This document shows, piece by piece, positions 1-64,000 of a stretch of DNA of 64,000 nucleotides. The stretch lies in contig NZ_QGMZ01000014.1 in assembly GCF_003173335.1 (NCBI RefSeq), positions 1 through 64,000 of the forward strand, written 5' to 3'. This stretch comes from Methanospirillum stamsii (lineage in GTDB: Archaea > Halobacteriota > Methanomicrobia > Methanomicrobiales > Methanospirillaceae). How positions within the stretch are numbered: the stretch's first letter is position 1; each line of letters starts with the position of its first letter. The notes under the pieces are model-generated. The model was not told where the DNA came from. It did not search any database and saw only the letters and a program-made list of their open reading frames with translations. The translations under genes were made by a program, and so were the position numbers.

Positions 1-221
1 AGTTAGAAGAATTAAAAGAGAATGAGGGGATTTATCGTTATGCGTCAGCGGGAATCAAGGTTGTAAATGATGAAACATATGTCGATGTCTATGCTCAACC
101 TAAAAAGCAAGTGAAATACCATAATGTCCGTATTCCTGTCGCATATACCCTAGAAGAGGCCTTAAAACTGTTATCTGACACGATAAAAGAGATGAAGAAA
201 CCAGATCCTGATCCGATTTGA
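1..221 (+). CDS. C-terminal end of an unrecognised protein (partial)
   Basis: The reading frame is open from base 3 to a TGA at 219-221, so this is the last 72 codons of a gene that begins before the window. The tail is hydrophilic and lysine/glutamate rich, with YVDVYAQPKKQVKYHN in the middle and a final KKPDPDPI. No domain is recognised. It ends 5 bases from the 3' end of the convergent arsenite-pump gene. Coding status rests only on the open frame and ordinary codon use. Confidence 0.5.
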   Translation, partial: LEELKENEGIYRYASAGIKVVNDETYVDVYAQPKKQVKYHNVRIPVAYTLEEALKLLSDTIKEMKKPDPDPI

Positions 222-226
222 GGGTT

Positions 227-1222
227 TTACCCTCTTAATGGATCCGGTTTTTCATGGAAAAAGATGAGTAATGTCTGAATAAACAGTGGGATCGCAATCC
301 AGATAATAGTCAGGGGATCCTTTAGGATCACTTCACCCTTAAAGCTGAAAAGTAAAATCAACGTAACTAATAGTGCGATTATTGTCACCGGTGTCAGAAA
401 GTGCATGAACTTAGTTTTGAACCATTCCTCTCCTTTATACCGGATAAGAAGAATCCTGGAAAAATATCCACAGAAAAGGGGAAGAGCGACATATATTGCG
501 ATTGATAATGCTAATGCTTCCCAAGGAACGGGCAGTTGTCCGACGCCGAGAAGAAATCCTCCGAGTGGACCATACAATAAGAGCATTGAAAGGGAGTTAA
601 TCGCAACCATGACCAGAGTATGCCTGTCATTTCCTTTAGCTAGGTATCCCCAGACCAAAACCATGGCCGTGCATGGAGCGATGCCAAGAAGAATACATCC
701 GGCGAGGTAACTTCTCCAAAGAGGAATTTCAAGCATTTTAACCCCGTTTTCCCGAACAATTGTTCCCTCTCCATAAGAAGTCCCAACCGGAAGATCTACA
801 CCAAATGGCATCTTTACAAGGTCTACTGCATCAGGTCCGATGAACTGAAGAAAGAGGTAACCCAGGAAAAATGTGGCAATGATATACATGGTAAATGGTT
901 TAATTGCCCAATTTACAAAGAGGGTCAGACTTACAGGTTTGATGTTTTTTCCCGCTTTCAGGACTCAAGAAAAATCTATCTTTACCATGATGGGGTACAT
1001 CATAAAAAAAAGACAGATAGCTATAGGAATTGAGATAACTGGGGCTTCTCCGATGTATATGGATAGACTATCAAGATATGTTGCAACTTCGGGAGCATAC
1101 CGTCCAAGAAGTATTCCAAGAGCGATACAGATCAATACCCAGACGGTCAGATACTTTTCAAAAAAACCAAGGCCCTTAGATTTTTGTGAAGATTTTGTTG
1201 ATGTCTGTTGTGTAGCATTCAT
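227..1222 (-). pseudogene. acr3: ACR3-type arsenite efflux permease interrupted by an in-frame TGA
   Basis: An ACR3 (arsenical-resistance-3) permease would extrude arsenite across the membrane. The frame starts at ATG 1222 and encodes the first membrane helices ([20 protein letters not shown], then a second pair ending in [11 protein letters not shown]). It meets TGA at 965-967 and continues without a frame change as [20 protein letters not shown], followed by the remaining helices to 227. The ACR3 landmarks [16 protein letters not shown] and [11 protein letters not shown] are present downstream. The joined product would be about 331 residues, close to family length. One C-to-T change in an Arg CGA codon would create this stop. 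It is either a recent nonsense mutation, a sequencing error or read through. It is the last gene of the arsR-led minus-strand cluster. Confidence 0.85.
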
Positions 1223-1456
1223 AATGTATCACAAAGGTGATTCAAAATCATTTGAACTTTATGAGTACTTAAAGTTCTCTACGTTATTCAGTATCTCCAG
1301 TATGTTCGATTTTAGAGTGATAACTTTTAAAAATCGATATTTTCCGAAAAATAGTGGTGAATCCAGTTACTTTGTAGTTCTTGTTAACTTAAACCTACAC
1401 TCTTCAAAAAATTCTGGTGATACGAGAGTTTTGAATCGGGTATTTTCAGAAAAAAA

Positions 1457-1843
1457 TTACTTTTTCACCGATGTAGCATTGATTGAAAAGGTATCGTCTT
1501 CTCCCCGGGTCAATTTTCCGGATACTAATACAATCTCTCTCTTGTCAGGTATTTCTCCGGAAAAGATGACGTTAAGGGTTTCAGAATTTTTTCTTGCAGC
1601 CTGACAACTTGCACATCCCATAGAATCGGAGAGAATGAACCTGTGTTCCTTTGGATAAGATGTTGCAACGATTCCTTTCATGATTATTGTCTGTCCTAGA
1701 TATGAATCCGGATCCAGATAGAGTGTAGCAATATTAGGGGGCAAAAGGGGATCAGAGCCCGAAATATTTCCACTAGGTTTTTCTGCCTGGATTGGGACGA
1801 CGAGGAGGATACAAATGGCAAGGCAAAGAATTTTTAATTTCAT
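1457..1843 (-). CDS. Secreted OB-fold-like protein in the arsenic cluster
   Basis: This 128-residue protein has a clear N-terminal signal peptide (residues 1-20, lysine pair then ILCLAICILLVVPIQA). The rest resembles a small beta-barrel of the nucleic-acid/OB type: DSYLGQTIIMKGIVA, then RFILSDSMGCASCQAA, then REIVLVSGKLTRGEDDTF. The CASC motif could bind a metal or a thiol-reactive arsenical, but that is inference. It lies between arsR and the acr3 wreck on the same strand, 56 bases downstream of arsR, so it is probably cotranscribed with the arsenic genes. The family is not firmly recognised. Confidence 0.65.
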   Translation of the reverse strand: MKLKILCLAICILLVVPIQAEKPSGNISGSDPLLPPNIATLYLDPDSYLGQTIIMKGIVATSYPKEHRFILSDSMGCASCQAARKNSETLNVIFSGEIPDKREIVLVSGKLTRGEDDTFSINATSVKK

Positions 1844-1899
1844 CTCTTCAAGGGTTTAGTGGTTTTATGTAAAAGAGTAAATTTTTCTGAAATGAAAAG

Positions 1900-2310
1900 T
1901 TATCTCTTTCCTTTTGTTTTTTTCTCTTCAGAGCACAAGGACAGAGCCTTCACTCCGAGATCGGTTAATTCATATATGATCCAGTTCCCCTGGGATGTGC
2001 CTTCAATGAGTCCCATCGAACTTAATTTTTTCAGGTGGTATGAAAGTCTGGTATCAGATATTTCAAGCAATTCCCGGATGATACAGACACATAACGGTTG
2101 TACTGAGAGCATTGAGAGTATTTTTATCCGGAATGGATCCGAAAGAGCTTTAAAGAGAGAAACATTTTTTATTATTACATCACGGGGCATAGTAAGGCTT
2201 GAAAGCCCTTCAAGTCCGCCTATTGTCATTAGAGGTTCGAGAACTTCCGGAGGTATTTTGGCTGGAATTGCAGGGTCTGTACAATTCGTACTGCAAGCGG
2301 CCTTTTTCAT
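1900..2310 (-). CDS. arsR: ArsR-family metalloregulator
   Basis: A 136-residue winged-helix repressor of the ArsR/SmtB family. The core runs from about residue 48 (VSLFKALSDPFRIKILSML) through LCVCIIRELLEISDTRLSYHL to the wing IYELTDLG. Cysteines in LCVCIIREL sit where classical ArsR proteins carry the arsenite-binding ELCVC motif. An extra N-terminal CSTNCTD segment supplies two more possible thiol ligands. It is divergent from arsC, and the 116-base gap between them is the natural operator region. It probably represses both transcription units until arsenite binds. Confidence 0.9.
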   Translation of the reverse strand: MKKAACSTNCTDPAIPAKIPPEVLEPLMTIGGLEGLSSLTMPRDVIIKNVSLFKALSDPFRIKILSMLSVQPLCVCIIRELLEISDTRLSYHLKKLSSMGLIEGTSQGNWIIYELTDLGVKALSLCSEEKKTKGKR

Positions 2311-2426
2311 TGTACAACTTATCTCCCTGATAAGAAGTTCAATATTTCGATGGAGGTGTAGTACCTATAGAGAATATAGAGAAAATCCTCAAATTGTTAT
2401 AACGGATATTTAAGGATACTAATATC
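2311..2426. promoter_or_regulatory. Divergent arsR/arsC promoter region
   Basis: This 116-base AT-rich gap separates the divergent starts of arsR (minus) and arsC (plus). The stretch AAATTGTTATAACGGATATTT shortly before arsC is TATA-like. An ArsR operator is expected here from the gene arrangement, but I cannot define it exactly. Confidence 0.4.
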
Positions 2427-2858
2427 ATGAATAAACCGATTGTTTTGTTTATTTGTACCCATAACTCTGCCCGATCACAGATAGCTGAAGGGTATCTTAA
2501 AAACCGGTATGGAGAAAGATATTCTGCATATAGCGCAGGAACAGAAGTAACCAGCGTTCATCCTCTTGCCATTAAGGTAATGGATGAAATTGGAATTGAC
2601 ATTTCAAATCATCGATCAAAACCACTCCTTGAATTTTTCGATACTGATATCGATATCGTTGTAACGGTCTGTGATGGAGCAAAATCCGTCTGTCCTGTCT
2701 TTCCCGGAGCGAAAAAAACCATTCATCAGGGATTTACTGATCCATCCTCATTCATGGGTTCGGATGATGAAAAACTGGCAATATTCCGGATTATTCGCGA
2801 TGAGATTATCCGGTGGATTGATGAGAATGTAGATCCTGGCGGATTTCTCGTTCTGTAA
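2427..2858 (+). CDS. arsC: Arsenate reductase, low-molecular-weight phosphatase type
   Basis: ArsC reduces arsenate to arsenite in the cytoplasm, using a cascade of cysteines recycled by thioredoxin. The 143-residue protein has the phosphatase-fold P-loop CTHNSARS with nucleophile Cys10. It also has the two further redox cysteines Cys82 and Cys89 in VCDGAKSVCPVF, which mark the thioredoxin-coupled class. It is divergent from arsR and so is probably induced by arsenite. Its product would need an efflux pump, and the ACR3 gene in this cluster carries a stop codon. Confidence 0.93.
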   Translation: MNKPIVLFICTHNSARSQIAEGYLKNRYGERYSAYSAGTEVTSVHPLAIKVMDEIGIDISNHRSKPLLEFFDTDIDIVVTVCDGAKSVCPVFPGAKKTIHQGFTDPSSFMGSDDEKLAIFRIIRDEIIRWIDENVDPGGFLVL

Positions 2859-3227
2859 GTAATACCTCGAAATATATTAAAACTCCTGCAAATAGTCGGT
2901 ATTATCTGAGTGAAGATTGAAATAGTAAGCCATGGACAATACCGGTCGGGTTTCCATCCGAATGAATCCTCCAAGCCCCAAATATTTCACCACTCGTTGA
3001 CGAGGTTGTTTTTTCCAGTTTTCATTGTGATATGTACACTTCCAATTTTTGTCATCAGGATATCACAATGGTATTCCTCCGAAAAGGGATGACGGTTCCG
3101 GGTTCATTATTCTGACCTGACTTCAATCCGGAGGTTTGGGGAGACCTTACACAGGTGTCAGAGAATATTGGGTGTCACCTTGATGAAAATAAATGTCCGG
3201 AAAAAAAGGGTTACTGGTCGTATATTT
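2859..3227. other. Intergenic stretch with a possible coding remnant
   Basis: No intact gene is seen between the convergent ends of arsC and the DUF2703 gene. On the plus strand near 3117-3215 the frame reads PDFNPEVWGDLTQVSENIG and continues with HLDENKCPEKKGYW. This looks like real protein sequence without a start, so it may be the remains of another gene. I cannot name it. Confidence 0.3.
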
Positions 3228-3659
3228 TTATTGACAACAACACGATCCTTTGGAATCGGACGAAGATTCGTCTCCCCTAATAATCCTGATGAGTACATTA
3301 TGGATAATTTCTGCCGGAATTGACTCATATAATTCATCTGATATTTCAATAGCTCTGCATTCTGCAGTTTCGTTGTTAACGATACAGGCACAGGACTGGC
3401 AGGGCGTCTGGATTACCCTGGCATTCTTCAGGTAATCTTCGAGAGCTTTTCCGTTAATGATGATCCGATTGGATTCTGGCAATTGATCATTCGATAATAC
3501 GGTTTCTTTAAATGCAATATGTACATCATTTTTCATTAATTCAGGTTTTAAGTCCTCTATGACCTGTAATAATGTTATGCCAGTTGCATTACACCGAACG
3601 CAGGTTGTTGATATATTTTTCCCGATATGTTGCCATTCGATGGTGAGGTTTTTTTGCAT
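3228..3659 (-). CDS. DUF2703 cysteine-rich protein
   Basis: The 143-residue protein matches the DUF2703 pattern: LTIEWQHIGKNISTTCVRCN with a CxxC, then the family core LQVIEDLKPELMKNDVHIAF and RIIINGKALEDYL, then CQSCAC and a conserved CRAIEI...YESIPAEII tail. It ends in GSCCCQ, so it carries many thiols. The fold is thioredoxin-like in outline. Such proteins often sit beside arsenic genes, and here it converges on arsC. A role in binding or transferring thiophilic metal(loid)s is inferred, not shown. Confidence 0.75.
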   Translation of the reverse strand: MQKNLTIEWQHIGKNISTTCVRCNATGITLLQVIEDLKPELMKNDVHIAFKETVLSNDQLPESNRIIINGKALEDYLKNARVIQTPCQSCACIVNNETAECRAIEISDELYESIPAEIIHNVLIRIIRGDESSSDSKGSCCCQ

Positions 3660-4133
3660 TGTTATTAGTGGATGCTATGTAATCTTATTAGATTTTGTTG
3701 TCTTTGGGTTCATAAGAACCGTTTGATGTATTCTCATAAAAATTAATTAATATAATTATGCTTGATGGTTTACCGAAATTTCACTCCGTAAATAAGTTCG
3801 ATACGCTCTTTTTTTATGAAAATACGCTGATTATTTCTATTAGGTTATTCATAGGAAAAAATACGCCTATATGGGGGTTATTTTGAAATATTTCCACGAA
3901 ATCTTCTTTTTATAACGGGTTTTAAAGGTCTCATTATAAAAGGGATATAAAGTATCGATTGAAAAAAGATAGGGCAATAGTGTTCTTCCAGTGAAGAGAT
4001 AAATCCGGTCCATATTTGGTGGCAGCAGCACATTTGAGATGCCTCTCATAATTGGAAACAATCCGTTATGAATCTACAATCAAATGTTCCAAATTCCATT
4101 AATCTCATATACTATCCCTGAATATTCTCCTTA
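3660..4133. other. AT-rich intergenic stretch, no gene seen
   Basis: About 470 bases with stops in all frames. The part 3660-3800 probably carries the promoter of the DUF2703 gene (TATA-like TTAATTAATATAATTATG). Nothing else recognisable. Confidence 0.4.
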
Positions 4134-4319
4134 ATGACTCCGGATAATCCAAGGTCATAGACTGCATACCGGATTGTCTTTATTCTTGGGATTGTTGCAC
4201 TTTGTGGTGACATTATCTACGAAGGAGCCCGGAGTATCAGCGGTCCATATCTCATGTCACTCGGAACCATTACCGGAGTGGAACACTCAGGTTCATCAGC
4301 GAATTTGAATCAGTCATGA
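4134..4319 (+). pseudogene. N-terminal remnant of an MFS transporter with in-frame TAG
   Basis: ATG at 4134 reads MTPDNPRS, meets TAG at 4158-4160, and continues in frame as TAYRIVFILGIVALCGDIIY then EGARSISGPYLMSLG. This matches the first helix and loop of a major-facilitator family known for its GDxxYEGARSxxGPYL signature. Homology is lost after LMSLG and the frame stops at 4319. The rest of the transporter (about 350 residues) is absent, so this is a dead fragment. A TTG-to-TAG change would explain the stop. Confidence 0.7.
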
Positions 4320-4435
4320 TTAGGATTATTGATGTTACAAAAGGAGGGGTGGATACAACTCTCCGTTACAGAAATGAGATTGCAGAGAAGATTACTGACC
4401 GGCTTTCTGAATCCAGAAATGTCCTCAATTATTAA
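4292..4435 (+). pseudogene. Short coding remnant of unknown origin
   Basis: In another frame directly behind the MFS fragment the sequence reads FISEFESVMIRIIDVTKGGV, then DTTLRYRNEIAEKITDRLSE, ending NVLNY and TAA. The composition looks like a real helical protein end, but I do not recognise the family. It overlaps the junction where MFS similarity stops, which suggests a deletion joined two gene pieces. Confidence 0.3.
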
Positions 4436-4469
4436 GAAGAACAGGAAAAATGTATCAGAGTGATTAATT

Positions 4470-4640
4470 ATGGTAAAATGTCCTTGTTGCGGGTCTGATT
4501 TATATGGGTATGAACGGCCCTATGATCGTTTGAACCGATCAAAGAATGTTGGTGTGGCTTGTTGTCCATGGTGTAAATGGACCGAGACCGGGGAGAAATA
4601 TCGGGATTTGGAAGATGACAAGGTGAGAATACCATACTGA
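4470..4640 (+). CDS. Small double-CxxC zinc-ribbon protein
   Basis: A 56-residue reading frame from ATG 4470 to TGA 4640. It begins MVKCPCCGSDLYGYERPYDR and carries a second pair, ACCPWCKWTE, giving two CxxC knuckles about 30 residues apart, as in a treble or zinc ribbon. It is just upstream of another zinc-ribbon protein on the same strand, with 87 bases between them. Function is unknown; a nucleic-acid or protein-binding role is possible. Confidence 0.55.
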   Translation: MVKCPCCGSDLYGYERPYDRLNRSKNVGVACCPWCKWTETGEKYRDLEDDKVRIPY

Positions 4641-4727
4641 TTAGTATTTAATATCCCGGGAACTATCTAATCAGAAATACATCTGTTTCCCGGAATAATT
4701 CTGCCGATTGATGATTCAGGACTAAAT

Positions 4728-5171
4728 ATGGTAACATATTTTTGTATCCATTGTTGGCACGCCAGCCCGAACCCAACAGATCGGTGTCCGAAATGTGGAA
4801 GTACTGATAAGTTCTGTACCGAGCAGAAGTATGGAGAACTCATGGTCCGGTACCTGGACCACCCCATGCGAAGGTATCGTCTGGTGGCTTTAAAAAATCT
4901 CAAATGGATGAAGTGGAAAGATGCAATTCCTGATATCCGTGAACGTATCCGGATTGAGAAAGAACCCGATGTAAGGGCGGAGGCCAGAAGGACGCTGGAA
5001 GCTATCGAAACCTATCACAATCGGACTGATAAACCCGTTTCTTTAACCACTTCATCTGAACACACTCATATGTATGACCATATTTATGAACCAACATGCC
5101 GGGTAATATCTGTCAGGAAGGTGCTTCGAAAACATGGTCATCAAGGACTCAGATTTCACAAAAAGAAATAG
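4728..5171 (+). CDS. Zinc-ribbon protein with HEAT-like helices
   Basis: The 147-residue protein opens with an N-terminal zinc ribbon (FCIHCWHASPNPTDRCPKCG, CxxC twice). A helical segment then follows: LDHPMRRYRLVALKNLKWMK and KDAIPDIRERIRIEKEPDVR leading to AEARRTLEAI. This repeats the pattern of HEAT or PBS-lyase-type repeats. The basic C-terminus ends in RFHKKK. It may be an adaptor. It is next to the small zinc-ribbon gene, which suggests related jobs. No enzyme motif is visible. Confidence 0.65.
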   Translation: MVTYFCIHCWHASPNPTDRCPKCGSTDKFCTEQKYGELMVRYLDHPMRRYRLVALKNLKWMKWKDAIPDIRERIRIEKEPDVRAEARRTLEAIETYHNRTDKPVSLTTSSEHTHMYDHIYEPTCRVISVRKVLRKHGHQGLRFHKKK

Positions 5172-5428
5172 TTTTTTTATTGTTTGATATTTTGAAAAAA
5201 TGAGTCATCCGTACGTATTTTCAATAGTGGATGAGCAATTTTATTGGCCTGGCTTTTTAAGTGATTTTATGGAACAACTTCATAATTTCGTACTTTCAAA
5301 AAGGTAAAACACATCCTGAAAAAAGTGATAATTGGAACCAAGGTAATCCGGTTTTCACCGTGAACACCGAAGATGGTGGATAGATAGTGAGTGATTGTAT
5401 CGTTCTATGAAATCAGAGGAATTATGAA

Positions 5429-5803
5429 ATGAAATTCACCCCGTCTGAAAGTATCCTTGTCGGTATTGGCGGGTGTATCGGTTCAATTGCCCGGTATCAG
5501 GTTAATGAATGTATTCCTTCTCTCATTGGGACTTTTATTGTAAACGTCATAGGTTGTGTCGCTATTGGCATTCTTATGTACGAGTCAATTTATTTCGGGT
5601 CGTTTAGCCGGAATTCACGACTTCTTCTCGGAGCCGGGATGTGCGGGTCATTTACTACCTTTTCAGCCTTTGCAACCCAGAGTATTGAAGCCGGACCTGT
5701 TTTTGGCCTGATGTTTATTACAGCAAATATCATATGTGGTCTGCTTGGAGTGTACCTGGGACGTGACATTATCCTCCGGGGAGTGGCATCATGGAACATG
5801 TAA
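5429..5803 (+). CDS. crcB: Fluoride channel subunit Fluc/CrcB (first copy)
   Basis: A 124-residue four-helix membrane protein of the Fluc (CrcB) fluoride-exporting channels. Landmarks are the N-terminal [15 protein letters not shown], the VNVIGC helix with the polar-track Asn, and [15 protein letters not shown] with the channel-lining phenylalanine. Fluc works as a dual-topology dimer; species with two adjacent genes usually form a heterodimer of oppositely inserted subunits. The next gene overlaps by 13 bases, as expected for a matched pair. A weak GGAGG-like site (AGAGGAATT) precedes the ATG. Confidence 0.92.
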
Positions 5804-6153
5804 TTCTTGTGGGAATTGGTGGGGCAATAGGCTCCATGCTCCGGTTTGAACTCTCAAAAATCAGACCCTTCCGGAATATTCCTCTTGGTACCGCCATGGT
5901 TAATATTCTTGGTAGTTTTCTCTTTGGATGTGTGTTTTTCTCCCGTTCACCCGGCGATATTTATTATCTTTTGGATGTTGGAATGTTCGGTGGTTTTACC
6001 ACATTCTCAACATTTTCCTTTGAGACATTCCGGATGATTGAAGATCATGAATTTCGGACAATGATGCTCAACATTGGAATAAATCTTATTGGAAGTCTTG
6101 CAGGGGTTTTTATTAGTTATTTACTCATTTTGTTACTATTTAGAGGTGCATAA
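5791..6153 (+). CDS. crcB: Fluoride channel subunit Fluc/CrcB (second copy)
   Basis: The 120-residue partner of the preceding Fluc protein. It shows the same fold marks: [27 protein letters not shown] with the polar-track Asn, and [16 protein letters not shown] with the phenylalanine box. The ATG lies 13 bases before the end of the first subunit gene, so translation is coupled and the two should be made in equal amounts. Its stop codon overlaps the ATG of the following DUF190 gene by one base. Confidence 0.92.
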
Positions 6154-6473
6154 TGTTTTCAGATGGTATGTTATTACGGGTATACATTGCAGAATCAGCA
6201 AAAATCGGGAAAAAACCTGCATATAAATATCTGGTAGAGATGTTTAAGGCGAGGGGATTTCCGGGATGTACGGTATTTCGGGGGATGATTGGATATGGAC
6301 ATGAAAAAACCATCCATACCGTCGATGTCCTGAACTTTTCAATGGACCTTCCGATTGTCATTGATGTAGTGGATACAAAAGATCGGATTTTGAGTATTGT
6401 TGACGAAGTGGAACAATTGGTGGAACACGGACTTGTCATCACCCAGGATGTGAAGATGGGAAGAAAACGGTGA
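6153..6473 (+). CDS. DUF190 protein (PII-like fold) linked to the fluoride channel
   Basis: This 106-residue protein is a DUF190 member: LLRVYIAESAKIGKKPAYKY, LVEMFKARGFPGCTVFRGMI and GYGHEKTIHTVDVLNFSMDL are its core. The family adopts a small ferredoxin-like fold related to PII signalling proteins. Its ATG shares one base with the stop of the second Fluc gene (TAATG), and DUF190 genes are often found with crcB. A regulatory or accessory role in fluoride export is a fair inference, not proven. Confidence 0.85.
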   Translation: MFSDGMLLRVYIAESAKIGKKPAYKYLVEMFKARGFPGCTVFRGMIGYGHEKTIHTVDVLNFSMDLPIVIDVVDTKDRILSIVDEVEQLVEHGLVITQDVKMGRKR

Positions 6474-6542
6474 GAAATCGGTTTTCCATCATGCTACACC
6501 AAAAGGTATAATCAAAAAATGAGCGGTTTTAGGTGAACCCTG

Positions 6543-6770
6543 TCACTTTTTTTTATGTAATCCCCGGTCAAGGGTGGTTTGACTCTCTTCATTGAGTCCG
6601 GTTACAAAAACCGATCTTCCCTGTGCCTGAAACTGATCAATCACCCTGGCGATTCCCATGACTGCGGACTGGTCCCATATGTGAGAGTTTGAGAAATCTA
6701 TCTCGATTTTTTTCGGTCCGTCTTCATATCTGAAGAGATCTATAAAATGGTTCATTGTTCCAAAGAATAA
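6543..6770 (-). pseudogene. STAS-domain stub of a SulP anion transporter
   Basis: The frame ends at 6543 and reads FFGTMNHFIDLFRYEDGPKK, then IEIDFSNSHIWDQSAVMGIA and VIDQFQAQGRSVFVTGLNEE. This is the C-terminal STAS domain of a SulP-family anion transporter, with the typical DFSNxHxWDxSAV core. Upstream the frame hits a stop at about 6770 and none of the roughly 400-residue membrane part remains. Its broken 5' edge meets the broken 5' edge of the UspA fragment on the other strand. Confidence 0.7.
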
Positions 6771-7036
6771 TTAATGTATATAACCTTCTTGAGGAAGACG
6801 CAAAGAAAGCAATGACCAGAACAATAGATGCATTAACCCAGGCCGGGATAGATTATCATCTGAAAGTCGCGATTGGTGATCCATCAACTGAAGTCGTGGA
6901 GATTGCAAAGAAAGAACAAGCTGATCTTATTATCCTTGGCACCCGGGGTCTTGGAGCAATAAAAGGCGTTCTTATGGGAAGTGTAAGCCAGAAGATTATC
7001 CAGGCTGCCTCCTGTCCGGTTATGATTGTAAAGTAA
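6755..7036 (+). pseudogene. UspA domain lacking its N-terminus
   Basis: From about 6772 the frame reads YNLLEEDAKKAMTRTIDALT, QAGIDYHLKVAIGDPSTEVV and then LIILGTRGLGAIKGVLMGSV with SQKIIQAASCPVMIVK. This is the second half of a universal stress protein, including the G-2x-G-9x-G(S) nucleotide-binding signature. The first strand and its IDGS-type motif, about 50-60 residues, are missing. The ATG at 6755 lies in sequence belonging to the opposing STAS stub, so it is not the native start. A short protein could still be made, but it would lack half the ATP pocket. Confidence 0.65.
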
Positions 7037-7124
7037 GCATTCCTGATAAACAGGCAAAAAATTCTTGTTATTGTGGGTTATTCCGGAAGGATAATTTTTT
7101 GTCTGCAATAAACAAAGAGGAGTT

Positions 7125-7396
7125 ATGAAACGCATTACCATTAATGCAATAATCGATCTTTTTGCCCTGGTTTTTTTATTCCGTCACTAATTTCTGGAAT
7201 TGTGCTGTACTTCTTCCTTCCATCCGGAGGAGGAAGGGGCGGATATCGGACATTTTTGGATATCTCTCGCGACCAATGGGTGCACATGCATGATTTTTCC
7301 AGTTTTATCTTCGCCGGATTGATAATCATTCATCTGGTTTTGCATTGGAAATATTTCCGGAATATAAACCGAACACTGGTCCCCAGGAAAAAATAA
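7125..7396 (+). pseudogene. DUF4405-like membrane cytochrome-type protein, frameshifted
   Basis: A good ribosome site (AAAGAGGAGTT) precedes ATG 7125, which reads MKRITINAIIDLFALVF. The frame then runs out (LFRH, stop) in a run of seven T near 7174-7180. Shifting by one base gives FIPSLISGIVLYFFLPSGGG, then FLDISRDQWVHMHDFSSFIF and AGLIIIHLVLHWKYF, to TAA 7396. Together this is a complete DUF4405-type protein of about 91 residues with two helices and the paired histidines (WVHMHD, HLVLHW) that could hold heme. One extra T would restore it, so it is a recent mutation, a phase-variable tract or a read error. Confidence 0.75.
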
Positions 7397-7970
7397 CCGG
7401 TGGCTTGGTAATTTACTGGTAATATGTAAAATGGTCAATGTCGTCTTTCAGGGAATTCAACCGGTATGCTTGTCTTTCATTGAATTTTGTGGTAAATTTA
7501 CTTTGTAATAGAATAATCTCTATCCATAAGAACTATATTTAAAAAAATGTAGGAGGAGAATCGACTTGTAGTTATCTGGCCGGATTCTATCGTTCCGGTT
7601 CCCTTTTTAACTACCTGTATATGAATTGTCATGGTAATTGTCAGGTCTGATCGAAGGATGCTCAGTACTACCGCACCAATTATCAGTGGTATTGGAGGGA
7701 TTGCAGGGAACGCCCGATACAAGCCCGAGAATGGGCGATGATATCCGGTACTCATGACAGTATAAGAGGCCAGCACCCGTACTCAAGAAGTATGGATGAT
7801 CCCTGGAATTTTTCGCGGAGGATTGGAGGAGGAGAGGAAGAAGGAAGAGAGGTATATGACGAGAGTGAGGGTTCCACTACCAAGTAACGAAAAAGGTGGG
7901 ATTATTAGCGAATAGAATAGATAACAATGAGATTAAAGAAAAGGGCCACCTCTTTCGAAGACGTGTTAAT
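7397..7970. other. Intergenic stretch before the toxin-antitoxin pair
   Basis: About 570 bases without a convincing gene. A minus-strand frame 7776-7498 contains a hydrophobic run (FPAIPPIPLIIGAVVLSILR) but has no good ribosome site and no family I recognise. The purine-rich GAGGAGAGGAAGAAGGAAGA tract at about 7828-7848 lies upstream of the PIN gene. Nothing else is seen. Confidence 0.35.
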
Positions 7971-8417
7971 ATGAGAGTATATTTAGATGTCTGTTGTTAT
8001 TGCAGACCATTTGATAATAAAACTCATGAGCGAGTAAGCCTTGAAGCAGATGTAGTATTAGCTATTCTTGATTTATGTAAGAATGGAAAACACACATTAA
8101 TTGGAAGTGTTGTTATTGATGAAGAGATATCTTACATTTTGGAAAACGAGCGAAAAACGGCAGTTTCTAATTATATTGCACTAATCAAAGAATATATTCC
8201 AATAGATTCAGATATTATCACTCAAGCGAATGTTTTTGAGCAATTAGGCATGCATCTTTTTGATGCTCTTCATTGTGCATGTGCCAGGATTGCCAATGCA
8301 ACTTTTTTGACAACTGATGATCATATAATAAATGTAATGCATAAAAATCCGCAATCTGGATTAAATGTTTTCAATCCTGTGAATTGGTTCATGGAGGTGA
8401 ATTATGAAGACTATTAG
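7971..8417 (+). CDS. PIN-domain protein, probable toxin
   Basis: A 148-residue PIN-fold ribonuclease candidate. It begins MRVYLDVCCYCRPFDN, with the first acidic residue in YLDVCC. Middle acidic positions are near SVVIDEEISYILE, and the C-terminal acidic pair is in GMHLFDALHCACA and FLTTDDHII. The frame is open 25 codons further upstream, but the residues there do not fit a PIN start, so ATG 7971 is chosen. The next gene overlaps its last 14 bases, the usual toxin-antitoxin coupling. The flank is AT-richer than the surrounding genes, consistent with transfer. Confidence 0.75.
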   Translation: MRVYLDVCCYCRPFDNKTHERVSLEADVVLAILDLCKNGKHTLIGSVVIDEEISYILENERKTAVSNYIALIKEYIPIDSDIITQANVFEQLGMHLFDALHCACARIANATFLTTDDHIINVMHKNPQSGLNVFNPVNWFMEVNYEDY

Positions 8418-8604
8418 TGAAATACGACGAGAAGGGATAGAAGCATTATCGAAGGCTCTTGGTCCTATTGATATGGCCAGATTTATTTCAAGTTTTGATC
8501 ACGGATCTGGCGATTATACAAAAGAACGACACCAATGGTTGCCGACCGACCGCGAAATGGTTCTTAAGTCCCTTCTTGAGCGCCAAAAAAAGAGAGATAG
8601 ATGA
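8404..8604 (+). CDS. Probable antitoxin paired with the PIN protein
   Basis: A 66-residue protein starting MKTISEIRREGIEALSKALG, then PIDMARFISSFDHGSGDYTK and ERHQWLPTDREM. This pattern recurs beside PIN-domain genes in methanogens and cyanobacteria. Its ATG lies inside the end of the PIN gene, 14 bases before the stop, so the pair is translationally coupled. Unusually for many type II pairs, the toxin gene comes first. No DNA-binding motif is evident, so autoregulation is uncertain. Confidence 0.65.
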   Translation: MKTISEIRREGIEALSKALGPIDMARFISSFDHGSGDYTKERHQWLPTDREMVLKSLLERQKKRDR

Positions 8605-8943
8605 TTCATCCTCTTCTCATAATATAAACTTGGATATTTTTCCTGGTAAAACCAAATTTTTCCTATTCTATTTAATTTAAAAATCGTTTTCTCATCTTTT
8701 CTAATCATAACGGTATATTTCATGCTTCGAATCATACATTTAAAATGTAAAAATGAATTTTTTCCGATAGAAAACGGAAAAAATATTTGTATTAATTTCT
8801 CCCATCAACGAAAGACCAATCTATTGAAGCTCACAATTAATATGTAACTGCCAGATCAGTAATAACGATTAATACTCTGATACCTTTGTATTATTTGGAG
8901 AATTACACAATATGCCAGCCATCCTATCAGGAAAACCTCATAT
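8605..8943. other. AT-rich promoter stretch upstream of tgtA, with a hairpin
   Basis: No gene. A perfect 9-base inverted repeat with an 8-base loop lies at 8758-8783 (TTTTTTCCG ... CGGAAAAAA). It could end the toxin-antitoxin transcript or sit in the 5' region of tgtA. TATA-like AT-rich runs occur throughout. Confidence 0.4.
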
Positions 8944-10413
8944 ATGACTCTATCTTTTGAAATTTTAGAAAAAGACATCGCCGGAAGAATCGGGAAGCTC
9001 TCCGGACAGGGAAAAACGGTAAAGACCCCTACCCTGCTTCCAGTAATTAATCCCCATCTGAACCTTATAACTCCTGCGGAAATGCAGAAGATGGGAGTAG
9101 AAGCAGTAATCACCAATGCGTATATCTTCTCCCGGTCTGAAGAGTTCCGGGAGCGTGCCCTCACCGATGGTCTTGCAAAAACCCTTGATTTTGACGGGGT
9201 AATCATGACCGATTCCGGATCATTTCAGCTTTCAGTCTATGGCGAGGTTGAGATAACGAATGCACAGACCCTTGCATTTCAGCAGGCGATAAAAAGTGAT
9301 ATTATTGTCCCGCTGGATATCCCGACTCATCCGGATACACCACGTGAACAGGTAGAGCAGGAACTCGCCATCACCATGGACCGGATCATGGAAGCAAAAG
9401 GACTTGCTGACCATGAGCATCACACTCTGGCCGCTCCGGTCCAGGGCGGACTGAACCTTGACCTCCGGGAACAGACCGGGCGAAAACTTTCTGAAGAGGG
9501 GTTCAAATTCTGTCCTATAGGTGCTGTTGTTCCCCTGATGGAAGCATACCGGTATGCTGAACTGGTTCAGGTGGTCATGGCAGCAAAACGCGGGCTTTCA
9601 CCCTCAGTCTGTGTTCACCTCTTTGGGGCCGGACATCCTTCGATGTTCGCTCTTGCGGTGGCGATGGGGTGCGATCTCTTTGATTCCGCTGCATATGCAC
9701 TCTATGCAAAAGACGGACGGTACATGACTACTCACGGCAGTTATCACCTCAATGAAATGACTTATCTGCCTTGTCCCTGTCCGGTCTGTGAAGGCCATAC
9801 AGCAAAAGAACTCAATGAATCTCCGGATCGGGAACGGCTGCTTGCCATGCACAACCTCCGGGTAACACTTGCGGAGATAAACCGTGTCAGGCAGGCGATT
9901 CGTGATGGGGTGCTCTGGGAACTGGTCGATGAGCGGTGTCGCAGTCATCCGGCCCTGCTTCGTGGATACCGGACCCTTCTTGGATACAATGAAGAACTCA
10001 CGGCAAAGGATAGGGAGACCAAACGCCGGTTCTTTTACCGGGGTGATGAGAGCTGCAAAAGAACAGAAGTTGTCAGGTATCAACAGATGGTCGGGAGACT
10101 TTCTGCCGGAGATACTGCCCTTATCAGTTTTAGCAGGCATATCAAAAAGAAACAGACCGAAGGATTTGACTCGGTGTTTTTCTTTAAACCTCCGTTTGGT
10201 CCATTTCCTGCCGAACTGACCGAGACATTTCCAATCGGACAGAGTGAGATCCCTGATTTTGACGAGGCCATGGTCCGGACCGGCTGCATGGGTATTGCAA
10301 AACTGATGGAGGGAAATCCTGACACCCGGTTTACCATCCGGTGTCGTCCGGTATGGATGGATCTGATACGTCAAATCTTACCAACAGTGGAGGTAGAGGA
10401 TGAAAGGAGTTGA
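8944..10413 (+). CDS. tgtA: tRNA-guanine transglycosylase, archaeosine type
   Basis: TgtA swaps guanine at position 15 of tRNA for preQ0, the first step of archaeosine formation. The 489-residue protein has the TIM-barrel signature [17 protein letters not shown] and the catalytic-loop region [11 protein letters not shown]. The zinc site follows in [14 protein letters not shown] plus a downstream His. This length fits the split form, in which the PUA domain is on a separate protein. The arcS gene overlaps its last 14 bases, so both archaeosine enzymes are made together. Confidence 0.95.
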
Positions 10414-12037
10414 AATTTTAAGTCGTGACGGAACAGCACGGTACGGGCGGTTTGGAGTCGGGGAAGACACCTTTATATTCCCAGCAGCATATCAGACCAC
10501 AGATCTCTTCCCTGCCATCTCGAAAAGAGATTTAACGAATATTCCGGTATTAGAAGACAAGGAATTTGTTGACCGGTACCTGGTCCGGGATGGAGAAGAA
10601 CCGGTGCCTCTTCATATCCGGGCTGATAATGAAGTACCATCCGGAACCACCGTTATTACCCCGAACTGGCACACACTTCTGACCCGGCCACGGGATCTTT
10701 GCTCGTTTCTGGATACCCTGAAAAGTACCATTCCTCCGGATACCTGCTGGTATCTTCCCGGAGCGGCCCTTCCGGAAAATGCGGCAATTCTGGTTCATGC
10801 CGGATTTGATCTCTTTGATTTTATTGCCGTGGACCTGGCAACTGCACAGGGCATTTTCTGTCTTCCTGATGGGCGGTATCCGGAAAAAGTAATGGAAGAA
10901 GGTCTTTGTTCATGCAATGGATGTTCCTCCGGAAACCTTCTGGAACATAACCGGATAGCCTTACAACAGGAACTTGCACATATTAGCAGGAGAATCCGGG
11001 ATGGGACATTCCGGGAATATCTTGACGGCCGGTGCCGTACAAAACCTGAATTTGTCTCTATTATGAGGCACCTGGAACGGTCAGAACGGATGGAACAGTA
11101 TACGCCGGTATCAAGGAGTGGTCCGTTTTATGCAACGTCCGGGGACAGTATTCACCGAGTTGAGGTAAAGAGGTTTGCAGACCGGCTCGTAGACCGGTAC
11201 ATTCCTCCGGTTACTGATGTTGCGGTCCTTATCCCATGTTCGGCAAAAAAACCATATTCCCTCTCTCAGTCCCATCGGAAATTCAGTCAGGCCATAGGCC
11301 GGAGAGCACATGAACTTATTATGACCTCTCCTCTTGGACTTGTCCCGAGAGATGTTGAACTTGCATATCCTGCTGCAGCCTACGATGTGCCGGTAACCGG
11401 ATACTGGGACCATGAAGAACGGTACCAGATAACAGAAACCCTTGTCCGGTATTTCACTCGCCATCCGTACAGGCGGGTGATTGCGCATCTTGATGGAGAT
11501 GCCCGGTTAATTGCCCAGGATGCAGCTGATAAAGCCGGATTTGAACTTGAGTGCACATGCCAGAGTGAACGGCCGACCGATCATGAATCACTTTCTGCGC
11601 TCAGCCAAGCACTTAGCGGAGAGAGAAAGATAAAATCCCACCTGGTACGGGGGATGATCTCGTTCCAGTTCGGATATGATCTTAAAGCTCCAAATCTTGA
11701 GGTCAAAGGTTCATATCCGGAACAGGTAGTTAAAAGGGGCCGGAATCTCTTATTTTCAACCGATCCATCTCATGGGCTCATGAGACCAACCTTTGACGGG
11801 TGGTCCCTGCTTGAAACCGGATACCGGGTGTATATCGACGATTTTGTGCCCCAGGGAGATATTCTTGCACCCGGTGTTATGGACGCAGACCCGGTAATCC
11901 GGCCGGGTGATGAAGTTCTTGTCATCGGAGATAAGGCCATGACAACCGGAAGGGCAGTAATGGGTGCCGATGAGATGATTAGATCCTCACGTGGAGTGGC
12001 AGTGAGGGTGCGTAAAGTAAAGAAGCTTGAAGGGTAA
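10400..12037 (+). CDS. arcS: Archaeosine synthase ArcS with C-terminal PUA domain
   Basis: ArcS acts on preQ0-tRNA at position 15; current work describes it adding lysine before a radical-SAM partner completes archaeosine. The 545-residue protein has an N-terminal TGT-like barrel without the TGT catalytic signature, and a CSCNGCSSG cysteine cluster near residue 170. The ArcS hallmark [19 protein letters not shown] is near residue 280. A C-terminal PUA RNA-binding domain ends [14 protein letters not shown]...[10 protein letters not shown]. It overlaps tgtA by 14 bases. No radical-SAM partner is seen in the window. Confidence 0.92.
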
Positions 12038-12077
12038 TAAATAAGGGCGCGAATAATTTTTCCGGATGTGACATCTG

Positions 12078-12917
12078 GTGTATATAATCGAAAAATCTCT
12101 CAAATTATCTGAAAATGTGTACGAAATATGGGTGAACGCCCCTCATGTCACCCGTAATGCAAAAGCCGGTCAGTTTGTTATCATCCGGACTGATGAAAAG
12201 GGAGAACGTATCCCCCTTACTATTTCTTGTATTTCCGGAGATCTGGTCCGTATAATCTTTATGGCCGTTGGAAAAACCACGCATGCACTTGCTGCAATTC
12301 CTGCAGGGGGTTCAATCAGTGATATTGCTGGTCCACTTGGGACTCCCAGTGAGATTAAACAATACGGAACCTGTGTTCTTGTCGGTGGCGGTGTCGGAAT
12401 TGCTTCCACACCAGTGATTGCAAAGGCACTCAAAGAAGCAGGAAACCGGGTTATTGGTATTCTTGGTGCACGAAATGCCAACTTCCTAATTCTTGAGGAT
12501 GAGATGGCAGAGATTTGTGATGAACTCCTTATTGCAACCGACGACGGTTCAAAGGGTCATCATGGATTTGCAGCAGATCTTTTAAAGAAAAAGATCGACG
12601 AAGAACAGGTTAATGCGGTCTGGATCATTGGTCCGACTATCATGATGAAAGTCACATCCAATGCGACCCGTGATAAGGGAATCAAAACATTCGTTTCATT
12701 AAACCCGATCATGGTCGACGGGACCGGGATGTGTGGGTCATGCCGGTGTGTTGTCGGAGGAAAGACCAAGTTTGCCTGTGTTGATGGTCCGGAGTTTGAT
12801 GCACATGAGGTTGATTTTGATAACCTGATGCAGAGGCAGCGGTATTACATGGAACATGAGAAGGAAGCCCTGTCAACATGGCAGGAACACCAGTGTACCT
12901 GTGGGAGGCATGAATAA
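12078..12917 (+). CDS. Flavin/2Fe-2S reductase subunit (NfnA/SudB type)
   Basis: A 279-residue ferredoxin-NADP reductase-like subunit: an FAD-binding barrel (AGQFVIIRTDEKGERIPLTI), a nucleotide-binding half (VLVGGGVGIASTPVIAKALK), and a C-terminal [2Fe-2S] cysteine set MCGSCRCVVGG...FACVDGPEFDAHEVDFD. Paired with the following gene it forms an NfnAB/SudAB complex that moves electrons between NAD(P)H, ferredoxin or polysulfide. The start is GTG at 12078; the ribosome site is weak. It overlaps the next gene by 8 bases. Which reaction it runs in this host cannot be read from sequence alone. Confidence 0.88.
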   Translation: MYIIEKSLKLSENVYEIWVNAPHVTRNAKAGQFVIIRTDEKGERIPLTISCISGDLVRIIFMAVGKTTHALAAIPAGGSISDIAGPLGTPSEIKQYGTCVLVGGGVGIASTPVIAKALKEAGNRVIGILGARNANFLILEDEMAEICDELLIATDDGSKGHHGFAADLLKKKIDEEQVNAVWIIGPTIMMKVTSNATRDKGIKTFVSLNPIMVDGTGMCGSCRCVVGGKTKFACVDGPEFDAHEVDFDNLMQRQRYYMEHEKEALSTWQEHQCTCGRHE

Positions 12918-14259
12918 GATGGGAGATCGCAGTGTTTCAGACCGGCTGAAGGATTTTGAAGAAGTCGATATGGGTCTTTCACAGGAGGAAGCAATCGAAG
13001 AAGCATCCCGTTGTCTTCAGTGTAAAAAACCCGGATGCGTTGATGGCTGTCCGGTTAATATTGATATTCCTGCTTTTATTGCACTTATTGCCAATGGTGA
13101 CTTTATAGGGGCGGCATCAAGTATCCGGGAGCAAAACCTCCTTCCTGCGATTTGCGGAAGGGTATGTCCCCAGGAAACCCAGTGTGAAGAGCTCTGTATT
13201 CTTGGGAAGAAAGAGACTCCAATCCGGATCGGACAACTTGAACGGTTTGCTGCTGACCAGGAACGAAACAAGGGTCTAACGGTCCCGGCAAGAAAGCCTA
13301 AGACCGGAAAGCGTGTAGCAGTTATCGGATCAGGTCCGGCCGGAATCGTTGCAGCCGGAGAACTTGCAAAAGACGGGCATGATGTGGTATTGTTTGAGTC
13401 ACTTCATACACCCGGAGGAGTTCTGACATACGGGATTCCTTCTTTTCGTCTGCCTAAAGACGTGGTAAAGGCTGAAATCGATCTCATTCTTGCAATGGGA
13501 GTGGACTTAAAACTCAACCATCTTGTCGGTAGAACCGTCTCCCCTGACGAGCTTGAAGGATTTGATGCAGTTCTGCTCGGAACCGGTGCCGGACTTCCGT
13601 ATTTCATGGGTATTCCGGGAGAAAACCTGAGCGGGGTTTATTCTGCAAACGAGTTCCTTACCCGGGTAAATCTCATGCATGCCGAACGGTTTCCGGAGTA
13701 TGATACCCCTATCGCCCGTCTGAGCCGGGTTGTTGTAGTGGGAGGCGGAAATGTTGCGATGGATGCCGCAAGAACCGCACGACGGATGGGAGCAAAAGTT
13801 ACACTTGTCTACCGTCGCCGGGAAGAAGACCTTCCTGCACGGGCTGCCGAAGTTCACCATGCAAAAGAAGAAGGCGTGGAAATTTTCACCTGTGCAAATC
13901 CGGTAAAAATCCTTGGTGAACAATCAGTCACTGGAATTGAATGTATCCGGATGAAGATGTGCCAGTTGGATAACGGCGGCAGACCTGTCCCTGAACCGGT
14001 TGAAGGCGATACTTTTACGCTTGATTGTGATATTGTCATTCTGGCTATTGGTCAGGGTCCAAATCCAGTCCTTGTCAGTCAGATTAAGGGTGTTGAAAAA
14101 GGCAGGGCAGGTAATGTCGTGACCGGGGAAGATGGCCGGACATCTCACCCGAAGATTTTTGCTGCCGGAGATGTTACTACCGGAGCTGCAACGGTAATTC
14201 TTGCAATGGGCGGGGCAAAACAGGCTGCACGCTCAATTACCGCGATGTTTGGTAACTGA
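12910..14259 (+). CDS. gltA: NADPH-dependent glutamate synthase small-subunit-like oxidoreductase (NfnB/SudA type)
   Basis: The 449-residue partner subunit. The N-terminal segment holds the iron-sulfur cysteines (CLQCKKPGCVDGCPVNIDIP and CGRVCPQETQCEELC). Next come the FAD motif VIGSGPAGIVAAGELAKDG, the NADPH motif VVVVGGGNVAMDAARTARR and the C-terminal AAGDVTTGAATVILAMG. ATG 12910 is chosen because GGGAGGC sits just before it; upstream residues from an earlier possible start do not match the family. It may be named GltA in annotations, but with the adjacent alpha subunit the NfnAB/SudAB role is more likely. Confidence 0.9.
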   Translation: MNKMGDRSVSDRLKDFEEVDMGLSQEEAIEEASRCLQCKKPGCVDGCPVNIDIPAFIALIANGDFIGAASSIREQNLLPAICGRVCPQETQCEELCILGKKETPIRIGQLERFAADQERNKGLTVPARKPKTGKRVAVIGSGPAGIVAAGELAKDGHDVVLFESLHTPGGVLTYGIPSFRLPKDVVKAEIDLILAMGVDLKLNHLVGRTVSPDELEGFDAVLLGTGAGLPYFMGIPGENLSGVYSANEFLTRVNLMHAERFPEYDTPIARLSRVVVVGGGNVAMDAARTARRMGAKVTLVYRRREEDLPARAAEVHHAKEEGVEIFTCANPVKILGEQSVTGIECIRMKMCQLDNGGRPVPEPVEGDTFTLDCDIVILAIGQGPNPVLVSQIKGVEKGRAGNVVTGEDGRTSHPKIFAAGDVTTGAATVILAMGGAKQAARSITAMFGN

Positions 14260-14265
14260 TACCTC

Positions 14266-14721
14266 ATGACAACCGTGCAATCTCCTGAACAACTGGAACA
14301 GGTTTCCGGGTATTCTTTCAGGGATAAAACTCTCCTTATCAGGGCCCTTACACGACTTGCTTACTCAAAGGAACAGAGCCTTCCTGAAGATTCACACCTT
14401 GATGCTCTGGCAACCCTTGGAGATGCAGTTATTGAACTTATTATTCTTACAAGGATAGTGAAAGGCGGTGAGCATGACAAAGGTGCCGTTTCATTGAAAA
14501 AAATGGACCTTGTCAATATGTCTGTTCTCCGGGATGCGGCAAAAGCAATTCACCTTGAAACATATGTACGGTGGGGAAAGGGAGAGAGCCGGATGCATGT
14601 ATGGACGTCGGGCCGTGTTCTGGCTGAGTGTATGGAGGCTCTTGCCGGTGCTGTATACCTGGATGGAGGAATTGAAGCAGCTGAGAAAGTCCTTGATAAA
14701 TTTTCCCTCCTTCCAGAATAA
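14266..14721 (+). CDS. Minimal ribonuclease III-domain protein
   Basis: A 151-residue protein made of a single RNase III catalytic domain with no double-stranded RNA-binding domain. The signature region reads LDALATLGDAVIELIILTRI and the second helix ECMEALAGAVYLDGGIEAAE. The Asp of LGDAV and the Glu of MEALAGA match the metal ligands. The usual first Glu of the ERLEFLGD signature is replaced (LDALATLGD), so activity may be altered. It starts 6 bases after the oxidoreductase gene and is probably in the same transcript. Confidence 0.8.
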   Translation: MTTVQSPEQLEQVSGYSFRDKTLLIRALTRLAYSKEQSLPEDSHLDALATLGDAVIELIILTRIVKGGEHDKGAVSLKKMDLVNMSVLRDAAKAIHLETYVRWGKGESRMHVWTSGRVLAECMEALAGAVYLDGGIEAAEKVLDKFSLLPE

Positions 14722-14786
14722 TCACACGAAAAAAGATATACTATCAAAAATAACATCTGCAGGAAATTTCGAAAAGGCTACTCATC

Positions 14787-15800
14787 ATGGATAAAAACCA
14801 GAAAAAATGGATATATGTCTCTCTTGCTTTCAGCATGGTGATTCTTGTTTTTATCCTTCTTTCAACCTTTAACGAGGAAACGCTGCAATATTTGTTTCAT
14901 ATCAATATCTGGTTCCTGCTTCTTGCAATAAGTCTCCGTTTTGTTTCTTTTTCTCTTTGGGCTGCCAGGATTAAGGTTATGGCCGCATCACTCGGGTATC
15001 AGGTGAAGTACAGCCATTGTTATAACATGGTCGTTGCAAATCTCCTTATCGGCGCTATTACTCCCGGACAGGCCGGAGGTGAACCGGTCCGGATACATGA
15101 GCTCTATAAAGCTGACATGTCTCTTGGAGATGCAACCGCTGTGGTAATCATGGAACGGGTACTCGATGCCGTGATACTTGTGGCATTGACGGTTTTCAGT
15201 CTCATTATCATGGGAAAGGTAATCTGGGATATGGGAGAAGGGATTGTAATAGTTATCTTCTTTTCACTTGCGGTTCTTATCTTTTTCATCGGGTTACTTA
15301 TTTATGCAACACGAAATCCGGAATCTGCTAAAGATAAGGTGATGCGTTTTCTTCACTGGATTGAGCTGAAGATGAAAAATCCGGGTATCCATAAAATTAT
15401 TGCCAGCACCGATGTTGAGTTTGATAATTTCTGTTCAGGCATCTCGGCATTTACCAGTCATGGTAAGAAAGGAATTGCACAGGGAACGGTTTTTTCAGTC
15501 CTTTTCTGGTTTTCTGAATTTATTGTGGCATCGGTAATTCTGATGGGGCTTGGCCTTCCGCCTTCTATTTCAGAATCAATGCTCAGTCAGATTATTATCG
15601 CTCTTATCAGTATGATTCCCCTGACTCCGGGAGCATCAGGGATAGCAGAACTTTCAGCAACGTCGTTATATGCTTTGTTTGTTCCTACGGCAATCCTGGG
15701 AGTGTTTATCATTCTCTGGAGACTGATAATGTTTTACCTGAATATCGTATTCGGGGTAATTGCAACCGTTCTGATATTCAAGCGGGAAATATCTACCTGA
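14787..15800 (+). CDS. UPF0104 / lysylphosphatidylglycerol-synthase-like membrane protein
   Basis: A 337-residue polytopic protein of about eight helices, matching the UPF0104 (AglD/LPG synthase membrane domain) family. Landmarks are NMVVANLLIGAITPGQAGGE with PVRIHELYKADMSLGDATAV and VVIMERVLDAVILVALTVFS. The conserved PGQAGGEP and ERxxDA motifs are intact. Family members are linked to lipid or glycolipid flipping or dolichol-phosphate sugar handling. The exact substrate is unknown. It ends the plus-strand housekeeping run. Confidence 0.85.
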   Translation: MDKNQKKWIYVSLAFSMVILVFILLSTFNEETLQYLFHINIWFLLLAISLRFVSFSLWAARIKVMAASLGYQVKYSHCYNMVVANLLIGAITPGQAGGEPVRIHELYKADMSLGDATAVVIMERVLDAVILVALTVFSLIIMGKVIWDMGEGIVIVIFFSLAVLIFFIGLLIYATRNPESAKDKVMRFLHWIELKMKNPGIHKIIASTDVEFDNFCSGISAFTSHGKKGIAQGTVFSVLFWFSEFIVASVILMGLGLPPSISESMLSQIIIALISMIPLTPGASGIAELSATSLYALFVPTAILGVFIILWRLIMFYLNIVFGVIATVLIFKREIST

Positions 15801-15836
15801 TCAATTGTTCAATGCCATGCGAATCAGGTCCGAATC

Positions 15837-16049
15837 CTAAGACTTAATACTCAATTCATCCACTATGGACTGGATATTGGGTCTTATCTTTCCGATATCG
15901 CGAGATGCAGTTTTGTAGATCAACCTGACATCAGCTTTGAAGTAGGCATGTATAACCAAACTTTGCCACTTTGCCTTCAAGCACTCATTGAGATCATCTA
16001 TTATTGGGGAAAAAAATTTTGTTTCTCCTGCCATTCTTCGAAATATCAT
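15837..16049 (-). pseudogene. Fragment of a HepT-like DUF86 protein
   Basis: The frame encodes 70 residues whose second half, SLVIHAYFKADVRLIYKTAS then RDIGKIRPNIQSIVDEL, matches the C-terminal helices of DUF86/HepT toxins. The R-x4-6-H motif region survives only partly: the expected RN before VIHAYF is missing, and the first half (MIFRRMAGETKFFSPIID) does not fit. No MNT nucleotidyltransferase partner is found nearby. Probably the remains of an MNT-HepT toxin-antitoxin pair. Confidence 0.5.
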
Positions 16050-16867
16050 CTATGGATGTATGAATTCTTCTCGTGTTTTGTCATCCTGAATCACTCAATT
16101 TTGGTGTAAGAAAAGGACACCATTAGTAGTTTTTCTGTGGCTAACGTCCAAGATTCGTTCCCAATGATATGTCAGTACCAGTATGTAATCCCGTGTTTAC
16201 CTTTATTAGAAAGACGTCTCTTAACACATGAGTAGAGCATTCCTTTTACGATGTGGTCAAGTCTGTAGAACTCATCTGAAGACACTGCATGTTTATGGTA
16301 AAGTGTCAATGAAGTAATCCGTCTCCACGAGATGATTATTTATCCTGAATCTATTTAGATGGGCCTTATTCTTGTCAATACTTCCTGAATGGCTTTTGCT
16401 TTTTTTATCTCCCGGACGACTGTTCTGGCTCTGGATTCCGGTTGTTCTTTCTGCAGCTTTTTATAAGAAGTAGAGATAGTAAGTACTGTTGGGTTTCTCT
16501 ATTTTAATTCCTTGAATCCCTGATTCTTTATCAATAACCTGAGTATTATATGTTTCAAACTTAGTGATTACATTGTCATCGCTTTTGTAGATCTGCTTTC
16601 CGGTGATGTACTGGAGATTATCTTCCATTCGGACATTTCAGGAATGCTGTTCGCAGCCAGTGTTCCATACCTATTAGAGCGAAGAAATTGGATTACTGAT
16701 ACCATATGATGGATAATTAACACATCACCATTATGCGATGAAGGAGATGGAAGCAAAGAGGACCTGGAAGAATGAGTACTTCAAACGTGATATGGATGGG
16801 TGGATCTGGTGTTGTGGAGGCAGTATCTGTTCGATTTCGGAAAAAAGATGCCGGGAGAAAAAGTATT
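16050..16867. other. Gene-free stretch with decayed minus-strand coding pieces
   Basis: About 820 bases without an intact gene. Several minus-strand pieces look like former protein sequence. One piece, ending at 16172, reads FYRLDHIVKGMLYSCVKRRL then SNKGKHGITYWY. A second, ending at 16355, reads ESRARTVVREIKKAKAIQEV then LTRIRPI. They are in different frames with stops between. I suspect a decayed mobile-element or accessory gene but cannot identify it. Confidence 0.35.
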
Positions 16868-19558
16868 TTAACTTATGGTCACTGAAACCGTTCCGTCTTC
16901 ACTCACGATTACCGTAAAATTTACCAGATCTCCAAACGGCACCCTGACCTTTTTTCCGGTTGTCGGATCAGTTGTCACCAGTACCGGCTGGAAGGTATAC
17001 TGATAAGAACCCGGAGTGGTGGGGATGATCAGGGAACACATGAACACATATAGTCCGTCTTCCAGATCTCCAGGGAGTTCTCCTACTTCATTAGCCAGGT
17101 CATTTTCCGGTATCAGCCTGATAATACTCTTTGCAGGGGGAGAGATTTGTCCATTATTTTCGAGGGTAATGAACAGATTTGCGGATGATCCCGGAGTGGC
17201 ATCCTCCGACAGTGTCACTGATACCACCTTCAGTGAATACAGAGGTGAATCAGGTAATGGATCGTCAAGGGATGTATCCCGGAGCGATGAGGAGGGTTCA
17301 GAGGGATTAGAGGGATCATTTATCGGGACCGGAGAAGGTTTTGACGTCGGAGTCGGACTTGGGGTTCTGACCAGCGGTGCATTGTCGTAAACCCCGGTGC
17401 TGAGTTCATAGGGTGTCGTTGAATAACCGGTGGAATTTCCTGGCTGATTGTCAGACCAACCGGTTCCCGTTTTATTACTCCAGAAGTTTCCGGCAACATT
17501 CGGACCGCCGACTATGTTTTTTCCCGGTGATGGTGTCTGGCTCCAGTCATAGACACCGGGGTTTCCATCACCGTCGACATTCTTTGTGTTGCCCAGGTAA
17601 TTGTCCACAATCAGACCATTCCCGCCTCCTCCATCATTTGAGATATAAATGCCAACATCATTGTTCCAGATAGTATTTCCGGTGACCCTCACTGACTGTA
17701 TAGAATCAATGACTGCAACTCCGTAGATATTTTGTGATACCTTGTTATTCTGGATAGTGAGATTTTCTGATTCAATTTCGTTATTCAAATTTTGAATACC
17801 CAAGCTATTTTTATAGACAGTATTGTCTGATATGACGGCATCACTTCCCTGGTTGCAGATCCCGAAAGTGTTATTAAACACGGTATTTCCGGAGATCTGA
17901 CCGCCATTATCATTCACATATATGCCGTAAAGATTGTCTGAAGCGGTATTATCACTGACCTTCGTATTTCTGCCTGATTGCACATTGGTCCCGTGATCCT
18001 CGTTATTACTGATCACATTCCCTTCGATGATGGCATTGTCTCCGGTTGTCCGTATCCCATCATACCCGTTATATGATGCCGTGTTCTGTACAATCGTTAC
18101 ATTCTGCCCTGTCGCTACAATCCCTGAATTTTCATGTTTTGAAGCTAAATTATGTTCAATCAGGGCATTTTTTCCAATGGATTGAATGCCATAATCAGTC
18201 TGTTTTAATCCACTGTCGGCATTGTTCGAAGTGATAACCGCGTCATCCCCGCCGGAGTAGATATCTGCGTATCCGTCATTGGAACTTACATCATTATCAG
18301 ATATGGTAACGCCTAAACCGGTTGAATAGATGCCATAATACGAGTTATTATGGATGTTATTCTCTGATAGAGATGCATAGTCACCGGAGGATTCGATCCC
18401 ATAGTAGTACCCTTCTGCAGAATTACCCGAGATGGTGGCATTATCGCCTCCGGAATCGATCCCTCTCAATGAACCATAAGCCGAACTTCGAATGGTGTTA
18501 TTAGAAATTGTGGCATCGTCAGCCCCCGCATAGAGGCCGTATGAATTATCGGTCAGGGTATTGCCTGACAGGTTCGCTCCCCTTCCATGGGATTCTATTG
18601 CCTGAGTATTTCTCTCTGCAGTATTATTCGTGATCCGGGCGTTCATCCCGGATGATTGAATTCCGTTAATCACATTATCATTTGCCGTATTCCCGTCAAC
18701 GACGGCATTATCTCCTGCAACATAGATACCTCTGGCCCAATTATCAGTAATGACATTATTCCGTATGGTTGTATCAGCACTCCATGAGTCAATGCCAGAA
18801 TCAAAATTAGTAATTGATCCGAAATTCTGAATCTTGACACCATTGGATCCGGAAGTGATATTTATCCCGATATTAGAAAAAGACCCGGATAGTGTTTTCC
18901 CGTTTCCGTCAAGCGTAACACTGCTTGCCTGGATCTCAATGGCAAATGAATGGGAAGTTGAAAGGTCCTCATCGAGATAATAATCGCCGCTATCGGTAAT
19001 TATGTAATATCCACCGTCATCGGAAGAATAGGTATACCCGGTCCCTCCTGCAGATGAGAGTTTTGTCCCGGTTGCTGTGATGACAATCTCTCCAAGAGTT
19101 AAGACCTCCGGTAAAGCACCGGAGTCAGATGTATCTATATCTTTTGATTCAGACGAGAATGAACCGGCCAGGGTTTCGATGCTTTCCGAAGATCCGGATG
19201 GCGTGGAATTTGCTCCGGCATCGTATCCATCACTCCCGGTAGGTGAGACCGTAACGGTTGGAGTAGCGGTAATCGTTGGCTCAGGAGTCGGAGCAAGGGT
19301 GGGATCTGTAGTAGGTATAGTAGTAATCGTTGGCTCAGGAGTCGGAGTAAGTGTAGAATCTGTAGTTGGTGTAACAGTAATCGTTGGCTCAGGAGTCGGA
19401 GCAAGGGTAGGATCTGTAGTTGGTATAGCGATAATCGTTGGCTCAGGAGTCGGAACAGAGGTGGGCTTAGCAGTCGGGGTAGTATTACTATCTGCAAGGA
19501 CGATTGTCCCAGATACGGAGAGTATGAAAAGAAGGAGGATCAGGCAGAATCTCTTCAT
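16868..19558 (-). CDS. Secreted right-handed beta-helix surface protein with Thr/Pro stalk
   Basis: An 896-residue exported protein. A signal peptide (residues 1-22) is followed by a Thr/Pro-rich stalk built of 18-residue repeats (PTPEPTITxTPTTDxTLx). A long parallel beta-helix follows (about residues 180-690) with repeats such as NNVITDNWARGIYVAGDNAV and ISNNTIRSSAYGSLRGID; spacing and NT/GN/DN turns resemble NosD/PbH1 repeats. The C-terminal domain (from about 760) resembles a cell-surface Ig-like module (ATPGSSANLFITLENNGQIS). Its ATG overlaps the stop of the upstream TPR gene by 4 bases. It is likely an adhesion or sheath-associated protein. Confidence 0.8.
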   Translation of the reverse strand: MKRFCLILLLFILSVSGTIVLADSNTTPTAKPTSVPTPEPTIIAIPTTDPTLAPTPEPTITVTPTTDSTLTPTPEPTITTIPTTDPTLAPTPEPTITATPTVTVSPTGSDGYDAGANSTPSGSSESIETLAGSFSSESKDIDTSDSGALPEVLTLGEIVITATGTKLSSAGGTGYTYSSDDGGYYIITDSGDYYLDEDLSTSHSFAIEIQASSVTLDGNGKTLSGSFSNIGINITSGSNGVKIQNFGSITNFDSGIDSWSADTTIRNNVITDNWARGIYVAGDNAVVDGNTANDNVINGIQSSGMNARITNNTAERNTQAIESHGRGANLSGNTLTDNSYGLYAGADDATISNNTIRSSAYGSLRGIDSGGDNATISGNSAEGYYYGIESSGDYASLSENNIHNNSYYGIYSTGLGVTISDNDVSSNDGYADIYSGGDDAVITSNNADSGLKQTDYGIQSIGKNALIEHNLASKHENSGIVATGQNVTIVQNTASYNGYDGIRTTGDNAIIEGNVISNNEDHGTNVQSGRNTKVSDNTASDNLYGIYVNDNGGQISGNTVFNNTFGICNQGSDAVISDNTVYKNSLGIQNLNNEIESENLTIQNNKVSQNIYGVAVIDSIQSVRVTGNTIWNNDVGIYISNDGGGGNGLIVDNYLGNTKNVDGDGNPGVYDWSQTPSPGKNIVGGPNVAGNFWSNKTGTGWSDNQPGNSTGYSTTPYELSTGVYDNAPLVRTPSPTPTSKPSPVPINDPSNPSEPSSSLRDTSLDDPLPDSPLYSLKVVSVTLSEDATPGSSANLFITLENNGQISPPAKSIIRLIPENDLANEVGELPGDLEDGLYVFMCSLIIPTTPGSYQYTFQPVLVTTDPTTGKKVRVPFGDLVNFTVIVSEDGTVSVTIS
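19271..19486 (-). repeat. Four tandem copies of a 54-base repeat in the surface-protein stalk
   Basis: AATCGTTGGCTCAGGAGTCGG recurs at 19271, 19325, 19379 and 19433, a strict 54-base period. Each unit encodes 18 residues of the Thr/Pro stalk. The copies differ by only a few bases, so the array could change length by slippage or recombination. Confidence 0.9.
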
Positions 19559-20307
19559 ATTGCACCCCCTGTCATCACAGTTAATCTTTTGAGGTAGGCG
19601 GCTGCTTTCGTCATTCCTGAAGGATCATTCCGGATTGCCGTTACAAACGACTTCTTTGCCTCACTCATCCTTCCTTGTGCAATCTGAAGGACCCCGAGGT
19701 TCGTCAAGGCAAGAGCAGCACCGGAGGGATCCACGTGAATTGCTTTTAGAAAATTCTTCTCTGCTTCATCGGTTTTATTTTGCATGAAATATACTGCCCC
19801 GATTCCGGTGTAGAGGTCTACCTGAACAAGGCCGGTCGCTCCTGATTCAGCCTGGTGAAATGCATTAAGAGCTTCATCAAGTCTTCCCAGAGAAGAGAGC
19901 AGAGTTCCTTTTTTAACCAGTGCTTCCGCATATAATGCAGGATCCTGTCCGGAAACTTTTCCATAACTATGCAGGGCATCATCCGGGTTTTCAAGTTTTT
20001 CCTGGACGACTCCAAGATTCAAATACCCCCGGTCATATCCGGAATCTACTGATACTGCATTTAAATAATACTCAAAAGCGATATCCTGCAGGCCGAGCGC
20101 CATGTACCCGGTACCGATATTATTGAGAATTGGTGCCTGGTCCGATCCTTCGGTCTGGTTAAGCATGTCCTGGTACCAGGAGATCGAACCTAAATAATCT
20201 CCTGCAGCGTACCGGTCTGATCCGGTGTCCGCTACTAACGAGGGGATCAACAGAGCAGTCAAAAGACAGGGAATCAACCTACTGGTTGAAAAAACAGGAG
20301 AAATCAT
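19555..20307 (-). CDS. Secreted tetratricopeptide-repeat protein
   Basis: A 250-residue protein with an N-terminal signal or anchor (PCLLTALLIPSLVA) and five to six TPR units. Examples are APILNNIGTGYMALGLQDIA, GYLNLGVVQEKLENPDDALH-type repeats and ALALTNLGVLQIAQGRMSEA. TPR arrays bind protein partners. It is the first gene of a two-gene unit: the beta-helix surface protein starts within its last 4 bases. This suggests the TPR protein helps export, fold or anchor the surface protein. Confidence 0.8.
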   Translation of the reverse strand: MISPVFSTSRLIPCLLTALLIPSLVADTGSDRYAAGDYLGSISWYQDMLNQTEGSDQAPILNNIGTGYMALGLQDIAFEYYLNAVSVDSGYDRGYLNLGVVQEKLENPDDALHSYGKVSGQDPALYAEALVKKGTLLSSLGRLDEALNAFHQAESGATGLVQVDLYTGIGAVYFMQNKTDEAEKNFLKAIHVDPSGAALALTNLGVLQIAQGRMSEAKKSFVTAIRNDPSGMTKAAAYLKRLTVMTGGAI

Positions 20308-20993
20308 ATTGGTTCATGTTTTTTATGAGTGCAACAAGAAAAGAAGGATGGAAAAACCAGAGAAAAAAATTATGCAGATGCACACAAAAGTCACAGAATA
20401 AGATTTATTTCACTATTAATATAGAATACAATATCAGGTAAAGGAATCTATCTGCAATAAATGTGCAGACCCTAGGAAAAAGTATTCATAATGTCAGAAC
20501 ATTATGAAATTACTAATGTTCAAAGAGACAAACAGTCATTTTTTTAAAAAAACTGCATATTGAGTTGCACATTCTGATGATTAAAATTCAGATGCGAGGA
20601 GAAAACCTTTCAAAAATATCAAAACGTTTTCAACCGGTTTTATCAAACAAGAATAAATGTGCAACCATTAAAATCCCGTAGCCGGATGTGATAAAAAAAT
20701 AATCCCATTGATGAGTCAGAAGAGATATTTTCTGAATTTATGCGGATAAAGAGGTACTATAATCATTTCTGAAATACTTAAGTAGAAATCCGACCAAAAT
20801 CGCGGACACTAATAAAACCTACGGCCATCAACCGGGTAGTCGTATTGTGCAGTTATCTTAGTTTATATCTTTAGATACCAAATAACCTGAGAATGAAGGT
20901 TCTGTAAATAACGGGATTCGAAAAGGCCGGGGATCATATGCATCAATATTCTGTTTTCCAGATTCGGACAAATTATTGCAAGTTTTTACCAAA
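20308..20993. promoter_or_regulatory. Divergent promoter stretch with GTTGCACATT inverted pair
   Basis: A 686-base region without genes between the divergent TPR gene and the HTH-PAS gene. GTTGCACATT at 20564-20573 and its exact reverse complement AATGTGCAAC at 20656-20665 are 82 bases apart. Related TGTGCA cores occur near 20380, 20462 and 20851. These may be binding sites of one regulator, possibly the winged-helix PAS protein encoded next door. Confidence 0.4.
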
Positions 20994-22565
20994 ATGAAGA
21001 TTTCTGCTGTAGATCAAGAAGTAATTCTTGCCACGTTCAAACAAAATATTCAGGGATTATCTATCTCTGATCTCGCACGTAAAAGTGGAGTCAACCGGAA
21101 TAAAGCTGCAAAAATTGCCGATGATCTCCAGCATGCTGGAATCGTCAATTGTGTGCAACATAGCACTGCAAAAGTATATTCATTAAAAAACAGGTCTGCA
21201 GTACATGGTCTTCTGGAGATGCGCCATGAACCTTGGGTTATCATTGATGAGAAACTTAATATAATCGAAGCCAGTGATTCTTTTTTCAGGAAATATAACA
21301 CAAATTCCGGGAAATTACTGGGGCAACCAATCTCTGATATTGCGTATTTTGCCCTACATCTTCGTTCCGGAGATCTTCAACAGATCATTGATACGAAGCA
21401 GGAAGGAGAAAAACGGATACTTGGATCAGATACAGAGTCAGAGCAATGGATGAGTATCCGGGTAACACTGTATGAACAATCCCGTGCCATCCTGCTGGTT
21501 TTGTTGACAGAACAAAAAGATAATCTACCCATCAGAGATATTTTTCCACCATCTGATATTCTCGAAGAACTATCTGCCAACCTCCCGAATGTCATTGATA
21601 AAAACCTGAATGAGGCAATTACTCACATTGTAAAGATTATCAGTTCAAAGTTTCCTGATGATCTTATCATCACTCTTACTGTCGACGAAAAGGCACAGAT
21701 CGGGAGATTCAATGACATTCGGTTTCCGAAATCCGCCTCCAGGAGATTAACCGGTATCATTCCTTCTCTCTTTACCAGGGAAATATCAATTCCTCCGGTC
21801 AGCATTTTTAAGTACAAAATCGGAAGACCCTATTTGCACGAAGATATATCTCATTTCCTGGATCCGATGATGAGTCAGGAAGAAATCCGGATCGTGCGGG
21901 AAGCATTTCCAATCCCTACCATTTCACTGATAGGAATTATGAATCAATCCTCTCTAATCGGCATTTTCGGGATTGGAATACAAAATAAACCCCTTAAGAC
22001 AGAAAGATACCAGAAAATCCTCGATGTCATATTCCGCTGTTTTATGGTGAAAGGTATTGTTCAACAAAAAGATGAAGAAATCAAGAAAAATTTGCTGGAA
22101 TACCAGGATCAATACCGAAAGATCTATTCGGAGCTCTCTGAAAAAACCCTGGAGTGTCATTCCCTGGTATCTGAAACCCATCACCTCATGAATATTCTCT
22201 CTACAATAATGGATCAGAGAAAAAATCCCCTCCTTCTAACCCAAAACGACGGGAGAATTTTGTCTACAAACCAGACGGCTTTAGCTCTTTACCATATGGG
22301 AAACATTCCTTTGAAGAATGAATGGTTCCTTCAGGATATCCTGTCCCCGGAAATTGCTGACCGGATTTTGAACCATATCAGGGCATACGAAGATACACCA
22401 GAGCAAACCTGTTCATCAGATTCTATTATTGATTTTCATTGTGATTCTCCGATGGTCTGGCACATCCTGCAAAACAAGGATCCCCAGACTCAGAAGACCT
22501 ACCTCTGTATTGGCGAACCTACTCCGGCACCCCTTATTCAGTACCTGACAGATCGGGGATTATGA
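20994..22565 (+). CDS. Winged-helix PAS-domain regulator
   Basis: About 523 residues from ATG 20994 (a TTG 18 bases upstream is possible). An N-terminal winged helix (AVDQEVILATFKQNIQGLSI, SDLARKSGVNRNKAAKIADD, YSLKNRSAVHGLLEM) is followed by a PAS fold (PWVIIDEKLNIIEASDSFFR). Next come a less conserved middle that may be GAF-like, a coiled coil near residues 360-400, and a second PAS-like segment (LLTQNDGRILSTNQTALALY). No kinase or output enzyme is seen, so it may read a small ligand and bind DNA directly. It converges on the membrane PAS protein with a 6-base overlap. Confidence 0.7.
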   Translation: MKISAVDQEVILATFKQNIQGLSISDLARKSGVNRNKAAKIADDLQHAGIVNCVQHSTAKVYSLKNRSAVHGLLEMRHEPWVIIDEKLNIIEASDSFFRKYNTNSGKLLGQPISDIAYFALHLRSGDLQQIIDTKQEGEKRILGSDTESEQWMSIRVTLYEQSRAILLVLLTEQKDNLPIRDIFPPSDILEELSANLPNVIDKNLNEAITHIVKIISSKFPDDLIITLTVDEKAQIGRFNDIRFPKSASRRLTGIIPSLFTREISIPPVSIFKYKIGRPYLHEDISHFLDPMMSQEEIRIVREAFPIPTISLIGIMNQSSLIGIFGIGIQNKPLKTERYQKILDVIFRCFMVKGIVQQKDEEIKKNLLEYQDQYRKIYSELSEKTLECHSLVSETHHLMNILSTIMDQRKNPLLLTQNDGRILSTNQTALALYHMGNIPLKNEWFLQDILSPEIADRILNHIRAYEDTPEQTCSSDSIIDFHCDSPMVWHILQNKDPQTQKTYLCIGEPTPAPLIQYLTDRGL

Positions 22566-24254
22566 TCTTAAAACCGGTTCTTCGTCAGCCTTCGGGGATG
22601 AATCCGGTTTGACGAAGTTTTGATACGGTACTATCCTCTCGATATTTCTTGTTGCTTTAATCAGGATCTCTTGTATCTCCTTCATTGTATCAGATTTTGG
22701 ATCAGAATCGCCTGATATCACATCTGATGCAAGACTCCACAAGTGGATCTCCTCATACAGGATATTCATCAGATTCCGGTTTATCTCAGAGAATTCATCC
22801 AATTTCCGGTAAATATCTGACATACCCCTGATACTCATCTCAACCAGGATCTGATCGCCATATACCAGGCGACTGAGCCTGACCTCTGCAGGGATTTCTT
22901 TATGATACGATTGGAACACCCACGAAAAATCAATCACCCGGCCTGATGAGGCCTGGGTACAATAATATCGTAATTTTTCAGGCACATCATCAGGATTTCT
23001 CTGGTGACCGGCAGACAGACTGACCGGATCCATCCCGATGATCGCTTCACCAAATTCTGGAAACATCCCATATGCCACCGGATTTGCTTCAATTATCCGG
23101 TTTTCTGATATAATAATGATGGCATCCCGGTGGGACAAGAAAAAATCCCTATATTTTTGAACCTGTGCAAGTTTCTCTTTCTCCCTGATTAACTGGGATT
23201 TTGTTTCCTGAATCTGTTTCTCAAGGTTCATACTGCTCGTAATATCGGTAAAAACTACCAGGTACCCTCCTTTTTCCCCGATATTTTTTTGGATCAATTG
23301 AGAAGATACACTATACCACCTGATTTCATCGCTGATAAGGGAGAATGGTTGCTCATACAAAATATCCGGGTGCTCCAGGATCTTTCTCAGTTCCGGTCGC
23401 AATGATGGAATTTCAGAAGGATGCCAGGAAAATGCATCAGTCAGTGAGATTTGAAGCAATTTCTCTGCCACTGGATTCATATCGATGATATGCCGGTCGC
23501 GACTAAGAGCAATGAGACCTGAAGTAGCGATATTAAAGAATTTTTCCCGGAAAACTGGAGAATATTGAAGAAAATCATAATGGATAATGCCAAATGCCAG
23601 GATAAAACCGGATAATGCCGCATCCAGGCACATCGGATCAAATGACGGGAAAATGTTGATATCAGTAATCAGTCCGCTAACAATGAGAATGTACGAACTG
23701 GTGATCAGAAAAATAATCTGATGCCTGAATTTTATAGAGACATCCGGATATCGTCTGAGTAACAAAAGACTACCTGCAATGGAAAGGCCATAAATATACC
23801 CGTATCCGAGGATATCTATCTCCCAGCTTAGTGAAGAGAAATAAAGGCCTGTGAGTACTTCATGGAAAAAACCTCTTGATGAAATCACTCGGAAAATACT
23901 CATCAGGACCGGAATAATCATCAACAAAGTGAAATTTCTTGCAGTCAGGAACTCGGGTTTTCCGATATAATGAAGACAGAAGAAAAACCAGGCTACCGGA
24001 AGGGCAAAATAACAATAGGTATTTATCCAGAACAGGTAAGGAGATAACAGTTGAGGAACCGGAAGAATCATCCCGATATTATCCAATCCAAAGGTCAGGC
24101 AGATTGTAGCATACAATACAAGTATTCCCCAGACCAGAGAGTGGCCGCTGATATGTTTCCTCCGGTATACCTGTACTGACAATGAAAGGAGGATACCTCC
24201 ACATATAAAGGTAAGAAGGGCAAAATACCAGGGAATTTCCATGCATCTTATCAT
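22560..24254 (-). CDS. Seven-helix membrane PAS sensor without a kinase domain
   Basis: A 564-residue protein with about seven N-terminal membrane helices (residues 1-225), like the 7TM sensor part of some histidine kinases. Two PAS domains follow (LIALSRDRHIIDMNPVAEKL near 245 and AIIIISENRIIEANPVAYGM near 375), with a coiled coil between. The C-terminal 100 residues are helical and show no histidine box or ATP-binding domain. It is thus a sensor with no visible output and probably works through a partner. The 3' end overlaps the convergent HTH-PAS gene by 6 bases. ATG 24242 is an alternative start. Confidence 0.7.
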   Translation of the reverse strand: MIRCMEIPWYFALLTFICGGILLSLSVQVYRRKHISGHSLVWGILVLYATICLTFGLDNIGMILPVPQLLSPYLFWINTYCYFALPVAWFFFCLHYIGKPEFLTARNFTLLMIIPVLMSIFRVISSRGFFHEVLTGLYFSSLSWEIDILGYGYIYGLSIAGSLLLLRRYPDVSIKFRHQIIFLITSSYILIVSGLITDINIFPSFDPMCLDAALSGFILAFGIIHYDFLQYSPVFREKFFNIATSGLIALSRDRHIIDMNPVAEKLLQISLTDAFSWHPSEIPSLRPELRKILEHPDILYEQPFSLISDEIRWYSVSSQLIQKNIGEKGGYLVVFTDITSSMNLEKQIQETKSQLIREKEKLAQVQKYRDFFLSHRDAIIIISENRIIEANPVAYGMFPEFGEAIIGMDPVSLSAGHQRNPDDVPEKLRYYCTQASSGRVIDFSWVFQSYHKEIPAEVRLSRLVYGDQILVEMSIRGMSDIYRKLDEFSEINRNLMNILYEEIHLWSLASDVISGDSDPKSDTMKEIQEILIKATRNIERIVPYQNFVKPDSSPKADEEPVLRS

Positions 24255-24668
24255 TTCCGATGGGCAAGTATCAATGTTGTGAAATGAACCAAAAAATGTG
24301 AAACCTGGATAAAATAGATCAATAATTCCTTTTTGGATCTGACATCTTTTCTGTAGACGAATGTTAAGAGCCCAAGTTTTACTAGTTTATTGGATAAGTT
24401 AGACACTATTGAATGTTTCGAACAGCCTGGAAAAGTTCTATAAGTAGGAGAGATGGTTGAAAAACAAGAGCAATTGAATTACGATCTTGGAGTTGTTCTA
24501 CCTACATCGTAATGAATGGGTGGGAATATGGGATAAATGGAAAAATTTCTTTACGATGAGATGAACTTCTGCTAGTTTCCCCTGATTTTTTAATAAACCT
24601 CTATCTGTAGCATCAGCTGGTATTCGTAATTGGAATATTTGAAAAAACTAAAAAGAGACAGATGTTTG
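24255..24668. other. Intergenic stretch, no gene seen
   Basis: About 410 bases between the 7TM-PAS gene start and the 3' end of argF. It must hold the promoter of the PAS gene. No RNA gene, repeat or coding remnant was recognised. Confidence 0.4.
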
Positions 24669-25577
24669 TTATGCCAATAGCCTTACCAGCAGGGCTTTTT
24701 GGACATGCAGTCTGTTTTCTGCCTGATCCCAGACTGCACTTTCCTTGCTGTCAATAACTTCATCAGTTATTTCCCAGTTTCTGTGTGCCGGAAGACAATG
24801 CATCACAATTGCTCCGGGTTTTGCTACCGATAACAGGTCTTTGTTTACCTGGTATGGCATGAAAATTTCTCTTCTCCGGTCGATTTCATCTTCCTGGCCC
24901 ATTGAAATCCAGGTATCGGTCATCACCACATCAGCATCACGGGCAGCTTCAAAGGGATCAGTCACTACCCGGACTTTTGCCCCTTTTTCCAGTGATTCCT
25001 TGACCAAATCTTCTTTTGGAGCAAATTCTTTGGGAGAGCCGACGATTACTTCCATTCCGGTCAGAATGGTGCTCAGGATAAGTGATGTACAGACATTGTT
25101 CCCATCTCCAATCCAGGCAACTTTAATTCCATCAGTCCGGAATAACCGCTCCTCAATGGTCATGATATCTGCAAGGATCTGGCAGGGGTGTTCTTTGTCT
25201 GAAAGACCGTTGATAACCGGAATATCAGCGTGAACTGCGAGTTCCTGTACTTCATCGTGCCGGTTTGCACGAATCATGATTGCTGAAACAAATCTTGTCA
25301 TGACCCGTGCAGTATCGCATATGGCTTCCCCACGTCCGAGCTGCATGTCTTTCGGGTTCAGAAATAAGGCATGACCACCCAGTTCAAACATCCCGGTTTC
25401 AAATGATATTCTGGTCCGGGTAGATGATTTTTCAAAGATCATTCCCAGGGTTTTATTAGCCAGGACCGGGGTGTGTATCCCTACTCTACGCTCTTCTTTT
25501 AACTTCCTGGCATGAGCAATGAGATTTGCCAATTCTTCACGGGAGATATCAAGAATTGATAAAAAATCCTTCTTCAT
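24669..25577 (-). CDS. argF: Ornithine carbamoyltransferase
   Basis: ArgF joins carbamoyl phosphate to ornithine to give citrulline in arginine synthesis. The 302-residue protein has the carbamoyl-phosphate loop [12 protein letters not shown] at residues 51-62, the [13 protein letters not shown] motif near 130, and the ornithine-binding [10 protein letters not shown] motif near 259. [11 protein letters not shown] marks it as an ornithine, not aspartate, enzyme. It starts within the last 4 bases of purD, so the two are cotranscribed although their pathways differ. Confidence 0.95.
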
Positions 25578-26872
25578 CTAATCTCCTTCATGTGAAGAAT
25601 CCTTTTCTCCAAAACTTCCGTTGTTCCGATGTCTTTACGGTGTCTGACCGGACCTGAAACAGCAGAGGCCGCTTCTTCTGCAAGACGTTCAGCTTCATCA
25701 AGGCTGTCACCGATTCCTACAAAGGCAAGGGTCCGGGAACTCTGTGTTATGAGATATCCTCCCTCTTTTACCACGCTGGCGTAATAGCAAAGAGCAGTAT
25801 TGTCCGGTCCCAGAACCAGTTTCCCTCCTGAAACCGGAGTATCCGGATACCCTTCCGGCACAAGGTATTTGCATACCGTCGCTTTTTTAGCAAATGATAC
25901 GTCAGCGGTATCAAGCGTCCCGGAGGTAATTGCCTTTACTATTCCGGTAAAGTCACTTAAAAGAAGTGACAGGACGTTCATCGCCTCCGGGTCACCAAAC
26001 CGGGCATTAAATTCAATAACCATCGGGCCATTTGCCGTATTCATGAACTGGCCGTATAATATTCCGACATATGGGGTCCCTTCGGCTGCAAGAGCTGCGA
26101 TGGTCTCTTTCATGATAGAAAATGCCTGGTGATAATCTTCGTCGGTAACGAAGGGGAACCGGTGGTCCGGAAGGGTATATGACCCCATCCCTCCGGTGTT
26201 CGGGCCGACATCACCCTCGTATGCCCGTTTATGGTCCTGGACAAGTGGCATGGGGACAAGGTTTTTCCCGTCGACAAAGGCCTGAAGAGTGAACTCTTCC
26301 CCGATGAGCCGTTCTTCTATGACAATATCCCCGGAGAGTTCATGCACATATGCACATGCTTCATCTTTGTCCAGGTGTTCTCCCATGATCCGGACACCTT
26401 TTCCACCGGTTAGCCCGGACGGTTTGATTGCGTAATCTTTTGTTGAAGTATCAAGAAATGTTTCTGCTTCTTTTCCGGAATGGAAGATATGATATTCGGG
26501 AAGGCCTGGGATCTGGTATTTTTTCATCAGGTTCCTGCAGAATGATTTATCAGTTTCAATTTTTGCAGCCTGTCTTGAAGGTCCCATGCATTTTACGCCT
26601 ACCTCTGTAAGGGTATCAACTACCCCTGTTTCCAGTGGGGCTTCAGGGCCGATACAGGCAAAATGTATTTGATTTTCCTGGCAGAATTTTTTGATAGATT
26701 CGGGTTCTGTCTCTGGAGCAATAAGGACTTTATGTGCCAGTTCAGCAATTCCCGGGTTCATCCGGTTCATGACTGCAAAGATCCTTGTCTGCGGGTTTCG
26801 GGCAAGTGCACTGGCTATGGCATGTTCTCTTCCCCCGCTTCCGACTATGAGGATGTTTGAATTGGTAATCAT
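25574..26872 (-). CDS. purD: Phosphoribosylamine-glycine ligase (GAR synthetase)
   Basis: PurD performs the second step of purine synthesis, joining glycine to phosphoribosylamine with ATP. The 432-residue protein starts with the nucleotide-fold motif [20 protein letters not shown]. The ATP-grasp parts follow: [40 protein letters not shown] and the signature [37 protein letters not shown] is also typical. Its stop overlaps the argF start (ATGA type). Confidence 0.95.
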
Positions 26873-27197
26873 TCCTTATTACTCCATAGAATATGTATCA
26901 TTTTTTCCAGCTCATAAAAAAAATTCAAATACCACTGAAAACAGGCAAAAAGCCTTGTGATTTTTTAAAGATCCGTCTAGTTCTTTGAATAAAGAGGACT
27001 GTATCACTATTGAGAATACCTGGTACAATCAGATGGAGGAGAAAAAAATAGTCTCCCCTACTACATACTGTCATAGATATCGGATCCTGGAAATACTATT
27101 CTCGTATAATATGTGGTCTATCTCATTAAACCTATCATTTGATGACAGGTCAGTCATATAAAAAAGTTTTGAAAAATTCAGGTTAATTAAACTATCT
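26873..27197. other. Intergenic stretch, no gene seen
   Basis: 325 bases upstream of purD and behind a membrane-protein gene. It should contain the purD-argF promoter; AT-rich runs near 26905-26935 could serve as a TATA region. No other signal recognised. Confidence 0.35.
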
Positions 27198-27764
27198 CTA
27201 GGACTCTGTCACCTGAGAATTCTTCTTTTTGGCATAATCAGGATATTTCATGGTAAAAACAATTCCTATAATAATGGAAATCCACATGTATGCATCACCT
27301 ATTATACCGAATGCATCCGGATAGTAGAATTCATAGATGCTTTTGAGGAGTCCAAGCAGGAAGAGGATACCCCAGAAGAAGGTAAGAATTTTGTTAATAT
27401 GAACGAAAACAGGGTTTTCCCAACGTTCTTTCGGTACATCCCGTTTTGCATACTGGATGGTAAATGGAATGCCAATTGCAAGGCTTCCAAATGCAATTCC
27501 TGTCAGAACGGCATTTGATGCAATTCCGATGAACGGAATGATATCATACCAGTGAAAAACAGTCAGGGCGATTACCATGAGGATAAAGAAGGAGACTGTT
27601 ATCCAGGGCACAATGAGTTTATCACGCATGTCCCGGTATCCAACGATAACCGCAACAACCAGAGAGAACATAAGAGCAATTTCAAGTTCAACAAGCGAAT
27701 GTCCTGCAAATAATCCAAATAGGATCCAAGGCAGGAATGAAATCAAAAATATGATTGGATTCAT
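27198..27764 (-). CDS. Six-helix membrane protein of unknown function
   Basis: A 188-residue, very hydrophobic protein with about six helices, starting MNPIIFLISFLPWILFGLFA. A cytoplasmic loop, IQYAKRDVPKERWENPVFVH, separates helices 4 and 5. The C-terminal tail is charged (KYPDYAKKKNSQVTES). The outline resembles small septation-type or isoprenoid-related membrane proteins, but I do not recognise a family. It lies 120 bases downstream of another small membrane protein on the same strand, so they may be cotranscribed. Confidence 0.6.
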   Translation of the reverse strand: MNPIIFLISFLPWILFGLFAGHSLVELEIALMFSLVVAVIVGYRDMRDKLIVPWITVSFFILMVIALTVFHWYDIIPFIGIASNAVLTGIAFGSLAIGIPFTIQYAKRDVPKERWENPVFVHINKILTFFWGILFLLGLLKSIYEFYYPDAFGIIGDAYMWISIIIGIVFTMKYPDYAKKKNSQVTES

Positions 27765-27884
27765 TTTTAAATAGATTTGTCGTTATTGAATTAGTACTTT
27801 GTTACCTCGAGAGATTTTTCTCTTTCATTATGCATCATTTATATTGATAATCCAGGAACAGATACGGGTATTTGCCCTTAATAG

Positions 27885-28163
27885 TTACTCTTCGAATTTT
27901 TCTGGTTCTGTAGGTTTTTTAAAGAGTGAACTCATTCCTTCAGATATACTCTTATTTTTTCTTTTCTGATTGTAGACGACAATTGCGGTATGAACATATA
28001 TTATTGCGAAAATGAGTATCAGATCGACAACGCCAATCAATGCTGCAGGCAGGTCTAACCCGACACTTGAATGGACATATGAGTTTATCAGCGGTACCAT
28101 TGCTATTCCAACCAAAAAACAGAGAAATCCTGTAATGAGAACCATAATGTCATTAAAATTCAT
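27885..28163 (-). CDS. Small two- to three-helix membrane protein
   Basis: A 92-residue protein from ATG 28163 (MNFNDIMVLITGFLCFLVGI). The frame stays open 11 codons further upstream, but those residues look non-native. Two or three hydrophobic helices end with a basic stretch (YNQKRKNKSISEGMSSLFKK) and an acidic tail. No family recognised. It is upstream of the six-helix protein on the same strand. Confidence 0.55.
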   Translation of the reverse strand: MNFNDIMVLITGFLCFLVGIAMVPLINSYVHSSVGLDLPAALIGVVDLILIFAIIYVHTAIVVYNQKRKNKSISEGMSSLFKKPTEPEKFEE

Positions 28164-28262
28164 TATTTCATAACTCCGGATTTGTAAAAATATCATCGGT
28201 ATATGGATAGATAAAATGCTCGGGACCGGAATATTTATTTTTTTTATGAAATTTCTCCGGAC

Positions 28263-28535
28263 ATGCCTTCAGTTCCGAAGGCAGAGGAAATGATACGGTC
28301 AGAAGGGTATTCTCTTATTGGGTCGTTCAGACTTCCTGATACCGGATGGTGGAATCATTATTATACTCCGTTAACCGGCCGGCTGGGAATGTTAAAGGAA
28401 AAATATTCAAACAACCAGGATGCTAGATGTATTATCCAGGGACTTGAAATGGAGATGGATATTCATCGGAAATATGCAAATGAGTATGGATATACCTATT
28501 TCATAATGAAAAAAAGGTCATCCGGATATTTCTAA
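28263..28535 (+). pseudogene. C-terminal piece of a SAM-dependent methyltransferase
   Basis: The 90 residues start at an ATG and include AEEMIRSEGYSLIGSFRLPD, WWNHYYTPLTGRLGMLKEKY and EMEMDIHRKYANEYGYTYFI. This matches the last third of class I methyltransferases, in which a WWxxYYxPL motif follows the Rossmann fold. The SAM-binding half is absent and the upstream bases are a promoter-like gap. It is probably a truncated gene, although a short stand-alone protein cannot be excluded. Confidence 0.5.
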
Positions 28536-28784
28536 TAGGGGAGGGAAATAGAGTCGATTTTGGATTACATATTCTGAAAAACCCGTGTATTATGCGGCAT
28601 CATATCCCGATATCTCCGGAGAATGATATGAGCAAGGCATTATCATGCAGCCTGGTTTTTTTGGTTACCCACTAGACCTGTCTCATCTTATTGCCTGTTT
28701 TTCAATAATAATTCTGATATTGTTACTATGCCCTAAATGCCAGAAAATGCGTAATATCTTAAAACCATACCTCAAAAAAAAGGT

Positions 28785-29606
28785 TCACTCGGAGACCGGT
28801 ATGATTCTGTCTTTTAATTGTTTTTCACAATCCAGTTTCATCATCTCAATTACATTGTTCACGACACCACGGGTATATGTCCGGAATAAATCATCGTTCC
28901 TGAAGAATTCTCTATCTTCATTACTTGAAAATTCTGCACCATGCGTTCTGTATGCGATACCAAATGGAGCAAGGATAAATCCCATCTGTTGAAAATTCAG
29001 AAATATATCCATGCTGGTCTTAATCCCCCCGTCCTCATGACCACAGACCAGAATTCCGAGTATCTTCCCTTCTGTTAATCCGGGTTTTTTGAGGTGATAG
29101 AGGTTCTGCATACAGGTGGTCCGGTCTAAAAAGATCTTTAGGCGTGCTGACATGCTGTTCCAATTGATAGGGGATGCAATAATTACTGCTTTTGAATTTG
29201 CAAGCATCTGGTGAAATAAGTGCATATCGTCCTCACCATTCCGGCAGGGATAATTGCATGATTGTGCTTTGACTGCATAACAGCACCAACAATGGTCAAT
29301 AGAGTATTCATTCAGGTTAAATCTCTGATAAGACACATCATTTTCTTTGAGCATTTCCTCAGCAATATCAGTCATGACTCCGGTGTTTCCTGCCCGGTGG
29401 GAACTCCCATTGATGAGGAGAACATCAAAAGGTTCATTGTGGTAAGTGAACTTTTCATTCCTTTCAGGGATGAATTCCCCGGATGGGCTATGGCAATGAG
29501 GGCAACCTTTTGGAGGCTTTTTTCCTTTAAAAAGAAAGCCGCATACTGTACATTTCCAGGTTATTTCAATCGTTTCAAATTCATGGTTTTCTGTTGGAAC
29601 AGTCAT
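28785..29606 (-). CDS. Rubredoxin-like / flavodoxin-fold fusion reductase
   Basis: A 273-residue redox protein. The N-terminus has a rubredoxin-like iron site made of two cysteine pairs (WKCTVCGFLFKG and KGCPHCHSP). From about residue 60 an NADPH-dependent FMN reductase/flavodoxin fold follows: VLLINGSSHRAGNTGVMTDI binds FMN phosphate, and KAVIIASPINWNSMSARLKI is the second flavin loop. HCWCCYAVKAQSCNYPC adds a cysteine cluster that may bind a further iron-sulfur cluster. It likely passes electrons to oxygen- or nitro-type acceptors in oxidative defence. The acceptor is unknown. Confidence 0.8.
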   Translation of the reverse strand: MTVPTENHEFETIEITWKCTVCGFLFKGKKPPKGCPHCHSPSGEFIPERNEKFTYHNEPFDVLLINGSSHRAGNTGVMTDIAEEMLKENDVSYQRFNLNEYSIDHCWCCYAVKAQSCNYPCRNGEDDMHLFHQMLANSKAVIIASPINWNSMSARLKIFLDRTTCMQNLYHLKKPGLTEGKILGILVCGHEDGGIKTSMDIFLNFQQMGFILAPFGIAYRTHGAEFSSNEDREFFRNDDLFRTYTRGVVNNVIEMMKLDCEKQLKDRIIPVSE

Positions 29607-29773
29607 GGGTATTCCTCGGATAATAAATACAAGAATAAAATCTTGGGCTTCATTTTACATTAACTTGTTTAATTTTAGTTATCTTCTTGCTGTGATCTTA
29701 ATATGTGAAAAACATTATAAATTTAATAATATATTAAATTAATAAATAACCAATACAATCCTAATTTTCCCTC

Positions 29774-30601
29774 AAAACAGATGATATTCATCTCTTTTGC
29801 TGTCAAAACCCAGATTGTCCTGACTATGGAAAACGAGGATTAGGAAATCTTACCGTGAGTGGAACATCTGGTGGTCATGGAAACCGAATGTAGCGATGCA
29901 GGTCTTGTGGATATCGGTTTTCTGAAACCAGAGGCACTGTATTATTCAACTCAAAAATCGAGCACGAAAAAGCGGTTTCGGTCATGGAAAATCTCTCAGA
30001 GGGATGCGGAATACGGAAAACCAGTAGATTGACAGAAGTGAGTTTAGGGAAAGTGGCCAGACTCTCACAAAAGTCAGGGAAACATGCTCAATTAATCCAT
30101 GATGAATTGTTTGGTTTTTCCCCCTCAGACAAATGAAGTTCAATTCGATGAAAAATGGAGCTTCGTCGGTAAGAAAGAGAAGAATTGTGATCCATGCAAC
30201 CCAAATGATGACAATTATGGTGATAATTGGGATCATATTGCTTATGATCCCAAGCACCGGTTAATCCTTTCAGTCATTCCAGGAAAACGGACTGCAAAGA
30301 ATACTCACAAACTCGTAAAAGACTTCATTTATAGAACGGCAGAATGTTACTGATAGAAATCGAAATTCACGAAAAATTTGGGAAAACACTTTTATTCTCT
30401 AAAGAACGAAGAGAAAACGAAGCAATGACGTTCTTTTGTCTATATAGTTACAATTTTTGTTGGCCTATTCGGACACTTCAAATACAAGATAAACGAGGGG
30501 AGCGATCAAAGAAAAGAACACCTGCAATGGCGGTAGGTTTAACAGATCATGTGTGGACTATCGAAGAGTGGATCCGTTTTCCATCTGTGCAGTTATGTTA
30601 G
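29774..30601 (+). pseudogene. Decayed IS1-type transposase with internal deletion
   Basis: Pieces of one transposase are spread over three frames. The zinc-finger part reads CCQNPDCPDYGKRGLGNLTV, then an in-frame TAG, then RCRSCGYRFSETRGTVLFNS. After a frameshift in a C run near 30120 comes the catalytic start QTNEVQFDEKWSFVGKKEKN with DNWDHIAYDPKHRLILSVIP. Next, HKLVKDF is joined directly to TSFIERQNVTDRNRNSRKIW, which normally lies about 80 residues further on. Another frameshift leads to AMTFFCLYSYNFCWPIRTLQ and the end TPAMAVGLTDHVWTIEEW. At least four lesions show it is dead. No clear terminal repeats were found. Confidence 0.85.
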
Positions 30602-30734
30602 ATCACGACCAAAAGTTATATTTTTTAAAAAAAATTCTAACAATGCAGACTAAAAAAAAATTTGGACTAAAGATGAATGCTATTTACGATATATTCAAAT
30701 CCCTTTTCCGGAACTATAAATTTTAACAAAACTA

Positions 30735-31322
30735 TTACCCGACCAGTTCACATTGAGATACACAATTGTAGTAATCATTAGCCACCTTACAATTATGAAT
30801 ACAAAGATCATATGGTTTTCCCGAACTTACTGCATTATCCGGGACACTTTTTATCATCTCAAGATATAACCCGGTTTCATTGAACGTTTTCTCATCCAAC
30901 TGATGGAGGTTGAAGGTATCCTGTGCAAAAGAACTCAGGAGTTCTCCGTCATAATAATCAAGTGGTTTTACCTGAAGTGTGAGAATTTCATTGTTATTTG
31001 AAATAGACTGGTTTTCTATTTTTACTATGGAGGCTGATTTCGTTTCCGGACCATTGAAAATTGCTACAGCATTTATCGGAAGATATGTATAAACCATAAA
31101 ACCAACCGGAACCTGGGTGGTATTATCCTCCTTTGTGATATTTACCAGAGGGTCCGGGTTATTGATCGTGATTATCATCATATCTTCAGTATCATTCACT
31201 ATTGTGCTCTCTCCTCCCTTCAGGTATGCAAGGTATTCTGGAGAATCAGCGGCAAAGCAGATTCCTGTCAGAGAAAATAACAATATAAGAATAATGAGTC
31301 CGGTGAGATGTTTTCGATTCAT
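30735..31322 (-). CDS. Secreted protein of unknown function with C-terminal cysteines
   Basis: A 195-residue protein with a signal peptide (LTGLIILILLFSLTGICFAA). The mature part is beta-rich and Asn/Thr-rich. The C-terminus carries four cysteines in DLCIHNCKVANDYYNCVSQC, which may form disulfides or bind metal. No family recognised. It stands alone on the minus strand next to the dead transposase. Confidence 0.6.
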   Translation of the reverse strand: MNRKHLTGLIILILLFSLTGICFAADSPEYLAYLKGGESTIVNDTEDMMIITINNPDPLVNITKEDNTTQVPVGFMVYTYLPINAVAIFNGPETKSASIVKIENQSISNNNEILTLQVKPLDYYDGELLSSFAQDTFNLHQLDEKTFNETGLYLEMIKSVPDNAVSSGKPYDLCIHNCKVANDYYNCVSQCELVG

Positions 31323-31611
31323 ATTATCTTCATATATCTGGTTATTTTTATTTTAGAGTTTTGATTCGGTAAGCAGATATTTGAAAGTAATAAGAATTCT
31401 AGTTGTGAGAAAAAGATATTCTGCAATAACTGGGATAAATATTGAAATTAATCCCACAATTCCATTTAAATCGGATTATAATTTTCAGGGATCTCCTCCC
31501 CAAAAAACCTTATCGGCCTTCCCACCAATCTTATACCCTCACTTTGAAACCTGGAGTATCTCATTGCCCGGTCATCATCTCTAAAAATTCAAATATTATA
31601 GAAGTCACGAC

Positions 31612-32280
31612 ATGCATACTAAAATCATCATTCCCGGAGAGATTACCTTTGTTTTTGGAATTCTCCTCATTTCGTTTGCCATCCCCCTCATGGTTAACGC
31701 AGAATTCGGGATATCAACCATCTCATCGCTTCCCTTCGTACTGAGCCGGATCTGGAATCAGATCTCTTTCGGTATCTGGAATCCCCTTTTCCAGGTCGGC
31801 CTTTTGATCCTTCTTCTGGCCATCACGAAACGATTCAAATCAGGCTATCTCATTTCTATTGTCCTCTCTGTCTTCTTCGGAATGAGTATCGATCTCTTTA
31901 CACAAACCCTCTCCGGCCTTCCGTCTGAATTCTGGGAGAGAATCCTCTACTTTGTCTTCAGCTTCGGGATTATGTGTGTCGGCATTTCCCTCATGGTCGG
32001 CTCTAAAATACCGTTGATGGTCATCGATACTTTCCTAAACGACCTGACTCTCTTCTACCATGTCACCTACCGGCGGATCAAGACCATTTTTGACATCATC
32101 TGTGTCACCCTCTCCGTGGCTCTCTCCTTTCTCTGCCTTGGTCACCTCGAAGGGGTTGGGATAGGGACGATTATCATGGCATGCATCACCGGATTCGGTG
32201 TTCAGGCAGTAAATACGGTATTAAGCCGGGTAATCATCATCAGACCGTGGAGCAGACGACTGGAGGAGATGGTACAATGA
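31612..32280 (+). CDS. YitT/YczE-like membrane protein
   Basis: A 222-residue protein of about five helices. It begins with a membrane segment containing IPLMVNAEFGISTISSLPFV, then has a paired-helix layout and VGSKIPLMVIDTFLNDLTLF in the middle. This matches the YczE/YyaS/YitT group, whose substrate is unknown. The tandem UspA gene begins in its last 4 bases (ATGA), so the two proteins are made together. GC content is higher than in neighbouring genes, which may mark a different origin. Confidence 0.75.
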   Translation: MHTKIIIPGEITFVFGILLISFAIPLMVNAEFGISTISSLPFVLSRIWNQISFGIWNPLFQVGLLILLLAITKRFKSGYLISIVLSVFFGMSIDLFTQTLSGLPSEFWERILYFVFSFGIMCVGISLMVGSKIPLMVIDTFLNDLTLFYHVTYRRIKTIFDIICVTLSVALSFLCLGHLEGVGIGTIIMACITGFGVQAVNTVLSRVIIIRPWSRRLEEMVQ

Positions 32281-33170
32281 ACCTTTACCGGAATATCCTG
32301 ATCCCGACCGACGGAAGCAGCACCATCACGGCAGCCATCTCTTTTGCCCTTACCCTTTCTAAAATCACCGGGGCTAACGTTACTGCTCTTGGTGTCAACG
32401 ACGAGAGCAACTATGCGATTCCGGGCGATACAACAACTCTTGATCCGGATACGCCCCAGTATCAGGCCTGCGAAAAAGCTGTTGCCGGGGTAGTCAGCAT
32501 GGGAGAGGAGGTTGGTATCGGCATTACATCCCGGATCATCGCCGGCATACCAGCACAGGTTATCATCGATGCTTCCGGTGAATATGATCTCATTGTTATG
32601 GGAACCGCCGGCAGATCCGGTATCAATCTCCTCCTCCTCGGAAGTGTGGCCCAGAAAGTCATAAGGTTTTCAACATGTCCGGTCCTTGTTATCAGGGGTG
32701 ACTCTCCGGCACATGAGACATACAGCCGGATACTAATCCCCACGGAAGGAACCGGGATCACGGAGAATGCCATCAGCCACGGGCTTGAGATGGCCCGGAT
32801 TTTCAAAACCGATGTTACTGCCCTGAGTGTGATCAGCGAAAAGAAGAGGAGAATATTGGGACCGGCAGAGAAATTTTTCTCCCGTGAAAATGCCGAGAAG
32901 GCTGTGACTGAAGTGGTTAGAAATGGGCAGAAACTTGGCATCTCCGTTACTCCGGTGGTCCTCTCCGGTCAGGTGGCCCAGGAGGTAATCACCGCTTCGA
33001 CTAATCATGATCTCCTCGTTATGGGTACAGAAGGCCGCACAGGCCTTGAATATGTCAGAATGGGAAGTGTCGCCGAGAAGACTGTCCGGCATGCTCGGTG
33101 TCCAATCCTTGTTGTCAGGGGAGTAGATACCGCTCTACCGGAGGCCAGAAAAAACAAAAAGTTCGAATAA
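32277..33170 (+). CDS. Tandem universal stress protein (two UspA domains)
   Basis: About 297 residues with two complete UspA domains. Domain 1 starts NILIPTDGSSTITAAISFAL and has the nucleotide motif VMGTAGRSGINLLLLGSVAQ. Domain 2 starts RILIPTEGTGITENAISHGL and has VMGTEGRTGLEYVRMGSVAE. The G-2x-G-9x-G(S) motifs are intact in both, so ATP binding is expected. ATG 32277 is chosen: it overlaps the stop of the membrane protein by 4 bases and leaves a proper domain start. Earlier in-frame starts fall inside the upstream gene. Confidence 0.88.
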   Translation: MNLYRNILIPTDGSSTITAAISFALTLSKITGANVTALGVNDESNYAIPGDTTTLDPDTPQYQACEKAVAGVVSMGEEVGIGITSRIIAGIPAQVIIDASGEYDLIVMGTAGRSGINLLLLGSVAQKVIRFSTCPVLVIRGDSPAHETYSRILIPTEGTGITENAISHGLEMARIFKTDVTALSVISEKKRRILGPAEKFFSRENAEKAVTEVVRNGQKLGISVTPVVLSGQVAQEVITASTNHDLLVMGTEGRTGLEYVRMGSVAEKTVRHARCPILVVRGVDTALPEARKNKKFE

Positions 33171-33184
33171 TGCAAATAAGAATA

Positions 33185-33475
33185 TTATTCAAATGTTAGA
33201 GAATGGATATTTTCTTTACCGAACCATTGATTAAGAGTATCCAAAGCGAGATGGGTTAATTCTTGAGTAAAAAGGATAGCCAAACGCTCAATTGGTCGAG
33301 AACATGAAACATAGAATAAGTTACGATTACGTTCGTAGGTTTCTTGTATGTTTGATGGAACCTTATTTGAAGGATTTGACCATTCCAAAAATTGATTAAA
33401 ATTATAATGATACCATCCTCTTCCAATTACTATGAATGATTTCTGAAATAGATAGGTAATTTCATAATTATCAGG
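33185..33475 (-). pseudogene. C-terminal fragment of a superfamily 1 helicase
   Basis: The frame is open from 33475 down to 33185 and reads YLFQKSFIVIGRGWYHYNFN, QFLEWSNPSNKVPSNIQETY, ERNRNLFYVSCSRPIERLAI and a helical tail. RNLFYVSCSRPIERLAIL corresponds to motif VI of UvrD/RecD-like helicases. The rest of the enzyme (motifs I-V) is missing, and an in-frame stop lies at 33476-33478. It is a gene end left by a deletion. Confidence 0.65.
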
Positions 33476-33583
33476 CTATTGCTGTTCCGTCCTGTGATTC
33501 TTACTGGTAAAATAAAAAGGTTTAACTTAGGACCTGAGAGGAAGATGTTATAGAGATCTAAGACAAATTGCTTTTCGAGGTAC

Positions 33584-33964
33584 ATGAGTATGCAGGAACT
33601 CTATCAGTGTGGCGTATGTGGTAAGATTGTACAGATTATTATTGCTGGAAAAGGGACTTTGGTCTGCTGTAACCAGGAGATGACGCTGGTTCAGGAGAAA
33701 CGCGGAGAAGAGGAAGGAAAAGAGAAACATGTTCCGGTCCTTGATAAAACTGCTACCGGAGTAAAAGTAAAAGTTGGGTCAGTTCCACATCCCATGGCCG
33801 AAGACCATTATATTGTCCAGATTGAGGTCATCGGTGACAATTTCCAACAGGTTTCTCAGTTAAAGCCTGAAGATGCCCCGGAAAAAGAGTTTTGTGTTCC
33901 GTTTGAGCAGGTAAAAAAGGTCCGTATTTTCTGTAACAAACATGGGTTCTGGACCAATCTTTAA
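33584..33964 (+). CDS. dfx: Desulfoferrodoxin (superoxide reductase)
   Basis: A 126-residue two-iron superoxide reductase that reduces superoxide to hydrogen peroxide without releasing oxygen, protecting an anaerobe. Centre I is the rubredoxin-like site Cys9, Cys12, Cys28 and Cys29. Centre II is the catalytic iron site with His49, His69, His75, Cys117 and His120 (HVPV, PHPMAEDHY, CNKHGFW). A GAGG sequence lies just before the ATG; a second ATG two codons later is possible. It probably forms its own transcript. Confidence 0.95.
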   Translation: MSMQELYQCGVCGKIVQIIIAGKGTLVCCNQEMTLVQEKRGEEEGKEKHVPVLDKTATGVKVKVGSVPHPMAEDHYIVQIEVIGDNFQQVSQLKPEDAPEKEFCVPFEQVKKVRIFCNKHGFWTNL

Positions 33965-34018
33965 TTTTTTTGGTTTTTGGTATACCCTTAAGGAGAAAGA
34001 GGGAGTCTGATAATTTTT

Positions 34019-35740
34019 TTACGCATCAATAATTCGATATTCCTCTTTTGGAACAGTTATCTCAAAACATATGCCTGTATCTGGTTCTCCTGTCTCCTCC
34101 AGTGATATTTTTGTTATTGAGAGGATCTCTCGTGCAAGGAAAAGGCTGGTTGCGTCTTTTCCCGTGTTTTCCCAGGCAAATATTTTTTCTTTGTCAATGT
34201 CCGGAATTCCTGGTCCGTTGGATTCAACCAGGATTGTGATACTCTCCGGATTCTGACGATAACGAAGGCCAACATGGGTTGTCGGTCCCTGCCGGATAAT
34301 AGTTTCCATGAGGGCTAAAAATACATCTTCCAGTAAGGGATCTGCAAATATCTCAATCTCCGGGATTTCCTCTGTCCGGGATATCTTCGAAAAGTCAAGA
34401 TGAGAGATTGCATTAATAAGAGTTAACTGAACATTCTGCCACTTTGGAGGTTTTATTCCGAGGTTTTGATATTTTTCCAAAAAGACAAGGATATGTTCAA
34501 CGGATTGCAGGATTTTTTCCTCTTTGGTAAAGCAATCCATTGCCTCATCGATAGACTCTGCATCTTTTGATAACTGGATGTATCCTGATAATATGAAAAA
34601 TGCGTTTTTAATATCCCTTATGGTGAGTTTACTCAGCAGGTTCAATTTTTTCCTGGCCTGCATCAGGGCTTCTTCACTTTTTGAGAGTTCCGTAAAATTA
34701 TGCCGGAGTTCTTCATCCATCGCTTCAAGTTCTTCATAAGTAGCCATTAACTCGCTGTTTTTTCTGACCAGTTCAGTTTCTGCATGTCTCCGGTTTAGAA
34801 CCTCTGAGTGTAATTCCTCATTCTGCTTTGCGAGTTCAGCAGTCTTACGCCTGACCTCTCGTCTGAGGATATAACTCATGCCAACAAAGAGGGCGGCTAG
34901 AAGAGCAGTAGTTCCAAGACCCAACCAGATCCAGGTCGGAATAGTCTCGCTGGTTTCAATCCCGTACCATTTCTGCATTGATCGGTAGTATACTGACGAA
35001 GGATCATTCTTGGCCTTATGAATGTAATTATTAATATCCTGCAGAATATCGAAGTTCTTTCCCTTTTTAAGGGCAAAACCAAGTCCTGTAGGATTGAACA
35101 TCAGTGGAGTTCCTGCCAGTCCATATGGCTGGGCAAGCCCCTGTCCTGCTGTGTTATACACTACCAGTGCATCTGCTTCTCCTGATATAACTGCCTCAAA
35201 GGCATCTTCCGGAGAATTTTTTACCAGATATGTAGCATTGACCCCGAACTTTTGTGCAATATCACGAAATCCGGTTCCACAGGATGATCCGTTAATTATT
35301 GCGATTCGTTTCCCTTCAATATCCAGTATGGTATTGATCCCGGAAAATGGGCGTGCATACACCTGAGACCAGACTGAAAATGCCGATTCATTACTAAACG
35401 CAAAGTTCTCCTCACGTTCCGGCGTGGCGGCAACTCCCATGATAAGATCGATTTCACCAGAACTCAAATGTTCCCAGTTATTTGTAAGTGATCCTTCGAC
35501 CCAGACAATATCCCATCCTTTTTGCCGTGCCAAATCAGTGATGAGATCAACAAAAAATCCAGCGGGATTACCAAGGTCATCGGTAAAGAGTGATGGTTTT
35601 AGCTCGGTAAGGGCCACCTTAACTTCCCGATCTGCAGTCACCATGGGACAGCATAAAGCGATGAGAATAATTAGAATTTCAAGTAAAATTACCCAATTGG
35701 TTAGGCGTTTTGTATAATTGTGTGGATGCAGTAATTTCAT
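34019..35740 (-). CDS. Solute-binding-type membrane sensor with degenerate kinase core
   Basis: A 573-residue membrane sensor. After a signal segment comes a periplasmic amino-acid-binding-type domain (VKVALTELKPSLFTDDLGNP, LIMGVAATPEREENFAFSNE) to about residue 260. A membrane helix (WIWLGLGTTALLAALFVGMS) and a long coiled coil follow. The last 190 residues resemble a histidine kinase but have lost key residues. The usual methanogen box TRHDI reads TIRDI, with Arg in place of the phosphorylated His. The N box reads VFLALMETIIRQG, with both usual Asn gone. The G1 box is ESNGPGIP. It is probably a pseudokinase that signals through a partner. Confidence 0.8.
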   Translation of the reverse strand: MKLLHPHNYTKRLTNWVILLEILIILIALCCPMVTADREVKVALTELKPSLFTDDLGNPAGFFVDLITDLARQKGWDIVWVEGSLTNNWEHLSSGEIDLIMGVAATPEREENFAFSNESAFSVWSQVYARPFSGINTILDIEGKRIAIINGSSCGTGFRDIAQKFGVNATYLVKNSPEDAFEAVISGEADALVVYNTAGQGLAQPYGLAGTPLMFNPTGLGFALKKGKNFDILQDINNYIHKAKNDPSSVYYRSMQKWYGIETSETIPTWIWLGLGTTALLAALFVGMSYILRREVRRKTAELAKQNEELHSEVLNRRHAETELVRKNSELMATYEELEAMDEELRHNFTELSKSEEALMQARKKLNLLSKLTIRDIKNAFFILSGYIQLSKDAESIDEAMDCFTKEEKILQSVEHILVFLEKYQNLGIKPPKWQNVQLTLINAISHLDFSKISRTEEIPEIEIFADPLLEDVFLALMETIIRQGPTTHVGLRYRQNPESITILVESNGPGIPDIDKEKIFAWENTGKDATSLFLAREILSITKISLEETGEPDTGICFEITVPKEEYRIIDA

Positions 35741-35860
35741 AGGTAAACCTGAATCATCATCCGAAACGTATGTAGAAACTGATAATATATATATGTGTGG
35801 AATACTAGCATGCCTGGCTAATTATTCTATTTGAGTTATTTGGTTTTGATGATAGTTTTC

Positions 35861-38800
35861 TTATCCGGGTTTATGTACGTTAATTTGTTCAACACAGGTG
35901 GTGAGAAAAGAATAATATTTTTCATCAGGCCATGGATCAAGTTCAATCAGTTTTTTATCTGATACTGAATACAATACACTTAAGGCGGGATTCATTCCAA
36001 GAATTTCTGCTGCCCTTCGATAACTCTCCAACTGGAACTGATATGATTCTTTTTGAGAGAGTTGCAATACTGCAAGAGCATCACTCTTATAATCAATGAT
36101 TCTCCAGGTTCCGTCCGGTCTTCTGAAGAGTAGATCTATTCTTCCAGTCAGGGGAATTCCTGCAATAGAAACGGTAAATGCATACTCCCGGAAAACATCA
36201 GACATTTCAGCAATACTGATTTGGTTTAAAAATTCTTCTAATACTGTTTGTAATTTTTCCTGCTGTTTCTCATCCAGTATTCCGAATTCCTTAACTACAA
36301 GGTCCGGATCTCTTCCTCTGAGTACTTCATGAACAGCACTGCCAAACAGGGCTCCCTCTCCTTCATATTCATGATCAATCTCAATAAGGGGAAGACTCAG
36401 GTGTTCTGCAAGTTGTGTCACCTGGTATGGAATCTTTGAAGTCTCCTGGGTTTTGATAACTTTTTTCTCAAATGTTCCGTGACATTCCATGAGTTCGGGA
36501 GGAATAATAAAAGGAGGAACTCCGGGATCGATACTCCGGATATCCTCATCAGGAGTAATAATCCGGACGGAAATGTCCCTCCCATCAGCATCCTGAATCA
36601 AAATATGACCTTCTCCGATGTCATAATCACTTATCCCGAGGGTTGGAATTATCCAGTCAAGTCTGGTATTGTGTGTCCCATCCGGCAATTCCTCCCCGAT
36701 TTCACCGCTCATAATCAAATGGTCTGCTGCTCGTGTAAGGGCTACGTATAGGAGACGTTTCTTTTCAGCCAGGAGTTTATAATCAAGTTCTTTTTTAAGG
36801 AGCCGGTATATTGGAGTTTTCGTGGACTCAAGGTTGTTTTCCGGGTCTGGAAGAACCACTCCCATAAGCGAGCGGCTGCTGCCCAAAAGAACCGGACCCT
36901 GGTCAAGGTTTGGTCTAGCAGCCATCTCCGGGATGAAAACAATCGGAAATTCAAGACCTTTTGCAGCATGTATCGTCATGACGGTAACAGCATCAAGGTC
37001 CGGATCATCAATCATTGCTTCTCCCTCTTCTTCCTCCCGGTCTAGGGCATCATAGAGATCGATAACCAGGTCAGGCAGCTGGTATTTCCCAATCTCCTCC
37101 TTGGTCCTGATGATATCAAGCAGTTTTTCTATGTTTGATATTACCTGGTCACCCTCAACAAGACCTCCATAAACAGCCATCACCCCGGATTTAATAAGAA
37201 CAGACCGGATGAGCGGGACCAGGCGGAGACGACCGGCACATTGCATCCATCCGGTGAGATGGGTGTATACCTGTGCGAATTTCGGATATTCCTTTGAGGA
37301 GTTTAAAATTTTTTCCAGGAATGAACTTCCGGCATACCTGGATATTTGTAAAATTTCAAGATCTGAAAGACCAAAGTAGGGAGACCGGAGAAGTCCCACC
37401 ATGTGGATATCATCATATGGCCGGTAAAGAACGCTTATCAGGCTGATTAAATCAAGGATTTCTTGCCGGTTGTAAAATCCGGTTCCTTTATGAACATAGT
37501 ATGGAATATTCCGGATTGCCAGAGAATGGATAAAATGTCCAAGGTGTGTCCGGCGTTCAAGAAGAATTGCGATGTCTCCATAAATTGCAGCCCTTTCTAC
37601 AAACGTTCTGTTTCCATCCTTATCCCGGATTCCCTCTTCGTATACCGTTGTTTGTTCTTTGATCAGAGTTTCAATATGCTGCGAGATCACCTCACATTCA
37701 GGCACTTCTGCATCTTTTTGAATAAGTATCAGGGTAACTGAACCTTCGTGGTTCTTTCGCTCGTTACTTACCTGAATGAAATCATAGGTAAATTCCCAGG
37801 GCTTTTCTGCCGTATGAAATAACCGCGAGAACAAGGTATTGACAAACGAAACAACCTCCGGCGAACTCCTGAAACATACATCTAAGGGAATATTTTTCCC
37901 GTTACATGCTCCGGTGATAAGATTTTGGGCATCCCGAAACCTGGTCACATCGGCATCCCTGAAAAGATAAATTGACTGTTTCGGGTCACCGACAATAAAG
38001 AGGCTGTTTACCTCCGGAGAAGGTTCACCAATGATGGTGTTTACAATTTCAAACTGTGCCGGATCAGTATCCTGGAATTCATCAATGAGGATGTACCTGT
38101 ACCGGTCTTTGTAATATGAAGCAACAGTTTCTTGATTTGTCCGGAATAATTTCTTTGTATACCTGATGAGATCGTAAAAGTCGATACCGCCGGCATCTGA
38201 TTTTTTCTTTTCTATGATAGTACAAAACCGGGAGAACGTTCTATTGAGATCAGCAAGAAACCGGAGGGTAAGGATACTGAAAGGATTTTCCGGAATAAAT
38301 TCAGTTTTTCTGATATATTCGATATTTTTTTTCAGCAACTCATTCAGGGTTTTATTTGTCTCCCTGAGTTCCTTAAGCAAATCCTCAGACCAGTTCTTCT
38401 TTGACCCTCCCTTGAGAGATTCCTGCAGAAAAGATGATGATGCATCAAGGAATTTATCCGGATTATCAGTTTCAAGGAGTGATTCAAGGTATGGTTTTAC
38501 GTCCTGGAGATATATCATTGCCTTGTCATCTGCAGGGATGTCCATTGCGGCAAATCCGAGCAGCGAAATTACCATATCGGAAAATTTTTTATTATTCCGG
38601 AGGTTATCCACTTCCTGTTCCCTGAATTTCTGGATCTCCTCCTGCCAACGGGAAATTACTACATCAGGGTTACTTTCCAGCTGGAAAAAGAATTCTTCGG
38701 CATCTTCTCTGTGGGAATAAAGGTACCGGGTAATTTTCTCAAGGCTGTATTCTCCGACAACAGAAAGGTTTCTAATCAGTGAATCTTTAATCTCTTTTTC

Positions 38801-39244
38801 TGCCGGTGTATGAATGAGTTCCTGGAAAGAAAGAGAAAAAATCCGGGAAGATTCTTCCTGGTCAAGAACATTGAACGATGGCTCAAGTCCGGCCTCAAAG
38901 GGAAACTCTCGGAGGACACTTGCACAAAAGGAATGAAAGGTCTGTACCGGGGCAATAAGAAACTCAAGCCTTGATCTCTCCCAGAATGCTCCTTCCCGCT
39001 TCTCAAGTTCACTTCTGATTCGCTCTTTCATCTCCGCTGCTGCTTTATCGGTGAACGTAAGAGCGAGAATATTCAGAACTGAAATACCATTAATTGAATC
39101 CGGATTCTGCCAGCCAAAACTCTCAAGAAGGTCCATGTATTTATTGACAAGAACATACGTCTTTCCGGTTCCGGCTCCGGCGGATACCACGACGGAAGTA
39201 TCATGGCTTGTTATTGCCTCCTGCTGCCTTTCAGTCCCTGCCAT
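35861..39244 (-). CDS. addA: AddA-like helicase-nuclease
   Basis: About 1127 residues of a RecB/AddA-type enzyme that unwinds and trims DNA ends for recombination repair. Motifs in order: Walker A SAGAGTGKTYV, motif II YILIDEFQDTDPAQ, motif III FIVGDPKQSIYLF, motif V VMTIHAAKGLEFPIVF, motif VI LYVALTRAADHL. The C-terminal PD-(D/E)xK nuclease carries GRIDLLFRRPDGTWRIIDYK. ATG 39244 is chosen because GGAGGAGAAG precedes it; it overlaps the upstream addB-like gene by 14 bases. AddAB-type complexes are rarer in archaea than HerA-NurA, so a bacterial origin is plausible. Confidence 0.88.
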   Translation of the reverse strand: MAGTERQQEAITSHDTSVVVSAGAGTGKTYVLVNKYMDLLESFGWQNPDSINGISVLNILALTFTDKAAAEMKERIRSELEKREGAFWERSRLEFLIAPVQTFHSFCASVLREFPFEAGLEPSFNVLDQEESSRIFSLSFQELIHTPAEKEIKDSLIRNLSVVGEYSLEKITRYLYSHREDAEEFFFQLESNPDVVISRWQEEIQKFREQEVDNLRNNKKFSDMVISLLGFAAMDIPADDKAMIYLQDVKPYLESLLETDNPDKFLDASSSFLQESLKGGSKKNWSEDLLKELRETNKTLNELLKKNIEYIRKTEFIPENPFSILTLRFLADLNRTFSRFCTIIEKKKSDAGGIDFYDLIRYTKKLFRTNQETVASYYKDRYRYILIDEFQDTDPAQFEIVNTIIGEPSPEVNSLFIVGDPKQSIYLFRDADVTRFRDAQNLITGACNGKNIPLDVCFRSSPEVVSFVNTLFSRLFHTAEKPWEFTYDFIQVSNERKNHEGSVTLILIQKDAEVPECEVISQHIETLIKEQTTVYEEGIRDKDGNRTFVERAAIYGDIAILLERRTHLGHFIHSLAIRNIPYYVHKGTGFYNRQEILDLISLISVLYRPYDDIHMVGLLRSPYFGLSDLEILQISRYAGSSFLEKILNSSKEYPKFAQVYTHLTGWMQCAGRLRLVPLIRSVLIKSGVMAVYGGLVEGDQVISNIEKLLDIIRTKEEIGKYQLPDLVIDLYDALDREEEEGEAMIDDPDLDAVTVMTIHAAKGLEFPIVFIPEMAARPNLDQGPVLLGSSRSLMGVVLPDPENNLESTKTPIYRLLKKELDYKLLAEKKRLLYVALTRAADHLIMSGEIGEELPDGTHNTRLDWIIPTLGISDYDIGEGHILIQDADGRDISVRIITPDEDIRSIDPGVPPFIIPPELMECHGTFEKKVIKTQETSKIPYQVTQLAEHLSLPLIEIDHEYEGEGALFGSAVHEVLRGRDPDLVVKEFGILDEKQQEKLQTVLEEFLNQISIAEMSDVFREYAFTVSIAGIPLTGRIDLLFRRPDGTWRIIDYKSDALAVLQLSQKESYQFQLESYRRAAEILGMNPALSVLYSVSDKKLIELDPWPDEKYYSFLTTCVEQINVHKPG

Positions 39245-42200
39245 CTTCTCCTCCTTCTTCGCTCTGTTCAGCATTTCTAAACCGATCAAAACGGCATATT
39301 CCGGAATATGGGCAGTATGATGAGATAGTGCATCTATCCTGTGGTAACGGAAATACTCCCGCCCTCATCCCGTTAATGTACTGTTGTGCAGCGGCAAGGG
39401 CTCCTTTTGTCACATCATGAAACCCGGTTGTTCCTCTGGCACGTGAATGTCCGGCGATATGCTTTCTTTCCGGGTCAAGAAGCGGCCAGGTCTGTTTTAT
39501 TTTCCTGCTGATTTCAAGGTATGAACCACCTATTCCGATCCGGGGTTTATCTGTATTTTCATACATTTTTTCAAGTGCCAGGAGATAGAGGGGAAGCTGG
39601 AGTGCTTTTCCTTCGCTAATTCGTTTCCCGTTTGGATACTGGCTTCCTGTTTTATAGTCAATGATAGCAAAATATCCGTCCGGAGTGGTGTCAATTCTGT
39701 CAATTCTCCCTTGTATTCTGATGTTTTCACCTTCCCCCAGGTCCAGGGTGACATAATTCGGATTATTATCCGGAGAATCCGGTGATGACTTGATTTCGAA
39801 TTCAAATCGTTCCGGATGCAGAAATCCTTCCCTTTCCGCTTCATGATCAAGTAGTCGCCTGAGTAATCCGGGATTATCATCATATCCAAGCAAAGATGCA
39901 ACGGTTGCATGCCAAATCGGACTTTTGTATGAATAGGAGCCAGTGTATTTTTTCCCGATTCGAAGTAGAAGATCAGATGCCTCATCCATATCTTCTGTTC
40001 TAATCCGGCGGGGTCCGGAATTGCACCACTCTTTAAAAAATTCACAGAGGGTGTCATGGATAAGAGTTCCTTTCCGGGCAGGTGAGAGTGTCGGGTCTAC
40101 TTCTAAAAATGGACGTATCCTTATTACCCGTTCAAGGAAAAATTTAAACGGACAATTTGCATAGGTTTCAATCTGGGTCGGAGACCATATCCTCTCCGGA
40201 CCAAACATATTGGGATCCGATAGCCAGCTGATTACCTGTTCATCTTCACTCAGGATTCCATCATATTTAGAATCAAAAGTGCCGGTTCGGTACCAGTCTT
40301 CTATCAGGATGCGGTTTGCAACAGATCCGTAGGTCTGGTTAACTGAAAGCCAGGACAGGGGATTGTCCGGATCCACCCCCTCATTGGAGTTCTGCTGGCG
40401 GATGGTTTTTCCTGCCCGTATGGCTGCTCTTTTTTCCGAATGGGTGATGTCTCTTCCCCATTCCTGGGTATTTTTAACTTTCCGGACCTCTTCAAAAAAC
40501 GAAGAGGTAAGCACTTTTCGCTCTCCCCGGGTATTTGATGTGGAGAGCCAGACCTTTTTTCCGGCTGCCAGGGTGGAAATAAAGTAATATTGTTCACCTA
40601 TGATTACTTCATCAAGACCACGACTCCCAAGTTCCTGTGATTCAGTCGAGGTAAGCAGGGGAAAACGGGTAGACGGATAGGGGATGTCTCCCTCGGATAG
40701 GCCGCCAAGAAACATACAGGAATATTCCATTCCAACCGCCTGACGAAGCCCGGATATCCTGACACCTCCGGTATCTTCGGTCAGGTTTACCGGCTCTTCC
40801 AGAAGAAATGTCAAAAATCTTACGAATTCAGAAAGTTCAATTTTTTCATCTGGTAAAAACAAGGTGGAGAGTTTCTTCAGACAACCCTGGAATTGTCCGT
40901 ATGCTTTTTTTTCACGGGTAATAATCGGATCGTCGGTGGGTTTTTTACGATATAAAAATTCAGGCTTAACCCATTTTTCAGATATTCGTTGGTATATTGC
41001 GATTCCTGCATGTCCGGTCAGGTTATCTTTGAACTGGTTGCAGTCCTGCTGTATTTCCTGTATCAAAGCGACAGCGGGATCTATTAATTGTTCAGAATAA
41101 CCGGGGAGTGATTTTTTCGCATCTTCCGGGAGATCTTTCAGGGCAAGAAGTGATGGTTCCCATGATGTTTCTCCTTCGATACCAGCAGTTCGTGTTATCA
41201 GGTCAAATTCCAGAGCGGTGATTTGTGGAAGATTTTGATTGGGAAGATTACAATATGGACTGCTTAAGAGGCTGATGACCAGTTCCCGGGGGTAATCTTC
41301 CAACACGAGCGAAGGAAAGAGCAAGAAAAACCCTATTATTGGTTCCCGGATAAGTGGCTCGCCCACCTGTGAGTATGATGGTATACCAAACTCATCGAGT
41401 ACTTCCTGGATCTGTGGTGAAGCAGACGATATCTTTGGAAAGGCAATACATATTTCGTTTAAGGTAACTCCTTCTTCGGCAAGAACATGTATTTCTTCTG
41501 CAATAGATTCCAATTCTTCTCTTGTCGATGGAAAAACCCGGGTCCGGATACCATCACCATTATCCGGAATGGGAGAGCTGGTGAAAATGTCAGATCGTGC
41601 CACGAGCTCATCGGTTGGCTCTGTCCGGACTATTTCACGAGGTTCTATCCAATCAGGAGGAGCATAGAGACGAGAGTCCAGTCCGGCAGGATACTCAAAC
41701 CTGAATTCTTTTGCATGATTCCGGATGGCTAGCATGAGTTTTTTTTCCCTGGGCATTATTTCCAGGAGCTGACTAGTCCTGACCGAGGAGAAAATTGTGT
41801 CTTTTCGTTCTGATATATCCCGGATAACCCATTCGATAAGGGCTGTGTTATCAAGAAGACCTTCTGTCTGTAGGTTTTCCTTAAAAGAGGTAAGAGCATA
41901 AGAGATCTGCCGGCATTTTTCAGATTTTGAGATTAGTGGATGAGATGAAAAATCAGTTACACGCTGAGAGAGAATGGATCGGAGTTCATACAGGTCTTTG
42001 AGTGTGCCCGGAGATGGATGACCCCGGGTAAAAAAGAAGGGGATTTTATCTTTTATTTTTTCAAGGGTTGTTGATAAGATAAGGAGAGCCTGACCATCGG
42101 TGATAATCCGGGTAGTTTTTCCATGTTCTTCATGGTACTTCCGGCAGAAATCATGCAAGGTTGTGATCCGGTCCGGATTATGAGGGATTTGCTGATTGAT

Positions 42201-42341
42201 GAGTTCCTTTTTTTTCTGGTTGGCGAGGAGGGCTGTTGGAAAAATAATCAGGTCTTTTAATGTTAGCGATGCACCAAATTCCGGTGTAGATGAAGGCTTT
42301 TGAGGAATGAATGTATCGTTGAGTGATTTTTGTTTTGACAC
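39231..42341 (-). CDS. addB: AddB-like nuclease subunit
   Basis: A 1036-residue partner of the AddA-like protein. No Walker A motif is seen near the N-terminus, which fits AddB-type subunits that have lost or kept only relics of the helicase. The C-terminal PD-(D/E)xK nuclease shows ETYANCPFKFFLERVIRI and GRIDRIDTTPDGYFAIIDYK. Iron-sulfur staple cysteines are present, but the last set reads CTISSYCPYSGICRF (C-x5-C-x5-C) instead of the common C-x2-C-x5-C. It is the first gene of the pair. Confidence 0.82.
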   Translation of the reverse strand: MSKQKSLNDTFIPQKPSSTPEFGASLTLKDLIIFPTALLANQKKKELINQQIPHNPDRITTLHDFCRKYHEEHGKTTRIITDGQALLILSTTLEKIKDKIPFFFTRGHPSPGTLKDLYELRSILSQRVTDFSSHPLISKSEKCRQISYALTSFKENLQTEGLLDNTALIEWVIRDISERKDTIFSSVRTSQLLEIMPREKKLMLAIRNHAKEFRFEYPAGLDSRLYAPPDWIEPREIVRTEPTDELVARSDIFTSSPIPDNGDGIRTRVFPSTREELESIAEEIHVLAEEGVTLNEICIAFPKISSASPQIQEVLDEFGIPSYSQVGEPLIREPIIGFFLLFPSLVLEDYPRELVISLLSSPYCNLPNQNLPQITALEFDLITRTAGIEGETSWEPSLLALKDLPEDAKKSLPGYSEQLIDPAVALIQEIQQDCNQFKDNLTGHAGIAIYQRISEKWVKPEFLYRKKPTDDPIITREKKAYGQFQGCLKKLSTLFLPDEKIELSEFVRFLTFLLEEPVNLTEDTGGVRISGLRQAVGMEYSCMFLGGLSEGDIPYPSTRFPLLTSTESQELGSRGLDEVIIGEQYYFISTLAAGKKVWLSTSNTRGERKVLTSSFFEEVRKVKNTQEWGRDITHSEKRAAIRAGKTIRQQNSNEGVDPDNPLSWLSVNQTYGSVANRILIEDWYRTGTFDSKYDGILSEDEQVISWLSDPNMFGPERIWSPTQIETYANCPFKFFLERVIRIRPFLEVDPTLSPARKGTLIHDTLCEFFKEWCNSGPRRIRTEDMDEASDLLLRIGKKYTGSYSYKSPIWHATVASLLGYDDNPGLLRRLLDHEAEREGFLHPERFEFEIKSSPDSPDNNPNYVTLDLGEGENIRIQGRIDRIDTTPDGYFAIIDYKTGSQYPNGKRISEGKALQLPLYLLALEKMYENTDKPRIGIGGSYLEISRKIKQTWPLLDPERKHIAGHSRARGTTGFHDVTKGALAAAQQYINGMRAGVFPLPQDRCTISSYCPYSGICRFDRFRNAEQSEEGGEDGRD

Positions 42342-42610
42342 GAATGTACCAGTATATACAGGGTATACAGGAATTAGGGATATGATTTCCTATCCGAATC
42401 CGGAAGAAGAACGAAAAGGTGCAATTAATATTAGGTTCTGCCTGGTAGAACGTACTAAAATAAATTGATCGGCTTTGAGAGGTTTTATGAGAAATGATTC
42501 TATACATTGAACCAAAGGATTCAATGGTTATCAGATCTTAATTGTAATGTGTCCTGAGGTTCAATGTTTACTAATATTCGAAACAATGAACTTTTCAAAT
42601 CAATGTTACT

Positions 42611-43765
42611 ATGAAATATAATACTGGAAGATATGAAGAGCAACCGAATGGATGTGTATGTTTTATTCCATCAAGTCTGCCACTTGATCCTCCATTAGAC
42701 TATACACCAAAAATTGCGTCTCTACTTTCCAGTGCTGACAGGGCAATTGCGTACATGGATGGAACAATCCAGATGGTTCCGGATTCTGATCTGTTGTCAT
42801 GTATGTTTGCACGAAAAGAGGCATTATTGAGTGCACAAATTGAAGGGACTATTGCAACTTTTTCAGGTCTATTACGATTTGAGAAAAACCTTAGTTCTCC
42901 TGATAATCCTGATCATCTGAAACAGGTAGTGAACAATTTTAACGCATTGACAGAAGGGTTTGCAAAAGCCGAAATAGATAAGATTTCTATGGGCTTTCTT
43001 TGCTCATTACATAAGACATTACTTGCTGGTGTTAAAGGCAAAGAAAAGATGCCTGGGTTTATCAGGCCAATACAAAATTTGGTTGGTGGTGACGATTGTT
43101 TCACTGCTACGTATGTTCCTCCACCCCAGGAGAACGTCATGTTTTGCCTGGAAAATTTATTGAATTATATTCGCATGGATGATGACACTCCTCCGTTAAT
43201 AAAATCTGCTCTCATTTATGCATATTTTGAGATGATTCATCCATTTTTGGATGGAAATGGGAGAGTTGGCAGGTTATTAATTATTTTATATCTCTACTTC
43301 AAAAAAGTGATACGGTTTCGGTTTTTCACAATTAGTTATTACTTAAAAGAAAAACGTGAGGAGCATTATATAAGGCTCAATCGAATTTCTAAAGAAGGGG
43401 ATATTGAGGGTTGGATAGAATTTTATCTGGAAGGGGTAATAAAATCGTCAAATTTGACAAGTGAAACTGCAGTTTCCATAAAAAAACTTAATGAAAAATT
43501 AGAGAAATGGGTTATAACAAATAGTGTTGGGGGCATTCATGGAATTCTATTGAATCAGTTACTATTTTCAAACCCTATTGTATCCATTCCAAATGTGAGA
43601 GATAATCTGAATATCTCACATCAGGCTGCCGGACGTCTTGTAAATAAATATGTAGATGCAGGGTTTTTAGTTGAAGAAACCGGTAAAAGTCGATATAAAG
43701 AATTTCTGTTTGTTGAATATGTGAAAATTTTATCCAAGGGAACAGAATTTCCGAAAGTCGAATAA
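42611..43765 (+). CDS. Fic-domain protein with N-terminal inhibitory helix
   Basis: A 384-residue Fic protein. The active loop HPFLDGNGRVGRLL carries the catalytic His and the nucleotide-binding residues, so transfer of AMP to a target is expected. The N-terminal inhibitory motif S-A-Q-I-E-G fits the (S/T)xxxE(G/N) pattern of self-inhibited Fic proteins. The C-terminal winged helix (SIPNVRDNLNISHQAAGRLV) may bind DNA. It stands alone next to the AddAB genes and could be a toxin-like regulator. A perfect palindrome follows its stop. Confidence 0.9.
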   Translation: MKYNTGRYEEQPNGCVCFIPSSLPLDPPLDYTPKIASLLSSADRAIAYMDGTIQMVPDSDLLSCMFARKEALLSAQIEGTIATFSGLLRFEKNLSSPDNPDHLKQVVNNFNALTEGFAKAEIDKISMGFLCSLHKTLLAGVKGKEKMPGFIRPIQNLVGGDDCFTATYVPPPQENVMFCLENLLNYIRMDDDTPPLIKSALIYAYFEMIHPFLDGNGRVGRLLIILYLYFKKVIRFRFFTISYYLKEKREEHYIRLNRISKEGDIEGWIEFYLEGVIKSSNLTSETAVSIKKLNEKLEKWVITNSVGGIHGILLNQLLFSNPIVSIPNVRDNLNISHQAAGRLVNKYVDAGFLVEETGKSRYKEFLFVEYVKILSKGTEFPKVE

Positions 43766-43775
43766 GTTTCAATAT

Positions 43776-43799
43776 TGTAACGTAAAATTTTACGTTACA
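43776..43799. repeat. Perfect 24-base palindrome behind the Fic gene
   Basis: TGTAACGTAAAA and its exact reverse complement TTTTACGTTACA lie directly against each other, 10 bases behind the Fic stop codon. The inner ACGTAAAATTTTACGT is strongly dyad. It may be an operator for a dimeric regulator or a transcript-end hairpin. Confidence 0.8.
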
Positions 43800-43958
43800 T
43801 GAAATAACGCTTATTCCATTTAATGTGCTATAAAGTTCAAGGTTGGAAATAGATAGATTAAATTGATATGCTGTATCGTGATAATGTTTAGTTGATTGAC
43901 ATTATAACTTTTTGTGATATTTCATTATTTTCTTTAACCGATTGAAATCCGGCCTTCA

Positions 43959-44738
43959 TTATGTATCTTTTTTCCGGGAATATTCAAGAGCTCCCTTAAC
44001 CGGACAAACATTTGTACATCGTCCACAAAGAAAACATTCCGCCTTATTGCTATTTTCATATGCCTCACCTACCGGACATATTTTCTCACATTTTTTACAG
44101 GTTATACAGTCACTGGTCCGGCGGAGTTTAAATATGGAAAAGTATGCTGCAGCGGTTAAAAGCAGTCCATACGGACAGATAAATCTGCAAAATGGCCGGT
44201 AAATAAAAAGGCCGATAACCATGATCAAGGCAAACAAGTAGAATTTAAGGGACGTTATTTCAAGGTAGAAAAAATATTTCATCCCCATACATTTTACCGG
44301 GAAATTCGGTATAAATAATGCAAAAAATACGAAGACAATTCCTACAACCAGGTGGATGATGAGAACCGCCCGTTTCCAGGGAATGGAAATTTTCGGAACA
44401 GGCACTTTTGAAAATAGTTCCTGAATTGCCCCGATAGGGCAGACTGCACTACAGTAGGCTCTTCCTCCAAAAACGGTAAGAAGAATAAAAAGGATAAGAA
44501 AGAATAAAACTGCTTCCAGGGGCAGACCCAGTTTTCTTGTCTCGCCAAATAATACCTGTTGAAACTGGTAGGGTGCCACTGGAGCAAATATGAGAAATCC
44601 AAGCAGGGTAGATAATAGAAGAAAAACCAACTGGACCGGAGTTTTGAATTTTCCTTTATGATACAGATAAAAGATAAGAGGGATAGCAATAAGAGCATAT
44701 ACCAGTCCTACTTGCTGGGGAATAGAAGATAATACCAT
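43959..44738 (-). CDS. Membrane-bound polyferredoxin (NapH-like)
   Basis: About 259 residues. Roughly five helices carry the paired cysteine motifs CSAVCPIGAIQELFSK and CRFICPYG that mark NapH/CcoG-type membrane ferredoxins. The C-terminus has two [4Fe-4S] motifs, CITCKKCEKICPVGEAYE and CFLCGRCTNVCPV. It should move electrons across or along the membrane. ATG 44738 is used; a TTG at 44816 would add 26 residues and place the start 13 bases after the upstream gene. It is transcribed behind a secreted-protein gene. Confidence 0.85.
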   Translation of the reverse strand: MVLSSIPQQVGLVYALIAIPLIFYLYHKGKFKTPVQLVFLLLSTLLGFLIFAPVAPYQFQQVLFGETRKLGLPLEAVLFFLILFILLTVFGGRAYCSAVCPIGAIQELFSKVPVPKISIPWKRAVLIIHLVVGIVFVFFALFIPNFPVKCMGMKYFFYLEITSLKFYLFALIMVIGLFIYRPFCRFICPYGLLLTAAAYFSIFKLRRTSDCITCKKCEKICPVGEAYENSNKAECFLCGRCTNVCPVKGALEYSRKKDT

Positions 44739-44829
44739 GTTTGTATCATTCTTCGAAGAGGTGATAATATGTTCGATAAAATTTCCAATGATACCCGCAA
44801 AAAAGAATGGTACCAAGATCTTCTATACT

Positions 44830-45318
44830 TTATTCAGAAACTACAGTCTGGTTACCTGTCTCATTTGCATCCGGCTGGCTACCAATATCATTGGCATGAA
44901 CCTTTACGTAATCCATGACAACTCCACTGACAGTCTCATTGACACCGATGTTGCTGAGTAATGAGGTTAATACTGAACTGGCAATTGCTGTCTTTACCTC
45001 GTTCAGCTCTGGGGATGCCTCAGTTTCTGATGCATTCCCTGCGTAATAGTTCTTAACTGTTTCTACAATTGCAGCAGTCTGGGTTTCATTTGTACCTGAT
45101 TGCTTGAGCATTGAGATCAATAATGATTCGGCAACCATGGACTGAATTTCATCTGCAGAAATATTTGCTGTATCAGGAGTGACAGTTGCATTTGTTGCAT
45201 CACTTGTGGTGATATTCTCTGCTTCTTCCTCCTCTGCGTAAACAAAAGTTCCGAGGGAAACCAAGCACATTAAAACAACAAAACCAATAGAAATGATACG
45301 AGACACACTTGTTTTCAT
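44830..45318 (-). CDS. Secreted Asn/Thr-rich helical protein of unknown function
   Basis: A 162-residue protein with a signal peptide (RIISIGFVVLMCLVSLGTFV) cut near YAEEEE. The mature part has two similar helical repeats: VAESLLISMLKQSGTNETQT and IASSVLTSLLSNIGVNETVS. Several NxT/S sites could be N-glycosylated. It shares no recognised family. It precedes the polyferredoxin gene by about 90 bases on the same strand and is likely cotranscribed, so an extracytoplasmic redox link is possible. Confidence 0.6.
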   Translation of the reverse strand: MKTSVSRIISIGFVVLMCLVSLGTFVYAEEEEAENITTSDATNATVTPDTANISADEIQSMVAESLLISMLKQSGTNETQTAAIVETVKNYYAGNASETEASPELNEVKTAIASSVLTSLLSNIGVNETVSGVVMDYVKVHANDIGSQPDANETGNQTVVSE

Positions 45319-45438
45319 TTTATCAATGCCTTTGCTTTGAACTTTTTAAAATAGTTCAGCAATGTATTTTTCGTATTCACATAAATAGAATCTGATAATA
45401 TCAGTTATATACGCATAAATTTTTCAGGAAAAGCCTAA

Positions 45439-47070
45439 ATGGAGAGAAAAATAGTAACATTAATGTTGATCTTGGTCTTTGTGGGTATTACCGCTACTCC
45501 GGTTATGGGTGAATGGTCATTACCTGGAGGATACTGGCTGAAATACCTTTCAACAGAAGAATGGGAGGTTTTTAATCTCACGGCAATGTTTGAAACCATC
45601 GATTCTCTGGATGAGAAAACAAAAAACGGTATTCCACTGACTCCAGGAATTACTGGTAAAGGATATATTTTTTACGGAACCGGCTATGATGACGGTTGGG
45701 TGGATATCATTTCACCAGGAGTCTATCATCTGACTGATGATCTTCACGTGTTCACATCGGATTATGGAATCCGAATATCTGCTCCCCGTGATATCCTGCT
45801 TAATGGGAATACCTATGGAATTATCAATGAACGAGCGAATAGATCCGGAACAGTAGGAATTGATATTACAAAAAATGCTACCGGGGCGACTGTTCTTGGC
45901 TTTGGCAGATCTGATGTCGGGATAACTGGTTTTGAAGACGGTATTTTATCCAAAGCATCTCCTGTTATCATTAGCAGAATGCAACTATCCAGAAATGATG
46001 TTGGTATCAATTCATACGGGATTTCCAGCATCATTACCGGAAATACTATCCGGAAAAATAGTATCGGACTGAACCTCTCTGGTCATGTAGGATTGATATT
46101 TGGAAATTCTCTCGATGAAAATACTGATGGAATCCTAACAAATGGAAGTACATACATCATTGCCAGAAACCATGTTGAAAACAGTGGGAAAGGTATAGAG
46201 ACAACTGGAAGTTCGATTCTCATCGCTGATAATTCTCTGGTAGGAGATAAAAACGGTATCATATCATCAGGAAGTTCAATTGATAATCAGGCGAACCTTA
46301 TTGAGTATACTGAATATGGAATTAATGCTACAGGTAGTTCAATAAACATAGCCGGAAATAGCATTTCAATGAGTGAAAATGGGATTTTTTCATCCGGTAG
46401 TTCAGCTAACATTGTTGAAAATGTCCTTAGCATGAATAAAGCAGGGATTATATCACGTGGAGCGTCTACGAATATCCAGATGAACAACCTCTCTTCTAAC
46501 GATGTTGGAATCATCTCAACCGGGCATTATGCGGCAATCATGAACAATCTTGCTCATCAGAATGGTATTGCAATACAAGCTACCAATTATTCGGTAGATA
46601 CCTTGCAAAACTGGAACTATATTTCTGAAAGCAGAGATATTGATGTTGCAATTATTGGAGATGTTAAGCCTGAGGATGAATCACTTTCATTCCTTTCTTC
46701 ACTTGTAATATCTGATATTAGTATGCCTGATGGAGCCTTACCCGGAGAAAACACCACCTTGAACATATCTTTTACAGATAAGAGCGATCCCCCTCTATCG
46801 GAAGGAACGAAGATAACTCTCTCTCCAGGAAGTACTATTGCAAAGAATATGGGACTCATCGAAGGAACGCTTAAAAATGGGACTGTCCAAATGAATCCGG
46901 TAATTACCATACCTGCCCAAAATGGAACCTATGAATATTCCTTTATCCCTGAACGGGTAAAAATAAAATCCGGAAATCCGCTCCTCGTACATGCAGGACC
47001 GTTCATCCTGTTTACGATTACTGTTGGAGATGATGTTACCCTGAACCTTGTCCGGAGAAAACATCTGTAA
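45439..47070 (+). CDS. Second secreted beta-helix surface protein
   Basis: A 543-residue exported protein with a signal peptide (IVTLMLILVFVGITATPVMG). A right-handed beta-helix of about 15 turns carries repeats such as GISSIITGNTIRKNSIGLNL and SSINIAGNSISMSENGIFSS. The C-terminal domain resembles that of the larger surface protein at 16.9-19.6 kb (GALPGENTTLNISFTDKSDP versus ATPGSSANLFITLENNGQIS), so the two are related. It has no Thr/Pro stalk. It is divergent from the secreted-protein/polyferredoxin unit. Confidence 0.75.
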   Translation: MERKIVTLMLILVFVGITATPVMGEWSLPGGYWLKYLSTEEWEVFNLTAMFETIDSLDEKTKNGIPLTPGITGKGYIFYGTGYDDGWVDIISPGVYHLTDDLHVFTSDYGIRISAPRDILLNGNTYGIINERANRSGTVGIDITKNATGATVLGFGRSDVGITGFEDGILSKASPVIISRMQLSRNDVGINSYGISSIITGNTIRKNSIGLNLSGHVGLIFGNSLDENTDGILTNGSTYIIARNHVENSGKGIETTGSSILIADNSLVGDKNGIISSGSSIDNQANLIEYTEYGINATGSSINIAGNSISMSENGIFSSGSSANIVENVLSMNKAGIISRGASTNIQMNNLSSNDVGIISTGHYAAIMNNLAHQNGIAIQATNYSVDTLQNWNYISESRDIDVAIIGDVKPEDESLSFLSSLVISDISMPDGALPGENTTLNISFTDKSDPPLSEGTKITLSPGSTIAKNMGLIEGTLKNGTVQMNPVITIPAQNGTYEYSFIPERVKIKSGNPLLVHAGPFILFTITVGDDVTLNLVRRKHL

Positions 47071-47982
47071 TGGGACAATTTTTGTCTCATTTTCTGGACG
47101 CAGAGGGAGAAAATTTTAAAATTTTTTTGACACCTTACCAATAACAATTCCTGGATTGCTCAATCATCCAGAATATTTCTTCCAGGTGACGATGGGAAAA
47201 GATTTGTTTTGGAATCAGGTTATCCGGGTAATACAAAGGAGGGAGGAAGGATCTTTATCTGTAGTAACTATTATTTGTTGGAATGGTTTTCTTGAATATT
47301 CATACAGTTATTGGCCCTGCCTATTGAAACAAATCACACCCACCTATTGGAATTTACCTGGACCATTCCAGCAATTAGTGTAGTCATCCATATTAATCTG
47401 ATAAGCGGAATTACACTGATGTCGGCGGAAGGCGGCGGAAAGGTTCCGCTATCTAAATCTCCGCCCGTTTTAGAATTGGCCCTAGGGGGTGGCTCTGTTT
47501 GTTCATTTTTTCTGAGTTGGCGGAACGGCGGAAGGTTCCAGGTACACAGTCATATGAGATCCCTGGTTCGTGTGTGCTCTGTAAATCCCAACTCTTCCGC
47601 CTACTATAATAAAAAATTAATTTATTATAATATTTAGTAGAATAAGCCTTATTTCGGTCTTCGTTACCCGGCGGAAAGTTCCGCCAGCTTTCCGCCGCCT
47701 TCCGCCAATCCGCCGGGATCATCAAACTGATCATCTCTTTGGTTTCGTCCATATTCGGGAACAACCGGAAACAACATTCCGGAATAACCGTGTTCTGAAT
47801 CAATCGGTCTTTGATAATTTTTGGATAGACAAATAGATATTAAAAACAAGTAGTCGCTTGCGAAGTAATTTTCAGTATTGAAAAGGACATTATTGGAAAT
47901 CTGGATATATTATCCATTTCTTAATGAGTCAGTGTGTAAAAAGTAACATCGTAACAACAAAACATTCAGAAAAAAGATTTAG
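47071..47982. other. Gene-free stretch holding the GGCGGAA element
   Basis: About 910 bases with no credible gene. Its central 290 bases hold nine copies of GGCGGAA or its complement (see the repeat entry). The surrounding sequence is AT-rich, with an AAAATTTTAAAATTTT-like run near 47109. No transposase remnant or RNA gene is recognised apart from the tRNA that follows. Confidence 0.5.
47424..47706. repeat. GGCGGAA inverted-repeat cluster
   Basis: GGCGGAAGGCGGCGGAAAG at 47424-47442 has its exact reverse complement at 47688-47706. Between them, GGCGGAA occurs also at 47519, 47527 and 47670, and TTCCGCC at 47595 and 47679; two more TTCCGCC are in the right arm. Short hairpins form, for example GGCGGAA-AG-TTCCGCC at 47670-47685. 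The centre has an AT-rich dyad at 47601-47640 (CTACTA ... TAGTAG). The base composition differs sharply from the flanks. Confidence 0.85.
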
Positions 47983-48066
47983 CGCCGAAAGGGAGATTTG
48001 AACTCCCGAGGTGTTACCACCAGTGGTTTTCAAGACCACCGCCTTCCCGGACTAGACTATCTCGGC
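47983..48066 (-). tRNA. tRNA-Ser with anticodon UGA
   Basis: Read on the minus strand, the acceptor GCCGAGA pairs with TTTCGGC, followed by discriminator G. The anticodon arm is GTGGT-CTTGAAA-ACCAC with anticodon TGA, which reads UCA serine codons. A long variable arm (GGTGGTAACACC) and the T arm GGGAG-TTCAAAT-CTCCC follow, as expected for a class II serine tRNA. The 3' CCA is not encoded. About 84 bases; no intron is seen. Confidence 0.93.
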
Positions 48067-48164
48067 TCCCTATACATCTCTGCATGTGTCACATAAAAAC
48101 TATTCCTAAGATACCGATCAATACCCGTATATTCTTACACATTTTACCCTAAAGCAGAGGGATC

Positions 48165-48914
48165 ATTCTGCATTCATCAGTCACGGTAACCGGAATCGAG
48201 GGTCTTCCCCTGATTCAAAAAGGTGATGACCTTCCCCAGTTGATTAGCGAGAGATGCGCTCTTGAAAACGGGGATATCATCTGTATTGCAAGTACGATAA
48301 TATCAAAAGCAAAAGGATACAGTCGGTCCCTGTGCGATGTATCGCCCGGGCAGCAGGCAACCCATATTGCATCAGTAACCGGCGAGGACCCCCGGTTTTT
48401 GCAGGTAGTATTGGACCAGGCCTGTGATGTTCTGGTTGAAACTCCATTCACGCTTACTGAGCTCCCCTTCGGTCATGTCGGCGTCAGGTCCGGAGTTGAT
48501 GCAAGTAACGTGGAAGATGGCCTTGTTATCGTTCTCCCTCCTGACCCAATGAAGGAAGCGAAAGAGGTAAGGGAGAGCCTTCTCCGGATAACCGGAAAAG
48601 AGTGTGGGGTCATCGTGACCGACACCTGTGGCCGATCATTTCGCCGGGGTCAGACCGGTCATGCAATCGGCTGGAGCGGTATGACTGCCATTCGGGATTT
48701 CCGGGGAGATACTGACCTGTTCGGAAGAACACTTGAAATTACCGAAGAAGCAGTAATAGATGAAATATCCGGATTTGCAAATCTAATCATGGGAGAGAGT
48801 AACAATGGTATCCCTGCAGTTCACTTCCGGGGAATTCCAAAATGGACAGGGCATGACAATATCTACTTCAGACCTGAAGAAGACATCATCAGAAAAGCCC
48901 TGAAAAAAATGTGA
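48165..48914 (+). CDS. cofE: Coenzyme F420-0:L-glutamate ligase, non-standard start
   Basis: CofE adds gamma-linked glutamates to F420-0 with GTP, finishing the hydride carrier of methanogenesis. The protein shows GDIICIASTIISKAKGYSRS, AIGWSGMTAIRDFRGDTDLF and TDTCGRSFRRGQTGHAIG. The conserved N-terminus SVTVTGIEGLPLIQKGDDLP lies upstream of the first usual start, a TTG at 48240. Between a TAA at 48150 and that TTG the frame holds no ATG, GTG or TTG. A GAGGG site at 48157-48161 points to ATT 48165 or CTG 48168 as the start. About 249 residues from ATT. Confidence 0.88.
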   Translation: MLHSSVTVTGIEGLPLIQKGDDLPQLISERCALENGDIICIASTIISKAKGYSRSLCDVSPGQQATHIASVTGEDPRFLQVVLDQACDVLVETPFTLTELPFGHVGVRSGVDASNVEDGLVIVLPPDPMKEAKEVRESLLRITGKECGVIVTDTCGRSFRRGQTGHAIGWSGMTAIRDFRGDTDLFGRTLEITEEAVIDEISGFANLIMGESNNGIPAVHFRGIPKWTGHDNIYFRPEEDIIRKALKKM

Positions 48915-48922
48915 GAACAAAT

Positions 48923-49084
48923 TTAGAAACTAACCATATTCAGGACGAAGATGGCAACACCACATACAACCGCAGTAGCTAACACCGCGTACGGGCTGAT
49001 GTGGACTGCCCGCCGGTCTTCACTGTCATAATAATTGACGAGACCAGCAGATGAGATTAATCGTCCACCTGCTTTTTTTGCCAT
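48923..49084 (-). CDS. secG: Preprotein translocase subunit Sec61-beta
   Basis: A 53-residue protein: MAKKAGGRLISSAGLVNYYD, then RRAVHISPYAVLATAVVCGV and a tail. This is the archaeal Sec61-beta (SecG) pattern: a basic Gly-rich N-terminus, a short cytosolic loop with YYD/E, and one C-terminal membrane helix. It binds the side of the SecY/E channel. It is convergent with cofE, 8 bases between the stops. Confidence 0.9.
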   Translation of the reverse strand: MAKKAGGRLISSAGLVNYYDSEDRRAVHISPYAVLATAVVCGVAIFVLNMVSF

Positions 49085-49135
49085 AATCTATATCTGACCG
49101 CTGAATTATATAAAAGACAAGGCCGGCAATTTAAC

Positions 49136-50167
49136 ATGATTCATGAGTATTCAGTATCGGGGACTGCTCTGACCGGAGAAGATTTAGAGGCGCGGGATGT
49201 TACGATTGTTGTTGAAGATGGCATCATCACGGCGATAGAAGAGGAAAACAAGGTCTCTCCATATTGGATCTGTCCTGCTTTTTTTAATTCGCACACTCAT
49301 ATCGGCGATACGGTCGCGATGGATGTCCCCTGTAATGGAACCCTAGAAGAACTGGTAACCCCTCCGGATGGATTAAAACATCAGATCCTGGCACAAACAT
49401 CCCGAAGTCATCTCATTACAGCCATGCAGAATACGATGCATGAGATGATCCATTCGGGAACCGCTGGTTTTGCAGACTTTCGCGAGGGAGGACCGGAGGG
49501 GGTGAGTGCTCTTAAGGAAGCATCCCGTGATCTATCTGTAACTCCAGTTATACTCGGGAGAAATGGTGGAGAAATGTACGCTGAGGGAGCTGGAATCAGT
49601 AGCACCCGGGACACTACTTCCTGGTCTGAAGTTGCTCATCGTATGAAAAATGAAAAAAAGATAGTTGGTATCCATGCCGGTGAAAGAGATCCTGAAGATG
49701 TTGATACCGCTCTTTCTGCAGACCCGGACTTTCTGGTCCATTGTACTCATGCAACAAAAAAACAGATTCGAGAAATTGCCGATCGTGATATACCGGTAGT
49801 AATCTGCTGCAGATCTAATTTTCTTCTTGAGGTAACACAGGGTATGAGTCACCCGCCTGTTCATGAAATGATGGATGCCGGCGTCAGAATCCTGATTGGG
49901 ACAGATAACGCCATGTTTGTACAGCCAGACATGATGCAGGAGATAGCATTTGTTCATACGGTATACCATGTACCTGCACAAACTTTGCTCGTATCAGCAA
50001 CAAGCGGGTTTTCTCCCGGAGGCATATCTCACACCATAAAAAAGGGGAATAAAGCATCCTTTTTTGTATTGGATACTTCATGGGGGAATTTACACCATTC
50101 CCGCGATATCAAATCCACCATTGTAAAGAGAGCTCCAACGGGCCATTTTTGCGCAAGAATTTTTTAG
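49136..50167 (+). CDS. Amidohydrolase, chlorohydrolase/deaminase type
   Basis: A 343-residue metal-dependent hydrolase of the amidohydrolase superfamily. The metal motif is NSHTHIGDTV near residue 53. Further ligands lie in VGIHAGERDPEDV and HCTHATKKQ, and the catalytic Asp is in IGTDNAMFVQPD. The overall pattern resembles cytosine, guanine or S-adenosylhomocysteine-type deaminases, but it is shorter than most. The substrate is unknown. It is divergent from Sec61-beta with about 50 bases between the starts. Confidence 0.8.
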   Translation: MIHEYSVSGTALTGEDLEARDVTIVVEDGIITAIEEENKVSPYWICPAFFNSHTHIGDTVAMDVPCNGTLEELVTPPDGLKHQILAQTSRSHLITAMQNTMHEMIHSGTAGFADFREGGPEGVSALKEASRDLSVTPVILGRNGGEMYAEGAGISSTRDTTSWSEVAHRMKNEKKIVGIHAGERDPEDVDTALSADPDFLVHCTHATKKQIREIADRDIPVVICCRSNFLLEVTQGMSHPPVHEMMDAGVRILIGTDNAMFVQPDMMQEIAFVHTVYHVPAQTLLVSATSGFSPGGISHTIKKGNKASFFVLDTSWGNLHHSRDIKSTIVKRAPTGHFCARIF

Positions 50168-50209
50168 GTTAAGTCCAAACTAATGTGGAAGCTATTTTAA
50201 GGGGTGTGT

Positions 50210-50638
50210 ATGTACAACACAATTCTTGTTGCAATTGATGGTTCAGTTATCAGTGAAAAGGCATTTTCAGATGCCATAGAGCAGGCTATCGCATGGAAAG
50301 CAGATCTTCACGCAGTCTACGTTGTTGAATCAGGATTATTCTCTGATATCCCGGTAGACAGCAAGCTGGAAATTATGTATAGTCTGCTTGAGCAGGAAGG
50401 AAATACCGCACTTGAAAAAATCAAGGAAATCGCCCAGAAAAAGAATGTAACCGTAACCACTCATTTTGAGCAGGGACATGCAGGTGATACCATTCTTTCA
50501 ACCGCGGAAAAAATCAACGCTGATTTAATTGTTATGGGTTCGCACGGAAAGAGTAACATTGACCGGATATTAATTGGCAGTGTAAGTTCATTTGTGGTAG
50601 AACACAGCAAAGTCTCAGTGTTGGTGGTGAGATCATAG
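50210..50638 (+). CDS. Universal stress protein, single UspA domain
   Basis: A 142-residue UspA protein: MYNTILVAIDGSVISEKAFS with the first nucleotide motif, and LIVMGSHGKSNIDRILIGSV with the G-2x-G-9x-G(S) motif. ATG 50210 is preceded by AAGGGGTG. A GTG two codons upstream is a less likely start. The CBS-domain gene begins on the last base of its stop codon (TAGTG), so the two are coupled. Confidence 0.9.
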   Translation: MYNTILVAIDGSVISEKAFSDAIEQAIAWKADLHAVYVVESGLFSDIPVDSKLEIMYSLLEQEGNTALEKIKEIAQKKNVTVTTHFEQGHAGDTILSTAEKINADLIVMGSHGKSNIDRILIGSVSSFVVEHSKVSVLVVRS

Positions 50639-51501
50639 TGGCAGTCCCGCTGGTATCAGACTACATGACGACTGATGTCGTCTCCGTGGAGATACCCGGA
50701 AACCGGGATGATGTGCTTAAAATTTTAAAAAGAACCGGTATTAGTGGAGTTCCGGTACTTAAAGATGGCAAACTGGTTGGAATAATTACCCGTAAGGATC
50801 TTCTCCATAAACCTGAAGAGAACCAGCTTGCTCTGCTGATGACTCCAAACCCTCTTACCATTCGTCATGATGCACCCCTGACAGAAGCAGCCCGGGTAAT
50901 GCGAAAGTTAAATATTCGCAGACTTCCTGTTGTCGATGAATCGAATAAACTGGTAGGACTTATCAGCGTGGCCGATCTGGTCCTTGCAATCGCCAGAATG
51001 AAGATAGAAGACGAAATAAAAGATGTCTATACCAGTCCTACCTTTGCTCTCTGGGAAGAAACACCCCTGCCTCTTGTTGGCAGAATTATGGAAATATCGG
51101 GATTTGAAGCCATACCTATCCTGAGCAAAGAGTCAAAATTACAGGGCATAATTTGCGAGCGTGATCTCATCCGCTGCGCAATGATTGAAGATTCAGTGGA
51201 GACATCTGATCTTTCCACAACCGGAACAGATGACGATGAATGGACCTGGGAAAGTATCCGCGATGTGCATCATATCACCTATGGCATTTCCCGTGTCCAG
51301 CTTCCAAACCGGCCGGTAAAAAATGCGATGATTACCAATGTCGTGATGGTACCGCCAAATGCAGAAGTAAGTGAATGTGCCCTGAAAATGAAACGGGCCA
51401 GAGTAGATCAGCTCCCCATAGTAAATGGAGATAATCGTCTGATTAGCATGCTCTTTGACAGGGAACTTATTAAAGTTCTCCTGAATGAAAAATATCAATA
51501 A
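50638..51501 (+). CDS. Protein with four CBS domains
   Basis: A 287-residue protein starting at GTG 50638. Four CBS modules are seen: VSDYMTTDVVSVEIPGNRDD, ALLMTPNPLTIRHDAPLTEA, a third around LWEETPLPLVGRIMEISGFE, and VKNAMITNVVMVPPNAEVSE. CBS pairs bind adenine nucleotides and sense energy state. The coupling with UspA suggests a nucleotide-sensing unit. No enzyme domain is attached, so it is probably a regulator. Confidence 0.9.
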   Translation: MAVPLVSDYMTTDVVSVEIPGNRDDVLKILKRTGISGVPVLKDGKLVGIITRKDLLHKPEENQLALLMTPNPLTIRHDAPLTEAARVMRKLNIRRLPVVDESNKLVGLISVADLVLAIARMKIEDEIKDVYTSPTFALWEETPLPLVGRIMEISGFEAIPILSKESKLQGIICERDLIRCAMIEDSVETSDLSTTGTDDDEWTWESIRDVHHITYGISRVQLPNRPVKNAMITNVVMVPPNAEVSECALKMKRARVDQLPIVNGDNRLISMLFDRELIKVLLNEKYQ

Positions 51502-51593
51502 AAAACTTTAAATTATTGCAGGTTATTTGTAACTAAGGCATTTTTGCTTCTGCAATACTTTCGTATTTTTTCTAATTATTCCTGGAGTCCATT

Positions 51594-52223
51594 ATGGTCG
51601 AACAGAGCGATACAATGAAAGGTACAACAACTGTCGGAATTGTTTTTGAGTCCGGTGTTGTACTTGCAAGTGAAAAACGGGCAACAATGGGTTACCTTAT
51701 TTCAAACAAGACAGCCAAGAAAATATACCAGGTCGCACCCCGTATCGGACTTACTACTGCTGGTGGTGTTGGCGATGCGCAACAACTTGCACGTCTTATG
51801 ACCGTTGAGGCAAACCTCTATGAAATCCGGCGAGGAAAGCGGATAAGTGTTCAGGCAGCTTCAACTCTTCTTTCCAACGTACTTCATGGAAACCGGATGT
51901 ATCCATTCTATGTACAACTGCTCATCGGTGGTGTGGATGAAACAGGTCCGGTTCTTTTCTCAGTTGATGCAGTCGGAGGATCCGGCAGGGAAGATGGTAT
52001 TGTTGCCACCGGTTCAGGATCGCCCATGGCCTATGGTGTTCTTGAGGACAGGTATGTCTCCGGAATGGATGAGAAATCCGCAGTAGAACTTGCAATTCGT
52101 GCACTGCGTTCTGCTATCAAACGTGATGCAGGATCAGGAGAAGGAATGGCAGTTGTAGTTATTACTCCGGATTCTTACCGCGAACTAACCGATGAAGAAA
52201 TTAGTGTTTTGACACCAAATTAG
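51594..52223 (+). CDS. psmB: Proteasome beta subunit
   Basis: The catalytic beta subunit of the archaeal 20S proteasome. The 209-residue precursor has a 10-residue propeptide (MVEQSDTMKG) cut before Thr11, which becomes the N-terminal nucleophile in TTTVGIVFESGVVLASEKRA. The supporting residues in EKRATMGYL and the SGSGSPMAYGVLEDRY-type region follow. The alpha subunit is not in this window. The fttA gene follows after 55 bases on the same strand. Confidence 0.95.
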   Translation: MVEQSDTMKGTTTVGIVFESGVVLASEKRATMGYLISNKTAKKIYQVAPRIGLTTAGGVGDAQQLARLMTVEANLYEIRRGKRISVQAASTLLSNVLHGNRMYPFYVQLLIGGVDETGPVLFSVDAVGGSGREDGIVATGSGSPMAYGVLEDRYVSGMDEKSAVELAIRALRSAIKRDAGSGEGMAVVVITPDSYRELTDEEISVLTPN

Positions 52224-52278
52224 AAAAATAAGACAATAGACTATTTTATATATTTTATTACTTTTTTAGGACGGTTTT

Positions 52279-54168
52279 ATGCTTATTGAGGAACGTCTCA
52301 AAGAGATTCAGGAAAAAATCAAAAAGAAACTCCCGAAAGGGATTACTGTTGCATCGGTTGAATTTGAAGGTCCGGAACTGGTCATATATACAGATGACCC
52401 GAAAACTTTTGCAGATCAGGATGATCTCATCAAAATATTAGCCCGGGACATCCGCAAGCGAATAGTTGTTCGTCCGACAATTCTGGAAGATCCGGAACGA
52501 GCTGCATCAGCGATTCGTCGTGTAGTAGGAGAGAATGGAGGTATCAGTGACATCTTTTTTGAAGCTGATACTGGAGAAGTGTTAATCGAGGCTGAAAAAC
52601 CAGGTGTTGTCATCGGGAAAAATGGGGCCACTTTGCGGGATATCACCCGTGAGATTGGATGGACTCCGAAGGTTGTAAGAACCCCTCCGATTGAGAGCAG
52701 CACGGTAAAGCAGGTACGACAGTATTTACGTGCCGCCCATCAGGAACGAAAAGAACTTCTTAAGAGAATTGGACGAAGGATCCACCGGGATGTCATTTCA
52801 AAGGATCAGTGGATTCGTGTTACTACACTTGGATGTTGTCGTGAGGTAGGAAGAGCAGCATTTTTACTCTCTACTCCGGAAAGCAGGGTTCTGATTGATT
52901 GCGGTGAGAAACCAGGTAATCTTGATTCTAACCCATATCTGTATGTCCCGGAAATCCACCCTCTTACCCAACTGGATGCTGTAGTGCTCACTCATGCCCA
53001 CCTGGATCATTGTGCATACGTTCCACTTCTGTATAAATATGGATATGAAGGCCCGGTGTATTCAACTCCTCCGACCCGTGATCTTGCTGCAATGCTTCAA
53101 CTTGACTATCTTGATGTGGTGAACAAGGAAGGAAAACCAATCCCTTATTCATCAAACGAGGTCAAGGAATATATCAAACATTCAATTGTGCTAAATTATG
53201 GCTGTGTAACTGATATTGCACCAGATATTAAACTGACTTTCCATAACGCCGGACATATCCTGGGATCCGCAATTGCTCATTTCCATGTGGGAGACGGTCT
53301 TTATAATGTAGCCTTCACTGGTGACCTTCATTATGGGAAGAGCCGTCTCTTCAATGCAGCAGTAAATCATTTCCCAAGACTTGAAACCATGTTCATGGAA
53401 TCTACCTATGGTGGGGCCCAGGACATGCAGCCTTCCCGGAATGATGCAGAAGAGCAACTATACGAAGTATTTCGTGAGGTTCTCGGCCGGGGTGGAAAGA
53501 TCATCATTCCGGCATTTGCAGTCGGACGTTCACAGGAAGTCATGCTTGCCATTGAGGAAGGAATGCGCCTTGAGAAATTCCCACAGGTCAAGGTCTATCT
53601 TGATGGTATGATCAAAGAAGCAACTGCAATACACACGACCTATCCGGAATATCTCAATTCCGAATTACGAAATCTGATATTCAAAGAAGGACACAATCCC
53701 TTCCTGGCTGAGTGTTTTGAACAGGTTGATTCCCAGGAGAAACGTGAGCGGGTTATTACCGGAGAACCCTGTGTTATCATCACTACCAGCGGTATGCTGA
53801 ATGGTGGTCCGGTCATGGAATACCTGCGAAATCTTGCTGATGATGAGCGGAACTGTCTGGTATTTGTTGGTTATCAGGCTGACGGTACACTTGGCCGAAG
53901 AATTCAGAAAGGATGGCGTGAAATTCCTATCGGTAACCGCGAAACAATCATTGTAAATCTGGATTGTATCACCGTCGACGGGTTCTCTGGTCACTCTGAC
54001 CGCCGTCAACTGATGAATTTTGTTTCACATATGCAACCAAAACCAGAAAAGATTTTCACAATCCATGGTGATGAAAACAAGACCATCGATCTTGCCAGCT
54101 CAATTTACAAGAAATTACATATTCAGACTACATCTCCCATGAATTTGGAGACATACCGGCTTATCTGA
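52279..54168 (+). CDS. fttA: Beta-CASP ribonuclease and transcription termination factor FttA (aCPSF1)
   Basis: The 629-residue FttA/aCPSF1 cuts nascent RNA and ends transcription in archaea. Residues 1-140 hold two KH-type RNA-binding modules ([20 protein letters not shown]). The metallo-beta-lactamase part has [12 protein letters not shown] near residue 240, [14 protein letters not shown] and [13 protein letters not shown]. The beta-CASP part has [36 protein letters not shown] and the C-terminal [13 protein letters not shown]. All metal ligands look intact. It sits behind psmB. Confidence 0.95.
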
Positions 54169-54172
54169 TCCC

Positions 54173-55279
54173 ATGGTCAGACCAGTATTTCTTTTTTTTG
54201 CAGTTTTTGTTATCATGGCATTATCAAATGCCATCGTACCTGTACTCCCTGACATTGCCGATGATCTGTCAGTTCAGACACTCATTTTTTCAGCATATTT
54301 TTTTGGTGCCATGATTGCAACACTTCCTTCAGGCATCGCAAGTGACCGTTATGGACAGGCACTGGTTATTCGGATTTCTCTTTGCATTGTCCTCGTATCC
54401 GGCCTGCTGATAAGCATTCTTCATGATCCTTTTGAACTGTTATTCTGGAGACTTGCTGAAGGAATAGGTTCTGGAATGTTTCTCTCTTCTGCTCTCTCCT
54501 GGATAAGTTACCAGTCTGATACGCTCCGAAACACCGGTTATTTCATGGCTTCACTGAATTTCGGGCTATTGGCCGGATTAATCGGCACCGGATGGCTGGT
54601 AATGGAATCCGGAGAATTGTATGTCGGGGTATGGGTCTTTACTCTGATGTGTGCAATGATAACCGCTTATACCCTTATATTTCCTGTATCTGAAGTTGGA
54701 GAAAAACTTTCCGTACCGGCAAAAATTCTCCTTTCAGAGACTGGCCATCAGATAATTCGCCAGTACCCACTCTGGTTTTCTGTCATTATTCTTTTGGGAT
54801 GTACCGGGTATGCCCAGGCAGTATTTCCGGAATTGTCTGGTGTCCAGGTTCATGAAATAAGTCTTGTTCTTGCTGCGATGAATTTTGCAACTATCATAAC
54901 CTCACTCCTCGCCCATCACCTGAAAACTGATCCGGTCATGCTCATCCGTGTATCTGCGATTATGATGATTCCGGTTCTTTTCACATTTCTGGAGTTTCCT
55001 TTCTCGGTTCTCATCATGGGGGCAATTGTCGGAGTTATCATGGTATCGCAGGTTGCGTATTTGTCCCTTGCAGAGGAACATCAGGGTATTGCAATGGGAC
55101 TCTTTTCAACCTTTAGTTACGGGGGGATGACTCTTATCCCTGCACTTGGGGGATTTCTGATTGAGAAAACTTCCTTTCATATATCTTCACTGATTATTGC
55201 TTTATGTGCTTTGGTAACTGCATTTATCATTGGCAGGTGTTCCTGCAAGGGTTTTATACTTCATGATAATTTCAGATGA
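54173..55279 (+). CDS. MFS transporter
   Basis: A 368-residue major-facilitator protein of about 12 helices, starting 5 bases after fttA. The loop-2 motif GIASDRYGQALVIRISLCIV fits the GxxxDRxGRR/K pattern. The N-terminus reads SNAIVPVLPDIADDLSVQTL. The substrate is unknown; the family includes drug and metabolite exporters. A methyltransferase gene overlaps its end by 17 bases, which could mean the exported compound is methylated. Confidence 0.85.
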   Translation: MVRPVFLFFAVFVIMALSNAIVPVLPDIADDLSVQTLIFSAYFFGAMIATLPSGIASDRYGQALVIRISLCIVLVSGLLISILHDPFELLFWRLAEGIGSGMFLSSALSWISYQSDTLRNTGYFMASLNFGLLAGLIGTGWLVMESGELYVGVWVFTLMCAMITAYTLIFPVSEVGEKLSVPAKILLSETGHQIIRQYPLWFSVIILLGCTGYAQAVFPELSGVQVHEISLVLAAMNFATIITSLLAHHLKTDPVMLIRVSAIMMIPVLFTFLEFPFSVLIMGAIVGVIMVSQVAYLSLAEEHQGIAMGLFSTFSYGGMTLIPALGGFLIEKTSFHISSLIIALCALVTAFIIGRCSCKGFILHDNFR

Positions 55280-55916
55280 CGGGACTTTTCCGGTTGAAGA
55301 TCAACAGGAAGTGTGGGATAATGAATATAGAAAAAAAGGCAGACTCTGGGGAAATGTCCCACTTGAAGAGACTGCTTATAAAATGGGAGGAATATTTCTT
55401 GACCTCGGATGTGGAGACGGGAAAAACCTTCGGAGAATTACGACAGAAGATAATATCCGAATAGGTCTTGATTTCTCTTCTGAAGCGTTATCACTTTGTA
55501 GGAATAATCCTGAACTCAATGATGTCTCTTTTATCTGTTCGAATGCTCTGAATCTGCCCTTTAAAAAAAATTCTGTACAGTATGTTGATGCCCACCACAT
55601 CTTAAGTCATCTTCTCCTCGACGAACGTATCCAGGTTGCTAAAGAAATTTCTGCAATCCTGTCTCCAGGGGGGAGAATTATGGTCACCGTTTTTGGAAAA
55701 GAGGATTTTCGTTATGGGGCCGGCATTACTGTTGAACCAGATACTTTTCTAAAAGGAAATGGTATTATCACCCATTATTTTTCGCCGGAAGAATTTCATT
55801 CCCTTTTTCCGGAATTGATCTTTTATTCACAAAAAAAGTATTCCTGGTCGATGAAAGTGAAAGGAACAGATCATCAGCGATGTGTGTGGACAGTCGTCTA
55901 TACAAAAAAAGTTTGA
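55263..55916 (+). CDS. SAM-dependent methyltransferase
   Basis: A 217-residue class I methyltransferase. The SAM-binding motif is FLDLGCGDGKNLRRITTEDN, then IGLDFSSEALSLCRNNPELN and the post-I strand. The family-typical IMVTVFGKEDFRYGAGITVE resembles small-molecule (TehB/UbiE-like) methyltransferases. ATG 55263 lies 17 bases inside the MFS gene. The target is unknown; coupling to the transporter hints at methylation of an exported compound. Confidence 0.85.
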   Translation: MIISDDGTFPVEDQQEVWDNEYRKKGRLWGNVPLEETAYKMGGIFLDLGCGDGKNLRRITTEDNIRIGLDFSSEALSLCRNNPELNDVSFICSNALNLPFKKNSVQYVDAHHILSHLLLDERIQVAKEISAILSPGGRIMVTVFGKEDFRYGAGITVEPDTFLKGNGIITHYFSPEEFHSLFPELIFYSQKKYSWSMKVKGTDHQRCVWTVVYTKKV

Positions 55917-56236
55917 CCAATGATAACATTTAATCACATTTTCTTTCATATGGTAAAAAAAATTGATTAAAAACAGTCCCTACGTGCGTTTGGTGATCAG
56001 ACAGTCCCGGAAATGGCATTAAAAAATTCCCGATGCGTTTTCTATCTGTACTATCCCTCTTACAATCACTCTGAATCGTGCATTAATTTTTCAAAATTTC
56101 TTTCTAATTGATGCAAACCTGAATTTTTTTATGAATACGTACTATCTGGATAAGACGTGAAAATTTATATGTACATACTGGTAGGTACATACCCTGTAAG
56201 AAAAAGATATACCTTATTACATAAATAGTAATCAGC
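55917..56236. promoter_or_regulatory. Intergenic stretch with the nikR promoter
   Basis: 320 bases without a gene, AT-rich. The last 80 bases hold the TATA-like AAATTTATAT and the repeat described in the operator entry. Nothing is recognised in the first 200 bases. Confidence 0.45.
56171..56192 (+). promoter_or_regulatory. Candidate NikR operator (GTACATAC direct repeat)
   Basis: GTACATAC occurs at 56171-56178 and again at 56185-56192 with a 14-base period, directly after the TATA-like AAATTTATAT at 56161-56170. The position, just downstream of the TATA element, suits a repressor site. It does not match the GTATGA-N16-TCATAC operator of E. coli NikR closely, so autoregulation is a guess. Confidence 0.45.
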
Positions 56237-56692
56237 ATGTCACCAAGCTTTGCCGATTCGGAACCGGAAGATATCTACGAACATGATCTTTCCCGGATTG
56301 GTGTTTCTCTTCCATCAAATTTACTCCAGAGCTTTGATCAGATTTTAAAGACAAGAGGATATTCATCACGTTCAGAAGGTATTCGTGATGCTATCCGGTC
56401 ATATATCCGGTACCATAAATGGATGGCAGATCTTTCAGGACCACGTCAGGGTGTTATCACGCTGGTGTACGATCATCACCAGCGTGGTCTTATTGCCTCA
56501 TTAACCGATATCCAGCATGATTATATGGATTTAGTCCAGGCATCACTCCATTCCCATGTTACACATAACCGGTGTGTGGAAGTTCTTTTAGTGAAAGGTG
56601 ATGCCCAGGAAGTAAAAAATATTGCCGAACGACTCATGGCACAAAAAGGTGTTGAGACCGTGAAACTCACCACCATTCCTCTTGAAGGATAA
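56237..56692 (+). CDS. nikR: Nickel-responsive regulator NikR
   Basis: A 151-residue ribbon-helix-helix regulator with an ACT-like metal-binding domain. The DNA-binding strand and helices are SRIGVSLPSNLLQSFDQILK and SSRSEGIRDAIRSYI. The nickel ligands of E. coli NikR (His76, His87, His89, Cys95) match His94, His105, His107 and Cys113 here with a constant offset of 18. Nickel is central to methanogens (coenzyme F430, hydrogenases). No nickel transporter is adjacent, so its targets may lie elsewhere. Confidence 0.93.
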   Translation: MSPSFADSEPEDIYEHDLSRIGVSLPSNLLQSFDQILKTRGYSSRSEGIRDAIRSYIRYHKWMADLSGPRQGVITLVYDHHQRGLIASLTDIQHDYMDLVQASLHSHVTHNRCVEVLLVKGDAQEVKNIAERLMAQKGVETVKLTTIPLEG

Positions 56693-56702
56693 CCTTTTTT
56701 TT

Positions 56703-57896
56703 CTATACCTGATAGGCAGGAAGGCTTTTCCTGTAAAACCAGTTCCGGTAAATAATTGGAGTAGATATTGTTGTGAGCAGGCTCATAAAGACTATCCCTG
56801 CGTAAATATCCTGTCCGATTGTTCCTGCTGTCAGTCCTATCAGTGCAACTATCATCGCTACCTCTCCCCTGGGAGACATACCAAACCCGACAATCAGTGA
56901 ATCGCGGGTATCCATTCCCAGGAGTTTCGACGGCAGAGCACATCCGATAACCTTTGTCAGAATGGCAATTATGGATAGAACGAGCATGAAAATTACTCCC
57001 TCAAAGGTCAGGGCGTGAATATCCACTAGAACCCCGAGCGAAACAAAGAAGATTGATGCAAAGATGATCTGGAGATATTCTGCTCCCTCCTTGAAATCCC
57101 GGCTGTGACGAAGGCCCACGCTCTCCATTGACACTCCGGCCAGAAATGCCCCGACAATACCTGACAATCCAACAAGGTCTGCAACCATTGCATAGAAAAA
57201 TGCGATCATCATTGCAGTAATAAAGATAAATTCAGGATATTTTTCTGCAATGGATGAATGGTCCAGTTTTATCAGGGCCCGGCTTATCACGGAGACTCCT
57301 AAAAGTCCGAATATCACCATGAATCCAATTGCTTTGAGAAATACGATTAAAATTCCTTCCGGAGTAAAAGTTCCGGACACCATATCTTCGGTAATGGCAA
57401 GAGCCATAAGACTCAATACATCATCAATTACTGCTGCACCAATGATTGCTTTTGCTGCATCTGACTGAAGCTGGTTTATTTCACGAAGGACATTGGCTGT
57501 AATTGCAATGCTTGTCGCAGTAAGTGCAGTACCTACAAAAAAGGCAGACTGCATGTCAAATCCGAACAGAAGAGAGGTTGCATATCCTCCTATCCATGGG
57601 ATGATGACTCCGAAAACTGCAATAATTCCGTATTTCAGGTTAAATATATCCCGGATATTGAATTCAAATCCAATAACAAAAAGCAGGATTATTGCACCCA
57701 GATGGGCGATACTGCTGACAAAATCGGTGTATGTGACAAGACCGAGAACACTCGGACCTACGATTAGTCCGACAAGTATCTCTCCAATTACTGCAGACTG
57801 GTTTATTCGGGATGCCAGAAGATAACCTGCAAGTGCTACAAAAAGAAGCAGGCTCATCTGAAACTCAATTGAAGACATTACTCCTTCCGGAATCAT
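56703..57896 (-). CDS. Cation/proton antiporter (CPA2, Kef/Nha type)
   Basis: A 397-residue monovalent cation:proton antiporter with about 12 helices. Marks are GEILVGLIVGPSVLGLVTYT, the ion-site region FVGTALTATSIAITANVLRE (with AAVIDDVLSLMALAI) and SPRGEVAMIVALIGLTAGTI. There is no C-terminal TrkA-N nucleotide domain, so it is a short NapA/Kef-like form. It is convergent with nikR and upstream of a response-regulator gene by 3 bases on the same strand. Confidence 0.88.
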   Translation of the reverse strand: MIPEGVMSSIEFQMSLLLFVALAGYLLASRINQSAVIGEILVGLIVGPSVLGLVTYTDFVSSIAHLGAIILLFVIGFEFNIRDIFNLKYGIIAVFGVIIPWIGGYATSLLFGFDMQSAFFVGTALTATSIAITANVLREINQLQSDAAKAIIGAAVIDDVLSLMALAITEDMVSGTFTPEGILIVFLKAIGFMVIFGLLGVSVISRALIKLDHSSIAEKYPEFIFITAMMIAFFYAMVADLVGLSGIVGAFLAGVSMESVGLRHSRDFKEGAEYLQIIFASIFFVSLGVLVDIHALTFEGVIFMLVLSIIAILTKVIGCALPSKLLGMDTRDSLIVGFGMSPRGEVAMIVALIGLTAGTIGQDIYAGIVFMSLLTTISTPIIYRNWFYRKSLPAYQV

Positions 57897-57899
57897 AAA

Positions 57900-58490
57900 T
57901 TACTCTCCTGGTTTTCTCTGACGGCGTTCAAGACAATTACGGATAATTTCAGTGCCATTTCTGATTTTATTCAAATGGTCTTCTGCCTTGTTCTCTTCAT
58001 CATAGAGTTCATCAAGGGCAGTGGTTGAATCCTCGATCAGTTGCAATTGTTCGAAAATTCTCAAACGAGCTGATTCCAGGTATTTTTCGTTTCGTATTGC
58101 ATCATCTTCAGCCTTGCTTCTCCTGACCAGATGTTGTACAGCATGTGCCAGCTCAGTAAACAGGGGTTTTGGATCGCCACCTTTCTGAAGATAAAAGTCC
58201 GCTCCGTTGTTTAAGGCTTCGATGACCACTTCTTCTCTCCCTTTTCCGGTAAAAATGATGAATGGAATAGAGGGTTTTTCAGCCCTGACCAGTTTTAAAA
58301 GTTCGATGCCGTCAATACCAGGCATGTCATAATCTGATATTATTGCATCAAAGGGTTCGTTTTTTAGTTTATTAAGGCCTTCTTCAGCAGAATCTGCAAT
58401 ATCTACATCCAGCCCTGCTTCTTCTCGTAAATATATCTGAGTAAGAGTAAGCAGAGCCATTTCATCATCAATATATAATATTCTGGTCAT
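57900..58490 (-). CDS. Response regulator with helical C-terminus
   Basis: About 196 residues from ATG 58490 (MTRILYIDDEMALLTLTQIY). The receiver domain has the acidic pair at residues 8-9, the phosphorylated Asp53 in IISDYDMPGID, Thr in FIIFTGKG and Lys in YLQKGG. A helical, coiled-coil-like tail (residues 135-196) replaces a DNA-binding domain. The frame is open 21 codons upstream but those residues do not fit. The antiporter follows 3 bases after its end, so it may control or be cotranscribed with it. Confidence 0.85.
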   Translation of the reverse strand: MTRILYIDDEMALLTLTQIYLREEAGLDVDIADSAEEGLNKLKNEPFDAIISDYDMPGIDGIELLKLVRAEKPSIPFIIFTGKGREEVVIEALNNGADFYLQKGGDPKPLFTELAHAVQHLVRRSKAEDDAIRNEKYLESARLRIFEQLQLIEDSTTALDELYDEENKAEDHLNKIRNGTEIIRNCLERRQRKPGE

Positions 58491-58595
58491 TTTTTTGCAT
58501 ATGGTCCGGAGGAAAATTATTCCCTCAAAATATGTCCTGTTCTGATGGGACAACTTTCTCTTTTCTTCTATAAAAGATTGTCAGAATAAAAAATT

Positions 58596-60581
58596 TCAGT
58601 ATAAAGCATTTCCATAGGCCACTCCTGCAACTTCATCATATGCCTTCTCAAGAAGCCGTTTGTAATAGTGAGTGTCAAATCCCTGCATCTCCCATGAAGG
58701 GTCAACCAGAAGCTTTTTTTCGTCCCTGACCAGGTATGCTGCATCCATTCCTGGTTTAAGATCTACACCACAGGCACGATACCGGTCCAGGACTGCCTGG
58801 GCGATGCACCGTTTTTTGTATTGTTCCCTTCCAATCCGGCGGGTAATTATGAGTTCCTGCATATCCACATTTTTCAGGTTGCTGGTATAATCCGAATATA
58901 TATCTTCGAAATTTTCTTTTACTTCGTGAAACTGTGAAAAATCGGTGCATGTTGCCAGTTCTTCAATGAGTTCTTTTTGCATCTGTGCAACATAAGGAGG
59001 AACATTTCGCCTATTTGAGGAAAGGCCCTTGATTTTAACATCTCCGGTTTTTAATCTTCCAAAGTAGGAAGTAAAAGATCCACTTCCGTCTGCCTGGTGG
59101 AGAAATGCCACCCAGTCGTATTGTTCACATTCGGTTAGGATACCGGTATGCTCCTCTATTTTTTGCTTTATGGTTTCTATCGGTCCACCCTGGATGAAAA
59201 GACAGTCAATAATGGCATGAAGGACTTCTCCCTGGTGAAGCTGAGTCAGCGTGATACATTCTTTAAGGAGCCTGGTTGCAGTACGCGTGATCTCTTCATG
59301 TACTTCTATTCTTCCGAACCGTGCATTTTTATACCCGGTATAGCCGAAACAGGTGACCAGCATCCATTTCAGCACTCCGTCCATGCCAGCATACGAGGGG
59401 TCTGTCTTTTTTCTGGCTTTTGTCTCATGACGTAAGGTGAGAATGGGTTTTAAAACCAAAGGGAGAAATCCGGGAGTTTCTTTGTTTCCGAGTGTTTCCG
59501 GAGAGAGGTTTTCTTTTACGATAATGGACGGATAAAAGGATGTGAAATCTATCTGGGTAACATCTGCATATACCCCCGGCCTTGGCTGAAGCATGTATCC
59601 GCCCCGGTAATCAAGTCGCATGGAAGTAATATCCCTGCAAGCTTCAGCATCACTTTTCCGGAACGGAACTGCATAACCCCGTTTTAATGCTTCATAGACT
59701 TCATAGGTTGATATCAGAGTTCCCGGAGTCAGTCGTGATGCAAGATTGGGGGAAAGCCCACTAAGCCGTGCAGCAAGGAATATCCCCTGAATACTTCCTT
59801 CCCGGTGCATGAAACTCTGCCGACTGTCAATAATTATCCTGCCCTCCGGGATCTTTGCACCAAGTCGGTGTTCCATCCTCCCATAACTGTAATAGGATCT
59901 GGCCGATACTGTGTGAAATCTGCCAGTTCTGCTAAGCGAGTTGAAAAGACCGAGTTCTTTTGCCTTTGTATCCAGGATACCCGACCATGTATCATAGTCC
60001 GAAAAGAGAATGAGATCAGGATCGCGATCCTGGATAACAGTAAAGAAGTCTTCGAGAAGTGTTCTTTCAGGTCCGTCAAGCCCCTGGGTCCGGGTACCTT
60101 CGGTAATGGTGATGCGTCCGGGATGAGATTCACGGTGAGGGTTTTCACTACAGGAGATCTCTACAATTGCAAGGTCAAGGTCATGGTCCGGAGAAAACCG
60201 GTCAACGTCTGTCCATCCCCCCGGAATCATCTCTGTCCTGGCACAGAGCATTTGTTCCGGGCGGATGTCGACATTAAAAAGCCGTGCCTGATACTGTGTC
60301 TGTTCTTCAATTTTGAGGGCAACATCCCGTCCTGCCTGGACACGAAAACCTTCCTCCGTCCCATAGATAGTCCTGATGGTTTCAGGCGTGACCTCATACG
60401 CTGATTCAAGACCATCAAGTAACTGGTAATACTGGTGCGGATCAGGGAGTGAAAAGAAAAACTCTGGTGAAAGCCGGTGATGAGTACAGATGATCTGGTT
60501 CTCCTGTATTTCCCAGGTGTCCACTCCATCCTTTGTCCGGCAGATATCCAGGATAAATCTTCGTTCTTTAAGAGTCATCAT
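58596..60581 (-). CDS. Divergent B-family DNA polymerase (PolB2-like), motif C altered
   Basis: A 661-residue B-family polymerase. Motif A reads DFTSFYPSIIVKENLSPETL. Motif B region is LKWMLVTCFGYTGYKNARFG, with the conserved FGYTGY in place of the NSxYG block. Motif C, normally YxDTDS, reads HAIIDCLFIQGG, so the second catalytic Asp appears missing. An exonuclease-like segment (LDLAIVEISCSENPH) is degenerate. This fits the archaeal PolB2 group, which is often thought inactive. It overlaps the small upstream gene by 4 bases, so the pair is coupled. Confidence 0.85.
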   Translation of the reverse strand: MMTLKERRFILDICRTKDGVDTWEIQENQIICTHHRLSPEFFFSLPDPHQYYQLLDGLESAYEVTPETIRTIYGTEEGFRVQAGRDVALKIEEQTQYQARLFNVDIRPEQMLCARTEMIPGGWTDVDRFSPDHDLDLAIVEISCSENPHRESHPGRITITEGTRTQGLDGPERTLLEDFFTVIQDRDPDLILFSDYDTWSGILDTKAKELGLFNSLSRTGRFHTVSARSYYSYGRMEHRLGAKIPEGRIIIDSRQSFMHREGSIQGIFLAARLSGLSPNLASRLTPGTLISTYEVYEALKRGYAVPFRKSDAEACRDITSMRLDYRGGYMLQPRPGVYADVTQIDFTSFYPSIIVKENLSPETLGNKETPGFLPLVLKPILTLRHETKARKKTDPSYAGMDGVLKWMLVTCFGYTGYKNARFGRIEVHEEITRTATRLLKECITLTQLHQGEVLHAIIDCLFIQGGPIETIKQKIEEHTGILTECEQYDWVAFLHQADGSGSFTSYFGRLKTGDVKIKGLSSNRRNVPPYVAQMQKELIEELATCTDFSQFHEVKENFEDIYSDYTSNLKNVDMQELIITRRIGREQYKKRCIAQAVLDRYRACGVDLKPGMDAAYLVRDEKKLLVDPSWEMQGFDTHYYKRLLEKAYDEVAGVAYGNALY

Positions 60582-61093
60582 ACCCCCAGCGTCAGTTGTT
60601 TTGATTGTCTGGTGTGGGCCGGCGATTCATCCGGAAATATCTGTCGAATCTGAAAGATCCGGTGGAAAAACGGCTCCAATGCATAGATGTACCTGTCCGG
60701 ACAGGTTGAAATGAGCAAAACTCCTGAGTTTTTTATCGCGTATTCTCTGCACCGGTGTCCGATGACTGGCAGCAGGTCTGCCCGTTCTTCAAATAATGAT
60801 CGGTCATGCTCAAAGATGATAAATGACTGAAATGCTTCGTCGAGAATTGTCAGTATCTGGAATGCGGTAAGAGCTCTTCTGACGACAAACCTCTCTGATA
60901 ATTGAAATATTCCCGGAAGGATGAGCGGGTAATTTCCGCACATGTACAGGACAAGACTCTTGTCTTTTGAAAGACGTGCTTCGAGCGCCTGTGTCAGATC
61001 CTCTGGTGGAGCGATCAATAATGAGAATGTCCCTGGTGAGGGAGTTACTTGTGAGGGAAGAGGAGCTGACATGTCATAGCAGGATGTCAGCAT
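60578..61093 (-). CDS. Small RecA-fold-like protein coupled to the polymerase
   Basis: A 171-residue protein without recognised family. The middle reads SLVLYMCGNYPLILPGIFQL, RRALTAFQILTILDEAFQSF and IIFEHDRSLFEE, then GVLLISTCPDRYIY. The strand-helix order and the IIFEHD acidic end look like a RecA-type core with a Walker B-like strand, but no Walker A (GxxxxGKT) is present. It starts the operon and its stop overlaps the polymerase start by 4 bases. Hence it may be a helper subunit of the polymerase. ATG 61069 is an alternative start. Confidence 0.6.
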   Translation of the reverse strand: MLTSCYDMSAPLPSQVTPSPGTFSLLIAPPEDLTQALEARLSKDKSLVLYMCGNYPLILPGIFQLSERFVVRRALTAFQILTILDEAFQSFIIFEHDRSLFEERADLLPVIGHRCREYAIKNSGVLLISTCPDRYIYALEPFFHRIFQIRQIFPDESPAHTRQSKQLTLGV

Positions 61094-61148
61094 CTCTCAT
61101 ATAATTCTACAGCTAACAGGGTGAAAGTGAAAAATCACATATAAATGT

Positions 61149-62906
61149 TCATAAATCTGAATTATTTTGGTGTTTCTGCTTTTCAAAGACGGTATTTCTG
61201 GCACGAATGAGTTCGGCAATACTCCATGTCTGGCAGATAGTTCCGGCAGATTTATATGGCTGGTCTCCGTCAAAAAGCTCCGGAAGCATACCTGCACCGT
61301 CGGTATACAGATAATGCCAGAGTGGGAGCAGTGTTCGTGATGCATGGTATGGTGTTTCACCGTACTGCATAAGTGCATCAACATAAAAGCCGCACATCCA
61401 GGGCCAGACCATTCCGTTATGGTATGATTTATCTCCTGCGTATGTTCCATGATACCCAGAAGATCCAGGTGTCAGGGTTCTAAGGCCATACGGGGTCAGC
61501 AATTCTGTTCTGATTCGTTCAAGTGCAAGTCGCCCTTCATCAAATGGAACCAGGCCAAGAGCAAGGGCGATTATCTGATTAGGTCTGATCCGGTCGTCCT
61601 GTGGATCAATGACATCATACAGACAGCCGGTTTTTTCATTCCAGAATGAATTGAAGGACTTTCTAACCTGTTTCGGAGAGACTGGAACCCCTATTTCAAG
61701 GTATTCACAAAGTTCCAGGGACAGAATCCACAGGGCATTTATTTCAACCGGTTTTCCTTCACGGGGAGTCGAAGGAGTATCCATCCATGTTGAACAGGAT
61801 GTTGTGGAAATAAGGTCTCTGTCAAGGCTTGTTACCTCAGTCTCCGGGTAGGATGAGATCAGATCCTCAAGGTCAGGGATGATGTCATCAACAAATGGTG
61901 AGTCCTGATGGGTCTGCAGGTAGTGAAACAGTGCCCAGAATAACCAGAGTGTTGCATCAGCAGAATTGTATAAATCCGGAATCCTGTTTGGGATGAGTCC
62001 GCCCTTCCGGTGCCGAAGGTACATCTTGAAGATGTTTTCCGCTTCCCGGTACCGGTCAAAGGCCAGAAGAACTCCGGGAAGACTGATGAATGTGTCTCTT
62101 CCCCATGACTCTGTAAACCAGGGGTATCCGGCGATTATCTCCTCATTCCTGATACCAAGGCATGATGCACGGTAGAGAAGGTCGGTTTCAATCTTAGGAA
62201 ATGGTATGGGAAGTGGCCGGGGCGTTTTTGCCGGATAAACATTCAGTTCAATGGCATCATCTTTGATGGTTCCGGAATAAAAACCCGGAGATAAAAGGTT
62301 TTCATATCCCTTGTATCCTCTTTCCTCATCTGTCGGATATCTCGCATTAAGATATGTCTGTGGATCCCGGATAAAAGAGAGAGTGCATGAAAACTGGTGT
62401 CCGTTTCCAATAAACCCTCCGGATGAGTCTTCAAAAAGAACCGGTGGGTTTAACGTGAGTTCATGAACGCTTCTGGATGTTAACAGGGGACGTATCTTAA
62501 AATCCGCGGTCCCATCCACGTCCCACCTGATAGTAAGACCCCGGTCAAGTGAGATGGTTTTTGTGATTGTGGCATCTTTTATGGCAAATTCCTGGACAAC
62601 GGGGTATAGTCCTCCGGACTGGATATGTCGTGTTATGTTATCCGGAGAGCTGTTTCCCCACCAGCCGGGAAGAAGTGAAACACCATTGATAATCTCATGG
62701 AGTGATGAAAGAATAATTGAATCATTGTCGATTAAAAGGCCATGATATCTGCGAGAATTTCCGGCAAAGGAGGAAGTACAGATCCTTCTTCCTTCGGTCA
62801 TGAGAAACTCCCTGCCTGATGCTATCCTGGTATTTTGCAGTTCTCTTCCGTACCGGATATGATGAGGAATTATGGTAAGTTCTTCAGGTAGTGCAGGACA
62901 GTCCAT
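61149..62906 (-). CDS. Glycogen debranching enzyme (amylo-alpha-1,6-glucosidase type)
   Basis: A 585-residue debranching enzyme. The N-terminal beta domain contains GREFLMTEGRRICTSSFAGN and RYHGLLIDN. The (alpha/alpha)6 catalytic domain contains AGYPWFTESWGRDTFISLPG, GLIPNRIPDLYNSADATLWL and SYHNGMVWPWMCGFYVDALM. These match archaeal/bacterial GH133-like glucosidases that remove alpha-1,6 branches from glycogen. It lies 18 bases behind a glycosyltransferase gene, so the pair likely makes and uses glycogen or a related glucan. Confidence 0.92.
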   Translation of the reverse strand: MDCPALPEELTIIPHHIRYGRELQNTRIASGREFLMTEGRRICTSSFAGNSRRYHGLLIDNDSIILSSLHEIINGVSLLPGWWGNSSPDNITRHIQSGGLYPVVQEFAIKDATITKTISLDRGLTIRWDVDGTADFKIRPLLTSRSVHELTLNPPVLFEDSSGGFIGNGHQFSCTLSFIRDPQTYLNARYPTDEERGYKGYENLLSPGFYSGTIKDDAIELNVYPAKTPRPLPIPFPKIETDLLYRASCLGIRNEEIIAGYPWFTESWGRDTFISLPGVLLAFDRYREAENIFKMYLRHRKGGLIPNRIPDLYNSADATLWLFWALFHYLQTHQDSPFVDDIIPDLEDLISSYPETEVTSLDRDLISTTSCSTWMDTPSTPREGKPVEINALWILSLELCEYLEIGVPVSPKQVRKSFNSFWNEKTGCLYDVIDPQDDRIRPNQIIALALGLVPFDEGRLALERIRTELLTPYGLRTLTPGSSGYHGTYAGDKSYHNGMVWPWMCGFYVDALMQYGETPYHASRTLLPLWHYLYTDGAGMLPELFDGDQPYKSAGTICQTWSIAELIRARNTVFEKQKHQNNSDL

Positions 62907-62924
62907 GATAGGTATTCACTAAAA

Positions 62925-64000
62925 TTACGGTTGTTTTGGGTTATGAACCTGATGATAGATGGCAGCCGTTTTATCCGCTGCAACCTCCCAGGTGAAATCC
63001 TTCTCAATTCGTTTTCTTCCGGCAAGACCGAATTTTTTTCTCATGTCCGGATCTTTTAGGAGAATACACAGGTGTTTTGCGATGTCTTCCGGAGAATGTG
63101 GATTTACATGAAACCCGTTTTGTTCATCACCATGTATTGTAACCTGCTCATAAAAACCGCTTGTTCCAAGGACACCTGCTACTACCGGTTTTGCCATGGC
63201 CATGGCTTCAGTGCATACAATGCCAAAAGCTTCATATTTAGATGGAAAAACAGCACAGTCACAGGCTGCATAATGCATTTTTAGATCCTGTTCGGACACA
63301 TGCTGACAGGTAAAAATAATAGAATCCGAAAGTCCAAGTTCTTCTGTCATGGACCTGAGCCGGTTTTCCAGTTCACCAACCCCCAGGACAACCAGTTTTA
63401 CATCCGGAATTTCTCTCGCAATCTCCGGCATAGCCCGGATTAGATTCTCAATCCCCTTAACCGGTGTTAACCTGCCCACGTACAGGATCATCGGACTGTC
63501 ATGGACTCCTGTCTGACTCCGAAACTCAGAAATGCTATCAACTGTAAAAAGGTCCGGGGAAAAAGAGTCCGGGTCCACCCCGTTGTGTACAACATGAATT
63601 TTTTCCTCCTGGAATCCGAGTTTTACCAGGGCATTTTTCATGGCATGTGATACGGTGATTATTGCATCCGCTTTTTCGGCTGCCATCCTTTCGATGTCTG
63701 TAATTATCTGTGAAGGGTTTTCCATCCTTCCCTGTTCATGGGAATGAAAGTGGAAAATGAATGGAATATCCAGATTTTCCCTGATGATCAGTCCGGCAGT
63801 TGCGCTGGCCCAGTCGTGAGATACTACCAGTTGAAATGAGTGTTTTTTGGCCTGATGAAAAGTCCGGATATAATGATATGCTCCGAGCTGGTTGTACTGA
63901 ATTGTTTCCATGAAAAACTGCTGGTCTGGAAAATTCCAGGATTCCACACCAGAGGGAACCAGATATGGAATAATATCATTGGTTTTTAAGACGTCAGGGC
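62925..64000 (-). CDS. Family 4 glycosyltransferase (N-terminus outside the window)
   Basis: A GT-B glycosyltransferase of the glycogen/starch-synthase-like GT4 class. The frame is open to the end of the window, so the start lies beyond 64000; the GTG at 63947 is internal. Visible marks are FQLVVSHDWASATAGLIIRE, DAIITVSHAMKNALVKLGFQ and HNGVDPDSFSPDLF. The donor-sugar part shows LYVGRLTPVKGIENLIRAMP and the signature PSKYEAFGIVCTEAMAMAKP. Its partner is the debranching enzyme 18 bases downstream. It probably adds glucose to a glucan. Confidence 0.88.
   Translation of the reverse strand, partial: PDVLKTNDIIPYLVPSGVESWNFPDQQFFMETIQYNQLGAYHYIRTFHQAKKHSFQLVVSHDWASATAGLIIRENLDIPFIFHFHSHEQGRMENPSQIITDIERMAAEKADAIITVSHAMKNALVKLGFQEEKIHVVHNGVDPDSFSPDLFTVDSISEFRSQTGVHDSPMILYVGRLTPVKGIENLIRAMPEIAREIPDVKLVVLGVGELENRLRSMTEELGLSDSIIFTCQHVSEQDLKMHYAACDCAVFPSKYEAFGIVCTEAMAMAKPVVAGVLGTSGFYEQVTIHGDEQNGFHVNPHSPEDIAKHLCILLKDPDMRKKFGLAGRKRIEKDFTWEVAADKTAAIYHQVHNPKQP

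Follow-up and report, generated by a model that had tools for sequence, protein, structure and literature searches.

A decayed iteron array from a primase-MCM-like initiator gene in Methanospirillum stamsii, most likely a fossil replication origin

Introduction

Among the integrated elements of the Methanomicrobia, the part of the literature account that deals with arCOG07809/Mpal_2033 describes an initiator that combines an AEP primase, a helicase-type ATPase, an HTH and a zinc finger and that is encoded beside a tyrosine integrase (PMC4158269). In the same part, the elements carrying it are proposed to be integrated satellite viruses (Makarova et al., 2014; PMC4158269). Mobile elements that combine a primase with an MCM protein have been described (PMC5862659), and the origin of pRN1 is poorly conserved in sequence and conserved in architecture (PMC4234260).

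The locus compared here with these systems is a cluster of short repeats in a contig of Methanospirillum stamsii (NZ_QGMZ01000014.1, positions 1 to 64,000; this whole stretch of 64 kb is referred to as the window). It is a real, non-random element, the fossil of an in-gene iteron array that is most likely a replication origin. The copy in the window is a relic, and its interest lies in the family pattern that is reached through it.

Results

Nine exact copies of GGCGGAA, five on the plus and four on the minus strand, lie within 283 bases (47424–47706), just as the first-pass annotation of this DNA had counted them. The window holds 12 exact copies in all, so that nine of them fall into a stretch for which shuffling predicts about 0.03 (6.1 window-wide). 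When one mismatch is allowed, sites at 47404, 47444, 47459 and 47708 are added, and the resulting 13 sites form a roughly dyad-symmetric iteron array on both strands at approximately 47404–47714, so that the limits drawn at first enclosed real sites and were too narrow. Along the plus strand, a degenerate site (AGCGGAA, 47404–47410, plus strand) is followed by the left arm of a perfect 19-bp inverted repeat (47424–47442, plus strand; two exact sites, 10 bp apart), by two degenerate sites on the minus strand (47444–47450, an inverted site reading TTCCGCT on the plus strand, and 47459–47465, reading CTCCGCC), by a pair of exact plus-strand sites 8 bp apart (47519 and 47527, together 47519–47533) and by a single exact inverted site (47595–47601, minus strand). 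Directly adjoining is an AT-rich imperfect palindrome without strand assignment (47602–47637), which includes the AT-rich dyad of the first description (47605–47632), is a candidate DNA-unwinding element and has an equivalent AT core in relatives. Beyond it lie an exact plus-strand site (47670–47676), inverted relative to the right arm, and four minus-strand sites (47679, 47690, 47700 and 47708, together 47679–47714) with spacings of 11, 10 and 8, the last of them with one mismatch. The right arm of the inverted repeat (47688–47706, minus strand) again holds two exact sites 10 bp apart, and the complementarity of the two 19-nt arms, noted earlier, is indeed 100%. The G+C content of the array (43–52%) departs from that of the near flanks (31–38%), in agreement with the unusual base composition reported at first. 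Between the window sites, positions 47541–47561 (GGTACACAGTCATATGAGATC) match in 17 of 21 positions a motif that L072, L073 and L020, three non-coding arrays from other species, carry at a similar place; it is not general among arrays and may be another conserved component of the element.

A BLAST search with the stretch against its own genome returned three relatives (C78:171243-171560, C2:5664-5872 and C2:109181-109330) with 71–79% DNA identity. The element therefore does not exist as a single copy only, though the 19-mer arm itself was found nowhere else, even with two mismatches. Both C2 relatives sit within intact genes of 1,043 and 1,049 codons, and the C78 relative is a truncated copy that shares 73% DNA identity with the window over 362 columns (47378 to 47724). 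A reverse search with the initiator of 1,043 amino acids aligned residues 824–881 with window positions 47680–47507 on the minus strand (52% amino acid identity, E 1.4e-10), and the protein match of 47734–47507 has an E value of 2e-13. The reading frame of the window fragment is broken and most of the initiator gene is gone. Judged by sequence comparison, the homology, the broken frame and the loss of the rest of the gene together show the window element to be a broken gene fragment, i.e., a frameshifted and truncated pseudogene piece (47378–47734, minus strand) in which only two parts of a primase/MCM-like initiator are retained, the linker and the edge, namely the start, of its zinc domain. 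The description of the stretch as gene-free accordingly holds for intact genes and fails for this minus-strand fragment. The C78 copy (L007, G000:C78 1197-3237) is a second wreck, in which a tRNA-Leu is followed by the first ~70 integrase codons and then by the initiator from about residue 411, interrupted by a stop; a single large deletion within the element appears to account for this arrangement.

The relic lies ~250 bp from a gene for tRNA-Ser(TGA) (47982–48066, minus strand). Genus relatives retain this tRNA gene and its upstream genes, and since the conserved neighborhood ends at the 3' end of the tRNA, the relic resides in species-specific DNA beside it. In none of the 11 genus relatives searched was a match to the relic part found at this place beside tRNA-Ser. 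A long-kept locus was rejected on the grounds that the relic is absent at tRNA-Ser in relatives and that synteny ends at the tRNA. No integrase remnant or other element genes were found beside the relic. When the window was examined for an attachment-site repeat of tRNA-Ser, the sole candidate was a match of 17 out of 19 positions in opposite orientation (at 15037), which is not significant and was dismissed. The ~250 bases between relic and tRNA-Ser (47735–47981) and the ~300 bases on its left (47071–47377) have no match in the genus genomes and may likewise derive from the element that was lost. Immediately to the left, positions 45439–47070 encode an intact, secreted-looking protein of 543 amino acids with repeated parallel beta-helix-like motifs.

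Of the 61 Methanomicrobiales genomes searched, some of them drafts, 44 contain homologues of the intact initiator, often in many copies; a single genome gave as many as 23 matches. The protein of ~1,050 amino acids comprises an AEP primase, an MCM-like AAA+ ATPase, a winged helix, a disordered linker and a zinc domain. Pfam and PDB sequence searches with it yielded nothing strong, and residues 404–808 folded as a single sequence reached a pLDDT of only 33. A fold model built from an alignment of 44 homologues has a mean pLDDT of 80 and is confident for most domains. The predicted order is primase-like domain, AAA+ domain, winged-helix-like domain (~698–801), disordered region (807–914) and C-terminal zinc domain, and the best PDB matches of the model are MCM helicases (E 5e-9). 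In the alignment of 44 sequences, the N-terminal primase-like domain carries invariant AEP-like acidic and zinc-like motifs. With AEP primase, ATPase, HTH and zinc domain predicted in one protein, the intact relatives match the arCOG07809/Mpal_2033 family in architecture. An integrase (PF00589) is encoded 2 kb upstream of one intact initiator gene of the same genome (L008), and the C78 copy adjoins tRNA-Leu and an integrase N-terminus. A free replicon was sought without an IMG/VR match and without a full-length match among plasmids or phages, and the elements are accordingly putative replicons.

In the intact genes, the DNA of the disordered linker has an AT-rich core that is surrounded by short repeats on either strand. 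Linker repeat scores of 85 homologues were compared with synonymous-codon draws, and z exceeded 5 in 44 and 3 in 55 of them, while control windows of the same genes were seldom above 4 and never above 6. Sites fall on both strands, as selection on DNA rather than on peptide predicts. The array-positive set was picked by a threshold, below which 30 of the 85 homologues have no significant linker array, some of these bearing an array downstream. Array presence varies with linker length, from two of 17 linkers shorter than 100 amino acids to 46 of 59 linkers of at least 125. About 15 long-linker homologues stay below the array threshold, several of them with none downstream either; L106, L107 (both G008), L057 (G000:C58) and L063 (G010) are full-length proteins with long linkers, no clear linker array and nothing iteron-like within ~3 kb downstream.

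Most of the short-linker proteins form one clade (14 rows, support 100) that is nested beside relatives with in-gene arrays. Its members have an array of like geometry 0.4–2.5 kb past the stop codon, mostly between genes. In the external array of L072, the order of elements equals that on the plus strand of the window, i.e., sites, pair, single inverted site, AT core, next site and inverted partner; the distance from the pair to the single inverted site is 69 bp compared with 68 in the window, and that across the AT core to the next site 73 compared with 75. Close downstream of two initiator genes, L148 (G008:C1 3266500-3270000) and L153 (G059:C2 603000-608000), repeats with a period of 64–67 bp and a CRISPR-like look are present. 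Taken together, linker repetition beyond synonymous-codon draws and a short-linker clade with a mostly non-coding external array demonstrate, at the level of sequence, that the array is constrained as a DNA element.

The repeat word varies by lineage and includes GGCGGAA, TGCACAT, TTTTCTGC, TGCTGAAA, TCGCGGA and others. In total, at least a dozen recognition words are found across the family on nearly equal spacing, and close protein relatives can differ in word. Two intact genes with GGCGGAA arrays (L008 and L009) are found in the same genome as the window. Beyond overall relatedness, the correlation between site word and winged helix is weak (partial r ~0.2), and that with the zinc domain is about equal; the protein columns that correlate best with the word fall in the winged helix, the zinc domain and the linker slightly more often than elsewhere, and no residue code linking protein columns to site word was found. 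We lean toward the winged helix as the putative reader of the word, a reading favored by pairs that share a word and have divergent zinc domains (L029/L032 and L122/L031).

Spacing was analyzed for 32 non-redundant in-gene arrays together with the window and five external arrays. Same-strand spacings cluster at 8–11 bp (93 observed vs. 15 expected), 18–22 bp (70 vs. 18) and 28–32 bp (46 vs. 18), and values between these classes are depleted. The sites are helically phased, as in iteron plasmids (PMC5043065). In the typical layout, four same-strand sites (spaced ~9, 10 and 11) and one inverted site are followed by single sites that enclose the AT core at a distance of ~75 bp from each other and by a mirror arm. 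Arrays with unlike words such as TGCACAT (L056) and CTATGCA (L071) have their sites at the same positions, and the window sites agree with the layout of intact L008 within ~3 bp, 12–13 sites having stayed in register despite the broken gene. Dyad pairing amounts to 12 of 12 sites in L056, 12 of 13 in L071, 10 of 12 in L008 and 10 of 13 in the window, values reached by none of 100 random layouts, and dyad symmetry is individually significant in only about one third of the arrays tested. These comparisons show that geometry is largely conserved while the recognition word differs by lineage. Short repeats phased with the helix beside an AT-rich stretch, a feature of iteron origins, are seen in the family arrays as well as in the window.

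Discussion

We consider it probable that the window element represents a decayed copy of an iteron-type replication origin whose usual place is within its own initiator gene, in integrated plasmid- or satellite-like elements of the Methanomicrobiales. The suggestion of a protein-binding array or maintenance element in the first-pass annotation pointed in the right direction. In the proposed mechanism, the initiator would bind each site, probably via its winged helix, and two multimers would assemble on the opposed arms, whose sites are helically phased; the MCM-like ATPase would then open the AT-rich core, and the AEP domain would prime. The linker would be long and disordered because its DNA must hold the origin. 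In the window copy, loss of the gene has left an orphan set of sites beside tRNA-Ser.

Iterons can serve several roles, and the evidence presented here concerns a conserved DNA-binding layout, not activity. The array might thus bind the initiator or another protein of the element for autoregulation, partition or packaging instead of serving as the start of replication; a packaging site in particular would be needed by the satellite viruses proposed by Makarova et al. (PMC4158269, in the part on these elements). We nevertheless judge such a role rather unlikely, as the array lies in or near a primase-helicase gene and its AT-rich core between two opposed phased arms is origin-like; for autoregulation, a site at the promoter would be expected, and the array is found either within the gene, some 2.4 kb from its start, or downstream. 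A different question is whether the orphan copy persists because it serves as a decoy, titrating initiators that belong to related elements of the cell, as a means of incompatibility or defense. The two intact GGCGGAA-array genes in this genome would supply such initiators, 12–13 sites are still in register though the gene is broken, and replication of lambda is arrested by ectopic copies of lambda ori (PMC4488673). However, the lambda decoy sat on a multicopy plasmid, a recently broken gene would look alike, and as the locus is absent from all 11 genus relatives searched, no long-term retention is shown; we therefore hold the decoy reading to be improbable.

Two further explanations have very little to recommend them. 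The perfect 19-bp terminal inverted repeat and the four related loci in the genome might suggest a MITE or another non-autonomous transposable element with terminal inverted repeats, as had been proposed initially. Yet the relatives share no common boundaries, homology continues past the inverted repeats into coding sequence, neither a target duplication nor same-end copies at unrelated sites were found, the 19-mer arms are unique and each relative either lies within a replication gene or is what remains of one, so that we regard this explanation as highly improbable. The parallel proposal of a non-coding RNA is rejected, as the array has no Rfam match, tRNA-Ser being the only match in the window. 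It is just as hard to believe that the DNA repetition is a mere by-product of peptide repeats in a Gly/Ser/Pro-rich coding linker: the linker is indeed of low complexity and predicted to be disordered, and some of the proteins have repeated GGSG-like peptides, but synonymous-codon shuffles score far lower, sites lie on both strands, and the non-coding arrays outside the gene in the short-linker clade contradict it.

As a probable decayed origin, the window element leads to a predicted origin for a very common, uncharacterized family of archaeal integrated elements and would account for the long disordered linker of their initiators. The family offers a natural experiment on the joint change of specificity in initiator and sites and on how many related replicons can share one cell. 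It also illustrates how an odd repeat cluster in seemingly gene-free DNA may turn out to be the fossil of an origin. More tentatively, and with considerable doubt, we put forward that the arrays may represent an origin class not previously described, in which ~12 phased, dyad-symmetric sites lie in the disordered linker of a primase-MCM-like initiator, the geometry is frozen and the word replaced by lineage, many compatible replicons coexist per cell, two opposed multimers assemble and orphan copies act as incompatibility decoys. No earlier description of the array was found in the open-licence literature searched.

With regard to arCOG07809/Mpal_2033, no origin or repeat array is described in the part of the account that covers these elements (PMC4158269); the present analysis adds the array and shows that it lies in the linker, that its geometry is fixed and that in one clade it is placed outside the gene. 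That part assigns the helicase to superfamily I, whereas the fold model presented here matches MCM-type AAA+ proteins best. Other likenesses concern the arrangement. In phage lambda, the origin likewise consists of iterons and an adjacent AT-rich stretch within the initiator gene O (PMC5043065; PMC4488673); however, the initiator is unrelated and lacks primase and helicase, and four inverted-repeat iterons lie on one side of the AT stretch, whereas here two opposed arms are present with single sites between them. The plasmid pRN1 resembles the family in its prim-pol/helicase/winged-helix initiator and in an origin formed by an inverted-repeat region near the gene (PMC4234260), but this is a stem-loop of 100 nt downstream of the gene and not a phased iteron array within it. 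The short-linker clade is reminiscent of SaPI and SCCmec, integrated elements that encode an initiator helicase, have their iterons downstream of its gene and are proposed to use two hexamers (PMC7581432); these are bacterial and unrelated in sequence, their origin lies outside the gene and their primase is separately encoded. Lambda ori, pRN1 and SaPI/SCCmec are functional parallels, and not relatives, of the array described here.
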